Assembly (NCBI GenBank): GCA_902777355.1
Contig: CACYTU010000021.1
Coordinates: 17,237-81,236, forward strand
Source of the DNA: an uncultured Lachnospiraceae bacterium
GTDB lineage: Bacteria; Bacillota; Clostridia; Lachnospirales; Lachnospiraceae
DNA length: 64,000 nt
Reading direction: 5' to 3'
Under the pieces are notes generated by a model, which was given only the letters and a program-made list of their open reading frames with translations, made no database searches and was not told the origin of the DNA. Within the stretch, counting starts at the first letter, position 1. Each line of letters begins with the position of its first letter. The position numbers were made by a program, and so were the translations under genes. Shown piece by piece: positions 1-64,000 of the stretch.

Positions 1-54
1 GCCGCCATATCGGCATGCACCAAATTGGTGCTTTGTCCGATACGGCGGCTTTTT
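1..54 (+). terminator. Rho-independent terminator
   Basis: Bases 1-13 pair with 37-49 (one mismatch), and a T-run follows at 50-54. A smaller ACCAA/TTGGT pair sits in the loop. It would end a transcript entering from the left, outside the window. Confidence 0.75.
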
Positions 55-69
55 GACCAACTGTATTAA

Positions 70-120
70 AAAAGGGGGACTTCTGTATTTTTATAAAAGG
101 GGGGATTTCTGTATTTTTAT
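70..120. repeat. 25-bp direct repeat at the 3' end of an HPr-like gene
   Basis: Two near-identical units, 70-94 and 95-120, share GGGGG, then TTCTGTATTTTTAT. The second unit contains the stop codon of the neighbouring minus-strand gene (117-119), so the repeat starts at the end of the coding region. The same arrangement recurs at other genes in the window. Confidence 0.7.
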
Positions 121-353
121 GCGGCGAGCTTCTCGCAGATTCCGGTCATAAGGGCTTCATCCTCGTAGGAAGCAGTGAAGATGCCGAACTGATCACCGTT
201 GCCCTCAGTGATTTTGAGGATGCCGTTGATGTACTCGTCCGGGTTCTTCATGTTGTAGCACTCGTCATCGGGGCCCATCAGCCAGACTTCCTTTGTGCAT
301 TTTGCAAGTGCCTCGTTGAACTCTTTCATTTCATTTCCTGTTGTAATCTTCAT
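117..353 (-). CDS. HPr-like small protein lacking the phospho-histidine (paralog 1)
   Basis: A 78-residue protein. The second half follows the HPr pattern: an N-x-K motif, a helical stretch, GDQFGIFTA in place of the usual GDEVEI strand, then E-D-E-A and a final helix ending near L. The N-terminal HARP active-site histidine of true PTS HPr is absent; the equivalent region reads EFNEALAKC. It is closely related to the gene at 548-787. The ATG at 353 is chosen because AAGGAG lies 12 bases upstream; the more upstream in-frame ATG at 377 overlaps that site. If the HPr fold is right, it cannot accept phosphate from enzyme I at His15 and may be a binding or regulatory relic. The fold is inferred from pattern only. 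Confidence 0.7.
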   Translation of the reverse strand: MKITTGNEMKEFNEALAKCTKEVWLMGPDDECYNMKNPDEYINGILKITEGNGDQFGIFTASYEDEALMTGICEKLAA

Positions 354-547
354 AGTGTCTATATCTCCTTCGTGCATCTAAATGCATCGCTTATTTTCTT
401 AATCTTTTTATTTTTATCTTTTATTTTTCCTTTTTCCAGTTTCTATAAGCCGGCAGATCAGTTCATTCATTTAGTTCATTCTTTTCTTTGGAACTGTCTG
501 TGGCATTCTTTATGGAATTCTTTGGTCTGTGGAATTCTTTTCTGTCT

Positions 548-787
548 TTATGCTGCGTGCTGCTGTCTCCAGAAATTCATCATCACCGCTTCATCCTCAT
601 AACCGCAGGTGAAGATCTCCATCTCGTCATTGGTGTCCTTGATCCAGCGTGCCATCGCCTCATCGTGTTCTTCCGCAGATTTCATATTATATGTTTTTCC
701 TTCGGGAGAGACCAGCCAGACGGGTCTCACACACTTTGCAATTGCCTCATTAAATTCTCTGACATCGTTTTCTGTTCTGTTTTTCAT
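548..787 (-). CDS. HPr-like small protein lacking the phospho-histidine (paralog 2)
   Basis: A 79-residue paralog of the 117-353 gene. Shared segments include EFNEA-AKC, VWL, YNMK, a Glu-rich middle and YEDEA near the end. As in its partner, no histidine sits at the HPr phosphorylation position, although two or three histidines occur elsewhere. AAGGAGG lies eight bases before the ATG at 787. The 194 bases between the two genes hold T-rich imperfect repeats of TGGAATTCTTT right after this gene's stop codon. The two genes look like a tandem duplication that has since diverged. A role in carbon regulation is possible but not shown. Confidence 0.7.
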   Translation of the reverse strand: MKNRTENDVREFNEAIAKCVRPVWLVSPEGKTYNMKSAEEHDEAMARWIKDTNDEMEIFTCGYEDEAVMMNFWRQQHAA

Positions 788-1420
788 GGTCTTTTCCTCC
801 TTACCGGATTTCATCAAATTCTTTTTCCTGATCTTCCATCATTTATGTTCGCGGCATTTTTTTACCTCTTTATGCCCTGTTGAGAATGGTGATCAGGCTC
901 CCTGTCAGGGGTTTTTATAAGTTTTTTCGATCAGGTTGTTTCCCTTGATCTGTGTACAGAATACCATTGAGACCCGGCTGGAGAAATACGTTTCGGGACA
1001 GCTTTCATGAAAAAACAGACATGACAACAGATAGGTTTTTAGGTCTTTTTTGACATAAACTTCCCAAAAGCCGTGATTTCTGTCACTTTTTTGTATATGG
1101 ATGCAAAAATCGGGACTATATTGAGAGTGTTGAGGAGGGGAATTGCTGAATCAGAACCGCTGAATGCGGGGACTGTCGGGGAGGGGAATTGCTGAACCCG
1201 GACCGCTGAGGAACGGAACAGAAAAATCGGGACCGCTGAATGAGGGGACTGTCGATGAGGGAAACTTCTGAATTGAAACTTCTGAATTGGAACTGCTGAA
1301 TACAGGAGACTGTTGCGCAGCGGAACTGTCCTTTTTCGGCTATGGCGCAAAAGGATTGGTCGGACATGCCGGCACACTTTAAGGTGACATGTCTTTGATA
1401 TGCCTCATATGGAAATGAAA
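788..1420. repeat. Gene-free region with degenerate tandem repeats
   Basis: No convincing gene. From about 1131 to 1310 there are imperfect units of roughly 45 bp built from GGGAATTGCTGAA, CCGCTGAATG and GGGGACTGTCG, ending in three shorter copies around CTTCTGAATTG. Open frames cross it on the minus strand, but their protein sequence is simply the repeat read in different frames. Confidence 0.5.
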
Positions 1421-1474
1421 AACCGGTGCATTCCCGGACCCTTGATAGTTACGGGAATGCACCGGTTGTCTTTT
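1421..1474. terminator. Strong bidirectional terminator
   Basis: A perfect 16-bp stem, 1421-1436 with 1452-1467, and a 15-base loop. T-rich sequence follows on the plus strand and an A-rich flank (a T-run on the minus strand) precedes it. It would end ridA transcription from the right. Confidence 0.85.
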
Positions 1475-1512
1475 TACAACCATTTTTACAACCAATCGTA
1501 GTTCTGCCACTG

Positions 1513-1660
1513 GCTGTATTTCTGCCGCTAAAAAGCTCTTCTGCCACCGGCTGTATTTCCTGCGCCAGAAACTTTTCTGCCGCCGGCTGTCTTTCTGCCT
1601 CTAAAAGCTCTTCTGCCGCCGGCAGCCTTTCTGCCTCTAAAAGCTTTTCTGCCATTAGCT
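1513..1660. repeat. 36-bp tandem repeat downstream of ridA
   Basis: About four units of 36 bp with the core TTTCTGCC...TAAAAGCTCTTCTGCC. It lies 60 bases beyond the ridA stop codon. The unit is a multiple of three, so a minus-strand frame stays open (AAEELLEAERQP-like), but no start signal or homology supports a gene. Confidence 0.6.
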
Positions 1661-1719
1661 GTTGTTTTGCCGGCAGCTTGTATTTCTTTCAGCAGTTTAT
1701 CCTTCTGTCATCTGCCCGG

Positions 1720-2091
1720 TCAGACCGCGGCAATGACTTCCACTTCGCAGAGCGCACCTTTGGGCAGCGACTGGATACCCACACAGGACCTTGCCGGCTT
1801 TTCAGTAAAGTATCTGGCATAGACTTCGTTAAATGCTGCGAAATCATTGATATCTGTAAGGAAGCAAAGTGTTTTGACCGCGTTTTCCGGCTTAGTACCG
1901 GCCGCCTCAAGAACAGCCACCAGATTCTTCATGACCTGCTCTGCCTGCTCTTCAATCGTTGTCCCGACAAGCGTTCCGGACACCGGATCAAGAGCGATCT
2001 GGCCGGATGTATAGATCAATCCGTTAATCACAACAGCCTGGGAATAAGGTCCTACTGCGGCAGGTGCTTTCTCTGTATGAATCTTTTTCAT
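1720..2091 (-). CDS. ridA: RidA family reactive enamine/imine deaminase
   Basis: 123 residues, the normal length for the RidA/YjgF/UK114 family. These proteins hydrolyse reactive 2-aminoacrylate and related imines made by PLP enzymes, in the cytoplasm, as trimers. Recognisable family segments are the N-terminal APAAVGPYSQAV, the central YTSGQIALDP, the QA-Q-MKNL helix and the C-terminal PARSCVG with the substrate-carboxylate arginine, followed by LPKGALCEVEVIA. AAGGAG precedes the ATG. It appears to be a single-gene transcript with its own promoter (2163-2191) and terminator (1421-1474). Confidence 0.95.
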   Translation of the reverse strand: MKKIHTEKAPAAVGPYSQAVVINGLIYTSGQIALDPVSGTLVGTTIEEQAEQVMKNLVAVLEAAGTKPENAVKTLCFLTDINDFAAFNEVYARYFTEKPARSCVGIQSLPKGALCEVEVIAAV

Positions 2092-2162
2092 ATTCCTTGT
2101 TTTCTCCTTTCCTGATTGATGATCCCTGATCGATGATATTCTACTCTCTATAACAATGTCCT

Positions 2163-2191
2163 ATTATACACCAAATGCGCGCATTATGCTC
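2163..2191 (-). promoter_or_regulatory. Putative ridA promoter
   Basis: On the minus strand, GAGCAT is followed by a 17-base spacer and a perfect TATAAT, then AGG. The -10 matches the SigA consensus; the -35 hexamer does not. The same GAGCAT-N17-TATAATAGG arrangement occurs before the PRTase-like gene (45959-45987). Confidence 0.45.
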
Positions 2192-2289
2192 TTGCAGCCG
2201 TGGGAAAAAATGTCCGTTTCTGGTAAAATGAATGTGATGAAACTTCATAGCCAGGTGCGAAAAGGCACTTCAAAAGAAAGGAGCATGAC

Positions 2290-2574
2290 GTGATCAAAAT
2301 TTTTTCCAAGATGCTGGTGAAGGAAGAGTGTGTCGACAAGTTTATTGAGCTTACAAAAGATCTCGTGGAAAAATCCAGGGCTGAGGAAGGAAATGTCTTC
2401 TACTCCATCAACCGGAGTGTGAATGAGGACCGTGTCTTCGCCTTCATCGAGTGCTGGAAGGACCAGGCCGCGATCGACTTCCACAATGCTACTCCTCATT
2501 TTACCGGAACTGTACCGCAGCTGAGAAATCTCTGTGAGAAGTCCTTTGGAGCGGAATTTTTCTATGAGCTCTGA
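2290..2574 (+). CDS. ABM-superfamily monooxygenase-like protein (YgiN type)
   Basis: 94 residues of the dimeric alpha/beta ferredoxin-like fold called antibiotic biosynthesis monooxygenase. The family includes quinol monooxygenases and heme-degrading enzymes as well as proteins of unknown activity. Typical segments are FSKMLVKEECVDKFIELT, S-RAEEGNVFYSINRS and the FIECWKDQAAIDFHNATPHF core with the conserved E-W and H. Translation starts at GTG 2290, behind AAAGGAGC; the nearby ATG at 2285 is out of frame. The substrate cannot be told from sequence. Confidence 0.85.
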   Translation: MIKIFSKMLVKEECVDKFIELTKDLVEKSRAEEGNVFYSINRSVNEDRVFAFIECWKDQAAIDFHNATPHFTGTVPQLRNLCEKSFGAEFFYEL

Positions 2575-2623
2575 TCAGACAGGACAGACAGCCGATTCCA
2601 CTGCCAAAAAATCTGCCTGAATC

Positions 2624-4117
2624 ATGAAAATAAACCGCATAAAAAGTAATTATATCATTCTGATATTGCTGCTCATGTGCCTGTTTCTGTGTACAGGCTG
2701 CGGCGCCACGGATAAAACCGCAGATCCGGCTCCCGGCACTGTTCCATCCGCGGCCGGAAGCAGCAACGGCACAGTTATAACAAAGTCCGCAGTCGAGAGC
2801 AGCAATAGTAAAACTATAACTGAATCCGCGGCCGGAAGCAGCAATAGCAAAGCTATAACTGAATCCGCGGCCGGAAGCAGCAATAGCAAAGCTATAACTG
2901 AATCCGCGGCCGGAAGCAGCAATAGCAAAGCTATAACAGAATCCGCTGTCGGATCCGCTTCCGGTTCGACCACTGAGGAGGCGGCCTCTCTGAGAGAGGA
3001 TCCCCTGTGGTCGGATCCGGACAGCCTGACAGCCATGGTCGTCTCTGACCTTCATTACACAGAAAACAGAGACCTGGATCATTCTCTGGTTCCCGGTCTG
3101 GCACTGGCTCAGGAGATTACAGACGCGCTGGTCGACGAGGTGATCGACAGACATCCTGACGTCCTGATCATGACAGGCGACAACACCAACAGCGGGTATC
3201 CGGAGGAAGTATCCGGACTCACGGCCAGGCTGCAGCGGGTAAAGGACGAAGGAATCGGAATCATTCTGACAACAGGCAACCACGATTTTGACAGCATGGA
3301 TGCCAAAGAATTCGAGGAGGCATATTTCAGCCTGCTCTCCCCTGTCGACCGGGACCCGGCCTCCCTCAGTTATACATCGATCGTGAAAGATGTTGTCTTT
3401 TTTGCCATGGACGACAACGCCGTATACCCCGGAGGACAGGGCCAATACTCTTCGGAGACAATGCAGTGGCTTGAAGAAATGCTGACAAAATATCAGGACT
3501 CCAGGATCATTTTCCTGTCGCATCACAATGTGCTCTATGGCCGGGATGGAGAGAATCCTTTCTCCAACCTGATCCAGAACCCCGAACTGCCTGCCCTTTT
3601 AAATGAGCACGGCGTCCGACTGGCCATGACAGGCCATATGCATTTCCAGTACATTTTGGAGAAAGACGGGCTGTGGGAAATTATCAGCGGTATGCCGTTC
3701 TCCGGTACTCATCTTGTCGGAAACCTGGCTGTCAGCAGAGACAAAGCCCTCTACTATGCCGAATCGATCGATTTTGCTTCTTATGATCCTGCCATCGAAA
3801 AAGATTTGGAAAAGCTGGACAGGGAAAGTTCTGATTATATGAATGAAGTGCTCTCCTCACTTCTGGATCAGCAAAACCTGCGGGGAGCAAAAAAAGAAAA
3901 AGTCCTGGATCTGATCAACAGGTATTTTCTGTATTACAACAACGGCTCACTTGCGGATCATATTCAGGAACTGAAAAACGACCCCTCTTACAACCTGATG
4001 ATACAGGCCTTATGGAATTACAACTATGGTCCCTGGATAAAAGAAATGACAGAGACGACAACTCACAGCGGCAGAGAACTGGAGATCGTCTTTGAAGAAG
4101 ACCTGGGAGACTCCTGA
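2624..4117 (+). CDS. Metallophosphoesterase lipoprotein with 13-residue repeats
   Basis: 497 residues. A hydrophobic signal ending in LCTGC (Cys26) marks it as a lipoprotein on the outer face of the membrane. Residues 45-110 are a Ser/Ala linker made of four copies of a 13-residue unit (ESAAGSSNSKAIT), encoded by 39-bp DNA repeats. The calcineurin-like phosphoesterase domain spans roughly 135-370 and keeps the metal ligands: SDLHY, TGDN, GNHDFD, SHHN and TGHMHF. A helical C-terminal domain of about 120 residues follows. It should cleave phosphomono- or diesters outside the cell; the substrate is unknown. The ribosome binding site before ATG 2624 is weak, and the gene begins 50 bases after the monooxygenase, so coupling is possible. 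Confidence 0.85.
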   Translation: MKINRIKSNYIILILLLMCLFLCTGCGATDKTADPAPGTVPSAAGSSNGTVITKSAVESSNSKTITESAAGSSNSKAITESAAGSSNSKAITESAAGSSNSKAITESAVGSASGSTTEEAASLREDPLWSDPDSLTAMVVSDLHYTENRDLDHSLVPGLALAQEITDALVDEVIDRHPDVLIMTGDNTNSGYPEEVSGLTARLQRVKDEGIGIILTTGNHDFDSMDAKEFEEAYFSLLSPVDRDPASLSYTSIVKDVVFFAMDDNAVYPGGQGQYSSETMQWLEEMLTKYQDSRIIFLSHHNVLYGRDGENPFSNLIQNPELPALLNEHGVRLAMTGHMHFQYILEKDGLWEIISGMPFSGTHLVGNLAVSRDKALYYAESIDFASYDPAIEKDLEKLDRESSDYMNEVLSSLLDQQNLRGAKKEKVLDLINRYFLYYNNGSLADHIQELKNDPSYNLMIQALWNYNYGPWIKEMTETTTHSGRELEIVFEEDLGDS

Positions 4118-4135
4118 GTTAAGACCAAATTACTG

Positions 4136-4187
4136 AAACTTCCCACAGCCAAAAAGGTGAAACGACCATTTCTGTTATGGGAAGTTT
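4136..4187. terminator. Inverted repeat after the phosphoesterase gene
   Basis: AAACTTCCCA (4136-4145) pairs with TGGGAAGTTT (4178-4187), followed by TAG and a few T. A third copy of AAACTTCCCA stands at 4201-4210. It lies 19 bases after the stop codon and could act as a weak terminator. Confidence 0.45.
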
Positions 4188-4190
4188 TAG

Positions 4191-4763
4191 TTAGGGTACA
4201 AAACTTCCCACACTGAAAAGTTCAAAAGTCACACCGCGGCAATGGCGATACTGTAGCAGTCCGCATCGCAGTAAAGAGACACACCCCGCATCGCTTATCC
4301 CATAGACCCCGTTGCCGAAATAAATGATATTCATATAGAGCTCCAGGATCTTTCTTTTTCCCAGGCTGCGTTCCGCAGAAAGCGCAATCACCAGCTCGAC
4401 CGCTTTTCGCAGATAGCTGTGCCTGAATCCAAAATAGATATTCTTCACCAGCTGTTATGTGATGGTACTTCCGCCTGTTACGACCTGTTTCTTCTCCCGG
4501 TTGATCCTGAACGCATACCTGATCCCTGCCCCGGAAAAACCCGGGTGGGAGAAAAATGCATCGTCCTCTATCAGCAGCAGATATTTGATCAGCCTTTGCG
4601 GGATCCTGTCATAGGGGATGAAATCCTCCTGCTGTGAGTGCGTCCGGTAAAACCGGTCCAGCGGGAATCTGATCTGAAGAAAGACCGCGTACAGAAGGAT
4701 TCCGACTGTGAACAGGATTCCCAGTGCGGCCGGTATCAATAGTATCCAAAGAAATACACGCAT
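4191..4763 (-). pseudogene. Monofunctional peptidoglycan glycosyltransferase (GT51), interrupted
   Basis: The protein resembles MtgA-type transglycosylases, which polymerise lipid II. There is a membrane anchor (MRVFLWILLIPAALGILFTV), then IEDDAFFSHPG with the catalytic glutamate, then VTGGSTIT. At 4455-4457 an in-frame TAA replaces a glutamine of the universal GGSTITQQ motif. The same frame continues with QLVKNIYF, AERSLGKRKILELYMNIIYFG and NGVYGISDA. After that the sequence loses family similarity, and the last third of the domain is missing, apparently by frameshift. Two lesions and the missing C-terminus favour a pseudogene. It is the last gene downstream of the NodB fusion. The TAA should be confirmed against reads. 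Confidence 0.75.
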
Positions 4764-4791
4764 TTTCCAGTCTCCAACACAACGAAACAGG

Positions 4792-4878
4792 CTAGAGGCG
4801 GCTGCGCTGCCCTCTGCCCCCGACCGGCACGTGTCCGCCGCAAGGCGGAAAAACACATTGCACGGCCGTGTCATAAAA
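4792..4878. repeat. Dispersed palindromic repeat R1, copy C
   Basis: Contains TAGAGGCGGCTGCGCTGCC and CCGCCGCAAGGCGGAAAA, elements shared with copies at 15007, 19208, 42081 and (inverted) 56051. It lies at the 5' end of the glycosyltransferase pseudogene, between it and the gene upstream. Confidence 0.5.
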
Positions 4879-4886
4879 CAGAACGA

Positions 4887-6293
4887 TCACAGATGCCGGT
4901 ATAGTCTCCCCGGCTCCAGACCGCCGCGGTCTGATGCGAGCTCCTCCAGTGTTACCAACGAAAACCCGCGGCGCACCAGCTCCGGGATCAGGTACCGGGC
5001 CGCATCGGCAGTCTCGGTATAGATGTCATGGAGCAGTACAATATCTCCGTCCGACACTTCTCTCAGAACACGCTCCAATGTTTCGCGCGCATTCCGTGTC
5101 CGCCAGTCCCAGGGGTCGATGCTCCATTTGATGCAGGAGAGTCCCAGATCTTCCACTATCTTTAATACAGCACTGTCTGTTTCCCCGCCGGGTGAACGCA
5201 TGACCGTAGGTGCTGTCCCGCAGGCGCGCAGGATCGCATCAGAAGTTTTCTCAATACTCAGGCGCCCTTTCTCCGGAGTGAGACGGCGCAGGGAGTCATG
5301 GTCCCAGCTGTGATTGCCAATCTGACAGCCATTTCTCACCATGCGCCTGAGCAGGGCAGCGCCTTTCTCCACCTTGTTCCCGATAACAAAAAAGGTGGCC
5401 CTGGCGCCGTTCTCTTCCAGAATCGAGAGGATCCTGTCCGTTGTCTCTTCGGAGGGCCCGTCATCAAAAGTCAGCGCGATCCGCGGCGGAGCCCCTCCTG
5501 CGCTCTGCACGGAAAAACCCGCCATTCCTGCTAACTCCCCGGGGCTGAGTGTCAGACCCTCTGCCTCCTGCGCGTCAGGATCCTGCAATGAAGCTGTCGC
5601 ATTCTGTTTATTGCCTTTCAGGCTGAAAAAACGAATTTCGTAAATCTGACTATATTCGCTCAGATACCGTTTCCCGGTATGGGGATCCATGACAACCGCG
5701 TCATCGGGTGTCAGCCCGGTCACTGCAAGAAAGTGAACCGCACCCCGTCTTCCAGACACCGTGATCAGGCAATACATTCCTTTCCCGATCAGCTCTGCAA
5801 GTTTTTCTCTGGAATAACGGGCAGACCCGCGGTATGTAATCGGATAGAGACCGCTGATGGAACCAACATCCAGATTGGCAGTTGAGAAAAAACCCCCGCA
5901 CTGAATCAGTCTCCGGTTCAGGATAAAGGGATTAAAGCGCCTCTCGTCCGTTTCTGTTTCGATTCCATAGAAGCGGAGCAGATCGGCAATGGCACATACA
6001 AGACAGCCGCATTCCCGGATATAATGATAGTCCGCGTCGGGAAACTCATCAGCCGGCCATGCCTCCTGCTCATTCCACCTTGGATCGCCCTGCAGGAATC
6101 CTTCAAAAGTTCTGGCTTCGTTCATTTGAGTTCTGGCTTCGTTCATTTGAGTTCTGGCTTCGTTCATTTGAGTTCTGGCTTCGTCCATTTGAGTTCTGTC
6201 TTCGTCCATTTGAGTTCTGGCTTCGTCCATTTGAGTTCTGGCTTCGTCCATTTGAGTTCTGGCTTCGTCCATTTGAGTTCTGGCTTCGTTCAT
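4887..6293 (-). CDS. C39-like domain fused to NodB polysaccharide deacetylase
   Basis: 468 residues from the ATG at 6293. Residues 1-61 are nine copies of a 7-residue repeat (MNEARTQ or MDEARTQ). Residues about 65-235 look like a papain-like C39-type peptidase: a Cys-rich ECGCLVCAIADLLRFYG helix, AVHFLAVTG with the histidine, and MDPHTG with the aspartate. Residues about 275-455 are a NodB deacetylase with TFDDGPS, NHSWDH, RSPGG, DPWDW and LLHD. NodB enzymes remove acetyl groups from peptidoglycan or other GlcNAc polymers. No signal peptide is visible, because the repeats occupy the N-terminus; export is therefore unclear. The ATG overlaps the stop codon of the LRR gene (ATGA), with GGAAGGA just upstream, so translation is coupled. 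Confidence 0.85.
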   Translation of the reverse strand: MNEARTQMDEARTQMDEARTQMDEARTQMDEDRTQMDEARTQMNEARTQMNEARTQMNEARTFEGFLQGDPRWNEQEAWPADEFPDADYHYIRECGCLVCAIADLLRFYGIETETDERRFNPFILNRRLIQCGGFFSTANLDVGSISGLYPITYRGSARYSREKLAELIGKGMYCLITVSGRRGAVHFLAVTGLTPDDAVVMDPHTGKRYLSEYSQIYEIRFFSLKGNKQNATASLQDPDAQEAEGLTLSPGELAGMAGFSVQSAGGAPPRIALTFDDGPSEETTDRILSILEENGARATFFVIGNKVEKGAALLRRMVRNGCQIGNHSWDHDSLRRLTPEKGRLSIEKTSDAILRACGTAPTVMRSPGGETDSAVLKIVEDLGLSCIKWSIDPWDWRTRNARETLERVLREVSDGDIVLLHDIYTETADAARYLIPELVRRGFSLVTLEELASDRGGLEPGRLYRHL

Positions 6294-6297
6294 TTGA
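6109..6297. repeat. 21-bp tandem array over a translation start, nine copies
   Basis: Nine exact-length 21-bp units, 6109-6297, differing mainly at C/T in the codon after ATG (Asp or Asn). Each unit carries CAAATG in frame, so each offers an ATG. The outermost unit includes the ATGA junction with the upstream LRR gene, so the array appears to have grown from the initiation region itself. Confidence 0.9.
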
Positions 6298-6805
6298 GTT
6301 CCTTCCAAGTTATTGCACCGGGAGGAATCATGGCGTCGTCACTGATCTCAACATTTTTTCCACAGATCAGTTCAGTCAGCCGGGTGCACCCGCTGAAGGC
6401 GCCGCCGTAAATCTTTTTCAAGCCGGATCCGCAGACCACCTTGCGGAGGTTCCTGCAATCCTTAAAGGCATATGGGGGAATCGCTGATATTCTGTCCGGA
6501 AGAATGATCTCCTCCAACTCACATCTGGCAAAAGTCTGCCCCCAGAGATACTTCAGTGAAGCCGGCAGCTCCACATGCTTCAATGCTGTACATCCATCAA
6601 AGACAAACTCCCCCAGATCCGTAACTGTATCGGGAAAGTGGATGTCCTCGATTTCCCCGTGTCCGGCAAAGAGCTTGTCGTAAAGGACTGTGATCGGTTT
6701 TGCGCAATACTGGTCCGGAATCACGACATGGGCCTCATCTCCCGCATATGTCATAACTGCAATCGATAGTCCGTCATCATTTGCCTTAAACGTGTATGTC
6801 TGCAT
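6290..6805 (-). CDS. Short BspA-type leucine-rich repeat protein
   Basis: 171 residues with about four LRR_5 units, each of the form L-x-x-I-x-F/L-P-x-x-V-x-x-I-G-x-x-A-F-x-x-C. Examples are IHFPDTVTDLGEFVFDGC, VELPASLKYLWGQTFARC, IILPDRISAIPPYAFKDC and the following VVCGSGLKKIYGGAFSGC. No signal peptide or cell-wall anchor is visible, so it may act in the cytoplasm or be incomplete. AAAGG lies eight bases before the ATG at 6805. It sits between the Cys-tail membrane protein and the NodB fusion, all on the minus strand, and its stop codon overlaps the next start. LRR proteins of this kind usually bind other proteins. Confidence 0.8.
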   Translation of the reverse strand: MQTYTFKANDDGLSIAVMTYAGDEAHVVIPDQYCAKPITVLYDKLFAGHGEIEDIHFPDTVTDLGEFVFDGCTALKHVELPASLKYLWGQTFARCELEEIILPDRISAIPPYAFKDCRNLRKVVCGSGLKKIYGGAFSGCTRLTELICGKNVEISDDAMIPPGAITWKELK

Positions 6806-6837
6806 GATATTTACCTTTCTTACCAATCCTGACATGT

Positions 6838-6909
6838 TTTCCACATGGACTCTGCCGCGGTGGATGAATTCATGACTTGCTTTCCACATGGACTCTGCCG
6901 CGGTGGATG
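6838..6909. repeat. 29-bp direct repeat with 43-bp period
   Basis: TTTCCACATGGACTCTGCCG and the nine bases after it occur identically at 6838-6866 and 6881-6909. One copy encodes the last residues of the Cys-tail protein (IHRGRVHVE on the minus strand); the other lies beyond its stop codon. It is a duplication of a gene 3' end. Confidence 0.85.
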
Positions 6910-8315
6910 CTGTCCTTAAAGAAGTCCTTGACTGAGCAGCCGGCCCGTCCGGAGGAAGCGCAAGCGCAGGCGCAGGCGCAGCTGGAGGCGCAGGCACAGC
7001 TGGAGGCACAGGAGGAGGCGCAGGAAGACGCGCATGAGGAATGCGATTTGCGGCCGCTTCCGGAACTGCGTCCGCCGGAGCGGCGGCTGCCGGAGGAAGT
7101 CCTGACCGGCACGTTGATCACATTTACGTGGATAAAGGTATTGGGGCTGCTGCCGTATCTGTAAGTACCGTTTTTGCTGTAGTTCTCCGGCTTTTCCAGA
7201 TCCTTCTCTTCAACGATCTCCTTGCTCTTAATCATGCTGCGTCCGCAGTAGGCGCAGTTGTCCTTGCCCTCCTCGCGTCCGGCTCCGCAGCCGGGGCAGT
7301 TCTCATAGTACTCGATTTTCGTCCGGGTGATCTTCTTCTGGTATTCCGGGCCTTCGGAATCACTTCCGAAGCCAAATCCTTTGGCAATCCACATCAAGAA
7401 CCGCACGGGCAGCACTATGAAAATAAAAAAGAAAAACACTAAGCCTATGAGGCCAAAGAGGAAGGAGCCGTCTTCATATTCATATGTATCGGAATAATCA
7501 TAGGAATCGTCCCCTCCCCCGTCTACATCGTCAGAAGCCTGACGGTCAGGGGAAAAGCCGAAGGCGTCGTTGGGGTAAGCCACTGTCATGGAGTACCGGT
7601 CACCGGGCTGAAGACTCGAAGAGAAGACCAGATATCCCTCCTCCTGGAGGCATTCGGGCTGCCAGGCTCCGGCTTTATCGGCGTTCCAGCGAATGGTCAG
7701 GTCTTTGATCTCCATCCCGTCAAACCAGGCCGGTGTATACATGAAGACCGTTTCTCCCTCGACAAAGCGGTCGATCTGGTACATGTGGTCCTGTACAAAA
7801 GAGAACTCGAAGCTGGCGACTTCGTCCTTGTAATAACTGCGGTCCAGATAGATCGCCAGAGAAGAGCCCTTATCCTCTATGTGGTCGATACTGTCTCCCA
7901 GCGCCTTGACCTCAGAGTGGTTGGAGTTGGGCAGGCCGATATCCACCCAGTCGAGGGGACCGTACTGCTGGTCGTCCAGAACCTTCCAGTCTATGTGGTA
8001 GGTCATCTGCAGGGAGGCGTCCTCCTGCACATCCACAGTGATCAGAAAGTGTTCGATCTCATCGGTAGGACTGTCTGCCCTGACTGTCATTGTGAAGACT
8101 GAAAAGGGGCCGGCAAAGCAGAGGAAGAATATCATCATGGCCGCCGTCAGAAGCAGGACCAGGCGTTTTCCGGATAAGCGCTTTTCCTCAAAGTGTTTTG
8201 TGCCTGAGTGTTTTCCCTCTGAACGTTTTACTTCTGACTGTTTTCCCTCTGATTGTTTTCCATCCCATTTACTTTTCGCGGGGTGCATTTTCTGTATATG
8301 TATTTCCTGTCTCAT
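6870..8315 (-). CDS. Membrane protein with zinc ribbon and ten-cysteine tail; candidate radical SAM substrate
   Basis: 481 residues from ATG 8315. Residues 15-50 are charged imperfect repeats around KQSEGK. Residues 51-75 form a signal or membrane segment ending at VRADS. Residues 80-285 are an extracellular beta-rich domain of the DUF2207 kind. A second membrane segment follows at about 290-318 (FLFGLIGLVFFFFIFIVLP). A cytoplasmic zinc ribbon has CPGCG and CAYCG. The tail, from about residue 420, is Gly/Ser/Arg-rich and then has four CASS units, CA repeats and GRAGCSVKDFF, ten cysteines in all. The gene overlaps the radical SAM stop codon (TGATG) and has AGGAGGT seven bases upstream, so the two proteins are made together. 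Similar CACACA...GRAGC tails are recalled from other Clostridia beside SPASM enzymes. Thioether modification of the tail is inference. Confidence 0.8.
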   Translation of the reverse strand: MRQEIHIQKMHPAKSKWDGKQSEGKQSEVKRSEGKHSGTKHFEEKRLSGKRLVLLLTAAMMIFFLCFAGPFSVFTMTVRADSPTDEIEHFLITVDVQEDASLQMTYHIDWKVLDDQQYGPLDWVDIGLPNSNHSEVKALGDSIDHIEDKGSSLAIYLDRSYYKDEVASFEFSFVQDHMYQIDRFVEGETVFMYTPAWFDGMEIKDLTIRWNADKAGAWQPECLQEEGYLVFSSSLQPGDRYSMTVAYPNDAFGFSPDRQASDDVDGGGDDSYDYSDTYEYEDGSFLFGLIGLVFFFFIFIVLPVRFLMWIAKGFGFGSDSEGPEYQKKITRTKIEYYENCPGCGAGREEGKDNCAYCGRSMIKSKEIVEEKDLEKPENYSKNGTYRYGSSPNTFIHVNVINVPVRTSSGSRRSGGRSSGSGRKSHSSCASSCASSCASSCACASSCACACACASSGRAGCSVKDFFKDSIHRGRVHVESKS

Positions 8316-9712
8316 CAGCAATACCTCCTAAGGGGACACTCGCCGGTCAGCATCGCGGAATAGTCCCGCCGGGTCTGACAGGCTTCGCTGTTCCAGATGT
8401 CTTTCCAGTCATCCGTCAGCATATTTCCCAGAGGCTGACCGGTGAGCCAGCTCTGGCAGGGCACCACGTTTCCGCCGGGGGTGACCGCCATGTTGGAGAG
8501 GCAGGCCCCGCAGGAAGGGGAAGGAATATTCAGTTCTTCAAATACTTTTTCGTCCAGCCAGCCGGGAGAGGTAAAGGCGATCTCCATGCCGTTCTGGTGG
8601 CAGTAAGCGACGGCCTGGCGCAGGATTGCCTCCAGTTCCTCGCTTCTAAGCTGCAGGGCTTCCGATTCGGCCTGGGCGGCGCTTCCGGTGGTAATCAGAC
8701 CGGAACAGGTCACATAGATGACTCCAAGTCCGTGCAGGAGCTCCAGCGTTTTAACGTAATCCCGGTTTACCGTACAGAGCGGGGTGTTGATGCTCACTGA
8801 CAAGCCCTGGGCGACAGCGTTTTTGATCCCCGCCAGGGTATCCTCATAGCGGGCGGCACCGACCAGGCGGTTGTGGGCATCCGGGTCCGCGGAATAGAAG
8901 GTGATCTGCACGCTGTCCAGCTCTGCCTTTCTCAGCTTTTTGCAGTAGTCTGGAGTCAGACGGATCCCGTTGGTGTTTAAACGGGAAATAAACCAGCGGG
9001 CATAGGAAATGAGCTCAAAGATATCTTCCCGCATGGTCGGTTCGCCTCCGGTGAAGGTCACCTGGGGGATGCCGGCCGCCCGGCAAAGGTCCAGGATCTT
9101 TTTCCAGTCCTCCGTGGAGAGTTCCTCCTCCTCAGAGAGATCCTGCCCGGCGGCATAGCAGTGAACGCACTTCTGGTTGCAGTGCCAGCTGCCGTTTTTC
9201 GTCATGGCACTGACCAACAGATCCATGCGGTGGGGAGCCTGCATAAAGGGGGCGTAATCACCGATGTTCATATAATGGACATCCGTGGTCACTTCCTCGC
9301 GGTAGGCGATCTGACGGATCGTCGTGTAGATAGTCCTGATGTCCCTCTTGATCCGTTTGCGGGATAAAACGGGAACGATCTTCTTCATGTTGTCCGCTGT
9401 GCGTTCCTGGATGTTTTTGATATCCTCTTCTCCGATTTCCTTGCCATCATACTGGTTAGTCTCCCTGATCAGCTCTGCCAGGATCACCGCCCATATGAAA
9501 TTGACGGGCAGAATATCCGTCCCGTTAATGATGGCTATGCTGGGATGAAAGACATTTTCCTCCGCCTTGGGCGGAATCAGGTGGATGCGGATCGCGCCCG
9601 GCCCGTCAGGGTTCAGAGTGGTGTGCAGCACTTCCGCAAAAAAAGAGTCCATATACGTCTTCAAATTGCGGACCGTCTTCGTCTTGCGAAAAAGCAATGG
9701 TATTTTAGTCAT
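8315..9712 (-). CDS. Radical SAM/SPASM peptide maturase
   Basis: 465 residues. The N-terminal 165 residues are family specific (HPSIAIINGTDILPVN, then a charged helical region). The radical SAM motif is CX3CX2C at Cys178, Cys182 and Cys185 (WHCNQKCVHCYA), followed by TFTGGEPTMRED. The SPASM region at the C-terminus has cysteines at about 401, 404, 419, 445, 459 and 465, enough for auxiliary iron-sulfur clusters. Enzymes of this architecture install thioether or carbon-carbon crosslinks in ribosomal peptides. No free precursor peptide is seen nearby; the downstream translationally coupled protein with its Cys-rich tail is the best candidate. AAAGGA stands five bases before ATG 9712. Confidence 0.93.
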   Translation of the reverse strand: MTKIPLLFRKTKTVRNLKTYMDSFFAEVLHTTLNPDGPGAIRIHLIPPKAEENVFHPSIAIINGTDILPVNFIWAVILAELIRETNQYDGKEIGEEDIKNIQERTADNMKKIVPVLSRKRIKRDIRTIYTTIRQIAYREEVTTDVHYMNIGDYAPFMQAPHRMDLLVSAMTKNGSWHCNQKCVHCYAAGQDLSEEEELSTEDWKKILDLCRAAGIPQVTFTGGEPTMREDIFELISYARWFISRLNTNGIRLTPDYCKKLRKAELDSVQITFYSADPDAHNRLVGAARYEDTLAGIKNAVAQGLSVSINTPLCTVNRDYVKTLELLHGLGVIYVTCSGLITTGSAAQAESEALQLRSEELEAILRQAVAYCHQNGMEIAFTSPGWLDEKVFEELNIPSPSCGACLSNMAVTPGGNVVPCQSWLTGQPLGNMLTDDWKDIWNSEACQTRRDYSAMLTGECPLRRYC

Positions 9713-9834
9713 GGTATCCTTTCTGTCCTTTCTGTCCCGGGATTCGGGCCTGAATTAAATTTTGAAAGAAAAGTTTCAGAAACGGTTATTTTTCCAATAG
9801 ATATTCGAGCATTTTCATACACACTCAGTATAAT

Positions 9835-10009
9835 GATGTCGGGGTCAAAAGGTGGTTAAAGATAATCCGTCTCGTCAATATGCACAAACACCTTGGACAC
9901 GCTCTCGCTCAATCCTCGCTGGCAGCGTCGGAGCTGCGCAATGGTCCTGCGGTTGTATGTGCATATTGACGAAACTCAGAGCCTTTTCCTGGCTTTTGAC
10001 CTTTACATC
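9835..10009. mobile_element. MITE-like element, full copy
   Basis: 175 bp with 17-bp terminal inverted repeats, GATGTCGGGGTCAAAAG at the left and the complement of GATGTAAAGGTCAAAAG at the right (14 of 17 match). A perfect 15-bp inner inverted repeat, TCGTCAATATGCACA, lies at 9872-9886 and 9958-9972. The element is flanked by an 8-bp direct repeat, AGTATAAT (9827-9834 and 10010-10017), which looks like a target duplication. It has no coding capacity. It lies 120 bases upstream of the radical SAM gene. Related copies are at 11122 and 39245. Confidence 0.8.
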
Positions 10010-10029
10010 AGTATAATGCAAACGGTTGC

Positions 10030-10060
10030 AAAAAAACAGCGCCGCTTTGGTCAGCGGCGC
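10030..10060 (-). terminator. Terminator of the cyclase gene
   Basis: GCGCCGCT (10039-10046) pairs with AGCGGCGC (10053-10060). Read on the minus strand, the stem is followed by TG and a run of T (10030-10036). Confidence 0.75.
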
Positions 10061-10177
10061 GGGTTGGTTTCAACAGATTAGTTTCAAGGCAGGCAAGTCC
10101 GGAACTATTTTTACCTGAGCACATCGGGGCTCGTCTTCTTTCTCTGTGATTTTTGTCTGAATTTTTACCTGAGCCTG

Positions 10178-10300
10178 TCAGGGCTCGTCCTCACTCTCTT
10201 CGTTATCTTCCGGATCTTCTTTCTCTACGATTTTCTGTCCGGTCTTTTCTTCAAGGTAAGTCCTGATCAGTTCTTTTGTGTCATTATAATCCGGGGTGCT
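10178..10300 (-). other. Possible acidic gene remnant
   Basis: A minus-strand frame of 40 codons ends in a very acidic tail (KEDPEDNEESEDEP) and is preceded directly by a TAA, with no start codon. It lies 20 bases beyond the cyclase stop codon in another frame. It reads like the C-terminus of a lost gene, but chance is possible. The flanking bases 10105-10195 hold two copies of TTTTTACCTGAGC and GGGCTCGTC. Confidence 0.3.
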
Positions 10301-10319
10301 TTATATGAACAGCATGGCT

Positions 10320-11072
10320 TTATTCAGTGATGGCAAAACAGCGGACGGGAAGTCCCGTGGCGCCTTCGATCCTGGGCCAGACAGCGAAAAGGACCGCGCC
10401 TGCGGGCGCAACCTGGTCCAGATTGCAGAGGACTTCCACCTGAAGTTTGCCCTTGGCGAGTACATACCTCTCACAAGCCAGATCACCGGCCTTTGCCGCC
10501 TCCGCGGAAGCATCGGTATCAAGAGTCTCATGACCATTGGCCGCGGCATTGCGCTCCTCGTAAATATATTTCAGTGCTTCCATGGACCAGCCCGGGAAGT
10601 TCTCGCTGCCGTCCTCCGCAATGCCTGAAAGGGCATCCATGTCCGGCCATCTCTTGGACCAGTCGGTCCTGAGCGCCACAAAAGCGCCGTCCGGAATCGC
10701 GCCGTATTTGGCTTCATAGTCTTTAATATCCTGCACTGTCACCGCATAGTGCACATCCTCTGCAACCTTATCGGTGATATCCACGACGCAGAGCGGATAA
10801 ACTCCCTGCTCTACACCGTATTCCTCAGAGAGCGCCCCGTCCTTGACAAAGTGACCGGGGAAATCAATATGTGTCCCGAACTGACCGGGGAATTTAAAGG
10901 TATGGATCCGGCAGTCCAGCATGGGATTGCCCCAGTCAAAGACCACGTTGCACAGTTCCACACTGCCCTCGGGAATTCCTGCCCAGTAGGGACTGTCGTT
11001 ATTCAGGCTGTGGGAGAGTTCGACCCATTTCATCTTCTTCGCAGTTTCCAATGCTTCCCAGAGTTTATACAT
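10320..11072 (-). CDS. Cyclase family protein (kynurenine formamidase-like)
   Basis: 250 residues of the PF04199 cyclase family, metal-dependent hydrolases including KynB arylformamidase and isatin hydrolase. The metal-binding signature QFGTHIDFPGHF is intact, preceded by VELSHSLNNDSPYW and followed by LRTDWSKRW and the C-terminal CNLDQVAPAGAVLFAVWPRIEGATGLPVRCFAI. AAAGGAG precedes the ATG at 11072. Members in gut Firmicutes often stand alone, as here, and their substrates are mostly unknown. A MITE copy sits 50 bases upstream of the start, so the promoter must lie close to or within it. Confidence 0.9.
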   Translation of the reverse strand: MYKLWEALETAKKMKWVELSHSLNNDSPYWAGIPEGSVELCNVVFDWGNPMLDCRIHTFKFPGQFGTHIDFPGHFVKDGALSEEYGVEQGVYPLCVVDITDKVAEDVHYAVTVQDIKDYEAKYGAIPDGAFVALRTDWSKRWPDMDALSGIAEDGSENFPGWSMEALKYIYEERNAAANGHETLDTDASAEAAKAGDLACERYVLAKGKLQVEVLCNLDQVAPAGAVLFAVWPRIEGATGLPVRCFAITE

Positions 11073-11121
11073 CTGCGGCTCCTTTCTAAACTGAAAAAAA
11101 TTGAAGATTACTAAATATAAC

Positions 11122-11238
11122 GATGTCGGGGTCAAAAGGTGGTTAAAGATAATCCGTCTCGTCAATATGCACAAACACCTTGGACACGCTCTCGCTCAAT
11201 CCTCGCTGGCAGCGGTACTAGCTTTTGACCTTTACATC
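11122..11238. mobile_element. MITE-like element, internally deleted copy
   Basis: 117 bp. The left 91 bases match the full copy at 9835 almost exactly, and the right end (CTTTTGACCTTTACATC) is identical. About 58 internal bases are missing, including the inner right repeat arm. ATATAAC occurs directly on both sides (11115-11121 and 11239-11245), a likely 7-bp target duplication. It lies between the cyclase gene and the C39-like lipoprotein gene; the rest of 11073-11387 shows nothing clear. Confidence 0.8.
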
Positions 11239-11387
11239 ATATAACTGAACATTAACAAAACAGCGTTATTCCGTGAATATCTGTAATTTATGGTAATTTG
11301 CAGGCTATCGGATGTCAAGAATCCGGTCTTCAGAATTCCCTGGCAACTCCATGGTAGTTCAGACCCTGCTGAAAACAATGCGGCTTT

Positions 11388-12188
11388 TTACGGTGCGGCA
11401 ACAATGAAAGGCTGCACATAGGGGTCGTGCGTGCCGCCGGATCCTTCCCGCCACATGTAATAGAAACGGCCCAAAGGGACAATGTAATATCCGTCCTGAA
11501 AATGATCTGTTGTATCATATGGATCCGCCATGATGAGGACATCATCATCGGGAATATCTGTGCCGGCCTTGTCAAGACCGATGATTACCTGCCAGTGTCC
11601 GCCCCAGTCAAGCCAGTCCACCATGACCGGCCTGCCCTTGTCCAGAGTGTCCAGGACAAATGCTTCAAATTCACTGAGAGAATCAAAATACGGACTGGTG
11701 TCAGCATGACTGACCGTCTTCCATCCGATGGAATCAAAAAAATGCGCGATATTCTCTACCGGGGTTCCTTTACTCGTATCCGTCTCTGCCTGTTTACATA
11801 TTTCCAGCTCATTGTAATCATGATTTCCGAAATAATTCAGGACCATTATGGCTGAGGCACATGCACAGGAATACTCTGTCGTCTGCTGGTAAGTCTCAAA
11901 ATGCGGCAGAATATGTAATGTTTCATCGCTTTCCATATTGTAAAAATCGATGATCTTATAATATCTGCTGTCAGCATGATCCAGCGTGTGGTTGAACGCG
12001 TCCGCTCCTCCTTCGTCCTCCAGAGTATCCATACTTTCGTCATAGGGGATCGCATGAATTTCGGGCACAGCTTCTGTTTTATTGTCTTCCACCTTTTTCT
12101 CTTCCGCTTTTTTGACATCACTGCCTGCGCAGGAACAGACCGACAGCACTATAACAGCAATCAATTGCATAATCAGAATTTTCGTCAT
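11388..12188 (-). CDS. C39-like peptidase-family lipoprotein
   Basis: 266 residues from ATG 12188. The signal sequence ends in SVCSC, a plausible lipobox. A charged linker (KKAEEKKVEDNKTE) precedes the catalytic-type domain. It has a papain-like triad pattern: TEYSCACASAIMVLNYFG with the cysteine, GGHWQVIIGLD with the histidine, and MADPYD with the aspartate. Such C39-like proteins are annotated as extracytoplasmic cysteine peptidases, but most are untested. GGGAGAA precedes the start. It is transcribed alone, with the MITE downstream. Confidence 0.85.
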   Translation of the reverse strand: MTKILIMQLIAVIVLSVCSCAGSDVKKAEEKKVEDNKTEAVPEIHAIPYDESMDTLEDEGGADAFNHTLDHADSRYYKIIDFYNMESDETLHILPHFETYQQTTEYSCACASAIMVLNYFGNHDYNELEICKQAETDTSKGTPVENIAHFFDSIGWKTVSHADTSPYFDSLSEFEAFVLDTLDKGRPVMVDWLDWGGHWQVIIGLDKAGTDIPDDDVLIMADPYDTTDHFQDGYYIVPLGRFYYMWREGSGGTHDPYVQPFIVAAP

Positions 12189-12748
12189 ATTCCGCTTTTC
12201 TCCCTTATTACTTGTATTCGATGGCTGAACTATGAACAAACCGGTGAAGCAGCACGTGCTTTGATCATATTTTTTTACAGGCAGGAAACCATAGCCGCAA
12301 AATAAAAGCAGCAGGCAGAACTACCGCCTGCCTTTTGATCCTTCCGTCATTATTATACTATATATTAAAAACCTTAGGAGGTTTGGATGAGAATCCTGCC
12401 GGATCTGTTATCTACTGTCCTTCTGTCACCTGCTGAAATGTTCCCGCTGAAATGCTGAAATGTTGATCCAGATTTATCAATATGCCGCTAATGAATCTTA
12501 TGGTAAACTACTGTTATTAAGTGTAAGACATGCCGGGAAAGTCAGAAAGAGTTAGAAAGAGTTAGAAAGAGTGAAAAATAATGTCGATGCATTATTTTTC
12601 ACTCCAGATGTTTTTGCCGCGGGGCGGCCCAAACATCCTGTAATCCCATCGGAGAAAACGCCTTCGCGTATTTCTCCCCGGGTGCCGCTCTTGCGAGCGG
12701 CATGGTAGGAAAGAGTGGGAAGTGAGGAGGAAGAAGGAAGGAGGAAAA
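12189..12748. other. Gene-free divergent region
   Basis: Lies between two divergent lipoprotein genes. It holds a small GCAGGC/GCCTGC hairpin near 12310-12332, three AGAAAGAGTT units at 12543-12570 and the perfect hairpin at 12571-12602. No gene is supported. The second lipoprotein's ribosome binding site, AAGGAGGAAAA, ends it. Confidence 0.5.
12571..12602. other. Perfect 13-bp inverted repeat
   Basis: GTGAAAAATAATG (12571-12583) and its exact complement (12590-12602) with a six-base loop. It stands 146 bases before the start of the lipoprotein gene. It could be a protein-binding operator or an RNA hairpin; no T-run follows, so it is not a usual terminator. Confidence 0.55.
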
Positions 12749-14980
12749 ATGATATTCAGGAAGAGACATTCTAAGAAGCTTCTGTCTATTGGAATGAGTC
12801 TGATGCTCCTGGTTCTGACCGCCTGCGGAGGCGGATCAGGATCTCCGTCAGCCGGGGCAGACACACAAAATCCTGTTTCCGAGACCGAAGCAGAAGGAGC
12901 AGGTGCCAAAGCAGAGGGCAGCCTGGATACGGCAGAAAGTGCAGAGGTGACAGAAATCGCAGCAGCTGCAGAAACAGAGACGGAAGGATCTTCGGAACCG
13001 GTCGGCGGGCAGGACGCGGCAGCAGTTTCCACCGGCAGTCCCGCTGAGGTTGCAGCAGTGGCTGCATCTACCGGCGGTCCTGCTGAGATTGCGGCTGCGG
13101 CAGCTTCCACCGGCGGTCCCGCTGAGGTCGCGGCTGCAGCAGTTTCCACCGGCAGTCCCGCTGAGATTGCGGCTGCGGCAGCTTCCACCGGCAGTCCCGC
13201 CGAGGTTGCGGCCGAGGCTGATATTTATGAAAAATACCGCCCTGCGGCGGACCTGGCACGCGGCGCCATGGAGCAGCTTTTTTCCGATGAGAGTCATTAT
13301 GTCTATGTATACAAGGATTTCGGGGACACGGAAAACCACTTCACCCAGAAGGCAAAGATGTTCGGGCGGGACGACTTTCTTGTAAAGGACATGAACGAAA
13401 ACTGGACGGACAATCCCTGGCGGGGCAGCAGCTGCATCCGCTGCGAGCAGACGACCCTCCCCGGGGACTGGGGAGGCTGGCTGTTCCTGAACGGCTTTCT
13501 CCCGGAGGGAAGCTCAGATCCCCAGCTCAACGACGGAAGCGCTGAAGGTCAGGGGCTGGATCTGAGTTCTGCCACAGAGCTCCGCTTTTATGCCAGGGGA
13601 GAAGAAGGAGGAGAAGAAGTTGAATTTTTTACCTGCGGCTTTGGGTATAAGTCGGAAACCGGAGAAAGAACGGTTCCCTATCCGGACAGTTCGCAAAAGC
13701 TCAGCCTGGGAACAATAGAACTGACCACTGACTGGCAGGAGTACAGGCTCGATCTGACGAAAGGATACAACCTGAGTTATATTGTCTGCGGTTTTGGTTA
13801 TGTTCTGTCAGGAGGAGAGGCCGGGGAAAAAGAAAACGTCTTTTACCTTGATGACATAGCGTTCTCAGGTGACTTTGAAAGCGGCGGCCATTATATGCTC
13901 CGCTCCTACGACACAGACAATATCTATATCAAAAATGCCGCCTTTTCCTATGACAATGCGCTGGCTGCCATGGCTTTCATCTCAGACGGAGAGCCGGAGA
14001 AAGCGCAGAAGCTCCTGGAATCCTTTGTATATGCGGTCGAGAATGACCGCTACCTGCCCGGGCGTGTGCGCAATGCCTATGCCTCTGGGGATATTACGGC
14101 ATTTCCCGGCTGGAACGATGCCGCAAGACTGCCGGGCTGGTATGACAACAAGACCGGAGAATGGTATGAAGACCGCTATCAGACCGGCTCCAATGTCGGC
14201 AACACCTCCTACGTGGCGCTTGCCCTCCTGCAGTACGACGCCCTGTATGGAAATGAAAAATACGTCGAGACGGCTAAAGCCCTGATGGACTGGGTGATCG
14301 AGAACTGCAGTGATTCGGGATATGGCTTTACGGGCGGCTATGACGGCTGGCCGGAAGGCGGAAATGAGACCACCTATCCCTTCACATACAAATCCATTGA
14401 GCACAACATCGACGCTTACGCAGCTTTCCGCCGCCTGTATATAAAAACAGGTGATGAGCGCTATAAAGAGGCGGCAGCGAGTGCTTTTGCGCTGATTGCT
14501 TCCATGTATGACGAGGAGAAGGGCCTCTTTTACACCGGAACCCAGGACGACGGCGTCACTCCCAGCAAAGACAACACGGTCCTGGACGCCCAGGTCTGGG
14601 CATGGCTTGCCCTGCAAGACAGATTTGAGCCCTATATGGATGCTCTGAAAATCGTGGATAAGATGGAAACTAAGGAAGGAGGCTACCCCTTCTGTGCCGC
14701 CAACGTCAACGGAGGATGGTGGGCCGAGGGAACCGCCTATACAGCCCTGATGTACCGCCTGCTTGGCGATGAGCAAAAAGCGGATTCCGCCCTCGAGGCA
14801 CTGGAGAAGATCCAGCTGGAAAGCGGCCTTTTCCCCGCGGCGACAGTTGATAACCTCTCGACCGGATTCGGTCTCTTCGACGGTTCGCCCTGGGAGTACA
14901 GCACCGCCCCCCATCTGGCACCTACCGCCTGGTTCGTCATGGCCGTCAACGGCTTCAATCCCTATACTTTCGACCAGTGA
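12749..14980 (+). CDS. Lipoprotein with Ala-rich repeats and an (alpha/alpha)6-type sugar-active domain
   Basis: 743 residues from ATG 12749, behind GGAGG; a GTG at 12722 is in frame but lacks a site. The signal ends in LVLTAC (lipobox). Residues about 94-158 are five 13-residue units of the type STGGPAEIAAAAA (39-bp DNA repeat, 13028-13222). Then comes a beta-rich region of about 200 residues resembling a carbohydrate-binding module, with W-W and Tyr-rich strands. The C-terminal 350 residues are helical hairpins with NAAFSYDNALAAMAF, RYQTGSNVGNTSYVALALLQY, NIDAYAAFRRLY, VLDAQVWAWLALQ and GGWWAEGTAYTALMY. This is the pattern of alpha/alpha toroid glycosidases and epimerases. The substrate is unknown. 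The long Ala/Pro repeat probably spans the cell wall. Confidence 0.8.
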   Translation: MIFRKRHSKKLLSIGMSLMLLVLTACGGGSGSPSAGADTQNPVSETEAEGAGAKAEGSLDTAESAEVTEIAAAAETETEGSSEPVGGQDAAAVSTGSPAEVAAVAASTGGPAEIAAAAASTGGPAEVAAAAVSTGSPAEIAAAAASTGSPAEVAAEADIYEKYRPAADLARGAMEQLFSDESHYVYVYKDFGDTENHFTQKAKMFGRDDFLVKDMNENWTDNPWRGSSCIRCEQTTLPGDWGGWLFLNGFLPEGSSDPQLNDGSAEGQGLDLSSATELRFYARGEEGGEEVEFFTCGFGYKSETGERTVPYPDSSQKLSLGTIELTTDWQEYRLDLTKGYNLSYIVCGFGYVLSGGEAGEKENVFYLDDIAFSGDFESGGHYMLRSYDTDNIYIKNAAFSYDNALAAMAFISDGEPEKAQKLLESFVYAVENDRYLPGRVRNAYASGDITAFPGWNDAARLPGWYDNKTGEWYEDRYQTGSNVGNTSYVALALLQYDALYGNEKYVETAKALMDWVIENCSDSGYGFTGGYDGWPEGGNETTYPFTYKSIEHNIDAYAAFRRLYIKTGDERYKEAAASAFALIASMYDEEKGLFYTGTQDDGVTPSKDNTVLDAQVWAWLALQDRFEPYMDALKIVDKMETKEGGYPFCAANVNGGWWAEGTAYTALMYRLLGDEQKADSALEALEKIQLESGLFPAATVDNLSTGFGLFDGSPWEYSTAPHLAPTAWFVMAVNGFNPYTFDQ

Positions 14981-15006
14981 CGGACTGGTCAGCACAAAAT
15001 ACAACA

Positions 15007-15036
15007 GGGCAGAGGCGGCGATGCCGTCCTCTGCCC
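15007..15036. repeat. Dispersed palindromic repeat R1, copy D (core only)
   Basis: GGGCAGAGGCGGCGATGCCG followed by TCCTCTGCCC, the palindromic core of the family also seen at 19208 and 42081. It lies 27 bases after the lipoprotein stop codon and may serve as part of its terminator. Confidence 0.6.
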
Positions 15037-15104
15037 AGACCGGTTCTAATCTGCACAAAGAGGAAGAAATACACAGAAATACACAGAATAAACCTTTAAA
15101 GTCT

Positions 15105-15140
15105 GAAAAAAACCTGCCCCGTACAGCCGGAGCAGGTCTT
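15105..15140 (-). terminator. Terminator between convergent genes
   Basis: ACCTGC (15112-15117) pairs with GCAGGT (15132-15137). On the minus strand a run of T follows (15105-15111), fitting termination of the SH3 gene. Confidence 0.6.
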
Positions 15141-15270
15141 TCCATTGTACCACTTCATTATTAATTTACAGGTATTGTTTCATCACTGAAGAAATGCCTC
15201 AAAACGAACCAATCCTTATTCCGGAATACAAACTTCCCTCACACTGCCGTTTCCGGCAGGTTACGGGAGC

Positions 15271-16227
15271 TTATCTCACGACCCATTCGCCAAAATCATC
15301 ATCCCAGTCAAGATAGGGTCTCTCGCAGACTGTGCCGTCCGTGAGTGTCACGCTCTTGACCCCGGCATATATATAGCGGATCTGCTTTCTCTTGGGGATC
15401 GTCATGTAATCGCAATACACAACCTGTCCCGGCTCGACGATTTTGTTGGTGACCCAGGTATAGACTGTATCTCCGTAAATTCTGTTTTTGCTGCTGTCCT
15501 TGGCATAGACATATACTTCAAAGCTCTCGATCGTCTGGTCGGAAGAAGTATTGAGGAACTGCATGCGCACGTTCAAAAAGTCCGAGCTGTCGCTGGTCCA
15601 GTTCCAGTCGGCATAGCTGTTGGCCGGGAAGTCCATCGGCACTTCCGTCGTGTTGACCTTCCTCTTGGTGGGCTGTTCATAGAGGTAACTGCAGTTCACG
15701 TATCCGGTTTTGGAAATAGTCGGCGCGTAGACGGTCCAGTATTCGGAATCCGACCTGTCCAGGACGACTACCGGATCTCCGGTGTACAATTTCCCGATCT
15801 CATTCTTTGATTCAAAGGCCTTGGCCTTGCGGACCGCCAGGTAACCGGTCTTGACTTTGGCATACATTACCTCGCCGTCATATTCCCCCTTGTAGCGGAG
15901 GTAACTGCCGTTAACATAGCCATGCTTACCCAGAGAGGGGGCATAGACATAGCGGTATACGCTCTCGTCTCCGCTCGTGGGGCACTCGATCACAGTGTCT
16001 CCTGTGTAAAGCTTGCCGATCTCGTTTTTGGAGTTGAACTCTTTTTTGGTACGCAGTGCCAGGTAGCCGGTCTCCACCTTCACTGTATAAGTATTGAGGC
16101 GGTAGTTCGCGGCGTTTATTTTCTGGGGCACTGCAAGGATCAGTATTGCCGCCAGAAGCAGGACAGAAATCATGGCCCTGGCAGACTTCCCACTGCTGAT
16201 CCTCAGGTTTTCAGTATTGGCTCTCAT
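15271..16227 (-). CDS. Secreted protein with two bacterial SH3 domains
   Basis: 318 residues from ATG 16227, with AGGGAGGAAT upstream. A signal peptide ends near INAANY. Two SH3b-like repeats follow, residues about 45-110 and 120-185. Each contains VKTGYLAxR, the segment SKNEIGKLYTGD, a YAP strand and GYVNxSYL. Such domains bind cell-wall peptides. The C-terminal 130 residues are a beta-rich domain (DFLNVRMQFLNTSSDQTIESFEVYVYAKD) like those of extracellular transport or adhesion proteins. No enzyme motif is seen. It is the only gene of its transcript. Confidence 0.8.
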   Translation of the reverse strand: MRANTENLRISSGKSARAMISVLLLAAILILAVPQKINAANYRLNTYTVKVETGYLALRTKKEFNSKNEIGKLYTGDTVIECPTSGDESVYRYVYAPSLGKHGYVNGSYLRYKGEYDGEVMYAKVKTGYLAVRKAKAFESKNEIGKLYTGDPVVVLDRSDSEYWTVYAPTISKTGYVNCSYLYEQPTKRKVNTTEVPMDFPANSYADWNWTSDSSDFLNVRMQFLNTSSDQTIESFEVYVYAKDSSKNRIYGDTVYTWVTNKIVEPGQVVYCDYMTIPKRKQIRYIYAGVKSVTLTDGTVCERPYLDWDDDFGEWVVR

Positions 16228-16383
16228 CTTATTCCTCCCTTTCAAAGCGCTATAAGCAGGGACAGCCGTATTGTGTCCGGCTGCTGTCTGCCGCGGCTTT
16301 ATCACTGACTTTTCTGTCAATACAATTATACATTTTCCTCTGATATACCGTCAATCTAACGTAAAAAAAACGAGTCGGCAAAT

Positions 16384-16460
16384 GCGAACCCCTTACTGTT
16401 CACACGGCGATATCAAAGTTTCACTTTGTCGCATAAAACGCATGACAGGTGGGTTCGCAG
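16384..16460. ncRNA. Possible structured RNA or operator
   Basis: TGCGAACCC (16384-16392) pairs with GGGTTCGCA (16452-16460), enclosing an inner hairpin with GCGA/TCGC and CAAAG/CTTTG arms. The compact two-stem layout is suggestive, but no known family is recognised. Confidence 0.3.
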
Positions 16461-16552
16461 CGCAAAACAAATAGCCGCCGTTTTATGCAATAACCGGGTA
16501 TGCAGTCTTCCGATTGCTTCTGATTGCTTCCGATTGAAGGACCGGCTTCCAA

Positions 16553-16581
16553 TTGAACAATCGATTTCCATAGGATAAAAT
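16553..16581 (+). promoter_or_regulatory. SigA-type promoter for the zinc-ribbon pseudokinase gene
   Basis: TTGAAC, a 17-base spacer and TAAAAT. It stands about 160 bases before the ATG at 16741. Confidence 0.55.
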
Positions 16582-16740
16582 ATAGGAAAGAAATAAACGG
16601 TAAAGGAACCGAATACCGACGGTAATATGAGCCCGAAAAATGAACAGCAGTCTTATCCGCAGACTGTGGCAGTGTTCCCGGCAGGCCATAAGGAAATACA
16701 GTATAGACGAAAACAGCGCGTCTTTTCCAGGAGGTAAAAC

Positions 16741-19083
16741 ATGAAAATCTGTTACAACTGCTTTCATACAGCGAACGATTCCTTTCGTTTCTGCGAAAAG
16801 TGCGGGTCGCCTCTGGATTATCAGAACAGTGCCGCCTGTCCGGACGCTCTCGAGTGCGGAACGACCCTGTATGGACGTTATCTGATCGGAAATGTTCTGC
16901 AGCAGGACGATTCTTCTATTACCTATGCAGCACAGGACTCCCGCACAAAGGGAAGGGTCGCGGTCAGGGAATACTTCCCCAGGGCATACTCCTCGAGATC
17001 TTCCATGTGCACCGTATCGGTCTCCGAAGAGCACAGGGATGAATATCTGGAGGGGAAAGATCTGTTCCTGCAGAATGCGGAGACTCTGGCAGATGAAACG
17101 GATTCCGACCAGCCTCCTTGTGTTCAGTCTTATTTCAACCAGAATGATACTGCCTATCTGGTCGTGGACTATGGAAGTCCGGATCATCTGAAGGAATTTC
17201 TGGATGGAAAAAAGTTCCAGGTCCCCGGCGCAGGACCAGCCAGGGATTCAGCCGGCAGGCCATCGTCTGCGGTTTCACCTGTGGCATCACATGTGGCATC
17301 ATCCGCGGTTTCACCTGTGGCATCATCCACAGCATCACCTGTGGCATCATCTGCAGTATCATCCGAGGCTTCACCCACAGGGAAAAGCACGCCGCCGGCT
17401 TCCACAGCTGCAGCCACGGATCCTTCTCTTTCTCCGGACGCAGTCCAAAAAACGTCTCTGCCTGAAGACCGCCCCGGCAGTCCCGGGGGCTATTACCCGG
17501 GCACTTTACCCGGCGAAAGCATCAACGTGCCCCACCGGAATCCTGGCCGCGATCCTGCTTTGAATCCGGAAAACGCCAGACCCCAGGATCCCGCGCCGAA
17601 TGGTCTGTGGCACGATGTGCCGGGCAGTCTGCCGGGTGGTATTCCCGGCAGCACAGGTTACGGTCCGGGCGGCAGCTCGGGCGCTGGTCCGGGCAGCAGT
17701 CCGAATTTCTCAGCAGATGGTGGCAGGGGCGCTGGTCCGGGCGGCTTTCCGGGCAGCAGTTCCGGCCGCGGTCCGGACGCAGGAAAGAGTACTTCCGCAG
17801 GTTCCGGTGCGGGCAGCGGCAGGAAGAACAGCTTTCTTCCCATTGCTTTCATACTGGGGATACTGGCCCTGTGTCTGGTCGTCATTATGCTGTTGATTCC
17901 CCGTATTGCGAGAGGCTCCCGGGATTTCAGATATTTCATTTACTCGATCCAGAGACAAATTCACAAGAAACGGGACTGGCTTGAGAGAAGATCGTCGGAA
18001 CCCGATGACAGCTCTGATGGAAAGGGATCAGGAAGCGGATCAGGGATCGAAGATATCTTCAATGGAAACGGGTCTGAAAATGATGGCACGAAAAAAGACA
18101 CTCCGGTCAAGAACCCTTTTGAAGACCTGCTGAAAGATGACAGCAGCTCAGACGAAGAATCCGCAAAAGGAATCAGTTCCGGAAATTACTACAACAAAGG
18201 ATACTACGCACTGCTTGGAGACGAATGCTTCTTTGCTGACTCCCGCGGTCTCTACCGCAGCAGTTATGACGATATCGGGAATGCGGAAAAAGTTGCTTCC
18301 GAACCGGCCACTTATCTCAATCTATATGGCGGCAGGATATACTACTTAAATGATTTAGACAATAAAATCAGGTGTTTTGATCCGGATAGCAAAGCCACCT
18401 ATGACATTTATGATTATGAGGGTGAGCAGGGATTTAAACCTGAGTCGGTCTGTATTAACGGGGACTGGTGCTATTTTTCATGCAAGAACAGACTCTACCG
18501 GTTTTCCATGGAGGATGTCAGCAGTCAGTCTTCCCTGCATTCGCAGGACGTCGAAACAGTCCTGGAGGATTTTAACGCTGAGAACCATATTTTCCCCAGC
18601 CTGTGTTTCGTAGAGGGGAGCATGGTGTACAACGGGCAGGAAGGGACAGTAGCGGTCGACCCTGATGGCAACAGGAAAACACTGTCCCCCAGGAAGGGCA
18701 GGCTGTTCAGCAGCGGGTCTGACCTTTACTTCAAGTACGGTATCAATGAAATCTACCGGCTCGGCCTGGATGGAAGCAGCACTCAGATTATAAACGCGCA
18801 ATCCGGAAGCTTCATCACAACTGCCGGCTGCACCGGAGGCTGGATTTATTATTCACTTGAAACTGAAGATAATATAGAACTGTGGAGACTCTCATCAGAC
18901 GGGGATCAGAATGAATATATAGGGGACCTGGGTTCGAAAGGAGATATCCTGATCAGTTTATGTGTGTTCAAAGCTCCTGATGAAGATGTGGCCGGCGATA
19001 AGTCTGCATATGCATATGTCTATCTGCTTCCAAAAACAGACTCCCGGATGACTCCGATCCATAAGACTTTCTCTGTTGAGTGA
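16741..19083 (+). CDS. Membrane protein: zinc ribbon, pseudokinase N-lobe, TM, DUF5050-like propeller
   Basis: 780 residues, with AGGAGGT before the ATG. Residues 1-25 are a zinc ribbon (CYNC and CEKC). Residues about 43-160 resemble only the N-lobe of Clostridial Ser/Thr kinases: GRYLIGNVLQ, ITYAAQD and VAVREYFP. The kinase signature has VAIKEYFP, so the ATP-binding lysine is arginine here, and the glycine loop reads QQDDSS. The C-lobe with HRD and DFG is absent. A Ser/Ala/Pro then Gly/Pro linker of about 200 residues follows, partly built of SAVSPVAS units. A membrane segment (FLPIAFILGILALCLVVIMLL) comes next, then an extracellular domain with YYxN and IYYLN blades typical of DUF5050. It may sense an external signal without kinase activity. 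Confidence 0.8.
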   Translation: MKICYNCFHTANDSFRFCEKCGSPLDYQNSAACPDALECGTTLYGRYLIGNVLQQDDSSITYAAQDSRTKGRVAVREYFPRAYSSRSSMCTVSVSEEHRDEYLEGKDLFLQNAETLADETDSDQPPCVQSYFNQNDTAYLVVDYGSPDHLKEFLDGKKFQVPGAGPARDSAGRPSSAVSPVASHVASSAVSPVASSTASPVASSAVSSEASPTGKSTPPASTAAATDPSLSPDAVQKTSLPEDRPGSPGGYYPGTLPGESINVPHRNPGRDPALNPENARPQDPAPNGLWHDVPGSLPGGIPGSTGYGPGGSSGAGPGSSPNFSADGGRGAGPGGFPGSSSGRGPDAGKSTSAGSGAGSGRKNSFLPIAFILGILALCLVVIMLLIPRIARGSRDFRYFIYSIQRQIHKKRDWLERRSSEPDDSSDGKGSGSGSGIEDIFNGNGSENDGTKKDTPVKNPFEDLLKDDSSSDEESAKGISSGNYYNKGYYALLGDECFFADSRGLYRSSYDDIGNAEKVASEPATYLNLYGGRIYYLNDLDNKIRCFDPDSKATYDIYDYEGEQGFKPESVCINGDWCYFSCKNRLYRFSMEDVSSQSSLHSQDVETVLEDFNAENHIFPSLCFVEGSMVYNGQEGTVAVDPDGNRKTLSPRKGRLFSSGSDLYFKYGINEIYRLGLDGSSTQIINAQSGSFITTAGCTGGWIYYSLETEDNIELWRLSSDGDQNEYIGDLGSKGDILISLCVFKAPDEDVAGDKSAYAYVYLLPKTDSRMTPIHKTFSVE

Positions 19084-19140
19084 TGTTTGATTGATGTTTG
19101 ATTGATGTTTGATTGATGTTTGATTGATGTTCAATTGATG
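19081..19140. repeat. 11-bp tandem repeat starting at a stop codon
   Basis: TGATGTTTGAT repeats 5.4 times. The first three bases of the first unit are the TGA stop codon of the preceding gene. As 11 is not a multiple of three, the array is noncoding. Confidence 0.9.
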
Positions 19141-19207
19141 TACTCCACCGACCGGCCCGTATCCGCCGAAATGCGGAAACTTCATTACACGTGCTGTATC
19201 ATCAACA

Positions 19208-19289
19208 GGGCAGAGACGGTCATGCCGCCCTCTACCCTCCCGCGGGCTTCCGTTCGCTATCAGGCGAAAAACACCTTACGCAGCCCTGC
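19208..19289. repeat. Dispersed palindromic repeat R1, copy A
   Basis: About 82 bp, matching 42081-42163 along its whole length: a GGGCAGAG...CCGCCCTCT palindrome, CCCTCCCGCGG, TCAGGCGAAA, CCTTACG and GCCCTGC. It lies between convergent genes. Bases 19372-19500 beyond it are T-rich imperfect repeats of TCTCTTTGTTTTTGTG, ending 22 bases from the next stop codon. Confidence 0.7.
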
Positions 19290-19521
19290 GATAAAAAGAC
19301 ACGGAGGACGGATCTGTCTGACTGCCTGCATGCAGCCGGTCAAACGATCCCGTCTCCCGTGTCTCTTTTGTTTTCTGTATCTCTTTGTTTGTATCTCTTT
19401 GTTTTTGTGTCTCTTTGTTTTTGTATCTCTTTGTTTTCTGTATCTCTTTGTTTTTTGTGTCTCTTTTGTTTCCGTGTCCCTTTTGATCTGTTTTGTTTTC
19501 CGTGCCCCTTTATTCTGTTTT

Positions 19522-20229
19522 TCAGAAAAAGCGCTCTTCGGCATGGAAGACGCGGCTGATCTCACTGTAGCGGCCGAACACTGTGATGCGGTCTCCCGGC
19601 ATGAAGACTGTATCCGCCTTTGCCGCCTCCTGCCTGATCCCGTCTCTTTCGATCAGAAGCACCATCAGATTGTGGTTCTGCTTCAACCGGCTCTGAGCCA
19701 GGCTTTTCCCCTGAAGCTCTTCCGGTACCTCTTTCAGAATCACGTTGGCAATGGATTCATGCCCGATATAGTCCATCAGCAGCACGGTATTTACCTTGTC
19801 CTGCTTCATGATCCTTCCCGCCAGCCGGCTCAGTATACTGTCGATCCTCTTGCGGATGAACCGCGTTCTGATCAGTGTGATGACCAGAGCCGCAATCGCA
19901 AGAGGAACCACGATTCCTACGAAAACGTTGTCAACCTGGGCAGATTTCAGGGAGAAAAAAACATTGACGAGAGCAGACACGATCGACACGTTGAAGACGT
20001 ATCCGAAGAGCATGGTCACCTGAGCAAGCCTTCGACGCATTTTTGAAGAAAGAATGCTCTCGCTCTCGCGGGTCGTGAAACCGGCTCCGGTCAGAATCGA
20101 CAGGACCTGAAAGCGGGCCTTGTCATCCGGCAGTCCGGTAATCCGGAACATCATTGTAAAAAGTTCCAGGATGATCCAGTAAATCAGGACGATCACTGAA
20201 AAAAGGATACTGGCAAGAAATAATGTCAT
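19522..20229 (-). CDS. Membrane protein with C-terminal TrkA-C (RCK_C) domain
   Basis: 235 residues. Two or three membrane segments occupy the N-terminus: residues 1-30 and about 78-120, including IVVPLAIAALVITLI. Between them is the segment GLPDDKARFQVLSILTGAGFTTRESE. The C-terminal 80 residues form a TrkA-C fold: LKEVPEELQGKSLAQSRLKQNHNLMVLLIERDG, then AKADTVFMPGDRITVFG. TrkA-C domains bind small ligands such as c-di-AMP and gate ion transport. No NAD-binding TrkA-N domain and no large permease domain are present, so it may be a stand-alone sensor. It could share a transcript with nothing downstream, as repeats follow its stop codon. Confidence 0.85.
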   Translation of the reverse strand: MTLFLASILFSVIVLIYWIILELFTMMFRITGLPDDKARFQVLSILTGAGFTTRESESILSSKMRRRLAQVTMLFGYVFNVSIVSALVNVFFSLKSAQVDNVFVGIVVPLAIAALVITLIRTRFIRKRIDSILSRLAGRIMKQDKVNTVLLMDYIGHESIANVILKEVPEELQGKSLAQSRLKQNHNLMVLLIERDGIRQEAAKADTVFMPGDRITVFGRYSEISRVFHAEERFF

Positions 20230-20354
20230 CGATCTGCTCCTGTCTGATTCACATGCTTATGTATATCTTCTTTTTTCAGGTTGTTATGGGCTGAAATAAG
20301 TCGCAAACAGTTAAGGTTTCCTGCCGGACAGACAGAGAAAAAAGCTCTGCGCGG

Positions 20355-20888
20355 TCAGTCGTAAATACGGATCTCGCCGTTTCCGATCTTATACGCCGCA
20401 AACTCTTCATTGGTCATGTCGCGGTGCCAGGATTCCACATAACGGACGATTCCGTTGTGAGCCACCAGCACATAGGTCTTTTCATCGTTTTTCAGCTCGT
20501 CCAGAAGATTATATACCCTCTGTGCAGCGCGGAACATGGACTCACCGGTCCCGAAGGAGTTGAGGAAACATTGCTTAGCCTCAAAAAAGCCCCGACTGTT
20601 TCGGGGGCTGGTGCCCTCCCAAATCCCGAAATTCTGCTCCGCCAGGCGCGGCTCGACGCGTACAGGAATCCCTGTGATCTTCGAGATGTGCCCGGCTGTG
20701 TCCGCCGCCCTCATCAGGGGCGAGCACAGTATCTCATCTGCCGTATATCCCATTTCCACGAATTTATTACCTGTCTGAATTGCCTGCTCGTGCCCCTTTT
20801 CTGTCAGCGGGACATCTGTGGCTCCGCAGATCTTGTCCGCTACATTCCACTCAGATTCCCCATGTCTGATAAAATAAATTTTTCCCAT
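20355..20888 (-). CDS. Histidine phosphatase family protein (phosphoglycerate mutase-like)
   Basis: 177 residues with the catalytic RHGESEWN motif (residues 8-15), PLTEKGHEQA, CSPLMRAADTA with the second arginine, the acid-base E in EQNFGIWEG, and VAHNGIVRY with the second histidine. All key residues of the family are kept. Enzymes of this size dephosphorylate small metabolites such as sugar phosphates or cobalamin precursors; the true substrate is open. It is transcribed on its own, followed downstream by the TrkA-C gene on the same strand 125 bases away. Confidence 0.92.
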   Translation of the reverse strand: MGKIYFIRHGESEWNVADKICGATDVPLTEKGHEQAIQTGNKFVEMGYTADEILCSPLMRAADTAGHISKITGIPVRVEPRLAEQNFGIWEGTSPRNSRGFFEAKQCFLNSFGTGESMFRAAQRVYNLLDELKNDEKTYVLVAHNGIVRYVESWHRDMTNEEFAAYKIGNGEIRIYD

Positions 20889-20908
20889 TTTTCCCTCTTT
20901 CCAAAATC

Positions 20909-21105
20909 ATGCCGGAACACAAGCCGGATCTTGTCGGAACACGTCGGAACATGCCAATACTTGCCGGAACCAGCCGGAACATTCCAGAACCAGCCGGAGC
21001 GCACCATCACTTGCCGGAACCAACCGGAACATTCCGGAACCAGCCGGAGCGCACCATCACTTGCCGGAACCAGCCGGAACATACCGGATCGCGCCAGCAC
21101 CATAA
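20909..21105. repeat. Tandem repeats of CCGGAAC units next to the DUF554 stop codon
   Basis: Higher-order repeats built from GCCGGAACCAGCCGGAACAT and GAGCGCACCATCACTT. Two long copies lie around 20985-21080. The array ends five bases from the stop codon of the downstream minus-strand gene. Confidence 0.8.
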
Positions 21106-21109
21106 GCCG

Positions 21110-21850
21110 TCAGCCAAAGGGCAGATAGGCCGCCAGCACTGCCAGGACCAGACCGGGCATCATATTGGCGACGCGCACCTTCTTTCCCCACACCAGGTTT
21201 ACTCCGACGCAGAAAATGAGGATGGAACCCACGAGGGAGATGTTGGCAATGGCAGCCTCTGTCATGAGAGGGGCGATCAGCCTGGCCAGCAGGGTGACAC
21301 CGCCCTCAAAGAAAAAGATCGGAATCGCGGCAAAAGCACTGCCCTTGCCCATGGCGGATGTCATGACCGCGACAATGATGAAATCCAGTACGGACTTCAC
21401 CGCCAGGGTTGAGTAGTCTCCCATCACCCCGTCCTGGATCGAGCCGACTATTGCCATCGCCCCGATACATATGGTGAGCGAGGACGTGACAAAGGCATCC
21501 ACAAAGCGGGCATCCTTAGCGTTTCCTGTCTTGAACTTGAGCCAGGTCCCAAAGCGCTCAAAGGCCTCTTCTATCTGCAGAATCTCGCCGATCACGGTTC
21601 CGACCGCCAGGCAGAGCACGATAAACATGGACCTTCCGCTCGTAAGGGCGAACCCTTCACCTGTCCCGGAAGCCGTGATCTGCAGCATGCCCTCCATGGC
21701 TCCCGCAATCGCGATAAAAAGCACGCTGATCCCGCACACGATCGTGACAGATTCCTGCTGCTCCTCTTTAAATAAACGGCCTGCAAAATGGCCGACAAGG
21801 CCGCCTGCCACTACCGCACCTGTATTGATCAGTGTTCCTGTTCCTGCCAT
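21110..21850 (-). CDS. DUF554 (YqgA-type) membrane protein
   Basis: 246 residues from ATG 21850, with GGAG upstream. The N-terminus GTLINTGAVVAGGLVGHFAG is diagnostic of DUF554. About seven hydrophobic segments follow, with conserved GDYSTLAVKSVLDFIIVAVMTSAMGKGSAFAAIPIFFFEGGVTLLA. The family is thought to be a transporter, but its cargo is unknown. The protein is of normal length. Degenerate ATG-AAAAA repeats lie upstream at 21895-22010, beyond which comes the YARHG gene in the same direction. Confidence 0.92.
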   Translation of the reverse strand: MAGTGTLINTGAVVAGGLVGHFAGRLFKEEQQESVTIVCGISVLFIAIAGAMEGMLQITASGTGEGFALTSGRSMFIVLCLAVGTVIGEILQIEEAFERFGTWLKFKTGNAKDARFVDAFVTSSLTICIGAMAIVGSIQDGVMGDYSTLAVKSVLDFIIVAVMTSAMGKGSAFAAIPIFFFEGGVTLLARLIAPLMTEAAIANISLVGSILIFCVGVNLVWGKKVRVANMMPGLVLAVLAAYLPFG

Positions 21851-22135
21851 GCCTGTACTCCATAAAAATGGTAATACCTTACTTCGCATAAAAGTAATGC
21901 CTATATTCCACGAAAAATGGTACCGCCCTGCTTCACGAAAAATGAAACTGCCCTGCTTTACGAAAAAAGGGATACCTGTTCTCCATGAAAAAAGGAAACG
22001 GATGGGGCGGTTTCTTCCTCCCCATCCGGTCAGGTGACTCTTTTCTCAGGATCTTTTCTGCGCTGACCCCATGCAGCAGCTTCCGGTCTGCCGCGTCCAA
22101 AAGATACTGCTGACAGTCCTTTTGGGCTTAAGTGG

Positions 22136-23320
22136 TCAGTCATCCAGGACCGAAAACGGTCTCATTTCCAGGTCTTCTCCCATATGAGCCGTCCTCAGAG
22201 TTGAAGCCTCTTCGTTGGAAACATTGCTCATCATCTCGATGCTGATGGATGAAACCTCATCCTCGCTGATCTGTGTCAGATCGAAGGTATTGGTTCCGGA
22301 GAGGTCTTTCACGTCCTGATCCTTTTTCTTCTGGTCCTTGCCGTCTTTCATTTCAAAGCCCTGCAGCTCTACCTCGGCCGCTACGGCATACCACGGTTTG
22401 TCGGCATTTGCCTCCTCATCCATCAGGAGAGATTCAATACACTCCAGTCTGCCGTCGGTCAGCTGGAAATAGCTGATGATCCATCTGCCGTCGTCAGTGG
22501 TCTCCTCTCTGCGGATTAGGTTGTCATCGCAGATATAATACTCGATATTTCCGTCACTCAGGACCACCCGTTTGGGAGAACCATTCTCAACTGTATAGAT
22601 TGAGAACACAGCTCCATCTCCGAAGGCCTTTTTGTCCATGGGGCCGACTATAAATTCATCCTGCCCGTCACCATCCAGATCCCTGCTGGTGTAACCCATG
22701 GATTCCACAGCGTCTTCGTTCTGAGAGACCCACTGCAGCCCAAGTCTGGACATGGATTCCGCGTCCCATCCTGCCAGCGCTGCCCCGTTATATCTCTGGT
22801 AGATATCGTAATAGGCATCGTCCGCCTCGTTAGGGCCTGTCATGCGGAGTTTTGTCTTCTTCTTTTTGTGTTTTGCTTTGCGCTTGGCCTCATAGGCAGC
22901 AATGAAATTGACATTGGCTGTCTCATAGGCGTTGAAGAGATTGCCGTTAAAGAGCTTCTCTTCAATCTTTCCGTGATACCATTTCTGCTTATTGAAATAT
23001 TCCTGGATCCACTTGGTGGAAAACTTGCGGCCCCGTCTTGCGAAAAACTCGTTGCGGGCAAGAATCAGCTGGTCGTCGCTCATCCAGCTGATATTCTGCT
23101 CTGTAATAAAATATGTATCGGCATCAGGGAGAAGATACTGATTGTCATCCGCCTGCCTGTTGAATTCCCAGTCGTCATTCTCTGAGTTTCCACCGAATTT
23201 TATTTTGTTTTTGGCAAGTGTTGTTACATCTCCTGTGTCCGCCGCCGCCGGCACCGCCAGAGAGCCTGATACGATCACAGCCAGCGCGACCGCTATCAAT
23301 CTCAAGCCGATTCCTTTCAT
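22136..23320 (-). CDS. Secreted YARHG-domain protein
   Basis: 394 residues with a signal peptide cut near VPAAADT. Residues about 75-130 are a YARHG domain: SWMSDDQLILARNEFFARRGRKF and then WIQEYFNKQKWYHGKI. The name motif reads FARRG here. A basic helix (KRKAKHKKKKTK) separates it from a C-terminal domain of about 220 residues, with a DLDGDGQDEFIVGP calcium-loop-like segment. YARHG proteins are extracellular and thought to bind cell-wall material. It stands alone between repeat-rich gaps. Confidence 0.85.
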   Translation of the reverse strand: MKGIGLRLIAVALAVIVSGSLAVPAAADTGDVTTLAKNKIKFGGNSENDDWEFNRQADDNQYLLPDADTYFITEQNISWMSDDQLILARNEFFARRGRKFSTKWIQEYFNKQKWYHGKIEEKLFNGNLFNAYETANVNFIAAYEAKRKAKHKKKKTKLRMTGPNEADDAYYDIYQRYNGAALAGWDAESMSRLGLQWVSQNEDAVESMGYTSRDLDGDGQDEFIVGPMDKKAFGDGAVFSIYTVENGSPKRVVLSDGNIEYYICDDNLIRREETTDDGRWIISYFQLTDGRLECIESLLMDEEANADKPWYAVAAEVELQGFEMKDGKDQKKKDQDVKDLSGTNTFDLTQISEDEVSSISIEMMSNVSNEEASTLRTAHMGEDLEMRPFSVLDD

Positions 23321-24064
23321 AAGTAAGTCCCTCCCGGTCAGGTCATCCTCCGAGCCAGAAACAATTTAGTAAAACAGTGCCTTCCGAATGACTTCTCTGA
23401 AGACTGAGGATCTGCAGAAAATGAATCCTCACAATTTAGTCTGTTTACAGTTTGTCTGCAGTTTGTTTATGTCTGTCTGCAGTCTGTTGACAGCCTGACT
23501 GCAGCCTGTCTATGTCTGTCCGCGTCTTTCTAAAATCTGTCTGCAGTTCCATAGTCTCTAAAAAACCCAGATCCTCTTTCTTTTTAAAAAGGAAATGGGG
23601 AAAAACACTACATAAACCTGCGTCTTTTGCGAACCATAAAAAATCACTATATCATTTATATCACAGTTTTGGCGGTTCGTCTTTAATATTTATGAATTTC
23701 TATGCCTTTTTTGCAGGAATTTCCGCAGAAGTAACAATATTTTGATACTCCATATCTTTAATGACGACACGGGTATCCCACAGGTTACATCGCGGCAACA
23801 TGCGCTGAACACACATTTTCGGGCTTCATCCGTAAGACCGCAGTTAAAAGTCAGCAGTACGCAGCTGACAAACAGCAGACAGCAGCTGACAGGCAGCAGG
23901 ACTCAGCTGACAGGCAGCAGACAGCAGTCGACAGACAGCAGGCCGCAGCTGGCAGGCAGCAGGACGCAGCTGACAGGAAGAAGACAGGAGCCGGGTCTGT
24001 GACTGTGATTAAAACAGAAAAAGACTGCTCCGCCGGTTTTTATGTTTGCGGAACAGCCCTGCTC
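23321..24064. repeat. Gene-free region with 21-bp tandem array
   Basis: Bases 23430-23525 hold CTGCAGTCTGT-like imperfect repeats. Bases 23865-23990 are six 21-bp units of the form CTGACAGGCAGCAGGACTCAG, ending 75 bases beyond the stop codon of the next minus-strand gene. Although a frame stays open through the array, no start signal or homology supports a gene. Confidence 0.7.
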
Positions 24065-24493
24065 TCAGTTCTTGTTGAGGTCGCCCAGAAGACTCTCGAT
24101 GAAGTGCAGTTCCTTTTCAAGCGCGCTCTTCTGCTTGTCAAGGTCTTCCATCTGTACGAATTGCGTTTCCATTTCAGAGTCCGGCAGGTGCAGAAAACCG
24201 CCTGCGACCACAAAGGGAAGCTTCTGCTTTTTCTCGACTCCGTCATAGTCTATTGTGAGTACTGATTCATTCTGGCTCACCACTTTGCCGGGTCCATACT
24301 GGGAGTGCTCGACTTCTGCCCCCTGCAGGTCGGGAAAGGAAAATCCGCTGCGCAGAGCCTCCACTGCCGCCAGACGGCTTCCCAGCGACTCTTTCTGCGC
24401 ATTCAGCTTCTCAATTTTTTCTCTCTTCTCTTCTTCTTTTTGACGCTGCGATAATGTTTTTTTCTTTACCTCTGTCCCTTCTTTATCCGCCAT
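24065..24493 (-). CDS. Coiled-coil protein with a Tudor/SH3-like core, function unknown
   Basis: 142 residues. Residues 8-45 are a charged helix (SQRQKEEEKREKIEKLNAQKESL), likely a coiled coil. Residues about 60-95 read AEVEHSQYGPGKVVSQNESVLTIDYDGVEKKQKLPF, the pattern of the small SH3/Tudor-like domain at the C-terminus of UvrD/PcrA helicases. A second helix (LDKQKSALEKELHFIESLLGDL) closes the protein. There is no helicase part. It may bind nucleic acid or a polymerase partner, by analogy only. It is a single-gene unit with a clear start before lysine-rich codons. Confidence 0.7.
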   Translation of the reverse strand: MADKEGTEVKKKTLSQRQKEEEKREKIEKLNAQKESLGSRLAAVEALRSGFSFPDLQGAEVEHSQYGPGKVVSQNESVLTIDYDGVEKKQKLPFVVAGGFLHLPDSEMETQFVQMEDLDKQKSALEKELHFIESLLGDLNKN

Positions 24494-24742
24494 TTTCTTC
24501 CTCCTGTGCTGAAATGTCTGTACCAGCTGTGATTCATATTCGTCACAATCTTCAGTTAAACAGCGTCTGAAATAATCCCTAACAGATGAATTATATCATA
24601 AATTGTCTGAAAAAATAATCAGTTTATTTAAAAAAGAAGGTAAAAGAAGAAAAAAAGGGTACTTTTCAGACCGGCACGAAACCCGGGGTGTTTTCGAGCG
24701 GTTTTAGCGGGAAAACCCGGGGGTTACGGCATCTGATCCCGA

Positions 24743-25582
24743 TCAATAATCTTTTTCCATTCCGCACATACTGCAGACTTTGATGCCTTTGAGGCCGCCC
24801 TTGAAGAATCCTCCGCAATACTGGCAGCGGCCCTGCCGTCTCCAGACCGGACGCCTGCTGCGCAGGTATTCGGCATCCTTTGCCTCTGCTTCTTTCCGGC
24901 GGATGAAATCCGAGACAGCGGGAAGCTCGGGGCAGGCGGAGAAAGCCGCCTTGTCGATCTCCTGAAGGCTGGCGGGGAGTGCTATATCCGAGAGCGAAAT
25001 GCAGCTCTGGAAAGCATTTTTGCGGATGACCAGAAGGCGGGTGGAAAGCCTGATCCTCTCCAGATGCTCACAGCCGCTGAAAGCTCCCTCGCGGATCTCT
25101 GTCACACTGTCGGGCAGTTCGACGCTGACGACGCGGGCGTTGTGGAAGGCCTCGGCTCCGATATTGATGATTCCGTCCGGAATCCGGACATACTCACTCT
25201 GTCCGATATAGCGGACCAGTGTGGATCCGTCGATCAGGAAGTCCCCCTCCTGCCTTCCGTTCTGAAGAGCGCCGTGAATCGCCATCGCGGAGGGAGAAGA
25301 ATTGATGTCGGGTGTCTCTTCTTCGATCTCCCGGACTGCAGTGCCGTACAGCTGGACATGAAAATATCCGCTGCCGTCAGAAAGCGGGACAGCTGTCTGG
25401 CGAAGTCCGATCACAGCGTCCGCCTGCAGAAGAGCCGCGCTTTTCCTGATTTCCCGGATGGCACCGAGAAATCCCTGATCGGGATCGGACTGTCTGAGGC
25501 TGGACCCGCAGACCGGACCAATCACTTCATATGCTTTATTCAAATCAAGTGTTGTCACTGTAATGCTCATCATATCTGCCAT
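24743..25582 (-). CDS. LRR protein with YbjQ-like N-terminus and C-terminal zinc ribbon
   Basis: 279 residues from ATG 25582, with GAGGAG nine bases upstream. Residues 5-85 resemble the YbjQ/DUF74 fold: ITVTTLDLNKAYEVIGPVCGS, then RKSAALLQADAVIGLRQTAV and FHVQLYGTAVR. Residues about 110-215 are BspA-type LRR units (IPDGIINIGAEAFHNA, VELPDSVTEIREGAFSGC and two more). The last 30 residues form a zinc ribbon with CQYCGGFF and CSMCGMEKDY. No signal peptide is present, so it is likely cytoplasmic. The combination suggests an adaptor protein; I know of no assigned role. Confidence 0.8.
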   Translation of the reverse strand: MADMMSITVTTLDLNKAYEVIGPVCGSSLRQSDPDQGFLGAIREIRKSAALLQADAVIGLRQTAVPLSDGSGYFHVQLYGTAVREIEEETPDINSSPSAMAIHGALQNGRQEGDFLIDGSTLVRYIGQSEYVRIPDGIINIGAEAFHNARVVSVELPDSVTEIREGAFSGCEHLERIRLSTRLLVIRKNAFQSCISLSDIALPASLQEIDKAAFSACPELPAVSDFIRRKEAEAKDAEYLRSRRPVWRRQGRCQYCGGFFKGGLKGIKVCSMCGMEKDY

Positions 25583-25974
25583 TTTTTCTGCTCCTCGGAT
25601 ATATATTTGAAACTGTAACACATGTGATCAAAGCAGCGGGAGCGCCTGTGAAGCAGCGCCGCGCGGACTTTAATCATTTTAATCATATAAAATCAGGGCA
25701 GCTCCGCAAATCATTCGAAGCGGGAATCAATGCAAAGCTTCTGCATATGAGTCTGTGAGCCATGCCCATACCCACAAGTATAACAAAAACCCGCCTTTTA
25801 GACATCTGCTTTTTTTACTTTCTATAATTAAGTGCAGTAAAACACAGGTGTCATTGCTTGCTTTAAAAACCGCCAGCGTGTACACTAATGGAGAATGTGG
25901 TACTTCGTCAAAAGTTTCTTTTCTGACGCTCTGTTACCGCATGCATTCTAATGATTACTACATGGAGATTTTTT
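25583..25974. other. Divergent intergenic region
   Basis: No gene is supported. A TATAAT occurs at 25823-25828 without a good -35. The region separates the LRR gene from the transglutaminase operon and likely holds both promoters. Confidence 0.4.
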
Positions 25975-27525
25975 TTGAAAAAACTATTCCGTTTACTAAT
26001 TGCTGTATTCTGTATACTTTTTGCGCTGTACAGCATTCCGTTCGGTTTCCGGCCTGTCCTTCAGTCCTTTTTTCATGATCTCACAGGCATTTTTTCAGAG
26101 CAGACGGACGAAAGCAGTCCTGCGCTTCCCCCTGAAGAAAAAGATCCGGAGCCGGGGAGCCTTCAGGAACCGGAACCCATTTCGGCTCCGGACGTTACGG
26201 GGTCGGAATACAATCAGGCAACCGATGGGACAGACAGCACTTACGCTCTTGATGAGAGCGGTCAGGCAGAAGATTTCGCAGGAGGGGGAGAAAACGTTTC
26301 CCCGGACGGATCTTCTTCGGGAGGTCCCCAATACAATGACGGCGGCAGCCCGGCGGACGGCAGCATCGAAAACGGAGAGGCCGTACCGGCAGACGGAGCA
26401 GGGGAATTTGACGGGGGCGGCTATGAAGACGGCGGTGTCATCCCGGAAGAGGCTCAGAATTATGTGAGAGGTCCCGTCGCCGACGAGGATATCATCTACT
26501 ATTATTACACCTGCATATCCCCGGAGGAGCGCCTTCTCTATGACGCCATGCTGGCCCTTGCCCAGAACCCCTACAATGACGGCTCTTATGAGGAATCCCG
26601 TCTTGTGAGTATAGATCCTTCCTCTGAGGATTTTTCTGTCAGTTATACAAGGGCTTTCAATGCTCTGATCAATGATCACCCGGAACTGTTCTGGGTCAGT
26701 ATGTCCAGAGCGGTATATCAGTGCCGCTATTACGTCATGCCGGCCTTTGGCGGTCAGTATAAAGTCATCTTCTCTCTGGTATTTCCCGATGCCGGCGAGG
26801 AAGGCAGCGGATATTCCGGAGCAGATCTGCGCAGCATATATACAGAGGAGCAGAATCAGCTCAGGGCTGCATCGGATGCCATCCTGCAGCAGGTGGACTT
26901 CACTCAGTCCGACCCGCTGATCGCGCTGCAGATTCATGATCTGCTGCTCGGATGTGCCTGGTATAACCGCGGCGCCGGGTTCGATGACTACGCCCACACC
27001 GCCTACGGGGCTCTGGTGGCGGACAGCAGCGGAAATCCCGGCGGGGCACTCTGCGACGGTTATTCCCTGGCTTATGTCTATCTTCTGCAGCGGGCGGGGC
27101 TCACCGCCGCCATGGTATGCGGCAACGCCGGACCTTCTGAAGATGATCTGGAAAAACACGCCTGGAATATCGTCTGTCTGGACAATGAGTGGTACGAGGT
27201 GGACGCCACCTGGGATGATCTGGATTTCGAGATATCTCCCTCCGATGAGGGATATAACCTTCTGATGGAGGCCCTTTCGGACGAAGTCTACATGGCCCGG
27301 ATCCGCCATTATATGTTTAATCGGACCACAGCGGAAACCCGCTACTTTGAGCCCGGAGAAGAATACCGTTATTCCAGCGATAACGGCTGGGTGTCTCTGC
27401 TGCAGCCCTCTGTACATATCCGTTTCAGCGAGGAGGAGGCCGGGACCAGCAGGGATTATATCACTCCCCTGGCTCCCGAAGCGACCGGGACTTTTTACAC
27501 CTGGGAAATGCTGGTCGGCCTATGA
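25975..27525 (+). CDS. Membrane-anchored transglutaminase-like protein
   Basis: 516 residues from TTG 25975, which gives the signal-like MKKLFRLLIAVFCILFALYS and has GGAGA seven to eight bases upstream; an in-frame ATG at 25951 lacks a site. Residues about 50-180 are an acidic, Gly/Pro-rich linker. The C-terminal half holds a transglutaminase core with the Cys-His-Asp triad: GGALCDGYSLAYVYLLQRAGL, EKHAWNIVCLDNEWYEVDATWDD. Such proteins may crosslink or cleave surface proteins. The amidase-like lipoprotein follows 55 bases later, so both are probably one operon acting on the envelope. Confidence 0.85.
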   Translation: MKKLFRLLIAVFCILFALYSIPFGFRPVLQSFFHDLTGIFSEQTDESSPALPPEEKDPEPGSLQEPEPISAPDVTGSEYNQATDGTDSTYALDESGQAEDFAGGGENVSPDGSSSGGPQYNDGGSPADGSIENGEAVPADGAGEFDGGGYEDGGVIPEEAQNYVRGPVADEDIIYYYYTCISPEERLLYDAMLALAQNPYNDGSYEESRLVSIDPSSEDFSVSYTRAFNALINDHPELFWVSMSRAVYQCRYYVMPAFGGQYKVIFSLVFPDAGEEGSGYSGADLRSIYTEEQNQLRAASDAILQQVDFTQSDPLIALQIHDLLLGCAWYNRGAGFDDYAHTAYGALVADSSGNPGGALCDGYSLAYVYLLQRAGLTAAMVCGNAGPSEDDLEKHAWNIVCLDNEWYEVDATWDDLDFEISPSDEGYNLLMEALSDEVYMARIRHYMFNRTTAETRYFEPGEEYRYSSDNGWVSLLQPSVHIRFSEEEAGTSRDYITPLAPEATGTFYTWEMLVGL

Positions 27526-27580
27526 CAGGTTATGAGATTGGTACGGTCTTACCGGATTCTTTTTTAAAGAGGTATTTGAA

Positions 27581-29155
27581 ATGATAAAAAAGGACAGAAA
27601 CGGCACTGAACTCCAATACGCACAGCTCTGCGGGTGTGCCGGCAGCCCCCGCCGGAAGGCGGGCGGAAAAATCATCTCCGCTCTGGCACTCGTCATGATG
27701 CTGGTCCTGCTGTCTGCCTGCGGTAAAGGCGGTGATATGGAGACCCCGACGGAGGAGCCTGCCTCTGCAGGTGAGACGGAGTCTTTCTCCACGGAAGAGG
27801 ATTCCTCCGATGCGATCACCATCGATGATTCCGCTTTTGCCACGACGATCATCGAACCGGCTCCCGAGTCTGAACCCAAAGAAGAGGTTGTCGTGGAGAA
27901 GACTGAAAAAGAAAAAAAAGAAAAGGAAGAACCTTTTTCAGCCGAGGGAAAGAATCTGACTATCGTTCTGGATCCCGGCCATTCCTCCCAGGTTCATGCC
28001 GGAACCGAGCCCATCGGTCCCAAAGCCGCGGAGACGAAAGTCAAAGACACGGTCGGAGTCCTGGGTAAGTCCAGTTCCACCTATGAATATGATCTCACGA
28101 TGAACGTGTGCAAAAAGCTGCGTGCAGAACTGGAAGACCGGGGTTATAAGGTCGTGCTCACACACGCTGATACGACTTTTCCCATAAGCCAGTCCGAGCG
28201 CGCCGCGGTCGCGAATGAAAACAAGGCAGATGCCTTCATACGTGTTTTCGCCAACAGTTCCGACGATACGACAGTCCACGGCGCATCCGCGGTCTGTATC
28301 ACAAAGAACAATCCCTACCATCCCGAACTCTTCTCTTCTTCCTTCCGGCTGTCCGATGTCATCCTCAACACCTTCTGTGACAAGACCGGCGCAAAGCTGG
28401 AGAGGATCTGGATGACTGATGAGATGACCGGCAACAACTGGAGCGAAGTGCCCTGCACCCTGATCCGGCTCGGTTACATGAGCAATCCGGATGAAGATCT
28501 GCAGATGAACATGGATTCCTACCGCCTGGAGATGGCATCCGCCATCGCGGACGGAGTCGACCGCTGGTTCGCCACGATGCCCGCGGAGGAAAAGTCCATG
28601 CACAAGTCCTTCAACACCGGGGCTGACGGAAACGAATCCGCTGCCATTTCCGGAACAGGACAGAAGGCAGAGGACGAAAAGGCCTACTCTCCGGAAGATT
28701 CGACCACTCCCTCATCGACAAAGCCGGGAAATGACCCCGAATCTCCTGTCGACACAGTTCCTGCCACAGGAGCTACAGTGGACGATACCCTTGCACCCGA
28801 CGCGGGACTCCTGCCCGACGGAACACTCCCTCAGGGCGGCACGGTACCTGCCGGTACCGGAACACCGGCGGGCACTACCACCACACCTGCGCCCAATATC
28901 AATAACTGGGCCGAGATGACAGCGCCCTCCAACACGACGAATAACACTAACAACACAAATAAACAGACAATGCCTCCCGTCAGCCCGGCTCCCGGCTCTG
29001 ACGGCGATATCCATGAGTCCGACTATCTGTATTTCAATAATGATGTCGACCAGCCCACCTACTGGAATGACGGCAGCGACAGCGATAAGGAGAATATTGA
29101 TTTCCAGACCGGCGAGGACGATACGTCCTATCCCGGCGGCGATCTGGCCGACTGA
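27581..29155 (+). CDS. Amidase_3-type lipoprotein with altered active-site residues
   Basis: 524 residues. A basic N-terminus leads to a signal with LLSAC (lipobox), then an acidic linker with a KTEKEKKEKEE run. Residues about 122-328 fit N-acetylmuramoyl-L-alanine amidase (Amidase_3). VLDPGHS keeps the first zinc histidine and YEYDLTMNV the glutamate. The third ligand, normally histidine in IHAN, reads VFAN. The catalytic glutamate of the usual V-E-x-GF-SN motif reads LIRLGYMSNPDED. Two catalytic positions are therefore lost, and the domain may only bind peptidoglycan. The last 190 residues are a Pro/Thr/Asn-rich tail. It follows the transglutaminase gene, and a terminator comes right after. 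Confidence 0.85.
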   Translation: MIKKDRNGTELQYAQLCGCAGSPRRKAGGKIISALALVMMLVLLSACGKGGDMETPTEEPASAGETESFSTEEDSSDAITIDDSAFATTIIEPAPESEPKEEVVVEKTEKEKKEKEEPFSAEGKNLTIVLDPGHSSQVHAGTEPIGPKAAETKVKDTVGVLGKSSSTYEYDLTMNVCKKLRAELEDRGYKVVLTHADTTFPISQSERAAVANENKADAFIRVFANSSDDTTVHGASAVCITKNNPYHPELFSSSFRLSDVILNTFCDKTGAKLERIWMTDEMTGNNWSEVPCTLIRLGYMSNPDEDLQMNMDSYRLEMASAIADGVDRWFATMPAEEKSMHKSFNTGADGNESAAISGTGQKAEDEKAYSPEDSTTPSSTKPGNDPESPVDTVPATGATVDDTLAPDAGLLPDGTLPQGGTVPAGTGTPAGTTTTPAPNINNWAEMTAPSNTTNNTNNTNKQTMPPVSPAPGSDGDIHESDYLYFNNDVDQPTYWNDGSDSDKENIDFQTGEDDTSYPGGDLAD

Positions 29156-29194
29156 TCAAAATATCGATTAAAAAGCCATTTTCAAAAAAACATA

Positions 29195-29249
29195 AAAACC
29201 GGCTCCTGTCTCCCTTCCATCTGAAACCGGAAGGCATGGAGCCGGTTTT
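29195..29249. terminator. Bidirectional terminator between convergent genes
   Basis: AAAACCGGCTCC (29195-29206) pairs with GGAGCCGGTTTT (29238-29249). T-rich sequence follows in both directions. Confidence 0.9.
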
Positions 29250-29253
29250 GTGT

Positions 29254-29364
29254 TTATTTGTTCCGCGTAAACCAGTGACGTATAAAAAATTTATTTGTTT
29301 CGCGTGAACCAGTGACGTATAAAAATTTTATTTGTTCCGCGTAAACCAGTGACGTATAAAAATA
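29254..29364. repeat. 37-bp triplication of a gene 3' end
   Basis: Three 37-bp units begin at 29254, 29291 and 29328, each starting TTATTTGTT on the plus strand. The third unit is the true end of the AarF kinase gene: it begins with that gene's stop codon (29328-29330) and encodes its last ten or so residues. The other two are noncoding copies, with point changes, directly downstream. Confidence 0.92.
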
Positions 29365-30917
29365 TAGAGGCAGATCATGAAGGCCAGCATAAAGCCGAAA
29401 AATCCAAGGGCCGGAATCCCCAGCATCTGAGGGTGCATGTCTGTCGTGCAGATGATACTGGAACCGATCAAAAGAGCCATGACCCACAGGCCCATGACGA
29501 TATTTCTGACAAGCCTCCTCATCAGATGGGCCATCTCCCTGGTAGTGTCGAGTTTGATACTCACCTGGGCCTGCCCCTTGAGGTATTCCTCCAGCACGCT
29601 CTTGATCAGGGGAGGGATCTCCACAGTCTTATAGGCGGCAGTATATAATTTCCTGCCTCCCCTCTTCAGTTCCTGTCCCAGATCGAATTTTTCAATAGCC
29701 TGTTCCTTGACCCTGGCCGCGGCGATCTCCATCATATTGATGTTGGGGCTGATCTCTGTCAGAACTCCCTGCATATGGTTGAGCCCCCTCCCCAGCATGG
29801 TCATACCATGCGGGATCTTCAGGCCGTTCTCTTTCATGATCTCAAGGATCTGCGTGAAAAACTCAATGATATCGATACTTCCCATGGACATTTTTCCATA
29901 GCGTTCGATCAGGACCCGCAGTTCCTTGTAAAGACGTCCCTGGTCCACTTTCCCATTGCTGTCGCAAAGTTCCAGAATAGTGTTCTCAAGGGTCGCGATA
30001 TCCGTGACGGCGATCGCCCGGACGGCTTTCTCCATCAGGGCTTTGTCGCGGGTGGAGAGGCGTCCCATCATTCCCATATCGATCCAGACGATCTTTCCGT
30101 CATGCACCTTGACATTCCCGGGGTGAGGGTCCGCGTGGAAAAAACCATCCTCCATGACCTGTTTGACATAATTGTTGATCAGCTTTCGCCCGACTTCTTC
30201 CAGGTCATATCCCCTGCTCAGCAGGTGCTCGCGGTCATTGATGGCGCAGCCGCCGACATATTCCATGACCAGCACCCGTGAGGTAGTATATTCATGATAG
30301 AGATGGGGGATCCTCACATATTTGATCCCGGTGTTGTTGCGGGCAAACTCATCTACATTGGACGCCTCTTTGAGGAAATCCATCTCCTCCCGCGCGACAG
30401 CCCACATCTCATCCAGGACCATGTCCAGATCCACGACATTCTTGATCCCGCCTACCGGAGGCATCAGTTTTACCAGCCTGTGAAGTAGTCCTATGTCCCT
30501 GGCCATGGTGTCATAGATTCCTTTTCGCTGCACCTTGACCACTACATCTTCTCCGGATTTGAGGACAGCTCTGTGAACCTGGGCAATGGAGGCGGAACCC
30601 AGAGGCTCCTTCTCAATGGAAGAGAAAATCTCGTGCCAGTCCTCCCGATAGGACCGGTTGATGACCTCCTCCACTTCCGAAAAAGGCATGGGCGTCACAT
30701 CTGAATTGAGTTTTATCAATTCATCGCAGTATGCCCTGGGAAGAATATCCGAGTGCAGGGACATGATCTGCCCCAGTTTGATATAGGTGGGTCCCAGTTC
30801 TTCCAGGATGATCCGGAGTTTTTCAGGCGTCACCCCCCGCGTGATCTCATTGCGGAAAAGCACCTGGCGGATCTCCTTCATTCTGGATCTGTTGTCCATT
30901 TTTGCCTTGTCTTCCAT
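29328..30917 (-). CDS. AarF/UbiB (ABC1) atypical kinase
   Basis: 529 residues from ATG 30917. ABC1 hallmarks are present: YIKLGQIMS (K-x-GQ), EPLGSASIAQVH (the Ala-rich loop), VVVKVQRKG with the ATP lysine, DFLKEASN, FFHADPHPGN and IDMGMMG. The C-terminus has two membrane segments (NIVMGLWVMALLIGSSII and LGIPALGFFGFMLAFMICLYIF). UbiB-type proteins act in isoprenoid-lipid metabolism at the membrane. Clostridia make no ubiquinone, so its role here is unknown. The phasin-like gene lies just upstream (start at 31679), a pairing seen in other Firmicutes. The gene's 3' end is triplicated (29254-29364). Confidence 0.93.
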   Translation of the reverse strand: MEDKAKMDNRSRMKEIRQVLFRNEITRGVTPEKLRIILEELGPTYIKLGQIMSLHSDILPRAYCDELIKLNSDVTPMPFSEVEEVINRSYREDWHEIFSSIEKEPLGSASIAQVHRAVLKSGEDVVVKVQRKGIYDTMARDIGLLHRLVKLMPPVGGIKNVVDLDMVLDEMWAVAREEMDFLKEASNVDEFARNNTGIKYVRIPHLYHEYTTSRVLVMEYVGGCAINDREHLLSRGYDLEEVGRKLINNYVKQVMEDGFFHADPHPGNVKVHDGKIVWIDMGMMGRLSTRDKALMEKAVRAIAVTDIATLENTILELCDSNGKVDQGRLYKELRVLIERYGKMSMGSIDIIEFFTQILEIMKENGLKIPHGMTMLGRGLNHMQGVLTEISPNINMMEIAAARVKEQAIEKFDLGQELKRGGRKLYTAAYKTVEIPPLIKSVLEEYLKGQAQVSIKLDTTREMAHLMRRLVRNIVMGLWVMALLIGSSIICTTDMHPQMLGIPALGFFGFMLAFMICLYIFIRHWFTRNK

Positions 30918-31229
30918 AAGATGCCCATTCTCCCCTTTTACTGTCGCCGTCCTTTTTTTTTGGTCTGTCCTCCGTTGGCTGCTCTTTTGTCCGCCCTGCG
31001 GTATCCTCATTTTCTTTTGTCCCCTATGTCCTGCTCAGCGTGACAGAGGCAGGTCATCCGGATCAATCGCAGGGACATACGAAAGCACCCGCCGCGGAGT
31101 TCGGCCTTTGATGCCGGCCCGCAGCGGGCTGTGCTTGAATTTCAATCATTATCAGAGACCGGTCTCAGAAGGCCGGATTCCTTCATTTTTCAGGTCAGGC
31201 TGATCAGGCCTGCCTTTCAAAGCCGTCTG

Positions 31230-31679
31230 TCAGGCCTCAGTGGAGTCATCTGTCTCCTCAGCAGCCTCGGGTTCCACGGGAGCATAGCCTTCTTTAGCAA
31301 GATCCTCATCCAGGGCATCCATCTCCGCAGATGCAGCAGCGGCCTTATCACTCTCGGCGATTCCAGTCACGTCATCGATTGCCTTGTCGGCCTTTTCCTC
31401 AACCTCTTTGATCTTCTTCTTCAGCAGTTCGAGATCATCCTTGCCCATCTTGGACAGCCTCTCTTCCACAGCAGCCGCATCCAGTTTGCGGGCTTCCAGG
31501 GTCTTCTTCACATTGTGCTGCAGCTCTTTGTTGAGCTCCTTGCCCTGCTCGACTGTGATCTCGCCCTTCTTGACCAGCTCATCGATGATCTGCTGGGATT
31601 TCTCCACTGTAGTAGCGGCAGCGCCGATGCCTACGAGCAGGATCTTTTTGAGACCATCACCGATTTTTTCCATTGCCAT
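31230..31679 (-). CDS. Phasin-like coiled-coil protein
   Basis: 149 residues. The first 60, GLKKILLVGIGAAATTVEKSQQIIDELVKKGEITVEQGKELNKEL, match the PhaI/poly(hydroxyalkanoate) granule-associated pattern, an amphipathic helix followed by a coiled coil. The tail is acidic (EPEAAEETDDSTEA). No PHA synthase is seen in the window. Small proteins of this kind precede AarF kinases in many Clostridia; they may regulate or tether the kinase to membrane. The gene is directly upstream of the AarF gene on the same strand. Confidence 0.85.
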   Translation of the reverse strand: MAMEKIGDGLKKILLVGIGAAATTVEKSQQIIDELVKKGEITVEQGKELNKELQHNVKKTLEARKLDAAAVEERLSKMGKDDLELLKKKIKEVEEKADKAIDDVTGIAESDKAAAASAEMDALDEDLAKEGYAPVEPEAAEETDDSTEA

Positions 31680-32376
31680 AGTATTCCTCTCTTTCCGGAG
31701 CGAAACAAGCAGTTATTGCCTTAGTCACAGCGCCGCGTCAGCGGCCGCTCCCTTCCGGGCCGCAGCGGTTTCGCATGAGCGCCTGGCGTGTCCGGCCCAG
31801 GCAGGGCCTTCTGTAATTTTTCCCTGGTGACTGAGAAGCTGAATGTTCACGCGGCAGAGCCGTATCGCTCCGGGACGGATCTGCCGATGATTCCGTGTTC
31901 TGAATGACAGGCGGCGTCATTTTGCGGACGCCCCGCTGCCGGTTACGAAAAGCAGTTTAGAGAAAAAGTGTTATCAAACTGTGTTTCAATAATTTGCTGT
32001 AAAAAAACTATTCCGAAAATAATTGTAAAAATTTTATCATACTTGTGGTTATGGGCGGCTGCCCGCAAACATGTATGAATAAACTACGCGCTGCTTCGCG
32101 CGTCCCGCGCTCCCGCATCGCTCCACACATTCGTACCCCGCCCCGCTTCGGCCGTCCTGGCGGCCTTGCGTTGCTCTGTACTCATGTGTGGGCGCTCGCA
32201 AATGTCCGCAAGACCGGATATGCAAGCATATCCGTCTTTGCGGCCGCTTGCTCGCTCCGGAAAAAATCTCAAAAGCCCGGGCAGCCCGGCATTTGCAGCC
32301 GCTTTCACCTGTCTCTTGTATTCATGAACACTTTTAAAAAATCATGAGATCAAGCCCGCACTGCTCTGCTCTTTTA
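31680..32376. other. Gene-free region, 697 bases
   Basis: Bases 31970-32045 are AT-rich and likely carry the phasin promoter. Bases 32050-32340 are GC-rich and full of short palindromes (GCGCGTCCCGCGC, CGGATATGCAAGCATATCCG), and hold the R2 repeat at 32197-32256. No coding sequence is convincing. Confidence 0.5.
32197..32256. repeat. Dispersed repeat R2, copy 1
   Basis: Matches 46154-46213 over 60 bp with few changes: CGCAAATGTCCGCA, GACCGGA, GCATATCCGTCTTTGC and CCGC. The middle folds as a hairpin (CGGATATGC with GCATATCCG). Confidence 0.7.
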
Positions 32377-33069
32377 TTAAAGAATCCTGAGAGCAAACAG
32401 GAGTCTGGGGATAAATATGATCAGGCCGGTAACAGCTGCCATGATGGCTGCTATGAGGACCGCCCCTGCCGCCGCGTCCTTGGCGGTCTTTGCCAGAGGC
32501 TTATACTCTTCCGTGACGAGGTCGACCACTGCCTCCACGGCTGTGTTGACCAGTTCCAGACTCAGAACCAGGCCGAACAGGGTAAAGCAGATACACCATT
32601 CGGTCGCGGAGATCTGCAGCAGCAGGCCGAAGATCAGGACCAGCAGCACAAAGCCGAAATGGATCTTCATGTTCCGCTCTTCCACACCGGCCATGATGCC
32701 ATCAAAAGCATGGCTGAAACTCTCAGCCAGAGGCTGTCTCGCGGCTGCGGCGGCTCTGCCGGAACGTCTGCGGGCGCCCCTTCTGCTGCGGGTATCCGCT
32801 TTTTTGCTCCTGTCCGCGGATGAGCTTCTGCCTCCCTGGGCACTCTTCTTTCCTGAAGCACTCTTTGAAGGTCTCTTTGAAGAACCCTTTGAGGAACCCT
32901 TTGAAGAACTCTTCGAAGAACTCTTTGAAGAGTTATTTGAAGAATTATTTGAAGAGCTTTTTGAAGGACCATTTGAAGAACTGTCTTTTCCTGAAGCACT
33001 CGTTGAAGAACTGTTCTTTTCCTCAGTGCTCTTTTCGTCCGCAGCCCTCTTTATCTCGGTTTCTGCCAT
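32377..33069 (-). CDS. dgkA: Diacylglycerol/undecaprenol kinase with a Ser/Lys-rich N-terminal extension
   Basis: 230 residues. The C-terminal 125 residues are a complete DgkA-type kinase. The motifs are SFSHAFDGI with ERNMKIHFG, three membrane helices, ELVNTAVEAVVDLVTEE with the catalytic glutamate, and AKDAAAGAVLIAA. In Firmicutes this enzyme phosphorylates undecaprenol or diacylglycerol at the membrane. The first 110 residues are unusual: a low-complexity run of Ser, Lys, Gly and Arg, with SSSK and SSKG units coded by 15-bp DNA repeats (32865-33010), ending in a very basic RSRRGARRRSGR stretch. It may bind anionic lipid or RNA. Confidence 0.9.
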   Translation of the reverse strand: MAETEIKRAADEKSTEEKNSSSTSASGKDSSSNGPSKSSSNNSSNNSSKSSSKSSSKGSSKGSSKRPSKSASGKKSAQGGRSSSADRSKKADTRSRRGARRRSGRAAAAARQPLAESFSHAFDGIMAGVEERNMKIHFGFVLLVLIFGLLLQISATEWCICFTLFGLVLSLELVNTAVEAVVDLVTEEYKPLAKTAKDAAAGAVLIAAIMAAVTGLIIFIPRLLFALRIL

Positions 33070-33132
33070 AAAAAATATTCTCCCATGCCTAATGCGATTT
33101 CCGGGTTCTGAGGCACTTTATATGTCCTCCCG

Positions 33133-33172
33133 GAGAGTAAAAAAGTCGTCTCAAAGATGATTTTTTACTCTC
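33133..33172. other. Perfect 12-bp inverted repeat
   Basis: GAGAGTAAAAAA (33133-33144) and its complement (33161-33172), followed by TTATTTTTT on the plus strand. It lies upstream of dgkA. As a terminator it points the wrong way for both neighbours, so it may be an operator or a relic. Confidence 0.5.
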
Positions 33173-33359
33173 TTATTTTTTCACACCGCCGTTCCTTTTT
33201 CAATAGTTTTTTCGAATCCGCCGCCGGAACGGAACCAGAGATTCCGCCCATGCCGCGCCGGCGTTCAGCTTGTATTTTGTCTGCAGCCGGTGGATTTACA
33301 CGCCGAAGCCCGACATGTCTTTGATTGCCGTCCGAAAAAAAATCTCCCTTTTTAAGGAT

Positions 33360-34133
33360 TTACGCACCAAAACCGGAAAGGTCTTTGATGACCTCTCCCG
33401 CGATGATCAGTCCCGCCACAGAAGGGACAAAAGCCAGACTGCCGGGAGTCGCTCTGCGCGGTCTGCTTTTTCCGGAATCGGATAAGCACTCTGCCTCCTG
33501 ATCCGTCTGCGCGGAATCCGGATCTGCTGTTTCCTCCGCCATGGGCCGGAGTGGTTTTTCTTTTGAATAGACCACCTTGAGGGACTGTATGCCCCGCTTT
33601 TTAAGTTCCCGCCGCATCACGCGGGCCAGAGGATCGATCGATGTGGAATAAATATCAGCCACTTCGAACCTGGTGGGATCCAGCTTGTTTCCCGCCCCCA
33701 TGGCACTGATCACGGGGATCCCCGCCTCCTTGGCCTGCACGACCAGCTGGATCTTTCCAGTCACAGTGTCGATCGCGTCCACCACGTAGTCGTAGGCTGT
33801 AAAATCAAACTGATCCGCCGTCTCAGGAAGGTAAAAACACTTATAGGCATTCACAGTCACGTCCGGATTGATCGACAGGATACGTTCTTTCATGACGTCA
33901 ACCTTGTCTCTGCCGACCGCGTCCATGGTCGCGATGATCTGCCGGTTCAGGTTGGACAGAACCACTGTATCGTTGTCAATGATATCGATCGTTCCTACGC
34001 CGCTCCTGGCCAGAGCCTCCACTGCAAAACCTCCGACGCCTCCGACGCCGAACACAGCGACTCTGGATGCCGCCAGCCTGTCCATGGCCTCTTCCCCGAG
34101 CAGCATCCTGCTCCTTGAAAACTGTTCCTTCAT
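33360..34133 (-). CDS. tcdA: tRNA threonylcarbamoyladenosine dehydratase
   Basis: 257 residues from ATG 34133. A ThiF/E1-like Rossmann domain begins with RVAVFGVGGVGGFAVEAL; the ATP-binding IDNDTVVLSNLNRQ, DYVVDAIDTVTGK and SAMGAGNKLDPTRF segments follow. The DPLARVMRRELKKRGI segment is typical of TcdA (YgdL, CsdL). It cyclises t6A37 to ct6A in tRNAs that read ANN codons, using ATP. The C-terminal SLAFVPSVAGLIIAGEVIKDL closes the family domain. An inserted acidic stretch (EETADPDSAQTDQEAE) lies near residue 210. It is followed upstream by a terminator at 34223. Confidence 0.93.
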   Translation of the reverse strand: MKEQFSRSRMLLGEEAMDRLAASRVAVFGVGGVGGFAVEALARSGVGTIDIIDNDTVVLSNLNRQIIATMDAVGRDKVDVMKERILSINPDVTVNAYKCFYLPETADQFDFTAYDYVVDAIDTVTGKIQLVVQAKEAGIPVISAMGAGNKLDPTRFEVADIYSTSIDPLARVMRRELKKRGIQSLKVVYSKEKPLRPMAEETADPDSAQTDQEAECLSDSGKSRPRRATPGSLAFVPSVAGLIIAGEVIKDLSGFGA

Positions 34134-34222
34134 AAACCTCTGTCTTTCTCCTGCCCTGTTTAATTTTCCGGATCCCGAAATCATTTCCATTATATCATCA
34201 TATACGTAAAGACGACAAAAAA

Positions 34223-34250
34223 AGTGTCCGGAGCTCTGTTTCCGGACACT
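34223..34250 (-). terminator. Terminator of methyltransferase 1
   Basis: AGTGTCCGGA (34223-34232) pairs perfectly with TCCGGACACT (34241-34250). On the minus strand TTTTTTT follows, ending the transcript that enters from the methyltransferase gene. Confidence 0.9.
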
Positions 34251-34320
34251 CTTCCATTGCATACCGAAGCACGTAAGTGCGCAGGCATCGTCATCTTTGT
34301 GTAAATATATTTATGGTGCG

Positions 34321-35097
34321 TCAGATCGCGCCCGCCCTGATGACAAACATGGGGGTAGAGGAAAAATTGATCTTTTCCTCCCGCGACCAGACCCGCTTCC
34401 AGAAGGATTCGTCGGCTTCTGCCCGGATTCCCAGTCTGCCCAGGCATTCCAGGTCCCAGCCCGGTCTGCGGATGCCGGAAAGGGGAACCCTGCGCGCTAT
34501 GTCTTCCATCACATCGAAGTTTTCCCCGATATTTGAGTCGCGGATACCGCATCTGGCTGTATTCTCCCGGTCCTCCTCATAAGCGGCACGCGCATCCTCG
34601 TCAAAAAGGTAGGAATACCAGTTGGCGTCAAAATTCAGCAGCAGGCCGTCGTCCCTGAGAACCCGTGCCCACTCTTTATAGGCCTTCCCTGGGTTGGGAA
34701 GGTTCCAGGTCAGATTCCTGCTGACGATGATGTCAAAGCAGCTGTCGTCAAAGTCCAGTTCCTCGGCGTTCATCTCAAGGAAACGGATCCTGTCCGCCAG
34801 AGTGCCGGCATTTTTGCGGGCTTCTTCAAGCATGGCGGGTGTCAGGTCGACCGCGGTGACCTTAAGTCCCAGTTCACTCAGAAGGATGGCAAAAAAACCG
34901 GGGCCCGTCCCGATATCCAGGGCATGCATGCCGCCCGGGTTCCTGCCGGGAAAATGTCCGGCAATCTCATTTTCCAGGAAGCTCTTCCATTTTTTCTTCT
35001 GCTCTGTAGAGAGTTCCGCCCGGTTCACTTCAGAATATCCGGCGGACCGCCCGGTCCAGTAGCGCTTGTTCTCTGAAAGAATCGTCGTATGGGACAT
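34321..35097 (-). CDS. Class I SAM methyltransferase, paralog 1 beside the ABC transporter
   Basis: 258 residues from ATG 35097, with GAGGAG upstream. Motif I is ALDIGTGPGFFAILL; VTAVDLTPAML and RFLEMNAEELDFDD follow, then SRNLTWNLPNPGKAYKEWARVLRDDGLLLNFDANW. That last stretch matches the methyltransferase at 39356 closely (RNLTW-LPN-GKAY-EW). The two genes flank a nickel/peptide-type transporter, this one divergently. They may modify the transported metallophore or a related small molecule; that is inference from context. It forms its own transcript, ending at 34223. Confidence 0.9.
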   Translation of the reverse strand: MSHTTILSENKRYWTGRSAGYSEVNRAELSTEQKKKWKSFLENEIAGHFPGRNPGGMHALDIGTGPGFFAILLSELGLKVTAVDLTPAMLEEARKNAGTLADRIRFLEMNAEELDFDDSCFDIIVSRNLTWNLPNPGKAYKEWARVLRDDGLLLNFDANWYSYLFDEDARAAYEEDRENTARCGIRDSNIGENFDVMEDIARRVPLSGIRRPGWDLECLGRLGIRAEADESFWKRVWSREEKINFSSTPMFVIRAGAI

Positions 35098-35536
35098 TTT
35101 TTTCTCCTCTGTCACAATGCTTTTTCAGGCATTCAGAAACTCTGCCTGCCGTCTTCACTCACATCAGGTATTTTCTTCGGTAATATCCCGGGTATTATCT
35201 CCGTTTTTTATAAATTATCATCCGGCCGGCACCGCCACAACCCGGATGGGGGGATAAAAATGTACTTTGCTGCAGTAATCCTGCGTTCTCAAAAGCGTAT
35301 TTCCATCTGTTATTTCAGAGATCCTTCAGAATACAGAAAGCTTCGGGACAGAGCTCCGGAGGCTTCCGGCCAGCGATTCCGGAGTGCATGGAAGGCACGC
35401 CCATCCCCATCCCCCCTTGGGGCTTCCGCCTCCAAAAACCTGCATCTATAATGAAAAAAACCAAAGGCGGCAGGTGTCCCGCACATCGCTGCCACCCCTG
35501 AAAAAAGCAAACATTCATAGTCAAGGGGGGAAGACC
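35098..35536. promoter_or_regulatory. Divergent control region of the transporter operon
   Basis: 439 bases without a gene between divergent units. A near-palindrome, TAATATCCCGGGTATTA, lies at 35181-35197, with GGTATT also at 35168, and CATCCGG (35219-35225) pairs with CCGGATG (35242-35248). These could be the operator for a metal-dependent regulator. A GC-rich hairpin-prone stretch (35340-35440) follows. No known riboswitch is recognised. Confidence 0.35.
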
Positions 35537-36478
35537 TTGCTGAAATATATTTTACAGAGGCTCCTGCAGCTTATACCGGTCCTGATCGGCATCACATTTT
35601 TGTCCTTCGGCATGATGCGCATGGCCGGAAGCGACGCGATCACGGAACTGTACGGTGATAAAGGGGCTGTATCACAGGAAATCATCGATGAAAAGAAGGC
35701 GGAACTGGGACTGGACAAGCCCTTTATGACCCAGTATCTGGCCTGGCTCAAGGGCATGTTGACCGGCGATATGGGGAAGAGCTATGTGTCCGGTCTTGAT
35801 GTCTTCGGTACTTTTACCTCCAAACTTCCCGCCACACTTCTGCTGACTGTCCTGTCCCTGGCCATGACAGTAATCGTATCCATCCCCCTGGGAATACTGG
35901 CGGCTGTAAAGCGAGGCCGTGCCATCGATTACACGCTCAGATTTATCAGCTTTATCGGTAATTCCATGCCCGGTTTCCTGATCGCCCTGCTCCTGATGCA
36001 TCTCTTTTCAATCAGACTGAAATGGCTCCCTGTCATATCGGACGGTCTGTCCCTGCGCAGTGCCCTGATGCCCGCCATGACACTTGCCATAGCTATGTCC
36101 TCAAAATATATGCGGCAGGTCAGGGCTGCGGTCCTGGATGAGCTGAGCAAAAATTATGTGACCGGTGCCAGGGCGCGCGGTGTCCGCGGGCAGGTGATCC
36201 TGTGGAACAGTGTGATCCGCTCCTCCATGCTGACCATCATCACTCTTCTCTCCCTGTCTATCGGAAGTCTTCTCGGCGGCACGGCGATCATCGAGAATAT
36301 TTTCATGTGGGACGGAGTCGGAAAGATGGCAGTGGACGCGATCACCATGCGCGATTATCCCCTGATCCAGGCCTATGTGGTCTGGATGGCGATCATCTAT
36401 GTGGCAGTCAACCTGGTGACGGATCTGCTCTACCACGTCCTGGATCCCCGGATCCGACTGGGGGTGATCCGCGAATGA
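35537..36478 (+). CDS. ABC transporter permease 1 (NikB/OppB type)
   Basis: 313 residues from TTG 35537, which has GGGGGGAA just upstream; upstream in-frame ATGs lie in unlikely leader sequence. Six membrane segments, the GDMGKS loop (with LGLDKP before it) and the EAA-type loop NYVTGARARGVRG are typical of the DppB/NikB family. It forms the channel with the second permease, whose ATG overlaps its stop codon (ATGA), so translation is coupled. The family imports nickel, peptides or metallophores; the binding protein at 40434 sets the cargo. Confidence 0.9.
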   Translation: MLKYILQRLLQLIPVLIGITFLSFGMMRMAGSDAITELYGDKGAVSQEIIDEKKAELGLDKPFMTQYLAWLKGMLTGDMGKSYVSGLDVFGTFTSKLPATLLLTVLSLAMTVIVSIPLGILAAVKRGRAIDYTLRFISFIGNSMPGFLIALLLMHLFSIRLKWLPVISDGLSLRSALMPAMTLAIAMSSKYMRQVRAAVLDELSKNYVTGARARGVRGQVILWNSVIRSSMLTIITLLSLSIGSLLGGTAIIENIFMWDGVGKMAVDAITMRDYPLIQAYVVWMAIIYVAVNLVTDLLYHVLDPRIRLGVIRE

Positions 36479-37419
36479 AAATGAATAATAAACAGGATAA
36501 TAATGAAACCCCGAGGATAAGCGGAAGTGTTTTCCAGGATGCCCATGCGGGTTCAGAAGCGGACGGGATCCGGAAAAGAAATAAGGCTCAAAAAGCTCGC
36601 AGGTCCATGGGACTTCGAAATCGTCTGCTCTTTTTCGGCATTCTGGCCCTGACCCTGCTCCTCATCTCTGTTTTCGCAGATAAGCTGGCTCCATATGATC
36701 CTGCCCTGCAGGACCTGTCCAACGCAAAGGCTCCGCCGTCCGCGGCGCATCTGATGGGCACTGACCGGTACGGCCGGGACCTTTTCTCCCGTGTAATCTC
36801 CGGCAGCCGAGCCAGTATCTTTTCCACACTCCTGCTGGTGGCCATCACCACTTGTGTCGGCACTGTAGTGGGCATTTTCTGCGGTTGGAACGGGAAGCGG
36901 ATCGATACCATCCTGATGCGCATCTCGGATGTTTTCCTCGCCTTCCCCGGACTTGTCTTTGCCATGGCAGTCGCAGGTGTGCTGGGAGGCGGACTGCAGA
37001 ATGCAATCATCGCTCTGACCGCGATTTCCTGGCCCAAATATGCCCGCATCGCCAGAGGTCAGACCCTGTCCCAGAAGGAGCTCCCTTATATAAAGGCGGC
37101 AAAACTGGCCTGCTGCAATACGCCCGGGATTCTCTTCAGACATCTGCTCCCCAATATCATCGGACCGATTCTCGTGACTTCCATGCTCGATATCGGCACG
37201 ATGATGATGGAACTCTCGGGACTGAGTTTTCTCGGCCTTGGAGCCAGGCCCCCCATGGCCGAGTGGGGAAGTATGATGAGCGATGCACGCGGTCTCATGA
37301 CCACGTCGCCCTGGATCGCTTTTGCGCCCGGATTCGCGATCTTCATCTCCGTGATGATCTTCAATCTTCTTGGCGACACCATTCGGGATTACGCAGACCC
37401 CAAGACGCGGTCCCTGTAG
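36475..37419 (+). CDS. ABC transporter permease 2 (NikC/OppC type)
   Basis: 314 residues from ATG 36475, overlapping the previous stop codon. A polar N-terminus of about 40 residues precedes the first membrane helix (LLFFGILALTLLLISVFA). The LMGTDRYGRDLFSRVISGSR signature and the AAKLACCNTPGILFRHLLPN loop, plus ARPPMAEWGSMM, are diagnostic of the DppC/NikC family. It pairs with permease 1 in the membrane. The ATPase genes follow in the same direction. Confidence 0.92.
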   Translation: MKMNNKQDNNETPRISGSVFQDAHAGSEADGIRKRNKAQKARRSMGLRNRLLFFGILALTLLLISVFADKLAPYDPALQDLSNAKAPPSAAHLMGTDRYGRDLFSRVISGSRASIFSTLLLVAITTCVGTVVGIFCGWNGKRIDTILMRISDVFLAFPGLVFAMAVAGVLGGGLQNAIIALTAISWPKYARIARGQTLSQKELPYIKAAKLACCNTPGILFRHLLPNIIGPILVTSMLDIGTMMMELSGLSFLGLGARPPMAEWGSMMSDARGLMTTSPWIAFAPGFAIFISVMIFNLLGDTIRDYADPKTRSL

Positions 37420-37481
37420 ATTTTTTAGATATTTTAATGATTTTATGATTGATCGATTATCAGCTGCTGAGGTGACGTATT

Positions 37482-38291
37482 ATGGCGGAACTGCTCAGAT
37501 TTGACCGGGTTGAGATCAGCTACGACGAGTATCCCGCCGTGCGGGATGTAAATATGACATTGCATGAAGGAGAGATTCTTGCGGTCGTGGGTGAGAGCGG
37601 ATCCGGAAAATCCACACTGATCCGTGCAGCCATGGGGCTGCTTGGCACTTCCGGGAAAGTCGCCGGAGGGGATATCCGTTACAAAGGCAAAAGCCTGCTG
37701 GATCTGCCAGAGGAAGAGCGCCGCAGGATCAACGGTCCGGAAATCGGCATGATTTTTCAGGATTCCGGAAGTTCCTTCTGTCCCGTGCGCACAATCGGCT
37801 CACAGTTATATGAGAGCATGACATCACACCAGGCTGTCACAAAAAAAGATTTTGAAAACACAGCCCCCGACCTGCTTCAAAAACTGGGTTTTGAGGATGG
37901 GAAGCGGATCCTGAAAAGCTACCCTTTCGAGCTCTCGGGCGGTATGCAGCAACGGGCGGGAATCGCCGCAGCCATGCTCCTGAAACCCGCTGTTCTGTTG
38001 GCAGATGAGCCTACCTCCGCGCTGGATGTCTTCGCGCAAAAGCAGGTTGTGGAAGAAATGCTGCTCCTGCGCCGCATGTTCGGCACTTCGATCATCCTGG
38101 TGACGCACAATATCGGAGTCGCGGGAGCCATGGCAGACAATGTGCTGGTGCTCAAAGACGGAAGGGTCGCGGAGTACGGTGAGACACAGAAAGTGTTCTC
38201 CGCTCCGCAGAGCGCCTATACGAAAAAGCTCATGGCAGCGGTACCCAGGCTGAGGCTGAGCGGCTCTCACCATGATATGGAATATACTTAA
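37482..38291 (+). CDS. ABC transporter ATPase 1 (NikD/OppD type)
   Basis: 269 residues with Walker A (GESGSGKST), Q-loop FQDSG, signature LSGGMQQRAG, Walker B VLLADEPTS and the switch histidine in VTHN. The order and length fit NikD. The family-typical C-terminal zinc-type or ligand extension is short here. It starts 62 bases after the permease and is followed after 155 bases by the second ATPase. Confidence 0.92.
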   Translation: MAELLRFDRVEISYDEYPAVRDVNMTLHEGEILAVVGESGSGKSTLIRAAMGLLGTSGKVAGGDIRYKGKSLLDLPEEERRRINGPEIGMIFQDSGSSFCPVRTIGSQLYESMTSHQAVTKKDFENTAPDLLQKLGFEDGKRILKSYPFELSGGMQQRAGIAAAMLLKPAVLLADEPTSALDVFAQKQVVEEMLLLRRMFGTSIILVTHNIGVAGAMADNVLVLKDGRVAEYGETQKVFSAPQSAYTKKLMAAVPRLRLSGSHHDMEYT

Positions 38292-38446
38292 ACATTTCCG
38301 GTCGATACTGCCGTAAACGGGTATGTCCTGACCAGGAAAATGCTGTGCATTTAAGCAGTTCTTTCCGGCCATGCCGTCCCCGGAGCTGCACTCTGAGGCG
38401 TTTTCGCGATTGTTTTGGCACAGAAGGCTTTGGCATAGAGGTAAAA

Positions 38447-39211
38447 ATGGATCCTGTTTTGACAGTCAGCGGACTCACAAAGATTTTCAAAAGAAATGGA
38501 CAGACCGATCTCACAGCAGTGGACGATGTCAGTTTCTCTCTGATGCCCGGCGAATGCCTGGGTATCATCGGAGGCAGCGGCAGCGGAAAGAGTACTCTGG
38601 TCAATATGATCATCCGGCTCCTGGATCCGGACCGTGGGTCCATCTTTCTGAGAGGCAGTGATATCACGCATTTAAAAGGAAGGGCACTTCACAATGTCTA
38701 CTCCGAAATGCAGATGGTCTTCCAGTCACCGGCCGAATCATTTGACCCCCGCCGCACACTGGGGGATGGAATAGGTGAAATCCTGCGCAACAGCGGACTG
38801 TCTGCCGGCAGAACCCGGGATCATGTAAATAATCTGCTGGAACTCTGCGGCCTTCCCGCGCAGTTCCAAGACCGCTTTCCCCATGAAGTGAGCGGGGGGC
38901 AGTGCCAGCGGGCCGCCATAGCCAGAGCACTGGCGATCAATCCCTCCATCCTGATCTGCGATGAGGCGACTTCCGCCCTGGACGTGACCATCCAGCGGGA
39001 TATACTCTCTCTTCTGAATAATCTGCGCCGTCAGCGGGGCAGGAATCTTTCCATCCTGTTTATCTGCCATGACATAGCGTTGGTGCAGCAGTTCTGTGAC
39101 CGGGTTATAGTCATGGAACGCGGCCGGGTCGTTGAAGAGGGCACTCCGGATGACGTCATCCGCAATCCTGCCCATCCTTACACCAGACAGCTGATCGACA
39201 GCATCCTGTGA
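38447..39211 (+). CDS. ABC transporter ATPase 2 (NikE/OppF type)
   Basis: 254 residues from ATG 38447, with GAGGT five bases upstream. Walker A is GGSGSGKST, the Q-loop FQSPAESFDPRRTLGDGI, the signature VSGGQCQRAAIARAL, and Walker B LICDEATSALDV. The ICHDIALV switch and VVEEGTPDDVIRNPAHPYTRQL end are typical of OppF/NikE. It energises import with ATPase 1. A degenerate MITE copy (39245-39303) separates it from the second methyltransferase. Confidence 0.92.
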   Translation: MDPVLTVSGLTKIFKRNGQTDLTAVDDVSFSLMPGECLGIIGGSGSGKSTLVNMIIRLLDPDRGSIFLRGSDITHLKGRALHNVYSEMQMVFQSPAESFDPRRTLGDGIGEILRNSGLSAGRTRDHVNNLLELCGLPAQFQDRFPHEVSGGQCQRAAIARALAINPSILICDEATSALDVTIQRDILSLLNNLRRQRGRNLSILFICHDIALVQQFCDRVIVMERGRVVEEGTPDDVIRNPAHPYTRQLIDSIL

Positions 39212-39244
39212 CGGCGGCGAATATTTCAATGTATCAAATGGTTT

Positions 39245-39303
39245 GATGTCAGGTACTAAAGGCAGCTAAGTGAAGCCCGTCTCGTCCTTTTGAACTTTAC
39301 ATC
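39245..39303. mobile_element. MITE-like element, diverged short copy
   Basis: 59 bp. It begins GATGTC and ends CTTTTGAACTTTACATC. The shared block CCGTCTCGTC lies exactly 26 bases after GATGTC, as in the copies at 9835 and 11122. The middle of the element is deleted and no target duplication is clear. It lies inside the transporter operon. Confidence 0.55.
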
Positions 39304-39355
39304 ACAGTTTTCAGAAGGCAGTTTTTTTATCCAAGTGTCTGAGGGACAACAGACT

Positions 39356-40099
39356 ATGGCTGAATTTAAGATCAAACAGAGGATCACACGCTACTGGACC
39401 TGCAGGGCGGAGTCTTTTGAAGCCCAGCGCCTGCGGGAATATGAGAGCAGCAAAAAAGAGCGCTGGCTCGCCGAATTCCACAAATATCTCCCTGCCGGCA
39501 GGCAGCTTCGCATACTGGATATCGGGACAGGAACCGGTTTTTTCGCATGCCTTCTGGCTGAAGAGGGACACAGAGTCAGTGGCATTGATCTGACTCCGGA
39601 AATGGTCGGACATGCCCGTCACATGTCCTCGGTCCTGGGACTTGAGATCGATTTTCAGGTCATGGACGCGGAAGAGACCGATTTCCCGTCTGATCATTTT
39701 GATGCCCTGGTCACCCGCAACCTGACCTGGACTCTTCCCAATATGGGAAAGGCTTACCGCGAATGGTACAGAATCCTGAAACCGGACGGAATCCTGATTA
39801 ATTTTGACGCCGACTATTGCGGCCCGTCCGCGCAGGACGATAAGCCTCTCCCGGATAATCACGCCCACAAAAACATCCCGGAGTTTCTTATAAGAGAGAA
39901 TGAGGCCATCTCCAAAGAGCTCGCAGCCGGTCAGGAACGCCGTCCTCAGTGGGACTATCAGCTCCTTTCGGAGGCAGGATTCGAAAAGATCATCATCGAC
40001 ACAGGTGTGTGGAAACGCATTTATCAGGAAATCGATGAATTCTACAACCCTGTTCCCATTTTCACGATTTCAGCCTGCAAGGGCGGGCAAAAGCGATGA
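39356..40099 (+). CDS. Class I SAM methyltransferase, paralog 2 in the transporter operon
   Basis: 247 residues from ATG 39356, with GAGGGA nine bases upstream. Motif I is ILDIGTGTGFFACLL, then VSGIDLTPEMV, and TRNLTWTLPNMGKAYREWYRILKPDGILINFDADY, shared with the gene at 34321. The position between the second ATPase and the binding protein ties it to the transporter. N- or O-methylation of a small metal chelator is one idea; a regulatory or resistance role is another. An array of Lys-rich 39-bp repeats starts soon after its stop codon. Confidence 0.9.
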   Translation: MAEFKIKQRITRYWTCRAESFEAQRLREYESSKKERWLAEFHKYLPAGRQLRILDIGTGTGFFACLLAEEGHRVSGIDLTPEMVGHARHMSSVLGLEIDFQVMDAEETDFPSDHFDALVTRNLTWTLPNMGKAYREWYRILKPDGILINFDADYCGPSAQDDKPLPDNHAHKNIPEFLIRENEAISKELAAGQERRPQWDYQLLSEAGFEKIIIDTGVWKRIYQEIDEFYNPVPIFTISACKGGQKR

Positions 40100-40380
40100 T
40101 TCGCCAGAAAGCAGAAAAACGTAAAGCGCAAAGCGAAAAAAACAAAGGCGACAGGAACAAAGCAGAAAAAAGCAGAAAAAACAAAGGCGACAGGAACAAA
40201 GCAGAAAAAAGCAGAAAAAACAAAGGCGACAGGAACAAAGCAGAAAAAAGCAGAAAAAAAGCTGAAAGCGATAAAAACAGAAAGACACAAAGCAGAAAAA
40301 TACAGGCCGAAAACAGCAAAGAGAAATGTGGAAGCACATCCAAAGGTGCGTATCCGAAATGGATATCTGTATTGGGATAA
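40096..40380 (+). other. Lys-rich repeat frame after methyltransferase 2, coding status uncertain
   Basis: A 94-codon frame starts at an ATG that overlaps the methyltransferase stop codon (ATGA). The predicted protein is Lys/Arg-rich, with three 13-residue units (NKGDRNKAEKSRK). No good ribosome binding site is seen and the composition is extreme, so it is more likely a noncoding repeat. Confidence 0.25.
40144..40260. repeat. 39-bp tandem array
   Basis: Three 39-bp units start at 40144, 40183 and 40222, each AAAGGCGACAGGAACAAAGC plus an A-rich half. It lies 45 bases after a stop codon. Confidence 0.9.
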
Positions 40381-40433
40381 AAAGTCAAACCAATCTAAAA
40401 GCAGCTGTGAAATGAGAAAAAGGAGGCTTTGAA

Positions 40434-42035
40434 ATGAAAAAACAAATAGTAAAGAGATTCTCTGTATTTCTTCTGATCCTGTGCCTGTTACTCACAACCG
40501 GATGCGGCGGGGGCAATGTTTCCGGCAGCGCATCGGGGGACAACTCCGGGCAGGCCGGGACCGGCGAAGCAGCCGCTGAGAAAACCATGGTGATCGGCGA
40601 CACCACCTTTAACGCCGAGAACTGGGAAGAGACCGTCGATCCCCATCGGACGTATAACGGCTGGGCCTGCATCCGCTACGGAGTCGGCGAGACCCTTGTC
40701 CGCTACACAGACAACATGGAACTCGAGCCCTGGCTGGCCAAGTCCTGGGAAAATGACGGCGGTCTGGTCTGGACGGTCACCCTGCAGGACAATGTCACTT
40801 TCTCCAGCGGCCGCGCCATGGATGCCGAAGCGGTAAAGCAGTGTCTGGAACATCTCCTGGAGAATCACGACAGGGCTCCCGGGGACACAAAGATCAAAGA
40901 GATAAGCGCAGATGGACAGGTCCTGACCATCACTACCAGCGAGCCCAATCCCGCTCTGATGAACTACCTCGGAGATCCCTACGGCTGCATCATCGACGTA
41001 GACGCCAGCGATTTTGAGAATGGTATAGTGGCCGGCACGGGTCCCTATATAGTCAAGGATATGGAGACTGACCATCATCTGACCCTTACCAAAAACACCG
41101 CCTACTGGAACGGTACTCCAAAAATCGATACCCTCACGATCCGCACACTCTCCGACGGCGACGCGCTTTCCGCCGCCCTGCAGTCCGGCGACATCGACGC
41201 CGCTTACGGAATGGCTTATGAGGCATATCCGAATTTTGAAAACGATCAGTTCCAGTTTTCCTCGATCAATACTTCAAGAGCCTTCTTTGCTTCCATGAAT
41301 ATGACCAGTCCCGTCATTCAGGATCCCGCCGTGCGGCGCGCCATCGCTATGGGGATCAACAAGGAGGGATTCGTCAACACCCTGCTGGATGGCCACGGCG
41401 TCCCCGGAAACGGTGCGTTTCCTGACGGTTTCAGCACCTTCGGCGGAGAAAATGTGAAGGCCGAAAAATATGATCCCCAAGGGGCAGCCGAAGTCCTGGA
41501 AAAAGCCGGCTGGATCGACTCAGACGGAGACGGGATCCGGGAAAAGGACGGCAAAAAACTGACCGTGCGCTGGCTGACCTATCCCAGCCGTCAGGAACTG
41601 CCGCTTCTGGCAGAATCCGTCCAGGCCTCGCTGAAAGACATCGGCATAGAAGTGGACATTAACTGCACTTCCAACCGCCGTGAATTCCTGGCGGATATGA
41701 ACAGTTGGGATATCTACGCCTCCGCCCTGGTGACAGCACCGTCCGGAGACCCCCAGTACTTCTTTACGACCAGCTGCCTGCCCGGCATGAGTTATAATTT
41801 CGGAGCCTATGAAAACGAGCATGTCAATGAGCTGATTGAAAAACTTTCGACAGAATTCGATACTGCAGAGCGCGGAAAACTGGCCATAGAGCTTCAGCAG
41901 GCGATCCTGGATGACAACGCCTATATCTTCTGTTCCTTCCTGGAGATGAACATGATCTCCAGAAAAGGGGTGACCGGTTATACAGCACATGCCTGCGACT
42001 ATTACCAGGTAACGGCAGATCTGGATATCGACTGA
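40434..42035 (+). CDS. ABC transporter substrate-binding lipoprotein (NikA/OppA, SBP_bac_5 type)
   Basis: 533 residues with AGGAGG before the ATG. The signal ends in LLTTGC (lipobox). The SBP_bac_5 fold is clear: TMVIGDTTFNAENWEETVDPHRTYNGW, LEPWLAKSWE, VTFSSGRAMDAEAVKQCLE, GTGPYIVK, DPAVRRAIAMGINKEGFV, GNGAFPDGF and YDPQGAAEVLEKAGW. Length and segments resemble nickel-, opine- or peptide-binding proteins; a specific ligand cannot be assigned. It sits 334 bases after methyltransferase 2 in the same direction. A terminator follows at 42234. Confidence 0.9.
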   Translation: MKKQIVKRFSVFLLILCLLLTTGCGGGNVSGSASGDNSGQAGTGEAAAEKTMVIGDTTFNAENWEETVDPHRTYNGWACIRYGVGETLVRYTDNMELEPWLAKSWENDGGLVWTVTLQDNVTFSSGRAMDAEAVKQCLEHLLENHDRAPGDTKIKEISADGQVLTITTSEPNPALMNYLGDPYGCIIDVDASDFENGIVAGTGPYIVKDMETDHHLTLTKNTAYWNGTPKIDTLTIRTLSDGDALSAALQSGDIDAAYGMAYEAYPNFENDQFQFSSINTSRAFFASMNMTSPVIQDPAVRRAIAMGINKEGFVNTLLDGHGVPGNGAFPDGFSTFGGENVKAEKYDPQGAAEVLEKAGWIDSDGDGIREKDGKKLTVRWLTYPSRQELPLLAESVQASLKDIGIEVDINCTSNRREFLADMNSWDIYASALVTAPSGDPQYFFTTSCLPGMSYNFGAYENEHVNELIEKLSTEFDTAERGKLAIELQQAILDDNAYIFCSFLEMNMISRKGVTGYTAHACDYYQVTADLDID

Positions 42036-42080
42036 TTCTGGCTCCCCCGGGCGGAACAATCCCTTACACGGATATGAATA

Positions 42081-42163
42081 GGGCAGAGGCGGCCACGCCG
42101 CCCTCTGCCCTCCCGCGGACTGCCGTTGGCCGTCAGGCGAAAGATACCTTACGGCTGCCCTGC
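42081..42163. repeat. Dispersed palindromic repeat R1, copy B
   Basis: 83 bp nearly colinear with 19208-19289: GGGCAGAGGCGG...CCGCCCTCTGCCC, TCCCGCGG, GTCAGGCGAAA, CCTTACG and GCCCTGC. It lies 45 bases after the binding-protein stop codon. Confidence 0.75.
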
Positions 42164-42173
42164 AAAAAAAAAA

Positions 42174-42212
42174 GTGTGCTGCACTTGCCGAAAAAACAGC
42201 AATGCAGCACAC
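42174..42212 (-). terminator. Terminator of the CsoR-like gene
   Basis: GTGTGCTGCA (42174-42183) pairs with TGCAGCACAC (42203-42212). On the minus strand ten T follow. Confidence 0.85.
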
Positions 42213-42233
42213 CCTGCAGACTGACTATTGAAG

Positions 42234-42271
42234 ATGCGGGATGACAGCAGCCGCTGCCATCCCGCATTTTA
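42234..42271 (+). terminator. Terminator of the ABC transporter operon
   Basis: ATGCGGGATG (42234-42243) pairs with CATCCCGCAT (42258-42267), followed by TTTATTT. Confidence 0.85.
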
Positions 42272-42291
42272 TTTGAACAAAATACGTCTTC

Positions 42292-42834
42292 TCATTTGAT
42301 GAAGCGGTCGATCGCCCTGTTCAGCGCTTCGACCGACTCCATGTCGTCCTCCTCAATCGCCTCGACGATGCAGTGGCTGATATGGTTCTTCATGATCAGC
42401 TTGCCCGTATTATTAATGGCGTTCCTGACTGCCGCCAGCTGAATCAGGACATCGGCACAGTCCTCGTCCCGCTGCACCATCCTCTTGACGGATTCCAGAT
42501 GACCGATCGCCCTGGACAGACGGTTGATCACGGCTTTCTTTTCCTCGTCACTGTGGACGTGATGGTGATGCCCGCCGTGAGAATGGGAATGGCTGTGGGT
42601 ATGATCATGGTCATGGGTATGGTCATGAGTGTGCCCCTGCTCATGGTCATGGGTGTGGTCATGAGTGTGCCCCTGCTCATGGTCATGGGTGTGAGTGTGC
42701 GCATGCCCCTGCTCATGGTCATGGGTGTGGATGTGGTCGTGCTCCGGCCCTTGCCCTTGGTCATGGCTGTGAGTGTGCGTATGCCCCTGCTCCCTGTCTT
42801 CTAAGTGATCGTGGAGATGATCCTGGTCTGCCAT
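42292..42834 (-). CDS. CsoR-family metal-sensing repressor with a His-rich domain
   Basis: 180 residues. The C-terminal 84 are a complete DUF156/CsoR helical domain. Cys126, His151 and Cys155 keep the exact spacing of the copper(I) Cys-His-Cys site of CsoR, rather than the His/Cys/His/His site of nickel-cobalt RcnR. The first 94 residues contain 37 histidines in HTHDHEQG-type repeats, a strong metal-binding segment like those of Zn and Ni chaperones. Such a fusion is unusual. AAAGGAGC precedes the ATG. MATE lies upstream on the same strand; the transporter operon is convergent. The metal sensed is uncertain: the core points to copper, the tail to Zn, Ni or Co. Confidence 0.85.
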   Translation of the reverse strand: MADQDHLHDHLEDREQGHTHTHSHDQGQGPEHDHIHTHDHEQGHAHTHTHDHEQGHTHDHTHDHEQGHTHDHTHDHDHTHSHSHSHGGHHHHVHSDEEKKAVINRLSRAIGHLESVKRMVQRDEDCADVLIQLAAVRNAINNTGKLIMKNHISHCIVEAIEEDDMESVEALNRAIDRFIK

Positions 42835-42903
42835 TGGCTGCTCCTTTGTATATCTGGTTTGTACATCCGGATAGTACCGACGGTTCTTTTTTACAACGTC
42901 TTC

Positions 42904-44259
42904 TTATAATGTCTTTACCGTCCGGTTGTACAGTCTCAGGAAGAAGGTGACCGACAGCACCGTGGACATGAGCTCCGCAATAGGAAATGCCCACCAGATC
43001 AGCGTCACTTCCCCAAATGTGGAGAGGAAGAGGGCGACCGGGATCAGTACGACAAGCTGACGCCCTACGGAGACGATCAGGGAGTAGTAGCTGTAGGAAA
43101 AGGCCTGGAAGATCGATCCCATGGCAATACAGGCACCGGCGAGGCCGAAGGAAAGGGAAATGATCCTCAGCGCGGGAACACCTATGCGAAGCATCTCCTC
43201 CGAGGCATTGAACATTCCCAGGAGTGCCTGGGGAAACAGGTGGAAAATGAGTGTCCCGCAGAGCATGATGCTGACGGCCAGGGTCATTGAGAATATCAGG
43301 GCCTCCTTGATGCGGTCGCTCCTGCGCGCGCCGTAGTTGTAGGCCAGCACCGGAATGAGACCGTTGTTCAGACCGAAGATCGGCATGAAGAAGAAGCTCT
43401 GAAGTTTGAAATATACGCCGAAGACCGCTGTAGCAGTCTTGGAGAAGCCTCCCAGAATCTGGTTCATGGCGTAAGTCATGATCGAGCCGATCGACATCAT
43501 CAGGATGGAGGGTGCCGCGACAAAGTAAATTTTGCGGATCACGTCTGCAGAAGGCTTCAGGATCTGAGGGATTGAAATGTGGATATCCTCGTTTTTGGTC
43601 AGGTTGAGGTAACAGCCGATGCAGCCGGCAACCACCTGGCCCAGCACAGTCGCCGCAGCGGCGCCGGCTACGCCCATTTTGGGGAAGCCGAACAGGCCGA
43701 AGATCATAATCGGGTCGAAGATGATATTGATGATGGCGCCGGTCGCCTGAGAGATCATGCTGTAGACTGTGCGCCCGGTTGACTGCAGGAGACGCTCAAA
43801 AGTAATCTGAAAAATGGCCCCGAAAGACATGCAGAGAACTATTTTCAGATAGATCGTCCCATATTCCTGCACCAGGGCGTCCTTAATCTGAGTACCTATG
43901 AAGGGGCCGGCACCGAACAGACCGATCAGCAGGAACAGGATGTAGGTCAAAAAGGCCAGAAACAGGCCGTTGTTGGCAGCCTCATCGGCGCGGTCGAATC
44001 TTTTTTCGCCCAGCGATTTTGAGAGGAGGGCGTTAATGCCGACGCCCGTTCCGGACGCAAAGGAAATCAGCGCGTTCTGCATGGGAAAAGCCAGCGTTAC
44101 CGCGGTCAGGGCGTCTTCCGAGAGTCTGGCGACGAACATACTGTCCACGACATTATAGAGAGCCTGGACCAGCATGGAGATCATCATGGGAAGCGACATC
44201 GATATGATCAGTTGTTTAACGGGCATAACGCCCATTTTGTTTTCTCTCTGTTTCTGCAT
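42904..44259 (-). CDS. MATE family efflux transporter
   Basis: 451 residues with about twelve membrane segments. The start reads MPVKQLIISMSLPMMISMLVQALYNVVDSMFVARL, typical of DinF/NorM-type MATE proteins, with SLGEKRFDRADEAANN in the first cytoplasmic loop. Members export drugs or metabolites using Na+ or H+ gradients; the substrate here is unknown. It precedes the CsoR-like gene by 70 bases on the same strand, so both may be one transcript. Confidence 0.95.
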   Translation of the reverse strand: MQKQRENKMGVMPVKQLIISMSLPMMISMLVQALYNVVDSMFVARLSEDALTAVTLAFPMQNALISFASGTGVGINALLSKSLGEKRFDRADEAANNGLFLAFLTYILFLLIGLFGAGPFIGTQIKDALVQEYGTIYLKIVLCMSFGAIFQITFERLLQSTGRTVYSMISQATGAIINIIFDPIMIFGLFGFPKMGVAGAAAATVLGQVVAGCIGCYLNLTKNEDIHISIPQILKPSADVIRKIYFVAAPSILMMSIGSIMTYAMNQILGGFSKTATAVFGVYFKLQSFFFMPIFGLNNGLIPVLAYNYGARRSDRIKEALIFSMTLAVSIMLCGTLIFHLFPQALLGMFNASEEMLRIGVPALRIISLSFGLAGACIAMGSIFQAFSYSYYSLIVSVGRQLVVLIPVALFLSTFGEVTLIWWAFPIAELMSTVLSVTFFLRLYNRTVKTL

Positions 44260-44293
44260 GGGATCTGTCTTTCCTTTCCCCGGAAAACTTCAA

Positions 44294-44337
44294 GATACCG
44301 CAGACCTGTTTCACCATGAGATGAGGTCTGCGGTATC
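44294..44337. terminator. 14-bp perfect hairpin before the MATE gene
   Basis: GATACCGCAGACCT (44294-44307) pairs with AGGTCTGCGGTATC (44324-44337). It lies between the small membrane protein gene's stop codon and the MATE start. T-rich sequence on either side is weak, so it may be a terminator or an RNA stability element. Confidence 0.6.
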
Positions 44338-44391
44338 AATATTCAACTCAATGCAGCGCGGTCTGCATCGTTCTGTATATGCATTCCGTTC

Positions 44392-44805
44392 CTACTGCCC
44401 GGACTCCTGGTCCTCCGGATCATCTGCTCCCCCTGTTGACGCGGATCCGTATACATATGTTTCTTCAACCGCTGCGGCTCCGGGTTTATCCGTCTCTTCA
44501 GTCGCTGCGGCTCCGGGTTTATCCGTCTCCTCAATTGCCGCGTCCACAGGTTCATCGGTCTCTTCGATTGCCGAATGCGCCGGAGCATCGGGCTCATCCT
44601 TGACGCGGTAATATTTATAATCCACATAATATCCGATCAGAAATCCCACCACTGCCAACGCAAGCTGCGGAATCTGGGATTCCATCCTGAGAGCCCCGGT
44701 CAGGATCAGCCCAAGTGCATAACCGATCGCAACCCCGTAAAACTCTGATTTTGGGATTGTATTAAAATATTTTTTCTGTGTGCTGTGATAGCCCTTTTTT
44801 TTCAC
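44392..44805 (-). CDS. Small membrane protein with acidic C-terminal repeats
   Basis: 137 residues. GTG 44805 is the start, behind GGAGGT. Basic N-terminus, then two membrane helices (SEFYGVAIGYALGLILTGAL and LALAVVGFLIGYYVDYKYY). The tail of about 65 residues has units of roughly 12 residues with EETDKPGAAA, coded by 36-bp DNA repeats (44450-44575). Unknown family; the C-terminal tail is probably cytoplasmic. Confidence 0.7.
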   Translation of the reverse strand: MKKKGYHSTQKKYFNTIPKSEFYGVAIGYALGLILTGALRMESQIPQLALAVVGFLIGYYVDYKYYRVKDEPDAPAHSAIEETDEPVDAAIEETDKPGAAATEETDKPGAAAVEETYVYGSASTGGADDPEDQESGQ

Positions 44806-44845
44806 ATTTCACCTCCATGGCCGCCTGCCGCAGGATTCCCCCAAA

Positions 44846-44887
44846 AAAACAGGCGCCGGGAACCCATTCTCCGGCTGCCTGTTTTTT
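44846..44887 (-). terminator. Terminator of the PRTase-like gene
   Basis: An AAACAGGC...CCGG arm pairs with CCGG..GCCTGTTTT. On the minus strand a T-run follows. T-rich flanks on both sides would allow use in either direction. Confidence 0.75.
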
Positions 44888-44892
44888 CATCC

Positions 44893-44992
44893 ATATATCA
44901 GGGAAACAAATATCCGGGAAACGATTGTCCGGGAAATGAATATCCGGGAAATGAATATCCGGAAATTATACATCCGGGAAATGAGTATCCGG
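44893..44992. repeat. 15-bp tandem repeat downstream of the PRTase-like gene
   Basis: About six units of the form ATCCGGGAAATGAAT. The array ends 65 bases from the stop codon of the downstream minus-strand gene's 3' side. Confidence 0.75.
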
Positions 44993-45056
44993 CCGCAGAT
45001 GCAGGCTTTACCGCAAAACCGACGGCACGTAATGACTTTGTCCGGAGATTTCTTTT

Positions 45057-45695
45057 TTACAGTCTGGAATAGCCGAAGCCGTTGCAGATCGCATCGATGG
45101 GCTCATGGTTCTGGCACATTCTGCACTTGGCAGGCTGATAGGACATGTAGTCCGGCAGATCCGCCGTGGAGTAAAGCGCGTGAACGGGGCGGTCCATAAC
45201 TTTGCTGACCGCGGAGAAGATCGCGGAAACGCCTTCGATGGTTCCGCCGTAATAGTAGATCGACTCAGTAGCGCGGGCAATGGTCTGACCTGTAGTTGCA
45301 GAAGCCAGAAGGAGGAGCACATGCTTGCCCTTTACCATCATCTGATTGTTTTCTCTGACAATCATCTGCCCGGAAAGGTCGTACTCAGGAGACATGATGT
45401 AAATCGTCTTGTGGGCATTCAGGGACATGATTCCGGCTCTGGTGAGTTCATCCGCCATGTAAGCACCGATGACCTCCATGCCGTCCATACAAACAATCGT
45501 ATCAATAACAGTGCTCGCCACATAAACTTCACTCATGGCGCGGGCCGCTGCTTTTGCTTCATTCTGTCTGGTTTTCATCGTGGTCATATCGATGTAATAA
45601 TTGATATGTGAGTTGGGAGTCACGAAGTGTCCCGGAATGACTTTCATAACGACATCATTATGACGGGGTGACCGCATTTTTCTGTAATTCTGCAT
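45057..45695 (-). CDS. Phosphoribosyltransferase-like protein with a changed PRPP loop
   Basis: 212 residues from ATG 45695, with GGGAGGT seven bases upstream. The fold resembles orotate phosphoribosyltransferase: IDTIVCMDGMEVIGAYMADEL, KHVLLLLASATTGQTIARATESI and GVSAIFS. In true PRTases the loop reads VEDVITTGGT with two acidic residues; here the acids are replaced (LASATTGQT). The C-terminus has CRMCQNHEPIDAICNGFGY, possibly a metal site. It may not make nucleotides; a moonlighting role is open. Promoter at 45959. Confidence 0.75.
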   Translation of the reverse strand: MQNYRKMRSPRHNDVVMKVIPGHFVTPNSHINYYIDMTTMKTRQNEAKAAARAMSEVYVASTVIDTIVCMDGMEVIGAYMADELTRAGIMSLNAHKTIYIMSPEYDLSGQMIVRENNQMMVKGKHVLLLLASATTGQTIARATESIYYYGGTIEGVSAIFSAVSKVMDRPVHALYSTADLPDYMSYQPAKCRMCQNHEPIDAICNGFGYSRL

Positions 45696-45958
45696 GCAAA
45701 ACCTCCCTTGCTTGAAAACAGATACTGCATAAATCTGCAAATACTGACTACCTGCTTCCGTCCTGTCCTGATCTCTAAGCAAATAGCTGCCTTCAGGTTC
45801 CGCTTCCCCGGAAATATTCTCCGGTGAAGGCCTGCTTCCCTCTGTTCAGCCCTCTGTTGACGGAATACTGCGATAAAAACTGCAAACTCCGCCTGACCGG
45901 CGGAGCCTGCATGTGCAATAATCGCAGCCGTTACCCTTACCCTTTTAACCTATCACCT

Positions 45959-45987
45959 ATTATACAATAAAACTTCTGAAAATGCTC
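45959..45987 (-). promoter_or_regulatory. Putative promoter of the PRTase-like gene
   Basis: On the minus strand GAGCAT, 17 bases, TATAAT, then AGG. The arrangement is shared with the ridA promoter (2163-2191). It gives a leader of about 260 bases. Confidence 0.45.
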
Positions 45988-46050
45988 TCTAAATAGCCCA
46001 ATTTGTGAGGTATTTACTATTTGCCAGATAAAATATTTTCGTATGAAGCA

Positions 46051-46091
46051 ATATAAAGCAATTTGAAGCAAATATAAAGCAATTTGAAGCA
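46051..46091. repeat. 21-bp direct repeat
   Basis: ATATAAAGCAATTTGAAGCA occurs at 46051-46070 and 46072-46091; shorter echoes precede it. The rest of 45783-46100 shows no gene. Confidence 0.75.
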
Positions 46092-46153
46092 GTTCCAGGT
46101 AACATGAAGCTGCTCAAATGCGGCGCTGTACCGGATCAGGGGCCAACATGGCC

Positions 46154-46213
46154 CGCAAATGTCCGCATGACCGGAAATGCATGCATATCCGTCTTTGCTG
46201 CCGCCTGCCCGCT
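46154..46213. repeat. Dispersed repeat R2, copy 2
   Basis: Aligned with 32197-32256 over 60 bp with about ten changes. It directly precedes repeat R3a. Confidence 0.65.
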
Positions 46214-46233
46214 GTTTATAAACATGTGTGATT

Positions 46234-46360
46234 CAAGACACGCCTGCGAGTCTTGCGCGCCGGATGCATTGCCCATAAGGGCAGCATCTTCCGCACATGC
46301 CAGGCATGTGCTGCCGCTTCCGTGCTGCATCCAACACACCTTCGGTGAGTAGGAGCGTTT
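46234..46360. repeat. Structured dispersed repeat R3, copy a
   Basis: 127 bp aligned with 48955-49083. Conserved blocks are GCGAGTCTTGCGCGCCGGATGCA, CAGCATCTTCCGCACATGC, GCATGTGCTGC and TTCCGTGCTGCATCCAACAC; each forms a hairpin or half of one. It begins three bases after the nhaC-like stop codon, so it lies in the 3' region of that transcript. Confidence 0.75.
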
Positions 46361-46362
46361 AT

Positions 46363-47727
46363 TCACACGGGCATGACAAAACCGCTGACCAGCAGGCACA
46401 CGCAGGTCAGGGCGGCCCCGATAAAGGCGTATGGCATCTGGGTAAAGGCGTGCTCCATGTTCTCGATTTTAGCACCGGCGGAAGCAAGCACTGTCGCGTC
46501 GGAATAAAAACAGGCGTGGCTGCCGAAAGTGCTCCCCGAGAGGATGGCGGCCATAGTGAGGATCATGTTGGCCCCCACAGCTGCAGCCAGCGGAACAATG
46601 ATCGGAATAACAATAGTAGAAATCCCCCAGGTCGAACTGGTCGCGAAAGTCAGCACAGCCACGACCAGGAAAATGATCACCGGATAAGTCGCGGGCGTCA
46701 CATAGGGCTGCACCAGGGAGATTACATATTCCGGCAGCTGCATGTCACCGCAGCAGCGCGCGACCGTGAAAGCGCCGACCAGGATGGCCAGTGTGGGCAT
46801 CATTTCGCAGTAACCGCTGATCAGCAGCTCGCCCCATTTTGAAAAAGTGAGACGTCTGCGGGGTACATACAAAAGCAGACAGAGGAAGAGTGTCAGAATA
46901 ACCGCCCTCAGTATGTCCTCCGTGACAATGGTCACGCCAATCAGGACTCCCATGGGAAGAGCGAAATCGATCAGCTGTCCGTCTTCTTCCCCGGTCTCCT
47001 CCTCTTCATTATACTTTCTGCTCTCCTCGCTGTAGGTCATGCCCGTCGCGCGTGTGCGCTCATAGGCCTTTTTCATGGGTCCGATCTTAGGCATCCATCC
47101 CATGGCGAACATCCACACCATGATCACTGTGATGATCGCGTAAAAAATAAAGGGGATGGTCCTGATATACATGGAAAAGCCGGAAGGAAAGTTCATATTG
47201 ATGATGGCTTCCTCCCTCATAAAAAGAGAGATATAAAAAGCTGTCCATGTCGAAAAAGGAATGATCACGCAGAAGGGAGTTCCCGTGGAATCCAGAAGAT
47301 AAGCCAGCGCCTCACGGGGTACCTTCTTTCGGTCGCAGATGTCCCGCATGCACAGTCCCACCGTGAGCATGTTGAGATAATCATCGACAAAAATGACGGC
47401 TCCCAGCACAAATGTACCCAAAAGGGCGCCGCGCTCCGTCCGGCAGAGTTTTTCCCCGATGCGGGTAAAGCCTCCGGTTCCCCTGGACTCCCGCAGCATT
47501 GCGATCAGACTGCCGAACAAACCGCAGATCAGGATAACGCTCTGGTTTTCGAGATCCGAGATCGCGGCCAGCAGCGTTTCCACCCAGGGAAGAAAAAAGC
47601 CTGTGCCGTGCATGATGATACATGCCAGAACGGATCCCGCCAGAAGAGACTCAAAGGACTTTCTGGTCAGTACCGCCATCACTATGATAAAGATTATGGG
47701 AATCAATGTAAGTGCGCCATATTCCAT
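46363..47727 (-). CDS. NhaC family Na+/H+ antiporter-like transporter
   Basis: 454 residues from ATG 47727, with GGAGGAAG nine bases upstream. PF03553 features: IPIIFIIVMAVLTRKSFESLLAG, AVIFVDDYLNMLTVG with the conserved aspartates, DSTGTPFCVIIPFSTW, and FATSSTWGISTIVIPI with GSTFGSHACFYSDATVLASAGA near the end. About eleven membrane segments. Members exchange Na+ for protons or move amino acids or organic acids. A hydrophilic loop (SEESRKYNEEEETGEEDGQ) lies near residue 230. The gene stands alone between long gaps. Confidence 0.93.
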   Translation of the reverse strand: MEYGALTLIPIIFIIVMAVLTRKSFESLLAGSVLACIIMHGTGFFLPWVETLLAAISDLENQSVILICGLFGSLIAMLRESRGTGGFTRIGEKLCRTERGALLGTFVLGAVIFVDDYLNMLTVGLCMRDICDRKKVPREALAYLLDSTGTPFCVIIPFSTWTAFYISLFMREEAIINMNFPSGFSMYIRTIPFIFYAIITVIMVWMFAMGWMPKIGPMKKAYERTRATGMTYSEESRKYNEEEETGEEDGQLIDFALPMGVLIGVTIVTEDILRAVILTLFLCLLLYVPRRRLTFSKWGELLISGYCEMMPTLAILVGAFTVARCCGDMQLPEYVISLVQPYVTPATYPVIIFLVVAVLTFATSSTWGISTIVIPIIVPLAAAVGANMILTMAAILSGSTFGSHACFYSDATVLASAGAKIENMEHAFTQMPYAFIGAALTCVCLLVSGFVMPV

Positions 47728-47860
47728 TCTATATCTTCCTCCGGAATCCCAAAAGAATCCCCCGGAATTCACCGGTATTTCCCGGGAATGCCTTTCTTAT
47801 ATCCGGAAATGCTTTTACTGCTTCCCGGAAAAAGCCCGCCGCTTTCCTAATGATTGTAAA

Positions 47861-47915
47861 ACCCTTCGCAATGGTTCTGTAAAATCTCCGAGTCATTGTG
47901 AAGGGTCTTTTATTT
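47861..47915 (+). terminator. Hairpin with T-run, no gene upstream on that strand
   Basis: ACCCTTCGCAATG (47861-47873) pairs with CATTGTGAAGGGT (47894-47906, one G-U), followed by CTTTTATTT on the plus strand. On the minus strand it lies about 130 bases upstream of the nhaC-like start. It may be an attenuator in that leader or an orphan terminator. Confidence 0.5.
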
Positions 47916-48363
47916 GCGTATGCCTGCCGCAGTCCGTGTCGGACCTGCGTAAACATTATTATTAAAAATTATAATAATCTTTTTTCTATCTTACAACATC
48001 CAGTTACAGGCAGGAAATACGCTGCTATATATTTCAGGCCGGAAACAGGCTTCCCTTTGTATTCCGTACGTAATCTCTTCCATTCCACACTCATCGGTTT
48101 TCTCAAAATGAGTCTTTTACCCCACAGGTTTAAGGATTACTCCGGCAATCTATGGCACAATATGCGCAAACGGGAAAAGGTCAGCGTGGGCCGGTACGGG
48201 CCGGAAGGATGAATACGTGACATCCAAATCCGATGTTTTGATCAATCAGTTAAAGAAGGCCATATGTCTTTTTTCATCTCTGCCAAAACCGTGTTTTTTA
48301 TTTTTATTTTTGATCAATAAAAGCATTTATATGCTTAAATTTCATCTTTTATGGTATTTTTTC

Positions 48364-48392
48364 TTGACAATCCAAAATAATAATAATAAATT
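48364..48392 (+). promoter_or_regulatory. SigA promoter of the histone-like gene
   Basis: A perfect TTGACA, a 17-base A/T-rich spacer and TAAATT. It gives a leader of about 60 bases to the ATG at 48458. Confidence 0.75.
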
Positions 48393-48457
48393 AATGTGCG
48401 TAATTTTCCAATTATTCTATTAATATACATTATTACTATCGACAGGAGGCAAGTAAT

Positions 48458-48769
48458 ATGGCCAGAACTAAAAAGGCAGAAACCGCTGCAGCCAAGACTA
48501 CTGCAGCTAAGACTACAGCAACTAAGACTACTGCAAAGGCAGCTGCTGAGAAGGCTCCCGCAAAGAGAACCCGCAAGAAAAAGGTCGTCCCGAATTTCGT
48601 GATTCAGTCCAGCGCTGATCAGTCCGTCACTTATGAAGCAGTCCTTGAGAAGGTCAATGCTGCATTTGACGGCGAAGTTACTTCCGTAGATGTCTATGTC
48701 AAGGCCGAAGAAGGCAAGGCATACTATGTCATCAACGGCGATGTGACCGGTGCTGTTGAGCTTTTCTGA
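48458..48769 (+). CDS. Small protein with a histone-like basic N-terminus (DUF6465 type)
   Basis: 103 residues, AGGAGG before the ATG. Residues 1-45 are Ala/Lys/Thr-rich (AAKTTA units), followed by KRTRKKK, like histone H1 tails. The C-terminal 58 residues (NFVIQSSADQSVTYEAVLEKVNAAFDGEVTSVDVYVKAEEGKAYYVINGDVTGAVELF) match the DUF6465 family common in Lachnospiraceae. The basic tail suggests nucleic-acid binding. It has its own promoter and a terminator at 48876. Confidence 0.88.
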   Translation: MARTKKAETAAAKTTAAKTTATKTTAKAAAEKAPAKRTRKKKVVPNFVIQSSADQSVTYEAVLEKVNAAFDGEVTSVDVYVKAEEGKAYYVINGDVTGAVELF

Positions 48770-48875
48770 TCTTAACTTTTAAAATATATTTAAGGCTCTC
48801 CCTCGAGCCTCTTGCGCCGCGTGCGCACCCCGTGGTTTTTTGCATGTAATTATACATGATGAATACGCAAAAAAG

Positions 48876-48923
48876 CAGCGGAATGTCTCCGATTTGTAAA
48901 CGGATTCATTCCGCTGTTTTTTT
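48876..48923 (+). terminator. Terminator of the histone-like gene
   Basis: CAGCGGAATG (48876-48885) pairs with CATTCCGCTG (48907-48916), with an inner TCCG/CGGA pair and TTTTTTT after it. It lies 107 bases after the stop codon. Confidence 0.85.
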
Positions 48924-48954
48924 ATTCTTCATCCCGCAATTTCAATCACTTATA

Positions 48955-49083
48955 CAAGACTCGCTTGCGGGTCTTGCGCGCCGGATGCAGGCTGCCCGTA
49001 ACAGCAGAATCTTGCGCACATGCGAAGCATGTGCTGCAGCTTCCGTGCTGCATCCAACACTCCTTTGGTGTGTGGGAGCGTTT
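48955..49083. repeat. Structured dispersed repeat R3, copy b
   Basis: 129 bp aligned with 46234-46360. It opens with a CAAGACTCGC/GCGGGTCTTG hairpin, then GCACATGCGAAGCATGTGC (perfect hairpin) and GCAGCTTCCGTGCTGC. It lies 35 bases beyond the PfkB kinase stop codon, in the same orientation relative to its gene as copy a. Confidence 0.75.
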
Positions 49084-49117
49084 AATTCAGCGGGGGATTG
49101 TGACCCGCCACTGTTTT

Positions 49118-50053
49118 TCAGCCGCTGGCTCCCATTCTGGAGATGCATTGGGAAGCGCGCAGGCGCCCTCTCTTCGCGCACTCGCTGAGATTCTCCCCCT
49201 TCAGAACACCTGTCAAAAAACCTGCCACAAAATTGTCACCCGCACCGGTGGAGTCGACGACTTCCACCGGAAGTGCCGGCAGATGGAACCTGCCCTCCTG
49301 TCCGTTCACGTAGCATCCATCCGCGCCTGCTTTAATGATAACGTTTTTGATACCGCTCCCGCGGAAGATCTCTGTCATCTCGAAGAAGTCATCCTCAGTG
49401 AGTTCCCTGCCCGTGAAGCCGGTATAATAAGCTGCTTCTCTTTCATTGGGGAAAATATAGTCGACAAGAGGCCACACAGGAGCCAGTTCTTCCATTTTGA
49501 TCTCCCGGAAGGTGGGCAGCTTTGTGTCCGCGCTGATGACGGCACCCGCTTTTTTCGCGGTCTCCATCAGTTTTTTCACTATTTCCGCCTGGTCCAGCGG
49601 AGCCCTGAAAAGGCTTGCGAAAGAGACTATGCTGGCGCTGTCCATTTCAAGTTCCTCTGCGGCAGGAATATAGCCCTCCAGCATTGTCGCCTTACTGTTT
49701 ATGGAGTGACGTCCTCCGTCCTGGTGCACCACGAGCTGGGCGATGGGTGTCACAAGGGAGTCCATAACTGTAATGTGGTCAGTGTTTACGCCGCGCCGGG
49801 ACAGTTCGGTGCGCAGCAGGTTTCCGGCTGAATCGGGCCCGACTCCGCAGGCGATTCCCGCCCTGCATCCCAACTCTGTCAGGGCAATTGACTCATTGAC
49901 CGCATCCCCTCCTATATGCAGTTCGATCCGCTCCGCGCGGAAAACATTTTCGCGGTGTTTGTCCGCCTCCTGCCCGCGGATAATGCAGTCGATCACAGCC
50001 TGACCGATGCAGAGCACATCATATTTTCTGTCGCTTTTCATAGTCTGATTCAT
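49118..50053 (-). CDS. PfkB family carbohydrate kinase
   Basis: 311 residues. PfkB features: the N-terminal VLCIGQAVIDCIIRG, GGDAVNESIAL, and DSTGAGDNFVAGFLTGVL with the catalytic aspartate. Closest pattern is the ribokinase group. The sugar is not identifiable. The gene stands alone; the ribosome binding site is weak (GGCTCGG). The next codon ATG at 50041 is an alternative start. Confidence 0.92.
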   Translation of the reverse strand: MNQTMKSDRKYDVLCIGQAVIDCIIRGQEADKHRENVFRAERIELHIGGDAVNESIALTELGCRAGIACGVGPDSAGNLLRTELSRRGVNTDHITVMDSLVTPIAQLVVHQDGGRHSINSKATMLEGYIPAAEELEMDSASIVSFASLFRAPLDQAEIVKKLMETAKKAGAVISADTKLPTFREIKMEELAPVWPLVDYIFPNEREAAYYTGFTGRELTEDDFFEMTEIFRGSGIKNVIIKAGADGCYVNGQEGRFHLPALPVEVVDSTGAGDNFVAGFLTGVLKGENLSECAKRGRLRASQCISRMGASG

Positions 50054-50095
50054 TTTCCGAGCCTTTCTGCCAGGTGTTCATTTTCTTTCGTTACT

Positions 50096-50222
50096 TATCC
50101 CCTTGTTTCCTTATTCCCTTGCTTCCTTATTCTCTTGTTCCCTTATTCCCTTGTTTCCTTATTCCCTTGTTTCCTTATTCCCTTGCTTCCTTATTCCCTT
50201 GCTTCCTTATTCCCTTGCTTCC
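50096..50222. repeat. 15-bp tandem repeat, about nine copies
   Basis: CCTTATTCCCTTGCTT and CCTTATTCCCTTGTTT variants. It lies about 110 bases beyond the stop codon of the next minus-strand gene and upstream of the PfkB start. Confidence 0.85.
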
Positions 50223-50329
50223 GGAAAAACGGAAAAAAGGAAAAAACCGATTCGGTACAATCGAAGACAAGGTTAACGGGGTAAAGAAGTATCAGACTAT
50301 ATCAAACAGTAAACTGTCCTATCAGATAC

Positions 50330-50839
50330 CTATTCTTTCCCAAACAGTAATCCTGCGATTCCGCTTATTATGTTCTCGGCTGTCTTGCTTCCCGTTCCAA
50401 ACCCTTCTCTGAAAACACTATCCATCCCTACATAAAACCACTTCAGGACCTGTTTTGAAAACTCCGATTTAAGAGATTTCTCATCTTTATTCTTGTCATT
50501 ACTGTTTTCTCTGAAGCTCTCAAACCTGTCAAAGAGGTATTTATGCCATTCAGGTCCTAGCAGGTTATCACTGTACTCATTGTCAAATCCCTCGATCTGC
50601 GAGCAGATATCCTGAGGGATGTCCATATAATAATACCTCAGCAGGCTCCTGGTCTCTTCATGAAACTCTCTCAGTCCGGCGATCTTATCATCATCCAGCG
50701 CATCTATGTCTGCAAAATATTTCTCATACAGAATCATATATCTGGTATAGAGACTGCGAAGAATGGTTTCCAGTTCCTCCTTTTTGACAGTCTCTTCATG
50801 CAGAATCTGCTCAACTCTTTCCTTGCTTAATTCGACCAT
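50330..50839 (-). CDS. Unrecognised helical protein
   Basis: 169 residues, AGGAGG before the ATG. Mostly charged and helical: EELETILRSLYTRYMILYEKYFADIDALDDDKIAGLREF and WHKYLFDRFESFRENSNDKNKDEKSLKSEF. The end (TAENIISGIAGLLFGKE) is a short hydrophobic helix, possibly a membrane anchor. I recognise no family. It shares its strand with nrdG, starting 52 bases beyond the nrdG stop codon. Confidence 0.65.
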   Translation of the reverse strand: MVELSKERVEQILHEETVKKEELETILRSLYTRYMILYEKYFADIDALDDDKIAGLREFHEETRSLLRYYYMDIPQDICSQIEGFDNEYSDNLLGPEWHKYLFDRFESFRENSNDKNKDEKSLKSEFSKQVLKWFYVGMDSVFREGFGTGSKTAENIISGIAGLLFGKE

Positions 50840-50890
50840 AGCTATCCTCCTCGTATGCTTAACAGGTTTGTACTGTCTGCGGAGCCGTGG

Positions 50891-51418
50891 TTACAGGCTT
50901 TTGACCTCCCGGGCAGCTCCCGCCGACAGGCTGGCAGGCACATCGACCAGGCGCTGGTTGGAGCTCCCGCGGTAAATGCATTCCCTGCTCAGCAGTTCCA
51001 TGCGGAAGGGGCCGTCCACAAGCACATCCATGTGATTCAGCGCTTCGACCGCATCGGGTCCTGCGCTGCCCTTCATGATCTCCTCAAAAGTCCAGCCGGT
51101 ATAACACCAGACGGTAAGCCCTTTGGCATGTGCCGCGTCAGCCGCCGCAATGACTGCCCGGGGCTGCAGAAGGGGGTCACCGCCGGAGAGGGTGATGCCG
51201 TCCAGATAGCGGGTTTTCCGAATCTCTTCAATCAATTCGTCAAGGCTGATCTCCTCTCCGCCCGCCGGGTCCCATGTCTCGGGATTGTGGCAGCCCGGAC
51301 AATGATGGGGACACCCCTGAAAAAAGACTGTAAAGCGCACTCCCGGCCCATCCACGCTGGAGTGCTTTACCATCCCCGCAATTCTGGCCTTTGTTGTCCC
51401 TGATGTAGTATTTTCCAT
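50891..51418 (-). CDS. nrdG: Anaerobic ribonucleotide reductase activating protein
   Basis: 175 residues, AGGAG before the ATG. The radical SAM cluster motif is CPHHCPGC (CX3CX2C), preceded by SSVDGPGVRFTVFFQG; DGITLSGGDPLLQ follows. It makes the glycyl radical of NrdD under anaerobic conditions. The nrdD gene is not adjacent and not seen in the window. Confidence 0.94.
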   Translation of the reverse strand: MENTTSGTTKARIAGMVKHSSVDGPGVRFTVFFQGCPHHCPGCHNPETWDPAGGEEISLDELIEEIRKTRYLDGITLSGGDPLLQPRAVIAAADAAHAKGLTVWCYTGWTFEEIMKGSAGPDAVEALNHMDVLVDGPFRMELLSRECIYRGSSNQRLVDVPASLSAGAAREVKSL

Positions 51419-51610
51419 AGCCGCTCCTGTATTTCTCCTGCTGCCTGTTTCTTCTGCTGCCTGTTTCTCCTGCAGTCAGCTTCTTCCCTTGTCTCAGACC
51501 CGGTCCGGATTTGCCGCAAAAAGAATGCTCTCCTTCATTTCACGATCTGCCTTTTACGATTATCGAAACGGGGCGTAAAAACCTGGCCGACGAAGTCGTC
51601 CGTGAGTACA

Positions 51611-52363
51611 TCACTTTGCTGCATATCTCCTCTGGCAGAGCTCCCGGAGATTTTTTCTCAGCATTTCATAGCGAAGACGCTTTTCTTCTTTCGCGAAATG
51701 TACCTCCCGGAACTGTTCGGGATTATTCTCATAGACCAGTTTCTCTCCGCCGAACTGTTCACTGGTCAGATCAAACACTTTTCCGTCCACTTCGTTATAG
51801 CAATGGTAGTTCCCGGCAGGGCGCAGGATACCGTACACTCTGCCTCCGAAAATATCCTGTGTCAGGAAGGCAGTGATGGAGCACTGGCCCAGTGTTTTGT
51901 TCTCATATGTCCAGTCACTCCTCAGTCTGGGCGGGCAGGTCTGCGCGCACCACAGTTCGGAGAGAAGGTCGTAGAGATCCCTGGGTGTATGGATCCCCGG
52001 ATAGTCGTCGGTGACCGGGGGACAGTCCGCCCTCTCATGTCCGTAAAACACATAGCTGTCGTCCTCGATTGCCTCCAGATAGAAGCTTACGGGACGGAAG
52101 CCGTCATTGCATGAGATCATGGCGGATTTTTTATTTTTCATCCAGCCTTCATAAATGTCCTCTCCTCCACAGGACAGGGTGAGAACGAAGGGAGAGATCG
52201 CCTCCCAGGCGCTGTCACAGAGCTTTTCCGGCTTCTTCCATCCATCCGCAATAAACACCTGGCCAAGGCGGATATCACAGGCGTGCTCTATAGGGTTTTC
52301 ATATTTTTCCATCAGGTCATCGTAACGGGCCTGTCTCATGACCGTGATCCTGACTTTTTTCAT
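51611..52363 (-). CDS. TIGR04076-like domain fused to a YunG-like domain
   Basis: 250 residues from ATG 52363. Residues 1-105 match the TIGR04076 type: MKKVRITVMRQARYDDLMEKYENPIEHACDIRLGQVFI, and SCGGEDIYEGW. Residues about 125-250 match the YunG type: DLLSELWCAQTCPPRLRSDWTYENKTLGQCSITAFLTQDIFGG and HCYNEVDGKVFDLTSEQF. The two families are usually separate. Conserved Cys and His residues in both suggest metal or thiol chemistry. Function unknown. Confidence 0.75.
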   Translation of the reverse strand: MKKVRITVMRQARYDDLMEKYENPIEHACDIRLGQVFIADGWKKPEKLCDSAWEAISPFVLTLSCGGEDIYEGWMKNKKSAMISCNDGFRPVSFYLEAIEDDSYVFYGHERADCPPVTDDYPGIHTPRDLYDLLSELWCAQTCPPRLRSDWTYENKTLGQCSITAFLTQDIFGGRVYGILRPAGNYHCYNEVDGKVFDLTSEQFGGEKLVYENNPEQFREVHFAKEEKRLRYEMLRKNLRELCQRRYAAK

Positions 52364-52419
52364 ATCTTTATATCTCCGGGGAAAGAAATCAGTCCGACGC
52401 AGCATCCCGGGTTCGGGGT

Positions 52420-52499
52420 CTGTTCACCTCTTATTTATCTGTTTTCTGTTCACTTCTTTTTTATCTGTTTTCTGTTCGCTCCTTTTTATTTATCTCTTG
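52420..52499. repeat. 26-bp repeat over the CoA-transferase stop codon
   Basis: Three T-rich units of about 26 bp: CTGTTCACCTCTTATTTATC and variants. The third unit includes the stop codon (52490-52492) of the CoA-transferase gene. Confidence 0.75.
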
Positions 52500-53824
52500 T
52501 TTGAGCGGCGCCAGATCTTCTGTTGCTCCGCCGCGGCGATCAGTTGGTCGCGAAAATCCGGGTGGGCGATGCTGACCAGCATCTCGGCCCTCTCCCAGGT
52601 GGTCCGCCCGGTCAGGTTGACCGCGCCGTACTCTGTGACTATATAGTAACTCTGGCTGCGCGGATTTGTGATGATCTCCCCGTTGAAATGGGGAAGAATG
52701 CGGGATGTCCTGACACCGTTCCGGTCCGTGTAGGAAGATGTCATGCAGATAAAGGCCTTCCCTCCGCGGGCCATGGCGGCGCCTGTGAGATAATCCAGCT
52801 GTCCGCCGGTTCCGCTGATATGGCGGAGCCCTGCGCTCTCTGCGTTTACCTGCCCGTAGAGGTCCACGGAAATGCAGTTATTAATTGAGATCATTTTGTA
52901 CTGTCTCGCAATCGTCTCCGCCGCGTTCACATATTCCAGAGGTTCAATGACCACACCGGGATTACAGTCCACCCATTCATAGAGCGGCTTAGAGCCAAAG
53001 ACTATACCCGTGACGCCCTTCCCTGCGCGAAATGTTTTGCACTTGTTGGTCAGCTTACCGGCCTTGTAGAGTTCATAATAAGCATCCCCGCAGAGCTCGG
53101 TGTGCATTCCCAGGTCCCTTACATCCGACTGAGCCAGGATCGAACCCACCACGTTGGGCAGAGAGCCGATTCCAAGCTGCAGTGTGGAGCCGTCTTCAAT
53201 AAAGGGCACCAGAATATTGGCGATCGCGATTTCCTCCGGTGCGGGCTCCGGTATAGGAAACTCGGGAAGAGGAGGATGCTCTCCTTCCACTATGAAATCC
53301 ACCTCGGAGATATGAATACTCTCGTCGAAACCACCCAGAATGCGGGGCAGGTGTTCATTGACTTCCAGTATGACGATATCAGCCTTCTCGATGATCCCCT
53401 GTGCAATGCCAGCGCCGCAGGACAGATTAAAAAATCCGTGCCGGTCCATGGGAGTCACGCACATCATGGCCACATTTACCGTCAGGAAATGTCTGTAATA
53501 AGGCTCCAGATTCCGGAAAATCATCGGAATGTAATTGCAGAGCCCCCTGTCGCAGAGTGCTCTCTCATAGGAGGAACAGTGCCAGCTGTTGTAGCAGAAA
53601 TGCTCCCGCTCCGGGTCGGACTCGACCGTCATGATCGGTCCGAAGCAAAGATTGCCGCGAATCTTCACGTCAAAAAGCTCATCTTTGCGCTCCGCCAGCG
53701 CCGCGTCCAGAAGCGTAGGAAAACAGACATTTGTACCGAAATCGATCCAGTCTCCGCTTTTCACACACTTTACAGCCTGCTGCGGAGTCCTGAGTTTCCT
53801 ACTATATTCAGCATAAAAATCCAT
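52490..53824 (-). CDS. Acetyl-CoA hydrolase/transferase family CoA-transferase (butyryl-CoA:acetate or 4-hydroxybutyrate type)
   Basis: 444 residues. The domain 1 start [76 protein letters not shown] and [33 protein letters not shown] fit the But/AbfT family. These enzymes move CoA from butyryl-CoA or 4-hydroxybutyryl-CoA to acetate, the last step of butyrate formation in gut bacteria. The exact acyl group needs a structure or assay. It is a single transcription unit. Confidence 0.9.
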
Positions 53825-54352
53825 ATCTTATCCCAAGGCCTCCTGTTCCATTGTCCTGCCGGACACAGCCGGCGCTCTGCTTCTGTTAACAATTCTATCA
53901 TGAAAAGCCCTTTGTGTGCTCACATATTGAGAAGCCGGGTTCTCCCGAGCCGTGTTCGCCGGGTTCTTACGGGTTCTTACACTTCCATTCACTGGAAAAA
54001 AATTTTCGTATTTTTTTCTTTCTTTAAGGTTCTTTAAAGGTACATGGGGTAAATATATACGTGTAAACCGAAAACAGAGCAGATCCGGAACGGATAGTGA
54101 TCTGATCCTGATCGGATATGGCACTCGTGAAAAACATAAATTGAACAAATAATGATCATTTAAAGAACAGAAAAAAAACGATACTTAACTTAACCCGATA
54201 CTTAACTTAATCAGATACATCACAAAAAACAGCAATACAAGAAAGTACAAACAGTACAAGACATTACAAAACAATACAAATACAAAGAGGAAGGTTATTT
54301 CATTTACAGGCTGTCGCAAGAACGGCCGGAAAAAATGCGAGGTATAAAAGAC
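53825..54352. other. Divergent intergenic region, 528 bases
   Basis: Holds short direct repeats (CGATACTTAACTTAA twice at 54179-54207, and ACAATACAA-type units at 54226-54290). No gene is supported. Confidence 0.5.
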
Positions 54353-55747
54353 ATGACAAATAAGAGATTTATGACCGCTTCTATTTGCGCGCTTCTTCTG
54401 GGCGGAATGGTTGGCTTCCATGCTTTTTGCGACACAACTGCTGTCACAGCGGACGGTGTGGCTTCCGGCAGTACCTACGTGATCGCGGAGGCCTCGGAGA
54501 CAGACGAAAGTCCGGAGAATACGACTGATGATACGACAGGCTATACGACAGGCGATATGACCGATGATGTGAACGATGGCACTGCAGCAGGCCAGACGGA
54601 TACTGCCGCCTCCGGAACCGGCGCGAAAGATGACGGATCAGCCGCTTCTTACGATTCTTCAACAAGTACAGGTGCCCTGAATACCGCCGAGCTTTTCACA
54701 TCCCGCGATCTCGAGCAGGAAGCGGATCTGAGCGAGGCGCAGGGTGTCACTGTGAGCAGCGGTGAGACCGTCACAATCAAGACAGGCGGTGTCTACGTGA
54801 TCACCGGAACTGCCACCGACGCGCAGATCCTGGTCACCGCTTCTGATGAAGATAAAGTCCAGCTGGTTCTGGACGGAGTCTCCATCACGAATGAAAGTAT
54901 TCCCTGCATCTACATCAAGAGCGCCGATAAGGTTTTTGTCACCACGACAGCATCCGAAAACACACTTTCCGTGACCGGCACTTTTACCGCGGACGGTGAA
55001 ACGAATACAGACGCGGTTATTTTTTCAAAAGACGATCTGGTGGTGAATGGAAAGGGAACCCTGAACATCTCCTCCACAGATAACGGAATCACCAGCAAGG
55101 ACGACCTCAAAGTCACAGGCGGGACAGTCAATATCACCTGCAGTTCAGACGCGCTCGAAGCCAATGATTCTATCCGGATCGCAGATGGCACGATCTCAAT
55201 CAGCACCGCCAAGGACGGACTTCATGCCGAGAACGACGAGGACAATACGGTCGGTTATATTTACATTGCCGGCGGAACCCTCACCGTCGAAGCAGGGGAT
55301 GATGCCATCCACGCGACTACAGTCGCCCAGGTCGACGGCGGTACGCTGAACCTCACAGGCCGTGAGGGCATTGAAGGCACATGGATCCAGATCAATGACG
55401 GAACGATCAGCATCGCGGCATCCGACGATGGAATCAACGCCGGCCAGAAGTCCAATATTGCCACTCCCACAGCTGAGTTCAACGGAGGCACGGTCACCAT
55501 CGTCATGGGCTCCGGCGACACTGACGCCGTGGACTCCAACGGGAATCTTCTCATCAACGGCGGCACACTGGATATCACTGCCCAGAGTCCTTTCGATTAC
55601 GACGGCGCAGGCCAGCTCAACGGCGGCACACTGATCGTGAACGGAAGCGAAACGACCGCCCTCTCCAACCAGATGATGGGAGGCCATGGCGGCATGGGCG
55701 GTCACGGCGGTATGGGCGGTCATGGCGGCAGAAACGGCGGATGGTAA
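54353..55747 (+). CDS. Secreted beta-helix-like carbohydrate-binding protein (DUF4353 type)
   Basis: 464 residues from ATG 54353, with GAGGT nine bases upstream; ATG 54335 is an alternative. A signal peptide ends near HAFCDTT. After a Thr/Ser/Asp-rich linker, residues about 115-440 are repeating strands such as GGTVNITCSSDALEANDSIRIADGTISI and GGTLTVEAGDDAIHAT, which fit the carbohydrate-binding domain family PF14262. The C-terminus is GGHGGMGGHGG repeats and could bind metal. In related genomes such proteins often sit with CotH kinases; none is present here. It is a likely surface protein. Confidence 0.88.
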   Translation: MTNKRFMTASICALLLGGMVGFHAFCDTTAVTADGVASGSTYVIAEASETDESPENTTDDTTGYTTGDMTDDVNDGTAAGQTDTAASGTGAKDDGSAASYDSSTSTGALNTAELFTSRDLEQEADLSEAQGVTVSSGETVTIKTGGVYVITGTATDAQILVTASDEDKVQLVLDGVSITNESIPCIYIKSADKVFVTTTASENTLSVTGTFTADGETNTDAVIFSKDDLVVNGKGTLNISSTDNGITSKDDLKVTGGTVNITCSSDALEANDSIRIADGTISISTAKDGLHAENDEDNTVGYIYIAGGTLTVEAGDDAIHATTVAQVDGGTLNLTGREGIEGTWIQINDGTISIAASDDGINAGQKSNIATPTAEFNGGTVTIVMGSGDTDAVDSNGNLLINGGTLDITAQSPFDYDGAGQLNGGTLIVNGSETTALSNQMMGGHGGMGGHGGMGGHGGRNGGW

Positions 55748-56006
55748 TATGCCGTCTCCGTCCTGAGAACGGAACGCTTATGTGGTTTTGAATTTGCGCA
55801 AAGCCTTTTATTTGATCCTAAATTAATGCAAACCCGATAGCTCACCCTACATTTTCGCAAATCCATATATAATCCCCAATTTGCGTAATAACCATTGACA
55901 TTATCTCCTGATTTGAATATGGAAACTGATCCAATTGTATTCCTCAGTGAATCCGGAGTCATAATGAAACCCCAGACATCAACATTTCATTATGGATTTA
56001 CCGGAA

Positions 56007-56047
56007 AAACCCGGCAGCTGGCATAAAAAGCAGCTGCCGGGTTTTGA
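56007..56047. terminator. Strong terminator
   Basis: AAACCCGGCAGCTG (56007-56020) pairs perfectly with CAGCTGCCGGGTTT (56031-56044), a ten-base loop between them. T-rich on the plus strand and A-rich before it. Confidence 0.9.
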
Positions 56048-56050
56048 TTA

Positions 56051-56097
56051 TGACACGGTTCGTGTAAAATATTTTCCGCCTTGCGGCGGGCACTTAC
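56051..56097. repeat. Dispersed palindromic repeat R1, copy E (inverted)
   Basis: Read on the minus strand, it matches the CCGCCGCAAGGCGGAAAA and CCGTGTCATAA parts of copy C at 4792-4878. Confidence 0.5.
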
Positions 56098-56115
56098 AAT
56101 TGCCAATCGGGGTAT

Positions 56116-56181
56116 CGATGCCGCCGGTGTTATGTATTGATGGCACCGGTGTTACGTATTGATGCCGCCGGTGTTACGTGC
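56116..56181. repeat. 22-bp tandem repeat over the thioesterase stop codon
   Basis: Three units of 22 bp start at 56116, 56138 and 56160 (TGATGCCGCCGGTGTTACGT). The stop codon of the thioesterase gene (56174-56176) lies in the third unit. Confidence 0.9.
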
Positions 56182-56602
56182 TGATGCAGTGAAAGAGAAA
56201 GGTCCCGATAAACATGAGATTCTCCTCTTCATTCGTGATCCGGATCTCTACAAGGCAGCTGGTGCGTCCTCTGTGGATCGTTGTCCCCCGGGCTGTCAGG
56301 GTTCCTCCCTCAGCCGCGCGGAGGTATTGAACATTGGCCTGCTGGGTCACATATCTCCTGCCGTCGGTCCTGCACACCATGCCCGAGCATATATCCGCCA
56401 TTGTGTAATAGGCAGCCCCGTGAACGATTCCCTGGAAATTGAGCGACTCGGGGACGATGTCAAGAGCCACCTCCGCATAGTCCTCCCTGACGGCGACTGC
56501 CCTGCAGTGATTATAGGCCCCGAAGAGATTGGCCTTCTGAATCTCCAGTTCTTTCTGCAGTCTCTCCTGGTCGGTTAAGGCGTTTTTTTCGAATCCGGAC
56601 AT
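56174..56602 (-). CDS. PaaI family hotdog thioesterase
   Basis: 142 residues. The hotdog core is NFQGIVHGAAYYTMADICSGMVCRT with the typical G-x-HGG-like segment reading GIVHGAA, then ANVQYLRAAEGGTLTARGTTIHRGRTSCLVEIRI. Such proteins hydrolyse acyl-CoA thioesters in the cytoplasm. It lies 40 bases after the LOG gene stop codon on the same strand, probably co-transcribed. Confidence 0.88.
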   Translation of the reverse strand: MSGFEKNALTDQERLQKELEIQKANLFGAYNHCRAVAVREDYAEVALDIVPESLNFQGIVHGAAYYTMADICSGMVCRTDGRRYVTQQANVQYLRAAEGGTLTARGTTIHRGRTSCLVEIRITNEEENLMFIGTFLFHCIST

Positions 56603-56642
56603 ACCCCATGTCTCCCTGATTAATCTGAAACAGTACTCTCTT

Positions 56643-57179
56643 CTACAGATCTCCGACCGCGCGCTTTATGTCCTCCAGTGACTCTGCGAAAGTGATCATG
56701 GCGCGGGCCTCTTTTGTCATAAAATCCGCGTCCGCCATCCTGTCAAACATACCGCGGAGCAGATCGTAGTATCCGTTTTTGTTATATATAATGCAGGGCT
56801 TCTGATGTTTTCCAAGCGCCGCCATGACGATCACTTCCGAGATTTCATCGAGGGTGCCGATTCCTCCGGGCAGGGCAATATAGGCGTCTCCCATTTCCAT
56901 CATCTTGATCCTTCGCTCCGCCATGGTCTCGGTGGGGATCGTTTTCGTGATTCCTTCATGCAAAAATCCGTCATCGATAAAAAACTGAGGCTCCACACCG
57001 ATCACTTCTCCGCCGTTTTCCATAACGGCATTGGCGAGCACTCCCATGAGCCCGACCTCCGAGCCCCCGTAAATCAGACGGTAGCCCGCCAGGGCTATCC
57101 ATTTTCCGATTTCCGCTGCTGTATCCCTGAAAATCTGTTCATTTCCTTCGCGCGCTCCCAGATATACTGTTATGTTCAT
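56643..57179 (-). CDS. LOG family protein (TIGR00730-type)
   Basis: 178 residues. The Rossmann-like fold has YGGSEVGLMGVLANAVMENGGEVIGV and the diagnostic LPGGIGTLDEISE (PGGxGTxxE) motif, with ERRIKMMEMGDAYIAL just before. The family includes phosphoribohydrolases that release bases from nucleoside monophosphates (the plant cytokinin activator LOG). The bacterial substrate is likely AMP-like. It precedes the thioesterase gene. Repeats of about 17 bp (CCGGTTCATCTTTTATC) fill 57250-57354 upstream. Confidence 0.92.
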   Translation of the reverse strand: MNITVYLGAREGNEQIFRDTAAEIGKWIALAGYRLIYGGSEVGLMGVLANAVMENGGEVIGVEPQFFIDDGFLHEGITKTIPTETMAERRIKMMEMGDAYIALPGGIGTLDEISEVIVMAALGKHQKPCIIYNKNGYYDLLRGMFDRMADADFMTKEARAMITFAESLEDIKRAVGDL

Positions 57180-57392
57180 TAAGCATTCCTTTTCTATGTC
57201 ATTTTATTGTTTCCAGGCTCTGCTGATTCCGATGTTGTTCATCTTTTTTTCCGGTTAATCTATTCTCCCGGTTCGTCTTTTATTCTGGTCCGTCTTTTAT
57301 CACGGTCGATCTTTGATTCCGGTTCATCTTAAATCCCGGTTCATCTTTTATCCCATTATAACTATTTACCAGTATGTGTAAACGATGTCTGC

Positions 57393-57439
57393 AAAAAAAA
57401 AAGCATCGGCCGCCGATCATGAAACCAGCTGTCCGATGC
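57393..57439 (-). terminator. Terminator of the hydrolase/flavoprotein/cyclophilin-like operon
   Basis: GCATCGG (57403-57409) pairs with CCGATGC (57433-57439). On the minus strand about ten T follow. Confidence 0.8.
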
Positions 57440-57462
57440 CTCATTATTATACAGATATACGA

Positions 57463-58035
57463 TCACTTCAGTGTAATGACAGTATCACCCTTACTGAGCA
57501 GGTCACTCATTTCCTTCTGTGACAGATTTACATGTCCCAGCCTGGTGTAGGCCCAGGAATTGGATCCGTAAAAGATCACAACCTGATTCCCGGAGTAGAG
57601 AACGATATCTCCGTAATTTGTATTGGTCTGTACATCGTCACTGACAATACTCTGTCCGATCGGGCCGACCTGCTCAAAGCCGCCATACATAGACATTTGG
57701 ATCGTGAGGGGGCATAATGCCCTGAGGGCCTCCACGGAAGCGTTTTCTTCCCACGTTACGGGGACTTCTTTTTGGCCGATCAATAACTTCATTGTATTTT
57801 CCACCTCGCTGTCATCTTTCGCTTTTTCTGCTGTGCCGGCAGTTTTGACGTCAGAATTTGTCCCGTCAGCTGCGCTCTGTGCTTCAGCCGGATTGGCTGT
57901 AGGATTGGCTGTAGGATTGGCTGCAGGATTGGCTGCAGGATTGGCTTCAGTATTGCCCGCGGTATTATCTGGCCCGGCCGCGCAGGCTGAAAGCGTCAAT
58001 AACACAACCGCCATCAAAATGCAGATTTTTTTCAT
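57463..58035 (-). CDS. Cyclophilin-like lipoprotein
   Basis: 190 residues. The signal ends in LTLSAC (lipobox). A linker with five or more NPAA/NPTA units (12-bp DNA repeats, 57895-57955) leads to a cyclophilin-like domain of the DUF369 kind: MKLLIGQKEVPVTWEENASVEALRAL, QMSMYGGFEQVGPIGQSI and GDIVLYSGNQVVIFYGSNSWAYTRLGHV. It starts six bases after the flavoprotein stop codon, so it ends an operon of three. The peptidyl-prolyl activity is unlikely; its role is unknown. Confidence 0.85.
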   Translation of the reverse strand: MKKICILMAVVLLTLSACAAGPDNTAGNTEANPAANPAANPTANPTANPAEAQSAADGTNSDVKTAGTAEKAKDDSEVENTMKLLIGQKEVPVTWEENASVEALRALCPLTIQMSMYGGFEQVGPIGQSIVSDDVQTNTNYGDIVLYSGNQVVIFYGSNSWAYTRLGHVNLSQKEMSDLLSKGDTVITLK

Positions 58036-58041
58036 GGCAAA

Positions 58042-58944
58042 TTACCTCCTGTAAGGTTCTTCCAGGGACAAACGGAACGAGGCCTGCCCGGGAAGGGTCT
58101 GGATCAGACGATTATCTTCTTCCGTGAGGTGCGCAATGATCATCTGATGGTAAGATGCCGACTCTTCTTCGCCGCCATAGAGGATGGCAAACCACCCGCC
58201 TGACAGGTTGATATCTCCGTTTTTCCAGCCATCCTGCATCTCGCTCCGGTCAAGGGCGCCGTCCCCGCATTCACAGCAATAATCAATACCGGAGTCAACT
58301 CCTGTCACTGTCATAGGCAGCCGGTTCATCAGATCCCGAGCCGCCATTGTGTTGTTCAGCCTGGCTTTGACCGTTACATTGCCCGAAGAGATAACCAGCC
58401 TGGCCACGTTTCGGTCATCCGGATCGGTGAGGGCAGCTCCTGCGGCAGTCAGCCCGTTCAGCAATTCTTCTGATTTGTTCTCGCTTCCCGCTGCTGTAAA
58501 AATACCCATATCTTCCAGATGCAGATACTCGAGGAAAGAATTACGATAGGCAAAAACCGCGCCGTCATAGACACCCTTGTCTCCTGATGAGAGAAGCAGG
58601 GCGGCCTTCCTCAGTTTCTTCGGATAGCCGGGGGCATAGATGCGGTTGATGGCGCACTGCAGCTGTCCGGAAAAACCATGGTAGTAGATTGGAGAGGCCA
58701 GAACGATCATGTCCGCCTCGTCCAGAGCAGGATAAATCATCTGCATATCGTCCTTCTGGACGCAGGTCCGGAAAGCTTTTGTATGACAATACTCACATGC
58801 AAGGCAGCCCTTGATGTTCATCCTGCAGACGTTATAAACCGTGACACTGTGACCGGCACTCTCCGCGCCGGCTTTATAAGCCCCGACCATGGCAGCCGTG
58901 TTGCCGTCCGGTCTGGGACTGCCGTTCAAAATAAGAATCTTCAT
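58042..58944 (-). CDS. Flavodoxin/NAD(P)H:FMN oxidoreductase family protein
   Basis: 300 residues. The FMN-binding ILILNGSPRPDGNTAAMVGAY opens it, CLACEYCHTKAFRTCVQKDDMQ is the iron-sulfur flavoprotein-type cysteine segment, and ADMIVLASPIYYHGFSGQLQ follows. The C-terminal 110 residues are an extension with CCECGD. It may reduce an electron acceptor or quinone. The ATG overlaps the hydrolase stop codon (TAATG). Confidence 0.88.
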   Translation of the reverse strand: MKILILNGSPRPDGNTAAMVGAYKAGAESAGHSVTVYNVCRMNIKGCLACEYCHTKAFRTCVQKDDMQMIYPALDEADMIVLASPIYYHGFSGQLQCAINRIYAPGYPKKLRKAALLLSSGDKGVYDGAVFAYRNSFLEYLHLEDMGIFTAAGSENKSEELLNGLTAAGAALTDPDDRNVARLVISSGNVTVKARLNNTMAARDLMNRLPMTVTGVDSGIDYCCECGDGALDRSEMQDGWKNGDINLSGGWFAILYGGEEESASYHQMIIAHLTEEDNRLIQTLPGQASFRLSLEEPYRR

Positions 58945-59930
58945 TATTTTAAATATTCCTCAAAGAAATGCTGGATCTTGTCGAAAGGTATGATATCCTT
59001 GCGGTCATACAGATCGGTGTGGACTGCGTCGGGGATGATCATCAGCTCTTTGTTGTCGCCATTTAAGAGTTTGAAGGTGTCACGGCTCAGGTAGCAGGAA
59101 TGAGCCTTTTCGCCGTGGATCATCAGGACAGCGCTGTCGATTTCCCCTGCGTATGTAAAGAGGCGCATGTTCATGAGGGAGGTTCCGGTGCTCGCCGCCC
59201 AGCCGTCATTGGAGTTGAGGGACCTGGAATGATAGCCGCGCCCGGTCTTATAGTAATCGTAGTAATCTTTTACAAAGAAAGGCGCGTCTTCCGGCAGCGG
59301 GTCGACCACGCCGCCCGCTCTCTTATAGCTGCCATTTTTATAATCTTCGGTTCTCTGGGCATTGATGGCATCTCTGGCTGCTTTCCGATCCTCTTTGCTG
59401 TCAGCGGAGTCAAAATAACCGTTGCCTGCCACGCGGGACATGTCGTACATGGTGGATGTCACGGTCGCCTTGATGCGTGTATCCACGCATGCTGTCTGCA
59501 GTGCCATGCCGCCCCAGCCGCAGATGCCGATAATTCCGATACGGTCAGGATCGGCCAGTTCACAGCAGGAAAGAAAGTCTACCGCTGCCTGGAAATCCTC
59601 TACATCTATATCGGGAGAGTGCATAGCGCGGGGGAATCCACCCGACTCACCTGTAAAGGACGGATCAAAAGCGATCGCCAGAAATCCGCGCTCCGCCATC
59701 TCCTGAGCATATAAGCCGGAGGACTGCTCCTTGCAGGCTCCAAACGGGCCGGAGACCGCAATGGCAGGCAGCTTTCCGGAAGTGTTCTTGGGAACATACA
59801 TATCCGCCGCAATCGTAATGCCAAAGTGATTGACAAAAGTCACCTTGCTGTGATCGACCTTATCACTCTTGGGAAATGTCTTATCCCACTCCTGTGTCAG
59901 TGTCAGTTCTGCTGCCTTCATCATAATCAT
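58944..59930 (-). CDS. Alpha/beta hydrolase with a Cys-type nucleophile elbow
   Basis: 328 residues. The fold is clear: VTFVNHFGITIAADMYVPKN, LPAIAVSGPFG, AFDPSFTGESGG, DRIGIIGICGWGGMALQT and DSAVLMIHGEKAHSCYLSR, with a late VHTDLYD histidine. The elbow reads GICGWGG, a cysteine where most hydrolases have serine, as in dienelactone hydrolase-like groups. It is the first gene of the operon next to a LysR gene. The ATG at 59930 has AAAGGCGG nearby; two more ATGs follow within nine bases. Confidence 0.88.
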   Translation of the reverse strand: MIMMKAAELTLTQEWDKTFPKSDKVDHSKVTFVNHFGITIAADMYVPKNTSGKLPAIAVSGPFGACKEQSSGLYAQEMAERGFLAIAFDPSFTGESGGFPRAMHSPDIDVEDFQAAVDFLSCCELADPDRIGIIGICGWGGMALQTACVDTRIKATVTSTMYDMSRVAGNGYFDSADSKEDRKAARDAINAQRTEDYKNGSYKRAGGVVDPLPEDAPFFVKDYYDYYKTGRGYHSRSLNSNDGWAASTGTSLMNMRLFTYAGEIDSAVLMIHGEKAHSCYLSRDTFKLLNGDNKELMIIPDAVHTDLYDRKDIIPFDKIQHFFEEYLK

Positions 59931-59968
59931 TACCGCCTTTCTTTAGTCCTTCTTATTCTTTATTGTCC

Positions 59969-60205
59969 TTAATTCTTTTTCTGTTTCCTTATTTCTTTTT
60001 CCGTCTGTCGGATCAGGTAATCGAGGCAATCGACTCTGCGCTGGCTTTGATGCAATTCCTCCATCAGGTCACATCGGATCATCTTCATCTTGTGAAGGGC
60101 ATCTGAGATCCTGCCCGCCTGATAAAGGTGATTGACATAATCAGCAGACTCATTGCTGCAGCCGGCGTCAAGCAGATTGCATTTCACTGCATTTTCGTTT
60201 CCCAC
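59969..60205 (-). CDS. Small helical protein, unrecognised
   Basis: 78 residues from GTG 60205, chosen because AAGGAGG lies seven to eight bases upstream; more upstream in-frame starts run into the LysR promoter. The protein reads LLDAGCSNESADYVNHLYQAGRISDALHKMKMIRCDLMEELHQSQRRVDCLDYLIRQTEKEIRK, two helices with conserved-looking Cys. It precedes the hydrolase operon on the same strand, 38 bases away. It may be a regulatory partner of LysR-type genes; that is inference. Confidence 0.6.
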   Translation of the reverse strand: MGNENAVKCNLLDAGCSNESADYVNHLYQAGRISDALHKMKMIRCDLMEELHQSQRRVDCLDYLIRQTEKEIRKQKKN

Positions 60206-60251
60206 AGGTAATTCCTCCTTCAGGGCTTCTCTGTATTTGTATTGTAGCGGT

Positions 60252-60280
60252 TTGACGGAGGTCTCGCTAATGGTTATAAT
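60252..60280 (+). promoter_or_regulatory. LysR gene promoter
   Basis: TTGACG, a 17-base spacer and a perfect TATAAT. It precedes the LysR ATG by 195 bases and lies inside the region divergent from the small gene. Confidence 0.75.
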
Positions 60281-60282
60281 GC

Positions 60283-60310
60283 ATATCATGATATTCATAA
60301 ACAGAATATC
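60283..60310. promoter_or_regulatory. Candidate LysR operator
   Basis: Two overlapping palindromes: ATATCATGATAT (60283-60294) and GATATTC-N7-GAATATC (60290-60310), the latter with the T-N11-A pattern of LysR sites. They lie just downstream of the -10 box, as expected for autoregulation. Confidence 0.5.
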
Positions 60311-60474
60311 ACAGCACTCTGACGCAGCGTTTTTTTAATGAAAATAAGGATAAGATTTAATTCTGATAAGATGAGCTTTGGAAATGGAAATCAGCATAAA
60401 AAACGGCAGGCGGGCATTCGAATATCGCAAATGGAAAAATGAAGAAATAACATTCTGACAGAGAGGAATTGGAA

Positions 60475-61362
60475 ATGGAGATCAGGACACTCAGATATTT
60501 TCTTGCCGCGGCAAGGGAGGAAAACATGACGCGGGCGGCGGAGTCGCTCCATGTGACGCAGCCAACCCTGTCCAAGGCTCTGAAGTCGCTGGAAGATGAG
60601 TTGGGCAAAAAGCTCTTCATCCGGCACAGTTTCAGCATAAAGCTGACTGACGAGGGCATGCTCCTGCGCAATCGGGCTGAGGATCTGGTCGGGATGGCAG
60701 ACAGGATCGAGAGGGAGTTTGTCTCGCTGGACGATATTTCCGGCGGGGATCTGTACTTTGGATTAGCGGAGTCTTTCCAGATTTGTTATCTGGCCCAAGC
60801 GATCCACACCTTTAAACAGACTTATCCGGGTCTCAGATATCACATCACCAGCGGCGACACTGAGCAGGTCATGGAAAAACTGGACAAGGGCCTTCTGGAC
60901 TTCGTGGTGCTGGCGGAAACACCAGACAAAGGAAAATATGAATCTCTGATCTTCCCGGAAGCCGATGTATGGGGCCTTATCATGCCGGAAGATGACCCGC
61001 TGGCAAAGAAAAAGGCCATCTGTGCAGATGACCTGAAGGGACTTCCCTTATTCTGTTCGGAGCAGAGCTGGAAAAATGACATTCCCCGCTGGGCCGGTGC
61101 AAAGATGGAATTTCTCCATCTGGAGGGCACTTTCCGTCTGGCATATAATGCGTCCATCTTTGCAAAGGAACATCTTGGATATCAACTCACCTTCGACAGG
61201 CTGGTGGACACCTCTCCCGGAAGCGGACTGATCTTCCGTCCACTGAGCCCCCGGCTGGAGACCAGACTATATCTGGTATGGAAAAAATACCAGACTTTTT
61301 CACCGATTGCAGAGCGTTTCCTGGACCAGATCAAAACAACATTTGTGCCGGAAACAGGATAA
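60475..61362 (+). CDS. LysR family transcriptional regulator
   Basis: 295 residues from ATG 60475, with AGAGGA upstream; a TTG two codons earlier is less likely. The N-terminal wHTH is typical: MEIRTLRYFLAAAREENMTRAAESLHVTQPTLSKALKSLEDELGKKLFIR. A periplasmic-binding-like effector domain follows (DLYFGLAESFQICYLAQAIHTFKQTYPGLRYHITSGD). It faces away from the small gene and hydrolase operon and probably controls them. The effector is unknown. Confidence 0.95.
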   Translation: MEIRTLRYFLAAAREENMTRAAESLHVTQPTLSKALKSLEDELGKKLFIRHSFSIKLTDEGMLLRNRAEDLVGMADRIEREFVSLDDISGGDLYFGLAESFQICYLAQAIHTFKQTYPGLRYHITSGDTEQVMEKLDKGLLDFVVLAETPDKGKYESLIFPEADVWGLIMPEDDPLAKKKAICADDLKGLPLFCSEQSWKNDIPRWAGAKMEFLHLEGTFRLAYNASIFAKEHLGYQLTFDRLVDTSPGSGLIFRPLSPRLETRLYLVWKKYQTFSPIAERFLDQIKTTFVPETG

Positions 61363-61393
61363 AATTCTGTCCTGCCCTGTCTCCGGCACAGGC

Positions 61394-61431
61394 ATCCGAG
61401 TCAAGACTCGCCCGCGAGTCTTGACTCGGAT
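61394..61431. other. 17-bp perfect hairpin after the LysR gene (R3-like)
   Basis: ATCCGAGTCAAGACTCG (61394-61410) pairs exactly with 61415-61431, with a four-base loop. Its CAAGACTCGC...GAGTCTTG arm is the first hairpin of the R3 repeat. No T-run follows, so it is probably a relic or a stability element between convergent genes. Confidence 0.6.
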
Positions 61432-61468
61432 GCGGGATAGCATGTCTTGCTTTTAAAATCTTATAAAA

Positions 61469-62434
61469 TCAGGGATTCACGACGTTGACAGGCTCTCCCG
61501 CCAGGAAGGCGCGGACGTTTTCGACCGTGATGTCCATGATCCGCTGACGGGCCTCTTTGGCGGCCCAGGAAATATGCGGTGTGATGATGCAGTTCTTTGC
61601 CTTGAGCAGGGGGTTGTCGGCGCGGATCGGTTCGGAGGAAACCACGTCGAGGGCCGCTGCGGCAACCTTTCCGGAATTCAGGGCATCCGTCAGATCCTGC
61701 TCGACAACCAGCTGTCCCCGGCTGTTGTTGATGAGGATCACGCCGTCTTTCATCTTAGCGATATTGGCGCTGTTGATGATTCCTTCTGTGGAGGGGAAGA
61801 GGGGGCAGTGCAGGAAGATCACATCCGACTGAGTAAACAGTGTATCAAGCTCTACATACTCCGCAAGTTCTCTGCCGCTGTCTGTGGGATGCTCGTCAAA
61901 GGCAAGCACCTTCATGCCAATCGCATTCAGAATGCGGGCAGTGGTCTGGCCGATCCTGCCCAGGCCAATGATTCCGGCGGTCTTGCCGTAGAGCTCGATC
62001 ATGGGGTAATCCCAGTAGCAGAAATCCTCGCCGTTCTGCCATTTTCCGGCCTTGACGGTCTCTGAATGATGCCCGATGTGGGAGCAGATTTCCATCAGAA
62101 GACCTACCGCGTACTGGCCTACGATCTGTGTGCCGTAAGTCGGAACATTGACGACAGAGACTCCTCTCTCACGCGCCGCCGCGCAGTCGACGATATTGTA
62201 ACCGGTCGCCAGCACTGCGATCAGTTTCAGCTGAGGGCATGCGTCCAGAGTCTTTGCGGAAATGGGAGTCTTATTGATCACGGCGATTTCCGCGTCGCCG
62301 ATCCGCTCCGCTATGATCGGAGCATCTGTATAGGAAGTGCGGTCATAGACCGTCACCTCGCCAAAAGACTCCAGTCCGCCCCAGGAGAGATCCCCCGGAT
62401 TCTCCGTATAGCCGTCGAGCACTACTATTTTCAT
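61469..62434 (-). CDS. D-2-hydroxyacid dehydrogenase
   Basis: 321 residues from ATG 62434, GAGGAGG upstream. The NAD-binding GIIGLGRIGQTTAR (GxGxxG), the catalytic arginine in NNSRGQLV, and the Glu (VVSSEP) and His (TPHISWA) of the catalytic triad are all kept. The family reduces 2-keto acids or glyoxylate/hydroxypyruvate. Substrate not identified. It is a single gene before a repeat-rich gap. Confidence 0.94.
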   Translation of the reverse strand: MKIVVLDGYTENPGDLSWGGLESFGEVTVYDRTSYTDAPIIAERIGDAEIAVINKTPISAKTLDACPQLKLIAVLATGYNIVDCAAARERGVSVVNVPTYGTQIVGQYAVGLLMEICSHIGHHSETVKAGKWQNGEDFCYWDYPMIELYGKTAGIIGLGRIGQTTARILNAIGMKVLAFDEHPTDSGRELAEYVELDTLFTQSDVIFLHCPLFPSTEGIINSANIAKMKDGVILINNSRGQLVVEQDLTDALNSGKVAAAALDVVSSEPIRADNPLLKAKNCIITPHISWAAKEARQRIMDITVENVRAFLAGEPVNVVNP

Positions 62435-62546
62435 TTCTTTCCTCCTCGCTGTACTGTTTTCATTACCTTCCTGTATCTCTGAGCGCATCAGCGCAGTTTT
62501 TAATATACTTTTTCAATATACTCAAGAAGATTCCTTTTTCGGAATC

Positions 62547-62663
62547 GGATCCTCTTCTGCCCTTTCAAATCCTGCTGCAGAATTCGGATTCTCTTCTACC
62601 CTTTCAAATCCCGCTTCAGAATGCGGATTCTCTTCTACCCTTTCAAATCCTGCTGCAGAATAA
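62547..62663. repeat. 39-bp tandem repeat ending at a stop codon
   Basis: Three 39-bp units from 62547, 62586 and 62625 (GGATTCTCTTCTACCCTTTC and the rest). The array ends exactly one base before the stop codon of the adjacent gene (62664-62666). Confidence 0.92.
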
Positions 62664-63218
62664 TCAGATATAATCATTCACCTGCTTCATGACGTCAAGA
62701 AGCACATCCAGATTGTGCATGGGATCGTCCGGGGATTCCAGTGAGTGGTTCGTATCCGGAATATTGGTCAGCGGCAGGCCGCACGCCCTGCATCCCTCCT
62801 CTATCTCGTCGTCCGTCGCCCATGGGTCCGCTGTCCCGTGAAAAACGATTCCGGCCTGAGGGTGAAACGTAAAGGTAGCTGCCACCGGTGTAAAGTAAAC
62901 ATTGCGGGTGACCAGATTGTGGCGATGGGCGAATTCAGCCGCTATAGCTGTTCCTATACTCTTGGAAATAAACAGCAGCTCCCCAAAAGACTCCCATCGG
63001 ACATCTTCCAGAATCTTCTCCGTCTGTTCCATGGCCTTCATGAAGCTTCTGCGCATCTTGTCCGGGTTTCCTTTTACCCCAGACTCAAAACCGGTATAAG
63101 GCACCTCACGGATCTCATATCCTTTTGCGGCAGCTATTTTTTTCGCGTGATATAAAAGCGGTTTGTCGCAGTGATACCCGATTCCGGGAAATATGACTGC
63201 CAGTTTGTTTTTGCTCAT
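62664..63218 (-). CDS. Small alpha/beta-fold hydrolase-like protein
   Basis: 184 residues. LAVIFPGIGYHCDKPLLYHA, the nucleophile-like LLFISKSIGTAIAAEFA, the acidic GTADPWATDDEIEEG and DTNHSLE with the histidine point to a small alpha/beta hydrolase (DUF1749/DUF1057-like). No known substrate. Confidence 0.8.
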   Translation of the reverse strand: MSKNKLAVIFPGIGYHCDKPLLYHAKKIAAAKGYEIREVPYTGFESGVKGNPDKMRRSFMKAMEQTEKILEDVRWESFGELLFISKSIGTAIAAEFAHRHNLVTRNVYFTPVAATFTFHPQAGIVFHGTADPWATDDEIEEGCRACGLPLTNIPDTNHSLESPDDPMHNLDVLLDVMKQVNDYI

Positions 63219-63368
63219 TCTATACTATATCTCCCTCTTTTCGACTTGCGGCAGCTTGTCAGAGCAGCTCTGCGCAGCTTGTCAGAACGGCGCCGCGTTC
63301 TTCACAGACTTCTTCCTTATCCCATAGATCTATAATCTATAGCCGGACAGGCACAGTCCCTGCAGGAC

Positions 63369-63728
63369 TTAGTTTTCCCCCAGCGCCTCAGCCCATTCCT
63401 CTTCACGGAAGCCGACCAGAACCCCGCCGTCATCGAGAAGGAGCACGGGTCTCTTGACCATCATGCCGTCTGACGCAAGGAGATCATATATTTCATCGTC
63501 CGACATGCCCGGAAGTCTGTCCTTGATGTGGTTCTCCTTGTAGAGCTTTCCGGATGTATTAAAAAACTTCTTCAGCGGCAGCCCGCTCGCTGCATGCCAC
63601 TGAACCAGCTCCTCGCGGGTAGGTTTCTCGTCTGTTATGCTGCGCTCCTCGAAATTTTTTCCCTTCTCGCGCAGCCATTTAAGGGCTTTCCTGCAGGTGC
63701 CGCATTTTGAATAGCAGAGTATCTTCAT
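63369..63728 (-). CDS. ArsC/Spx family protein (YffB type)
   Basis: 119 residues. The thioredoxin-like fold opens with MKILCYSKCGTCRKALKWL, a CGTC motif that pairs Cys residues, as in Spx and ArsC. LPLKKFFNTSGKLYKE, LASDGMMVKRPVLLLDDGG and VGFREEEW follow. Family members reduce arsenate or regulate stress transcription. Which applies here is not clear; no ars genes are near. GGGGGA precedes the ATG. Confidence 0.92.
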   Translation of the reverse strand: MKILCYSKCGTCRKALKWLREKGKNFEERSITDEKPTREELVQWHAASGLPLKKFFNTSGKLYKENHIKDRLPGMSDDEIYDLLASDGMMVKRPVLLLDDGGVLVGFREEEWAEALGEN

Positions 63729-63906
63729 TTATTTTCCCCCTGTCTCTGTTTAAGCACGGAAAAATTCATTGCTTCTATTTCAAAATAATTCTACCTGTAT
63801 GCGGTCAAAAAAACAACTCACCCGACCTTGTCTATTCACGGTCGATTCATGGTCGATCTCCAAAAAGAGAAGGGGACGGTTCTCCGTCTCCTTTCCAAGG
63901 ATGATA

Positions 63907-64000
63907 TGCTCCCTTCAAGGTAGACAAGAGAAATAATAAAATCTTGTTCTGCCTTGAAGGGGGCATTTTATGTCTAAGTTTAAGATCGAACCAGAAGAAA
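63907..64000 (+). mobile_element. Left end of a probable insertion sequence, cut by the window
   Basis: TGCTCCCTTCAAGGTAGACA at 63907 begins with TG, like many IS termini, and is repeated in inverted form as TCTTGTTCTGCCTTGAAGGG just before the reading frame. Together they make a long hairpin upstream of a start codon, the usual layout at the left end of IS3-like elements. The rest is outside the window. Confidence 0.45.
63970..64000 (+). CDS. Partial CDS, possibly a transposase N-terminus
   Basis: ATG 63970 has AAGGGGG about seven bases upstream and encodes MSKFKIEPEE before the window ends. Ten residues cannot identify a family; the transposase idea comes from the flanking inverted repeat. 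Confidence 0.4.
   Translation, partial: MSKFKIEPEE

Follow-up and report, generated by a model that had tools for sequence, protein, structure and literature searches.

A radical SAM enzyme and the cysteine-alanine tail of a membrane protein as a candidate enzyme-substrate pair in Lachnospiraceae

Within a 64,000-nucleotide stretch of an uncultured Lachnospiraceae genome (the window), a gene for a radical SAM enzyme (R) overlaps a gene for a membrane protein with a cysteine-alanine tail (T), and it is likely that the two encode a dedicated enzyme-substrate pair in which the cytoplasmic tail of T would be modified, most likely with thioethers, and the product kept on the membrane protein. Because the pairing of the genes, an invariant peptide-like tail, and the maturase architecture of the enzyme agree, we infer that R binds T and modifies its tail in place, and the assignment of the tail as the substrate of R is well supported by sequence comparison. 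As for the type of bond, thioethers are our best guess by analogy; several of the enzymes nearest to R form them.

Gene layout and conservation of the tail

Both genes lie on the minus strand (Table 1) and share a single base, with the TGA stop codon of R and the ATG start codon of T forming TGATG, as an earlier, sequence-only reading of this DNA had proposed. That reading also correctly described T as a 481-residue protein with two hydrophobic, putatively membrane-spanning segments, a zinc ribbon (formed by four cysteines), and ten tail cysteines. The latter, at residues 428–460, do fall into CASS and CA units as it claimed, but GRAGC is not the C-terminus it was taken for, being followed by SVKDFF and 15 further residues.

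Table 1 Features of the R-T locus, in window coordinates.
Feature	Position	Strand	Basis
R, radical SAM enzyme, 465 aa, with RRE-like, radical SAM, and Twitch-like domains	8315..9712	minus	Pfam, sequence
T, 481-aa membrane protein with Cys-Ala tail	6870..8315	minus	Sequence
RRE-like N-terminal domain of R, residues 28-136, strands then three helices (predicted)	9305..9631	minus	AlphaFold2 model, Foldseek
CX3CX2C cluster motif of R, C178-C182-C185	9158..9181	minus	Invariant in 16/16
Twitch-like C-terminal region of R, residues 401-465; C401-X12-G-X4-C419 and C459 invariant	8318..8512	minus	Pfam, alignments
AGGAGG, Shine-Dalgarno-like, within the 3' end of R, 8 bases ahead of the T start	8324..8329	minus	Sequence
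Hydrophobic segment 1 of T, residues 52-70	8106..8162	minus	Hydropathy; helix in predicted model
Beta-sandwich domain of T, residues 85-254 (outside by prediction)	7554..8063	minus	Model pLDDT mostly >90; acidic loop, positive-inside rule
Hydrophobic segment 2 of T, residues 286-304	7404..7460	minus	Hydropathy, predicted model
Zinc ribbon of T, C340, C343, C354, C357	7245..7298	minus	Sequence; absent from 5/16 aligned T
Ten-cysteine tail of T, CASS and CA units, ending CACACACASSGRAGC	6936..7034	minus	Sequence, alignments
KDF motif immediately past the tail, possible recognition element	6921..6929	minus	K and F invariant in 16/16; not in distant lineage

Chance is an unlikely source of this cysteine density: T reaches 10 cysteines per 34 residues, the runner-up among the 33 long open reading frames of the window (T included) reaches 6, and the binomial probability of ten is about 2e-10 per stretch given the window background. 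At the sequence level, conservation of the tail in relatives is a stronger argument than density. When the window T was aligned with 15 relatives, CACACACAxxGRAGCxxKxF was invariant in all 16 proteins against a mean column identity of 36%, the invariant parts being CACACACA, GRAGC, K, and F. The tail core is thus retained though the remainder of T diverges, to the point that the zinc ribbon is gone from five of the 16. In a second set of cores, the single exception was CACACASSGGGRAGC, at locus L147. This set drew on 102 sources, of which 95 contained a core; locus L132 contributed two, giving 96 cores and 92 distinct DNA versions, and the seven sources lacking one are the seven contig ends of the genome_contigs search (see below). 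Cores were picked by pattern, and the pattern passed over no source that had enough sequence. Across the 92 versions, the 15-codon core has a pS of 0.73 and a pN of 0.076, with most amino-acid changes being a G/S switch at two positions; therefore, it is the protein sequence rather than the DNA that is conserved, and these coding sequences indicate purifying selection on the tail core.

This pattern of conservation also bears on an alternative that we regard as unlikely, in which the tail would be a metal- or cluster-binding or sulfur-carrying arm serving R, or a membrane tether for R, with no covalent modification. CXC-rich sequence is typical of metal-binding proteins too, and the CXCXCXC arrangement is like metallothionein-type sequence; such an arm would also fit the predicted disorder of the tail, and strict pairing would equally be expected if R depends on T. 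However, the alanines, GRAGC, K, and F match the cysteines in invariance, which goes beyond the needs of simple metal binding, and R has the predicted architecture of a RiPP maturase, including an RRE-like domain.

Distribution and genomic neighborhood of the pair

Across 200 family-level genomes, window genome included, R was identified in 16 and T in 18, and the two genes are adjacent in all 16 genomes where both occur. R was not found in the other two genomes, whose T matches consisted of the zinc ribbon alone (G073) and of a weakly similar domain at 20% identity without the tail (G082). At the order level (392 genomes), a tail-only profile matched 11 genomes and an R profile ten, all of which are among the 11; the eleventh tail match (G284, E-value 9e-4) is a chance frame, as is a marginal match on G000:C90. 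Within this sample, three genera (g201, g154, and g23) each include, among the species listed, some with both genes and others with neither. The expectations of the sequence-only reading that tail and enzyme would co-occur, and that the Cys-tail protein would not regularly appear without a radical SAM partner, are thus upheld, both being present in the same ten of these 392 genomes. Four genomes (G000, G079, G190, and G193) belong to both the family and order samples, so these counts are not additive.

Among 398 phylum-level genomes, the tail-only profile matched two, i.e., the window genome and G555, and in neither the order-level nor the phylum-level genomes did it yield a convincing match to a tail on proteins unlike T. 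This profile misses some distant variants (G675, G641, and G560), so that the co-occurrence test is sound mainly within the family of the window; since three of four distant tails were missed, distant tails without R could have escaped it. With this scope, sequence searches support a strict co-occurrence of R and the Cys-tail protein in the samples examined.

A search of genome_contigs with the R profile returned at least 503 stretches that are somewhat R-like (tblastn E-value up to 1e-3, a threshold that may also admit other radical SAM proteins), the best 80 of which were analyzed. All 80 are at least 60% identical to R, some derive from genomes also in the family or order samples, and 57 are titled Lachnospiraceae, with many from rumen or gut. 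By sequence pattern, the tail is found just downstream of R in 73 of these loci, in an open frame starting 1–119 bases past the match, while the other seven lie on contigs that stop no more than 1,256 bases from R and are too short to judge. One locus, L132, carries a second, divergently placed copy of T beside its R-T pair.

R and T are the only families common to all 16 neighborhoods, the next most common being present in four. Two kinds of genes in the window had been suggested as helpers in recognition and processing, an LRR gene (positions 6290 to about 6808) and the C39-like genes. They are not borne out as partners: no counterpart of either was found near the pair in the 15 relatives (BLASTP E-value up to 1e-5 over half of the shorter protein), although the contigs of G039 and G079 stop within 0.7 kb downstream of T and say little about the LRR gene. 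Nor was any peptidase, transporter, or export gene found to be common to the 16 neighborhoods. This last result is relevant to a scenario that we consider quite improbable, in which T is a precursor whose modified tail is cleaved and set free as a conventional RiPP. Such a product would be consistent with the maturase architecture of R and with the patchy distribution of the pair, but the shared peptidase or transporter is missing, the predicted topology places the tail in the cytoplasm, and T includes a confidently modeled folded domain, unlike a leader. With its 481 residues, two hydrophobic segments, and folded domain, T does not correspond to a short precursor made of a leader and a core.

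Other genomic contexts were considered and set aside. As a defense system, R matched only viperin models in PADLOC at E-values up to 0.01, i.e., the generic radical SAM core, and as a mobile element, R was unmatched in 72,556 plasmid records at an E-value of 1e-20. A search of viral_contigs with the R profile of a distant lineage (see below), and not with the window R itself, found no relative. In the branch whose T lacks the zinc ribbon, a gene for a membrane protein without an assigned family directly precedes R in seven of nine loci.

A similar pair was identified in three of five searched genomes of one small class (G555, G675, and G641) and in G560, from another family. In this distant lineage, the T-like protein is a longer membrane protein ending in SCACACACACA(SS or GG)GGCT, and its gene adjoins a relative of R with a fuller set of C-terminal cysteines than the window R, in reversed order, i.e., with T ahead of R. 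A T profile built from G555, G675, and G641 matched five of 398 phylum-level genomes, these four and G932, where the T-like fragment is cut by the contig end and uninformative; in this draw, equal in size to that of the tail-only search, it recovered the tails of G675, G641, and G560. Each of the four complete distant T-like genes encodes a CA tail and lies next to a relative of R. Profiles of the two R groups align over 352 columns (33% identity, E-value 2e-47); the two T profiles align across 121 columns within the outside domain (97% probability). Because both align, we posit a single old pair as the probable common source of the two genes and the CA tail, all passed on together. The outside domain of the distant T-like protein matches no Pfam family at Pfam cut-offs, and trees combining R with further radical SAM proteins from the genome did not separate the deeper relationships, owing to long branches.

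The persistence of R and T together in two lineages despite opposite gene order argues against the view that R acts on some other substrate, whether a small molecule or another protein, and that T is merely a co-transcribed partner. R does also match NirJ2, AhbD, and MoaA models (among the best 25 of 64 NCBIfam matches), far under their cut-offs, yet the most conserved part of T is its peptide-like tail, and we hold this view to be very improbable.

Predicted architecture and proposed reaction

The CX3CX2C radical SAM motif noted by the sequence-only reading is present in R, which exceeds the Pfam cut-offs for both PF04055 (Radical_SAM, 88.1 bits for a cut-off of 29.5) and PF13186 (SPASM, 33.5 bits for a cut-off of 21.5). 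The six SPASM-region cysteines it had counted are also there (401, 404, 419, 445, 459, and 465); the SPASM type did not hold. Residues 401, 419, and 459 do not vary among the 16 aligned R proteins or in a set of 46, whereas 404 and 445 are conserved at 90% or more in the 46-protein set and not in the 16-protein set. Because just three of the six are invariant, the C-terminal domain looks, from sequence, Twitch-like rather than like a seven-cysteine SPASM domain: R retains CX12GX4C and C459, and does not fit the motif CX9-15GX4C..CX2CX5CX3C..C given in the accessible text of PMC6231123. R is also below the curated cut-off of every NCBIfam model among its best 25 of 64 matches (including NirJ2, AhbC/D, MoaA, PqqE, ACGX, and SkfB), the highest score in these 25 being 116.6 for NirJ2 against a cut-off of 500.

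The AlphaFold2 model of R (pLDDT 87.4, pTM 0.87) opens with strands at residues 29-33, 41-46, 58-62, and 66-70 and helices at 72-86, 95-112, and 118-136; then come a radical SAM barrel and, at the C-terminus, a small domain. This order of N-terminal elements is compatible with a winged-helix RRE (three strands, three helices), which makes the RRE-like domain a prediction of the model; Pfam RRE and PqqD models did not match R at E-values up to 1. Among long alignments, the top Foldseek matches are SkfB, SuiB, and PDB 5why, which we take to be the thioether-forming maturase CteB, with moderate query TM-scores of 0.46–0.56, and SkfB is also the top PDB match by sequence profile. The assignment of 5why agrees with the available part of PMC8326336. 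That these nearest solved structures are all RiPP maturases supports, at the level of models, a RiPP-maturase architecture for R.

For T, the AlphaFold2 model (pLDDT 77.9, pTM 0.50) includes a confidently modeled beta-sandwich flanked by two helices, as well as a tail that is predicted to be disordered (pLDDT <50). The charge before the first segment is +7, and 12 basic vs. 45 acidic residues lie between the two segments; on this charge pattern, the positive-inside rule suggests an outer location for the sandwich and a cytoplasmic one for the tail. Foldseek matches for T are beta-sandwiches with low TM-scores (ribophorin-type OST subunit, M1 peptidases), and its three NCBIfam matches at E-values up to 1 are weak and unrelated, with SCIFF (TIGR03973) not among them. 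DUF2207 (PF09972) matches the N-terminal domain in five of 16 T proteins at E-values up to 0.5 (best 1.7e-4), the window T itself scoring 12.9 bits, under the cut-off of 24.4.

In the reaction that we propose, T would sit in the membrane so that its beta-sandwich faces outward and its Cys-Ala tail extends into the cytoplasm, where R would bind T through the N-terminal RRE-like domain. The CX3CX2C cluster would generate a 5'-deoxyadenosyl radical, and the auxiliary Twitch cluster would hold cysteines of the tail for linkage to carbons nearby, thioethers being the most likely bond. The product would remain on T. No leader for the RRE can be named, as the stretch ahead of the tail varies between lineages and KDF is missing from the distant one; the SuiB leader, for its part, does not use the RRE of SuiB according to the accessible text of PMC6231123. 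Regarding acceptors, the portion of PMC8172795 available describes both outcomes for alanine, which serves as an acceptor in ruminococcin C1 and is rejected by the subtilosin enzyme, where changing acceptors to alanine stopped bond formation, so that alanine is not a general acceptor. A more ambitious version of the proposal is tentative, and we stop just short of calling it probable: an old family of the phylum in which an RRE-bearing radical SAM enzyme would knit a cytoplasmic Cys-Ala tail into a polycyclic thioether permanently attached to a receptor-like membrane protein. A role of the pair in membrane sensing or signaling is a guess.

Comparison with known systems

RRE-bearing radical SAM enzymes are known chiefly for their work on small peptides. 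If R acts as proposed, RiPP chemistry would be used on a membrane-fixed tail, beyond small released peptides, and the tight pairing with a membrane-protein tail, seen in many bacteria of the gut and rumen, points to a further use of this chemistry, on cellular proteins in situ. We propose that the novelty lies in the kind of substrate, a membrane-protein tail, the RiPP-maturase chemistry being already known. By title and start of abstract, the open-licence literature searched lists no description of such a pair, an earlier mention elsewhere being possible; it also yielded nothing combining CACACA with radical SAM, cysteine, and SPASM, nor ACGX with radical SAM, and nothing linking DUF2207 with radical SAM. 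No match listed in Pfam, NCBIfam (best 25 of 64 for R, best 25 of 69 for the distant R), or PADLOC names the pair. The N-terminal domain of T resembles DUF2207 membrane proteins, with the window T under the family cut-off, and a paper on one of these, SMU.243 (PMC10457818), does not contain the word cysteine.

Sactisynthases are the closest counterparts of R. SkfB, its top match by both sequence profile and fold, has the same order of RRE, radical SAM, and Twitch domains, and its auxiliary cluster has three cysteine ligands visible, plus a site that is apparently open, in the accessible text of PMC6231123, in parallel with the three invariant C-terminal cysteines of R. However, sactisynthases act on a short peptide where the proposed substrate here is the tail of an integral membrane protein, and unlike their systems the R-T neighborhoods have no common export or peptidase gene. 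Similarly, CteB/SCIFF and freyrasin-type ranthipeptide systems share with T a Cys-rich substrate, and 5why is among the closest folds of R, but their substrate is a free peptide, which T is not, and no SCIFF model matches T. SCIFFs are described as widespread in Clostridia in the accessible part of PMC8326336.

The same portion of PMC8326336 presents QhpD as a radical SAM enzyme that introduces thioethers into a non-RiPP protein, quinohemoprotein amine dehydrogenase, and thus offers a precedent for such bonds outside RiPPs; R is likened to it by description rather than by direct comparison, and a QhpD model is not among the best 25 of the 64 NCBIfam matches of R. The target of QhpD, QHNDH, is an enzyme, whereas the target proposed here is a predicted disordered tail of a membrane protein, encoded in a compact two-gene system in which both substrate and bond are directly testable.

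Additional genes beside the radical SAM–membrane protein pair

Within the branch whose relatives of T, the membrane protein with the ten-cysteine tail, lack a zinc ribbon, an extra gene lies immediately upstream of the radical SAM enzyme gene (R) in seven of nine loci, a match being absent in L066 and L175. The products (276-336 aa) are membrane-protein-like, and the three scanned against family models gave no hit above the cut-off. Elsewhere, the L132 contig carries, besides its R-T pair, an additional Cys-tail gene in divergent orientation.

Coordinates of the features described
Feature	Location	Positions
Third gene before R	L063	7352-8203
Third gene before R	L064	10448-11278
Third gene before R	L065	10747-11589
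Third gene before R	L067	11044-12054
Third gene before R	L172	5446-6366
Third gene before R	L173	5278-6195
Third gene before R	L174	5526-6464
Additional Cys-tail gene	L132	35-1300 (-)
R gene with in-frame stop	L125	6001-7353
R with insertion	L067 (G062)	9021-10823
29-base direct repeat	window	6838-6866, 6881-6909
21-base tandem array	window	6108-6301

Variant R genes

The RRE-like region of R in L067 is interrupted by a long repetitive insertion of GGRKxAREG-type units. In L125, R contains a single in-frame stop (codon 129 of the matched stretch), possibly an artefact of sequencing or assembly; the T tail in the same assembly is intact.

Repeats in the window

Copies of a 29-base direct repeat flank the T gene end, and the gap between T and the downstream leucine-rich-repeat gene repeats the codons for the final T residues. 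Tandem-repeat rows number 41 across the whole window, some describing one array more than once. The 21-base array (9.2 copies, 97%) encodes ARTQMDE-type repeats at the N-terminal start of a polysaccharide deacetylase-like protein.
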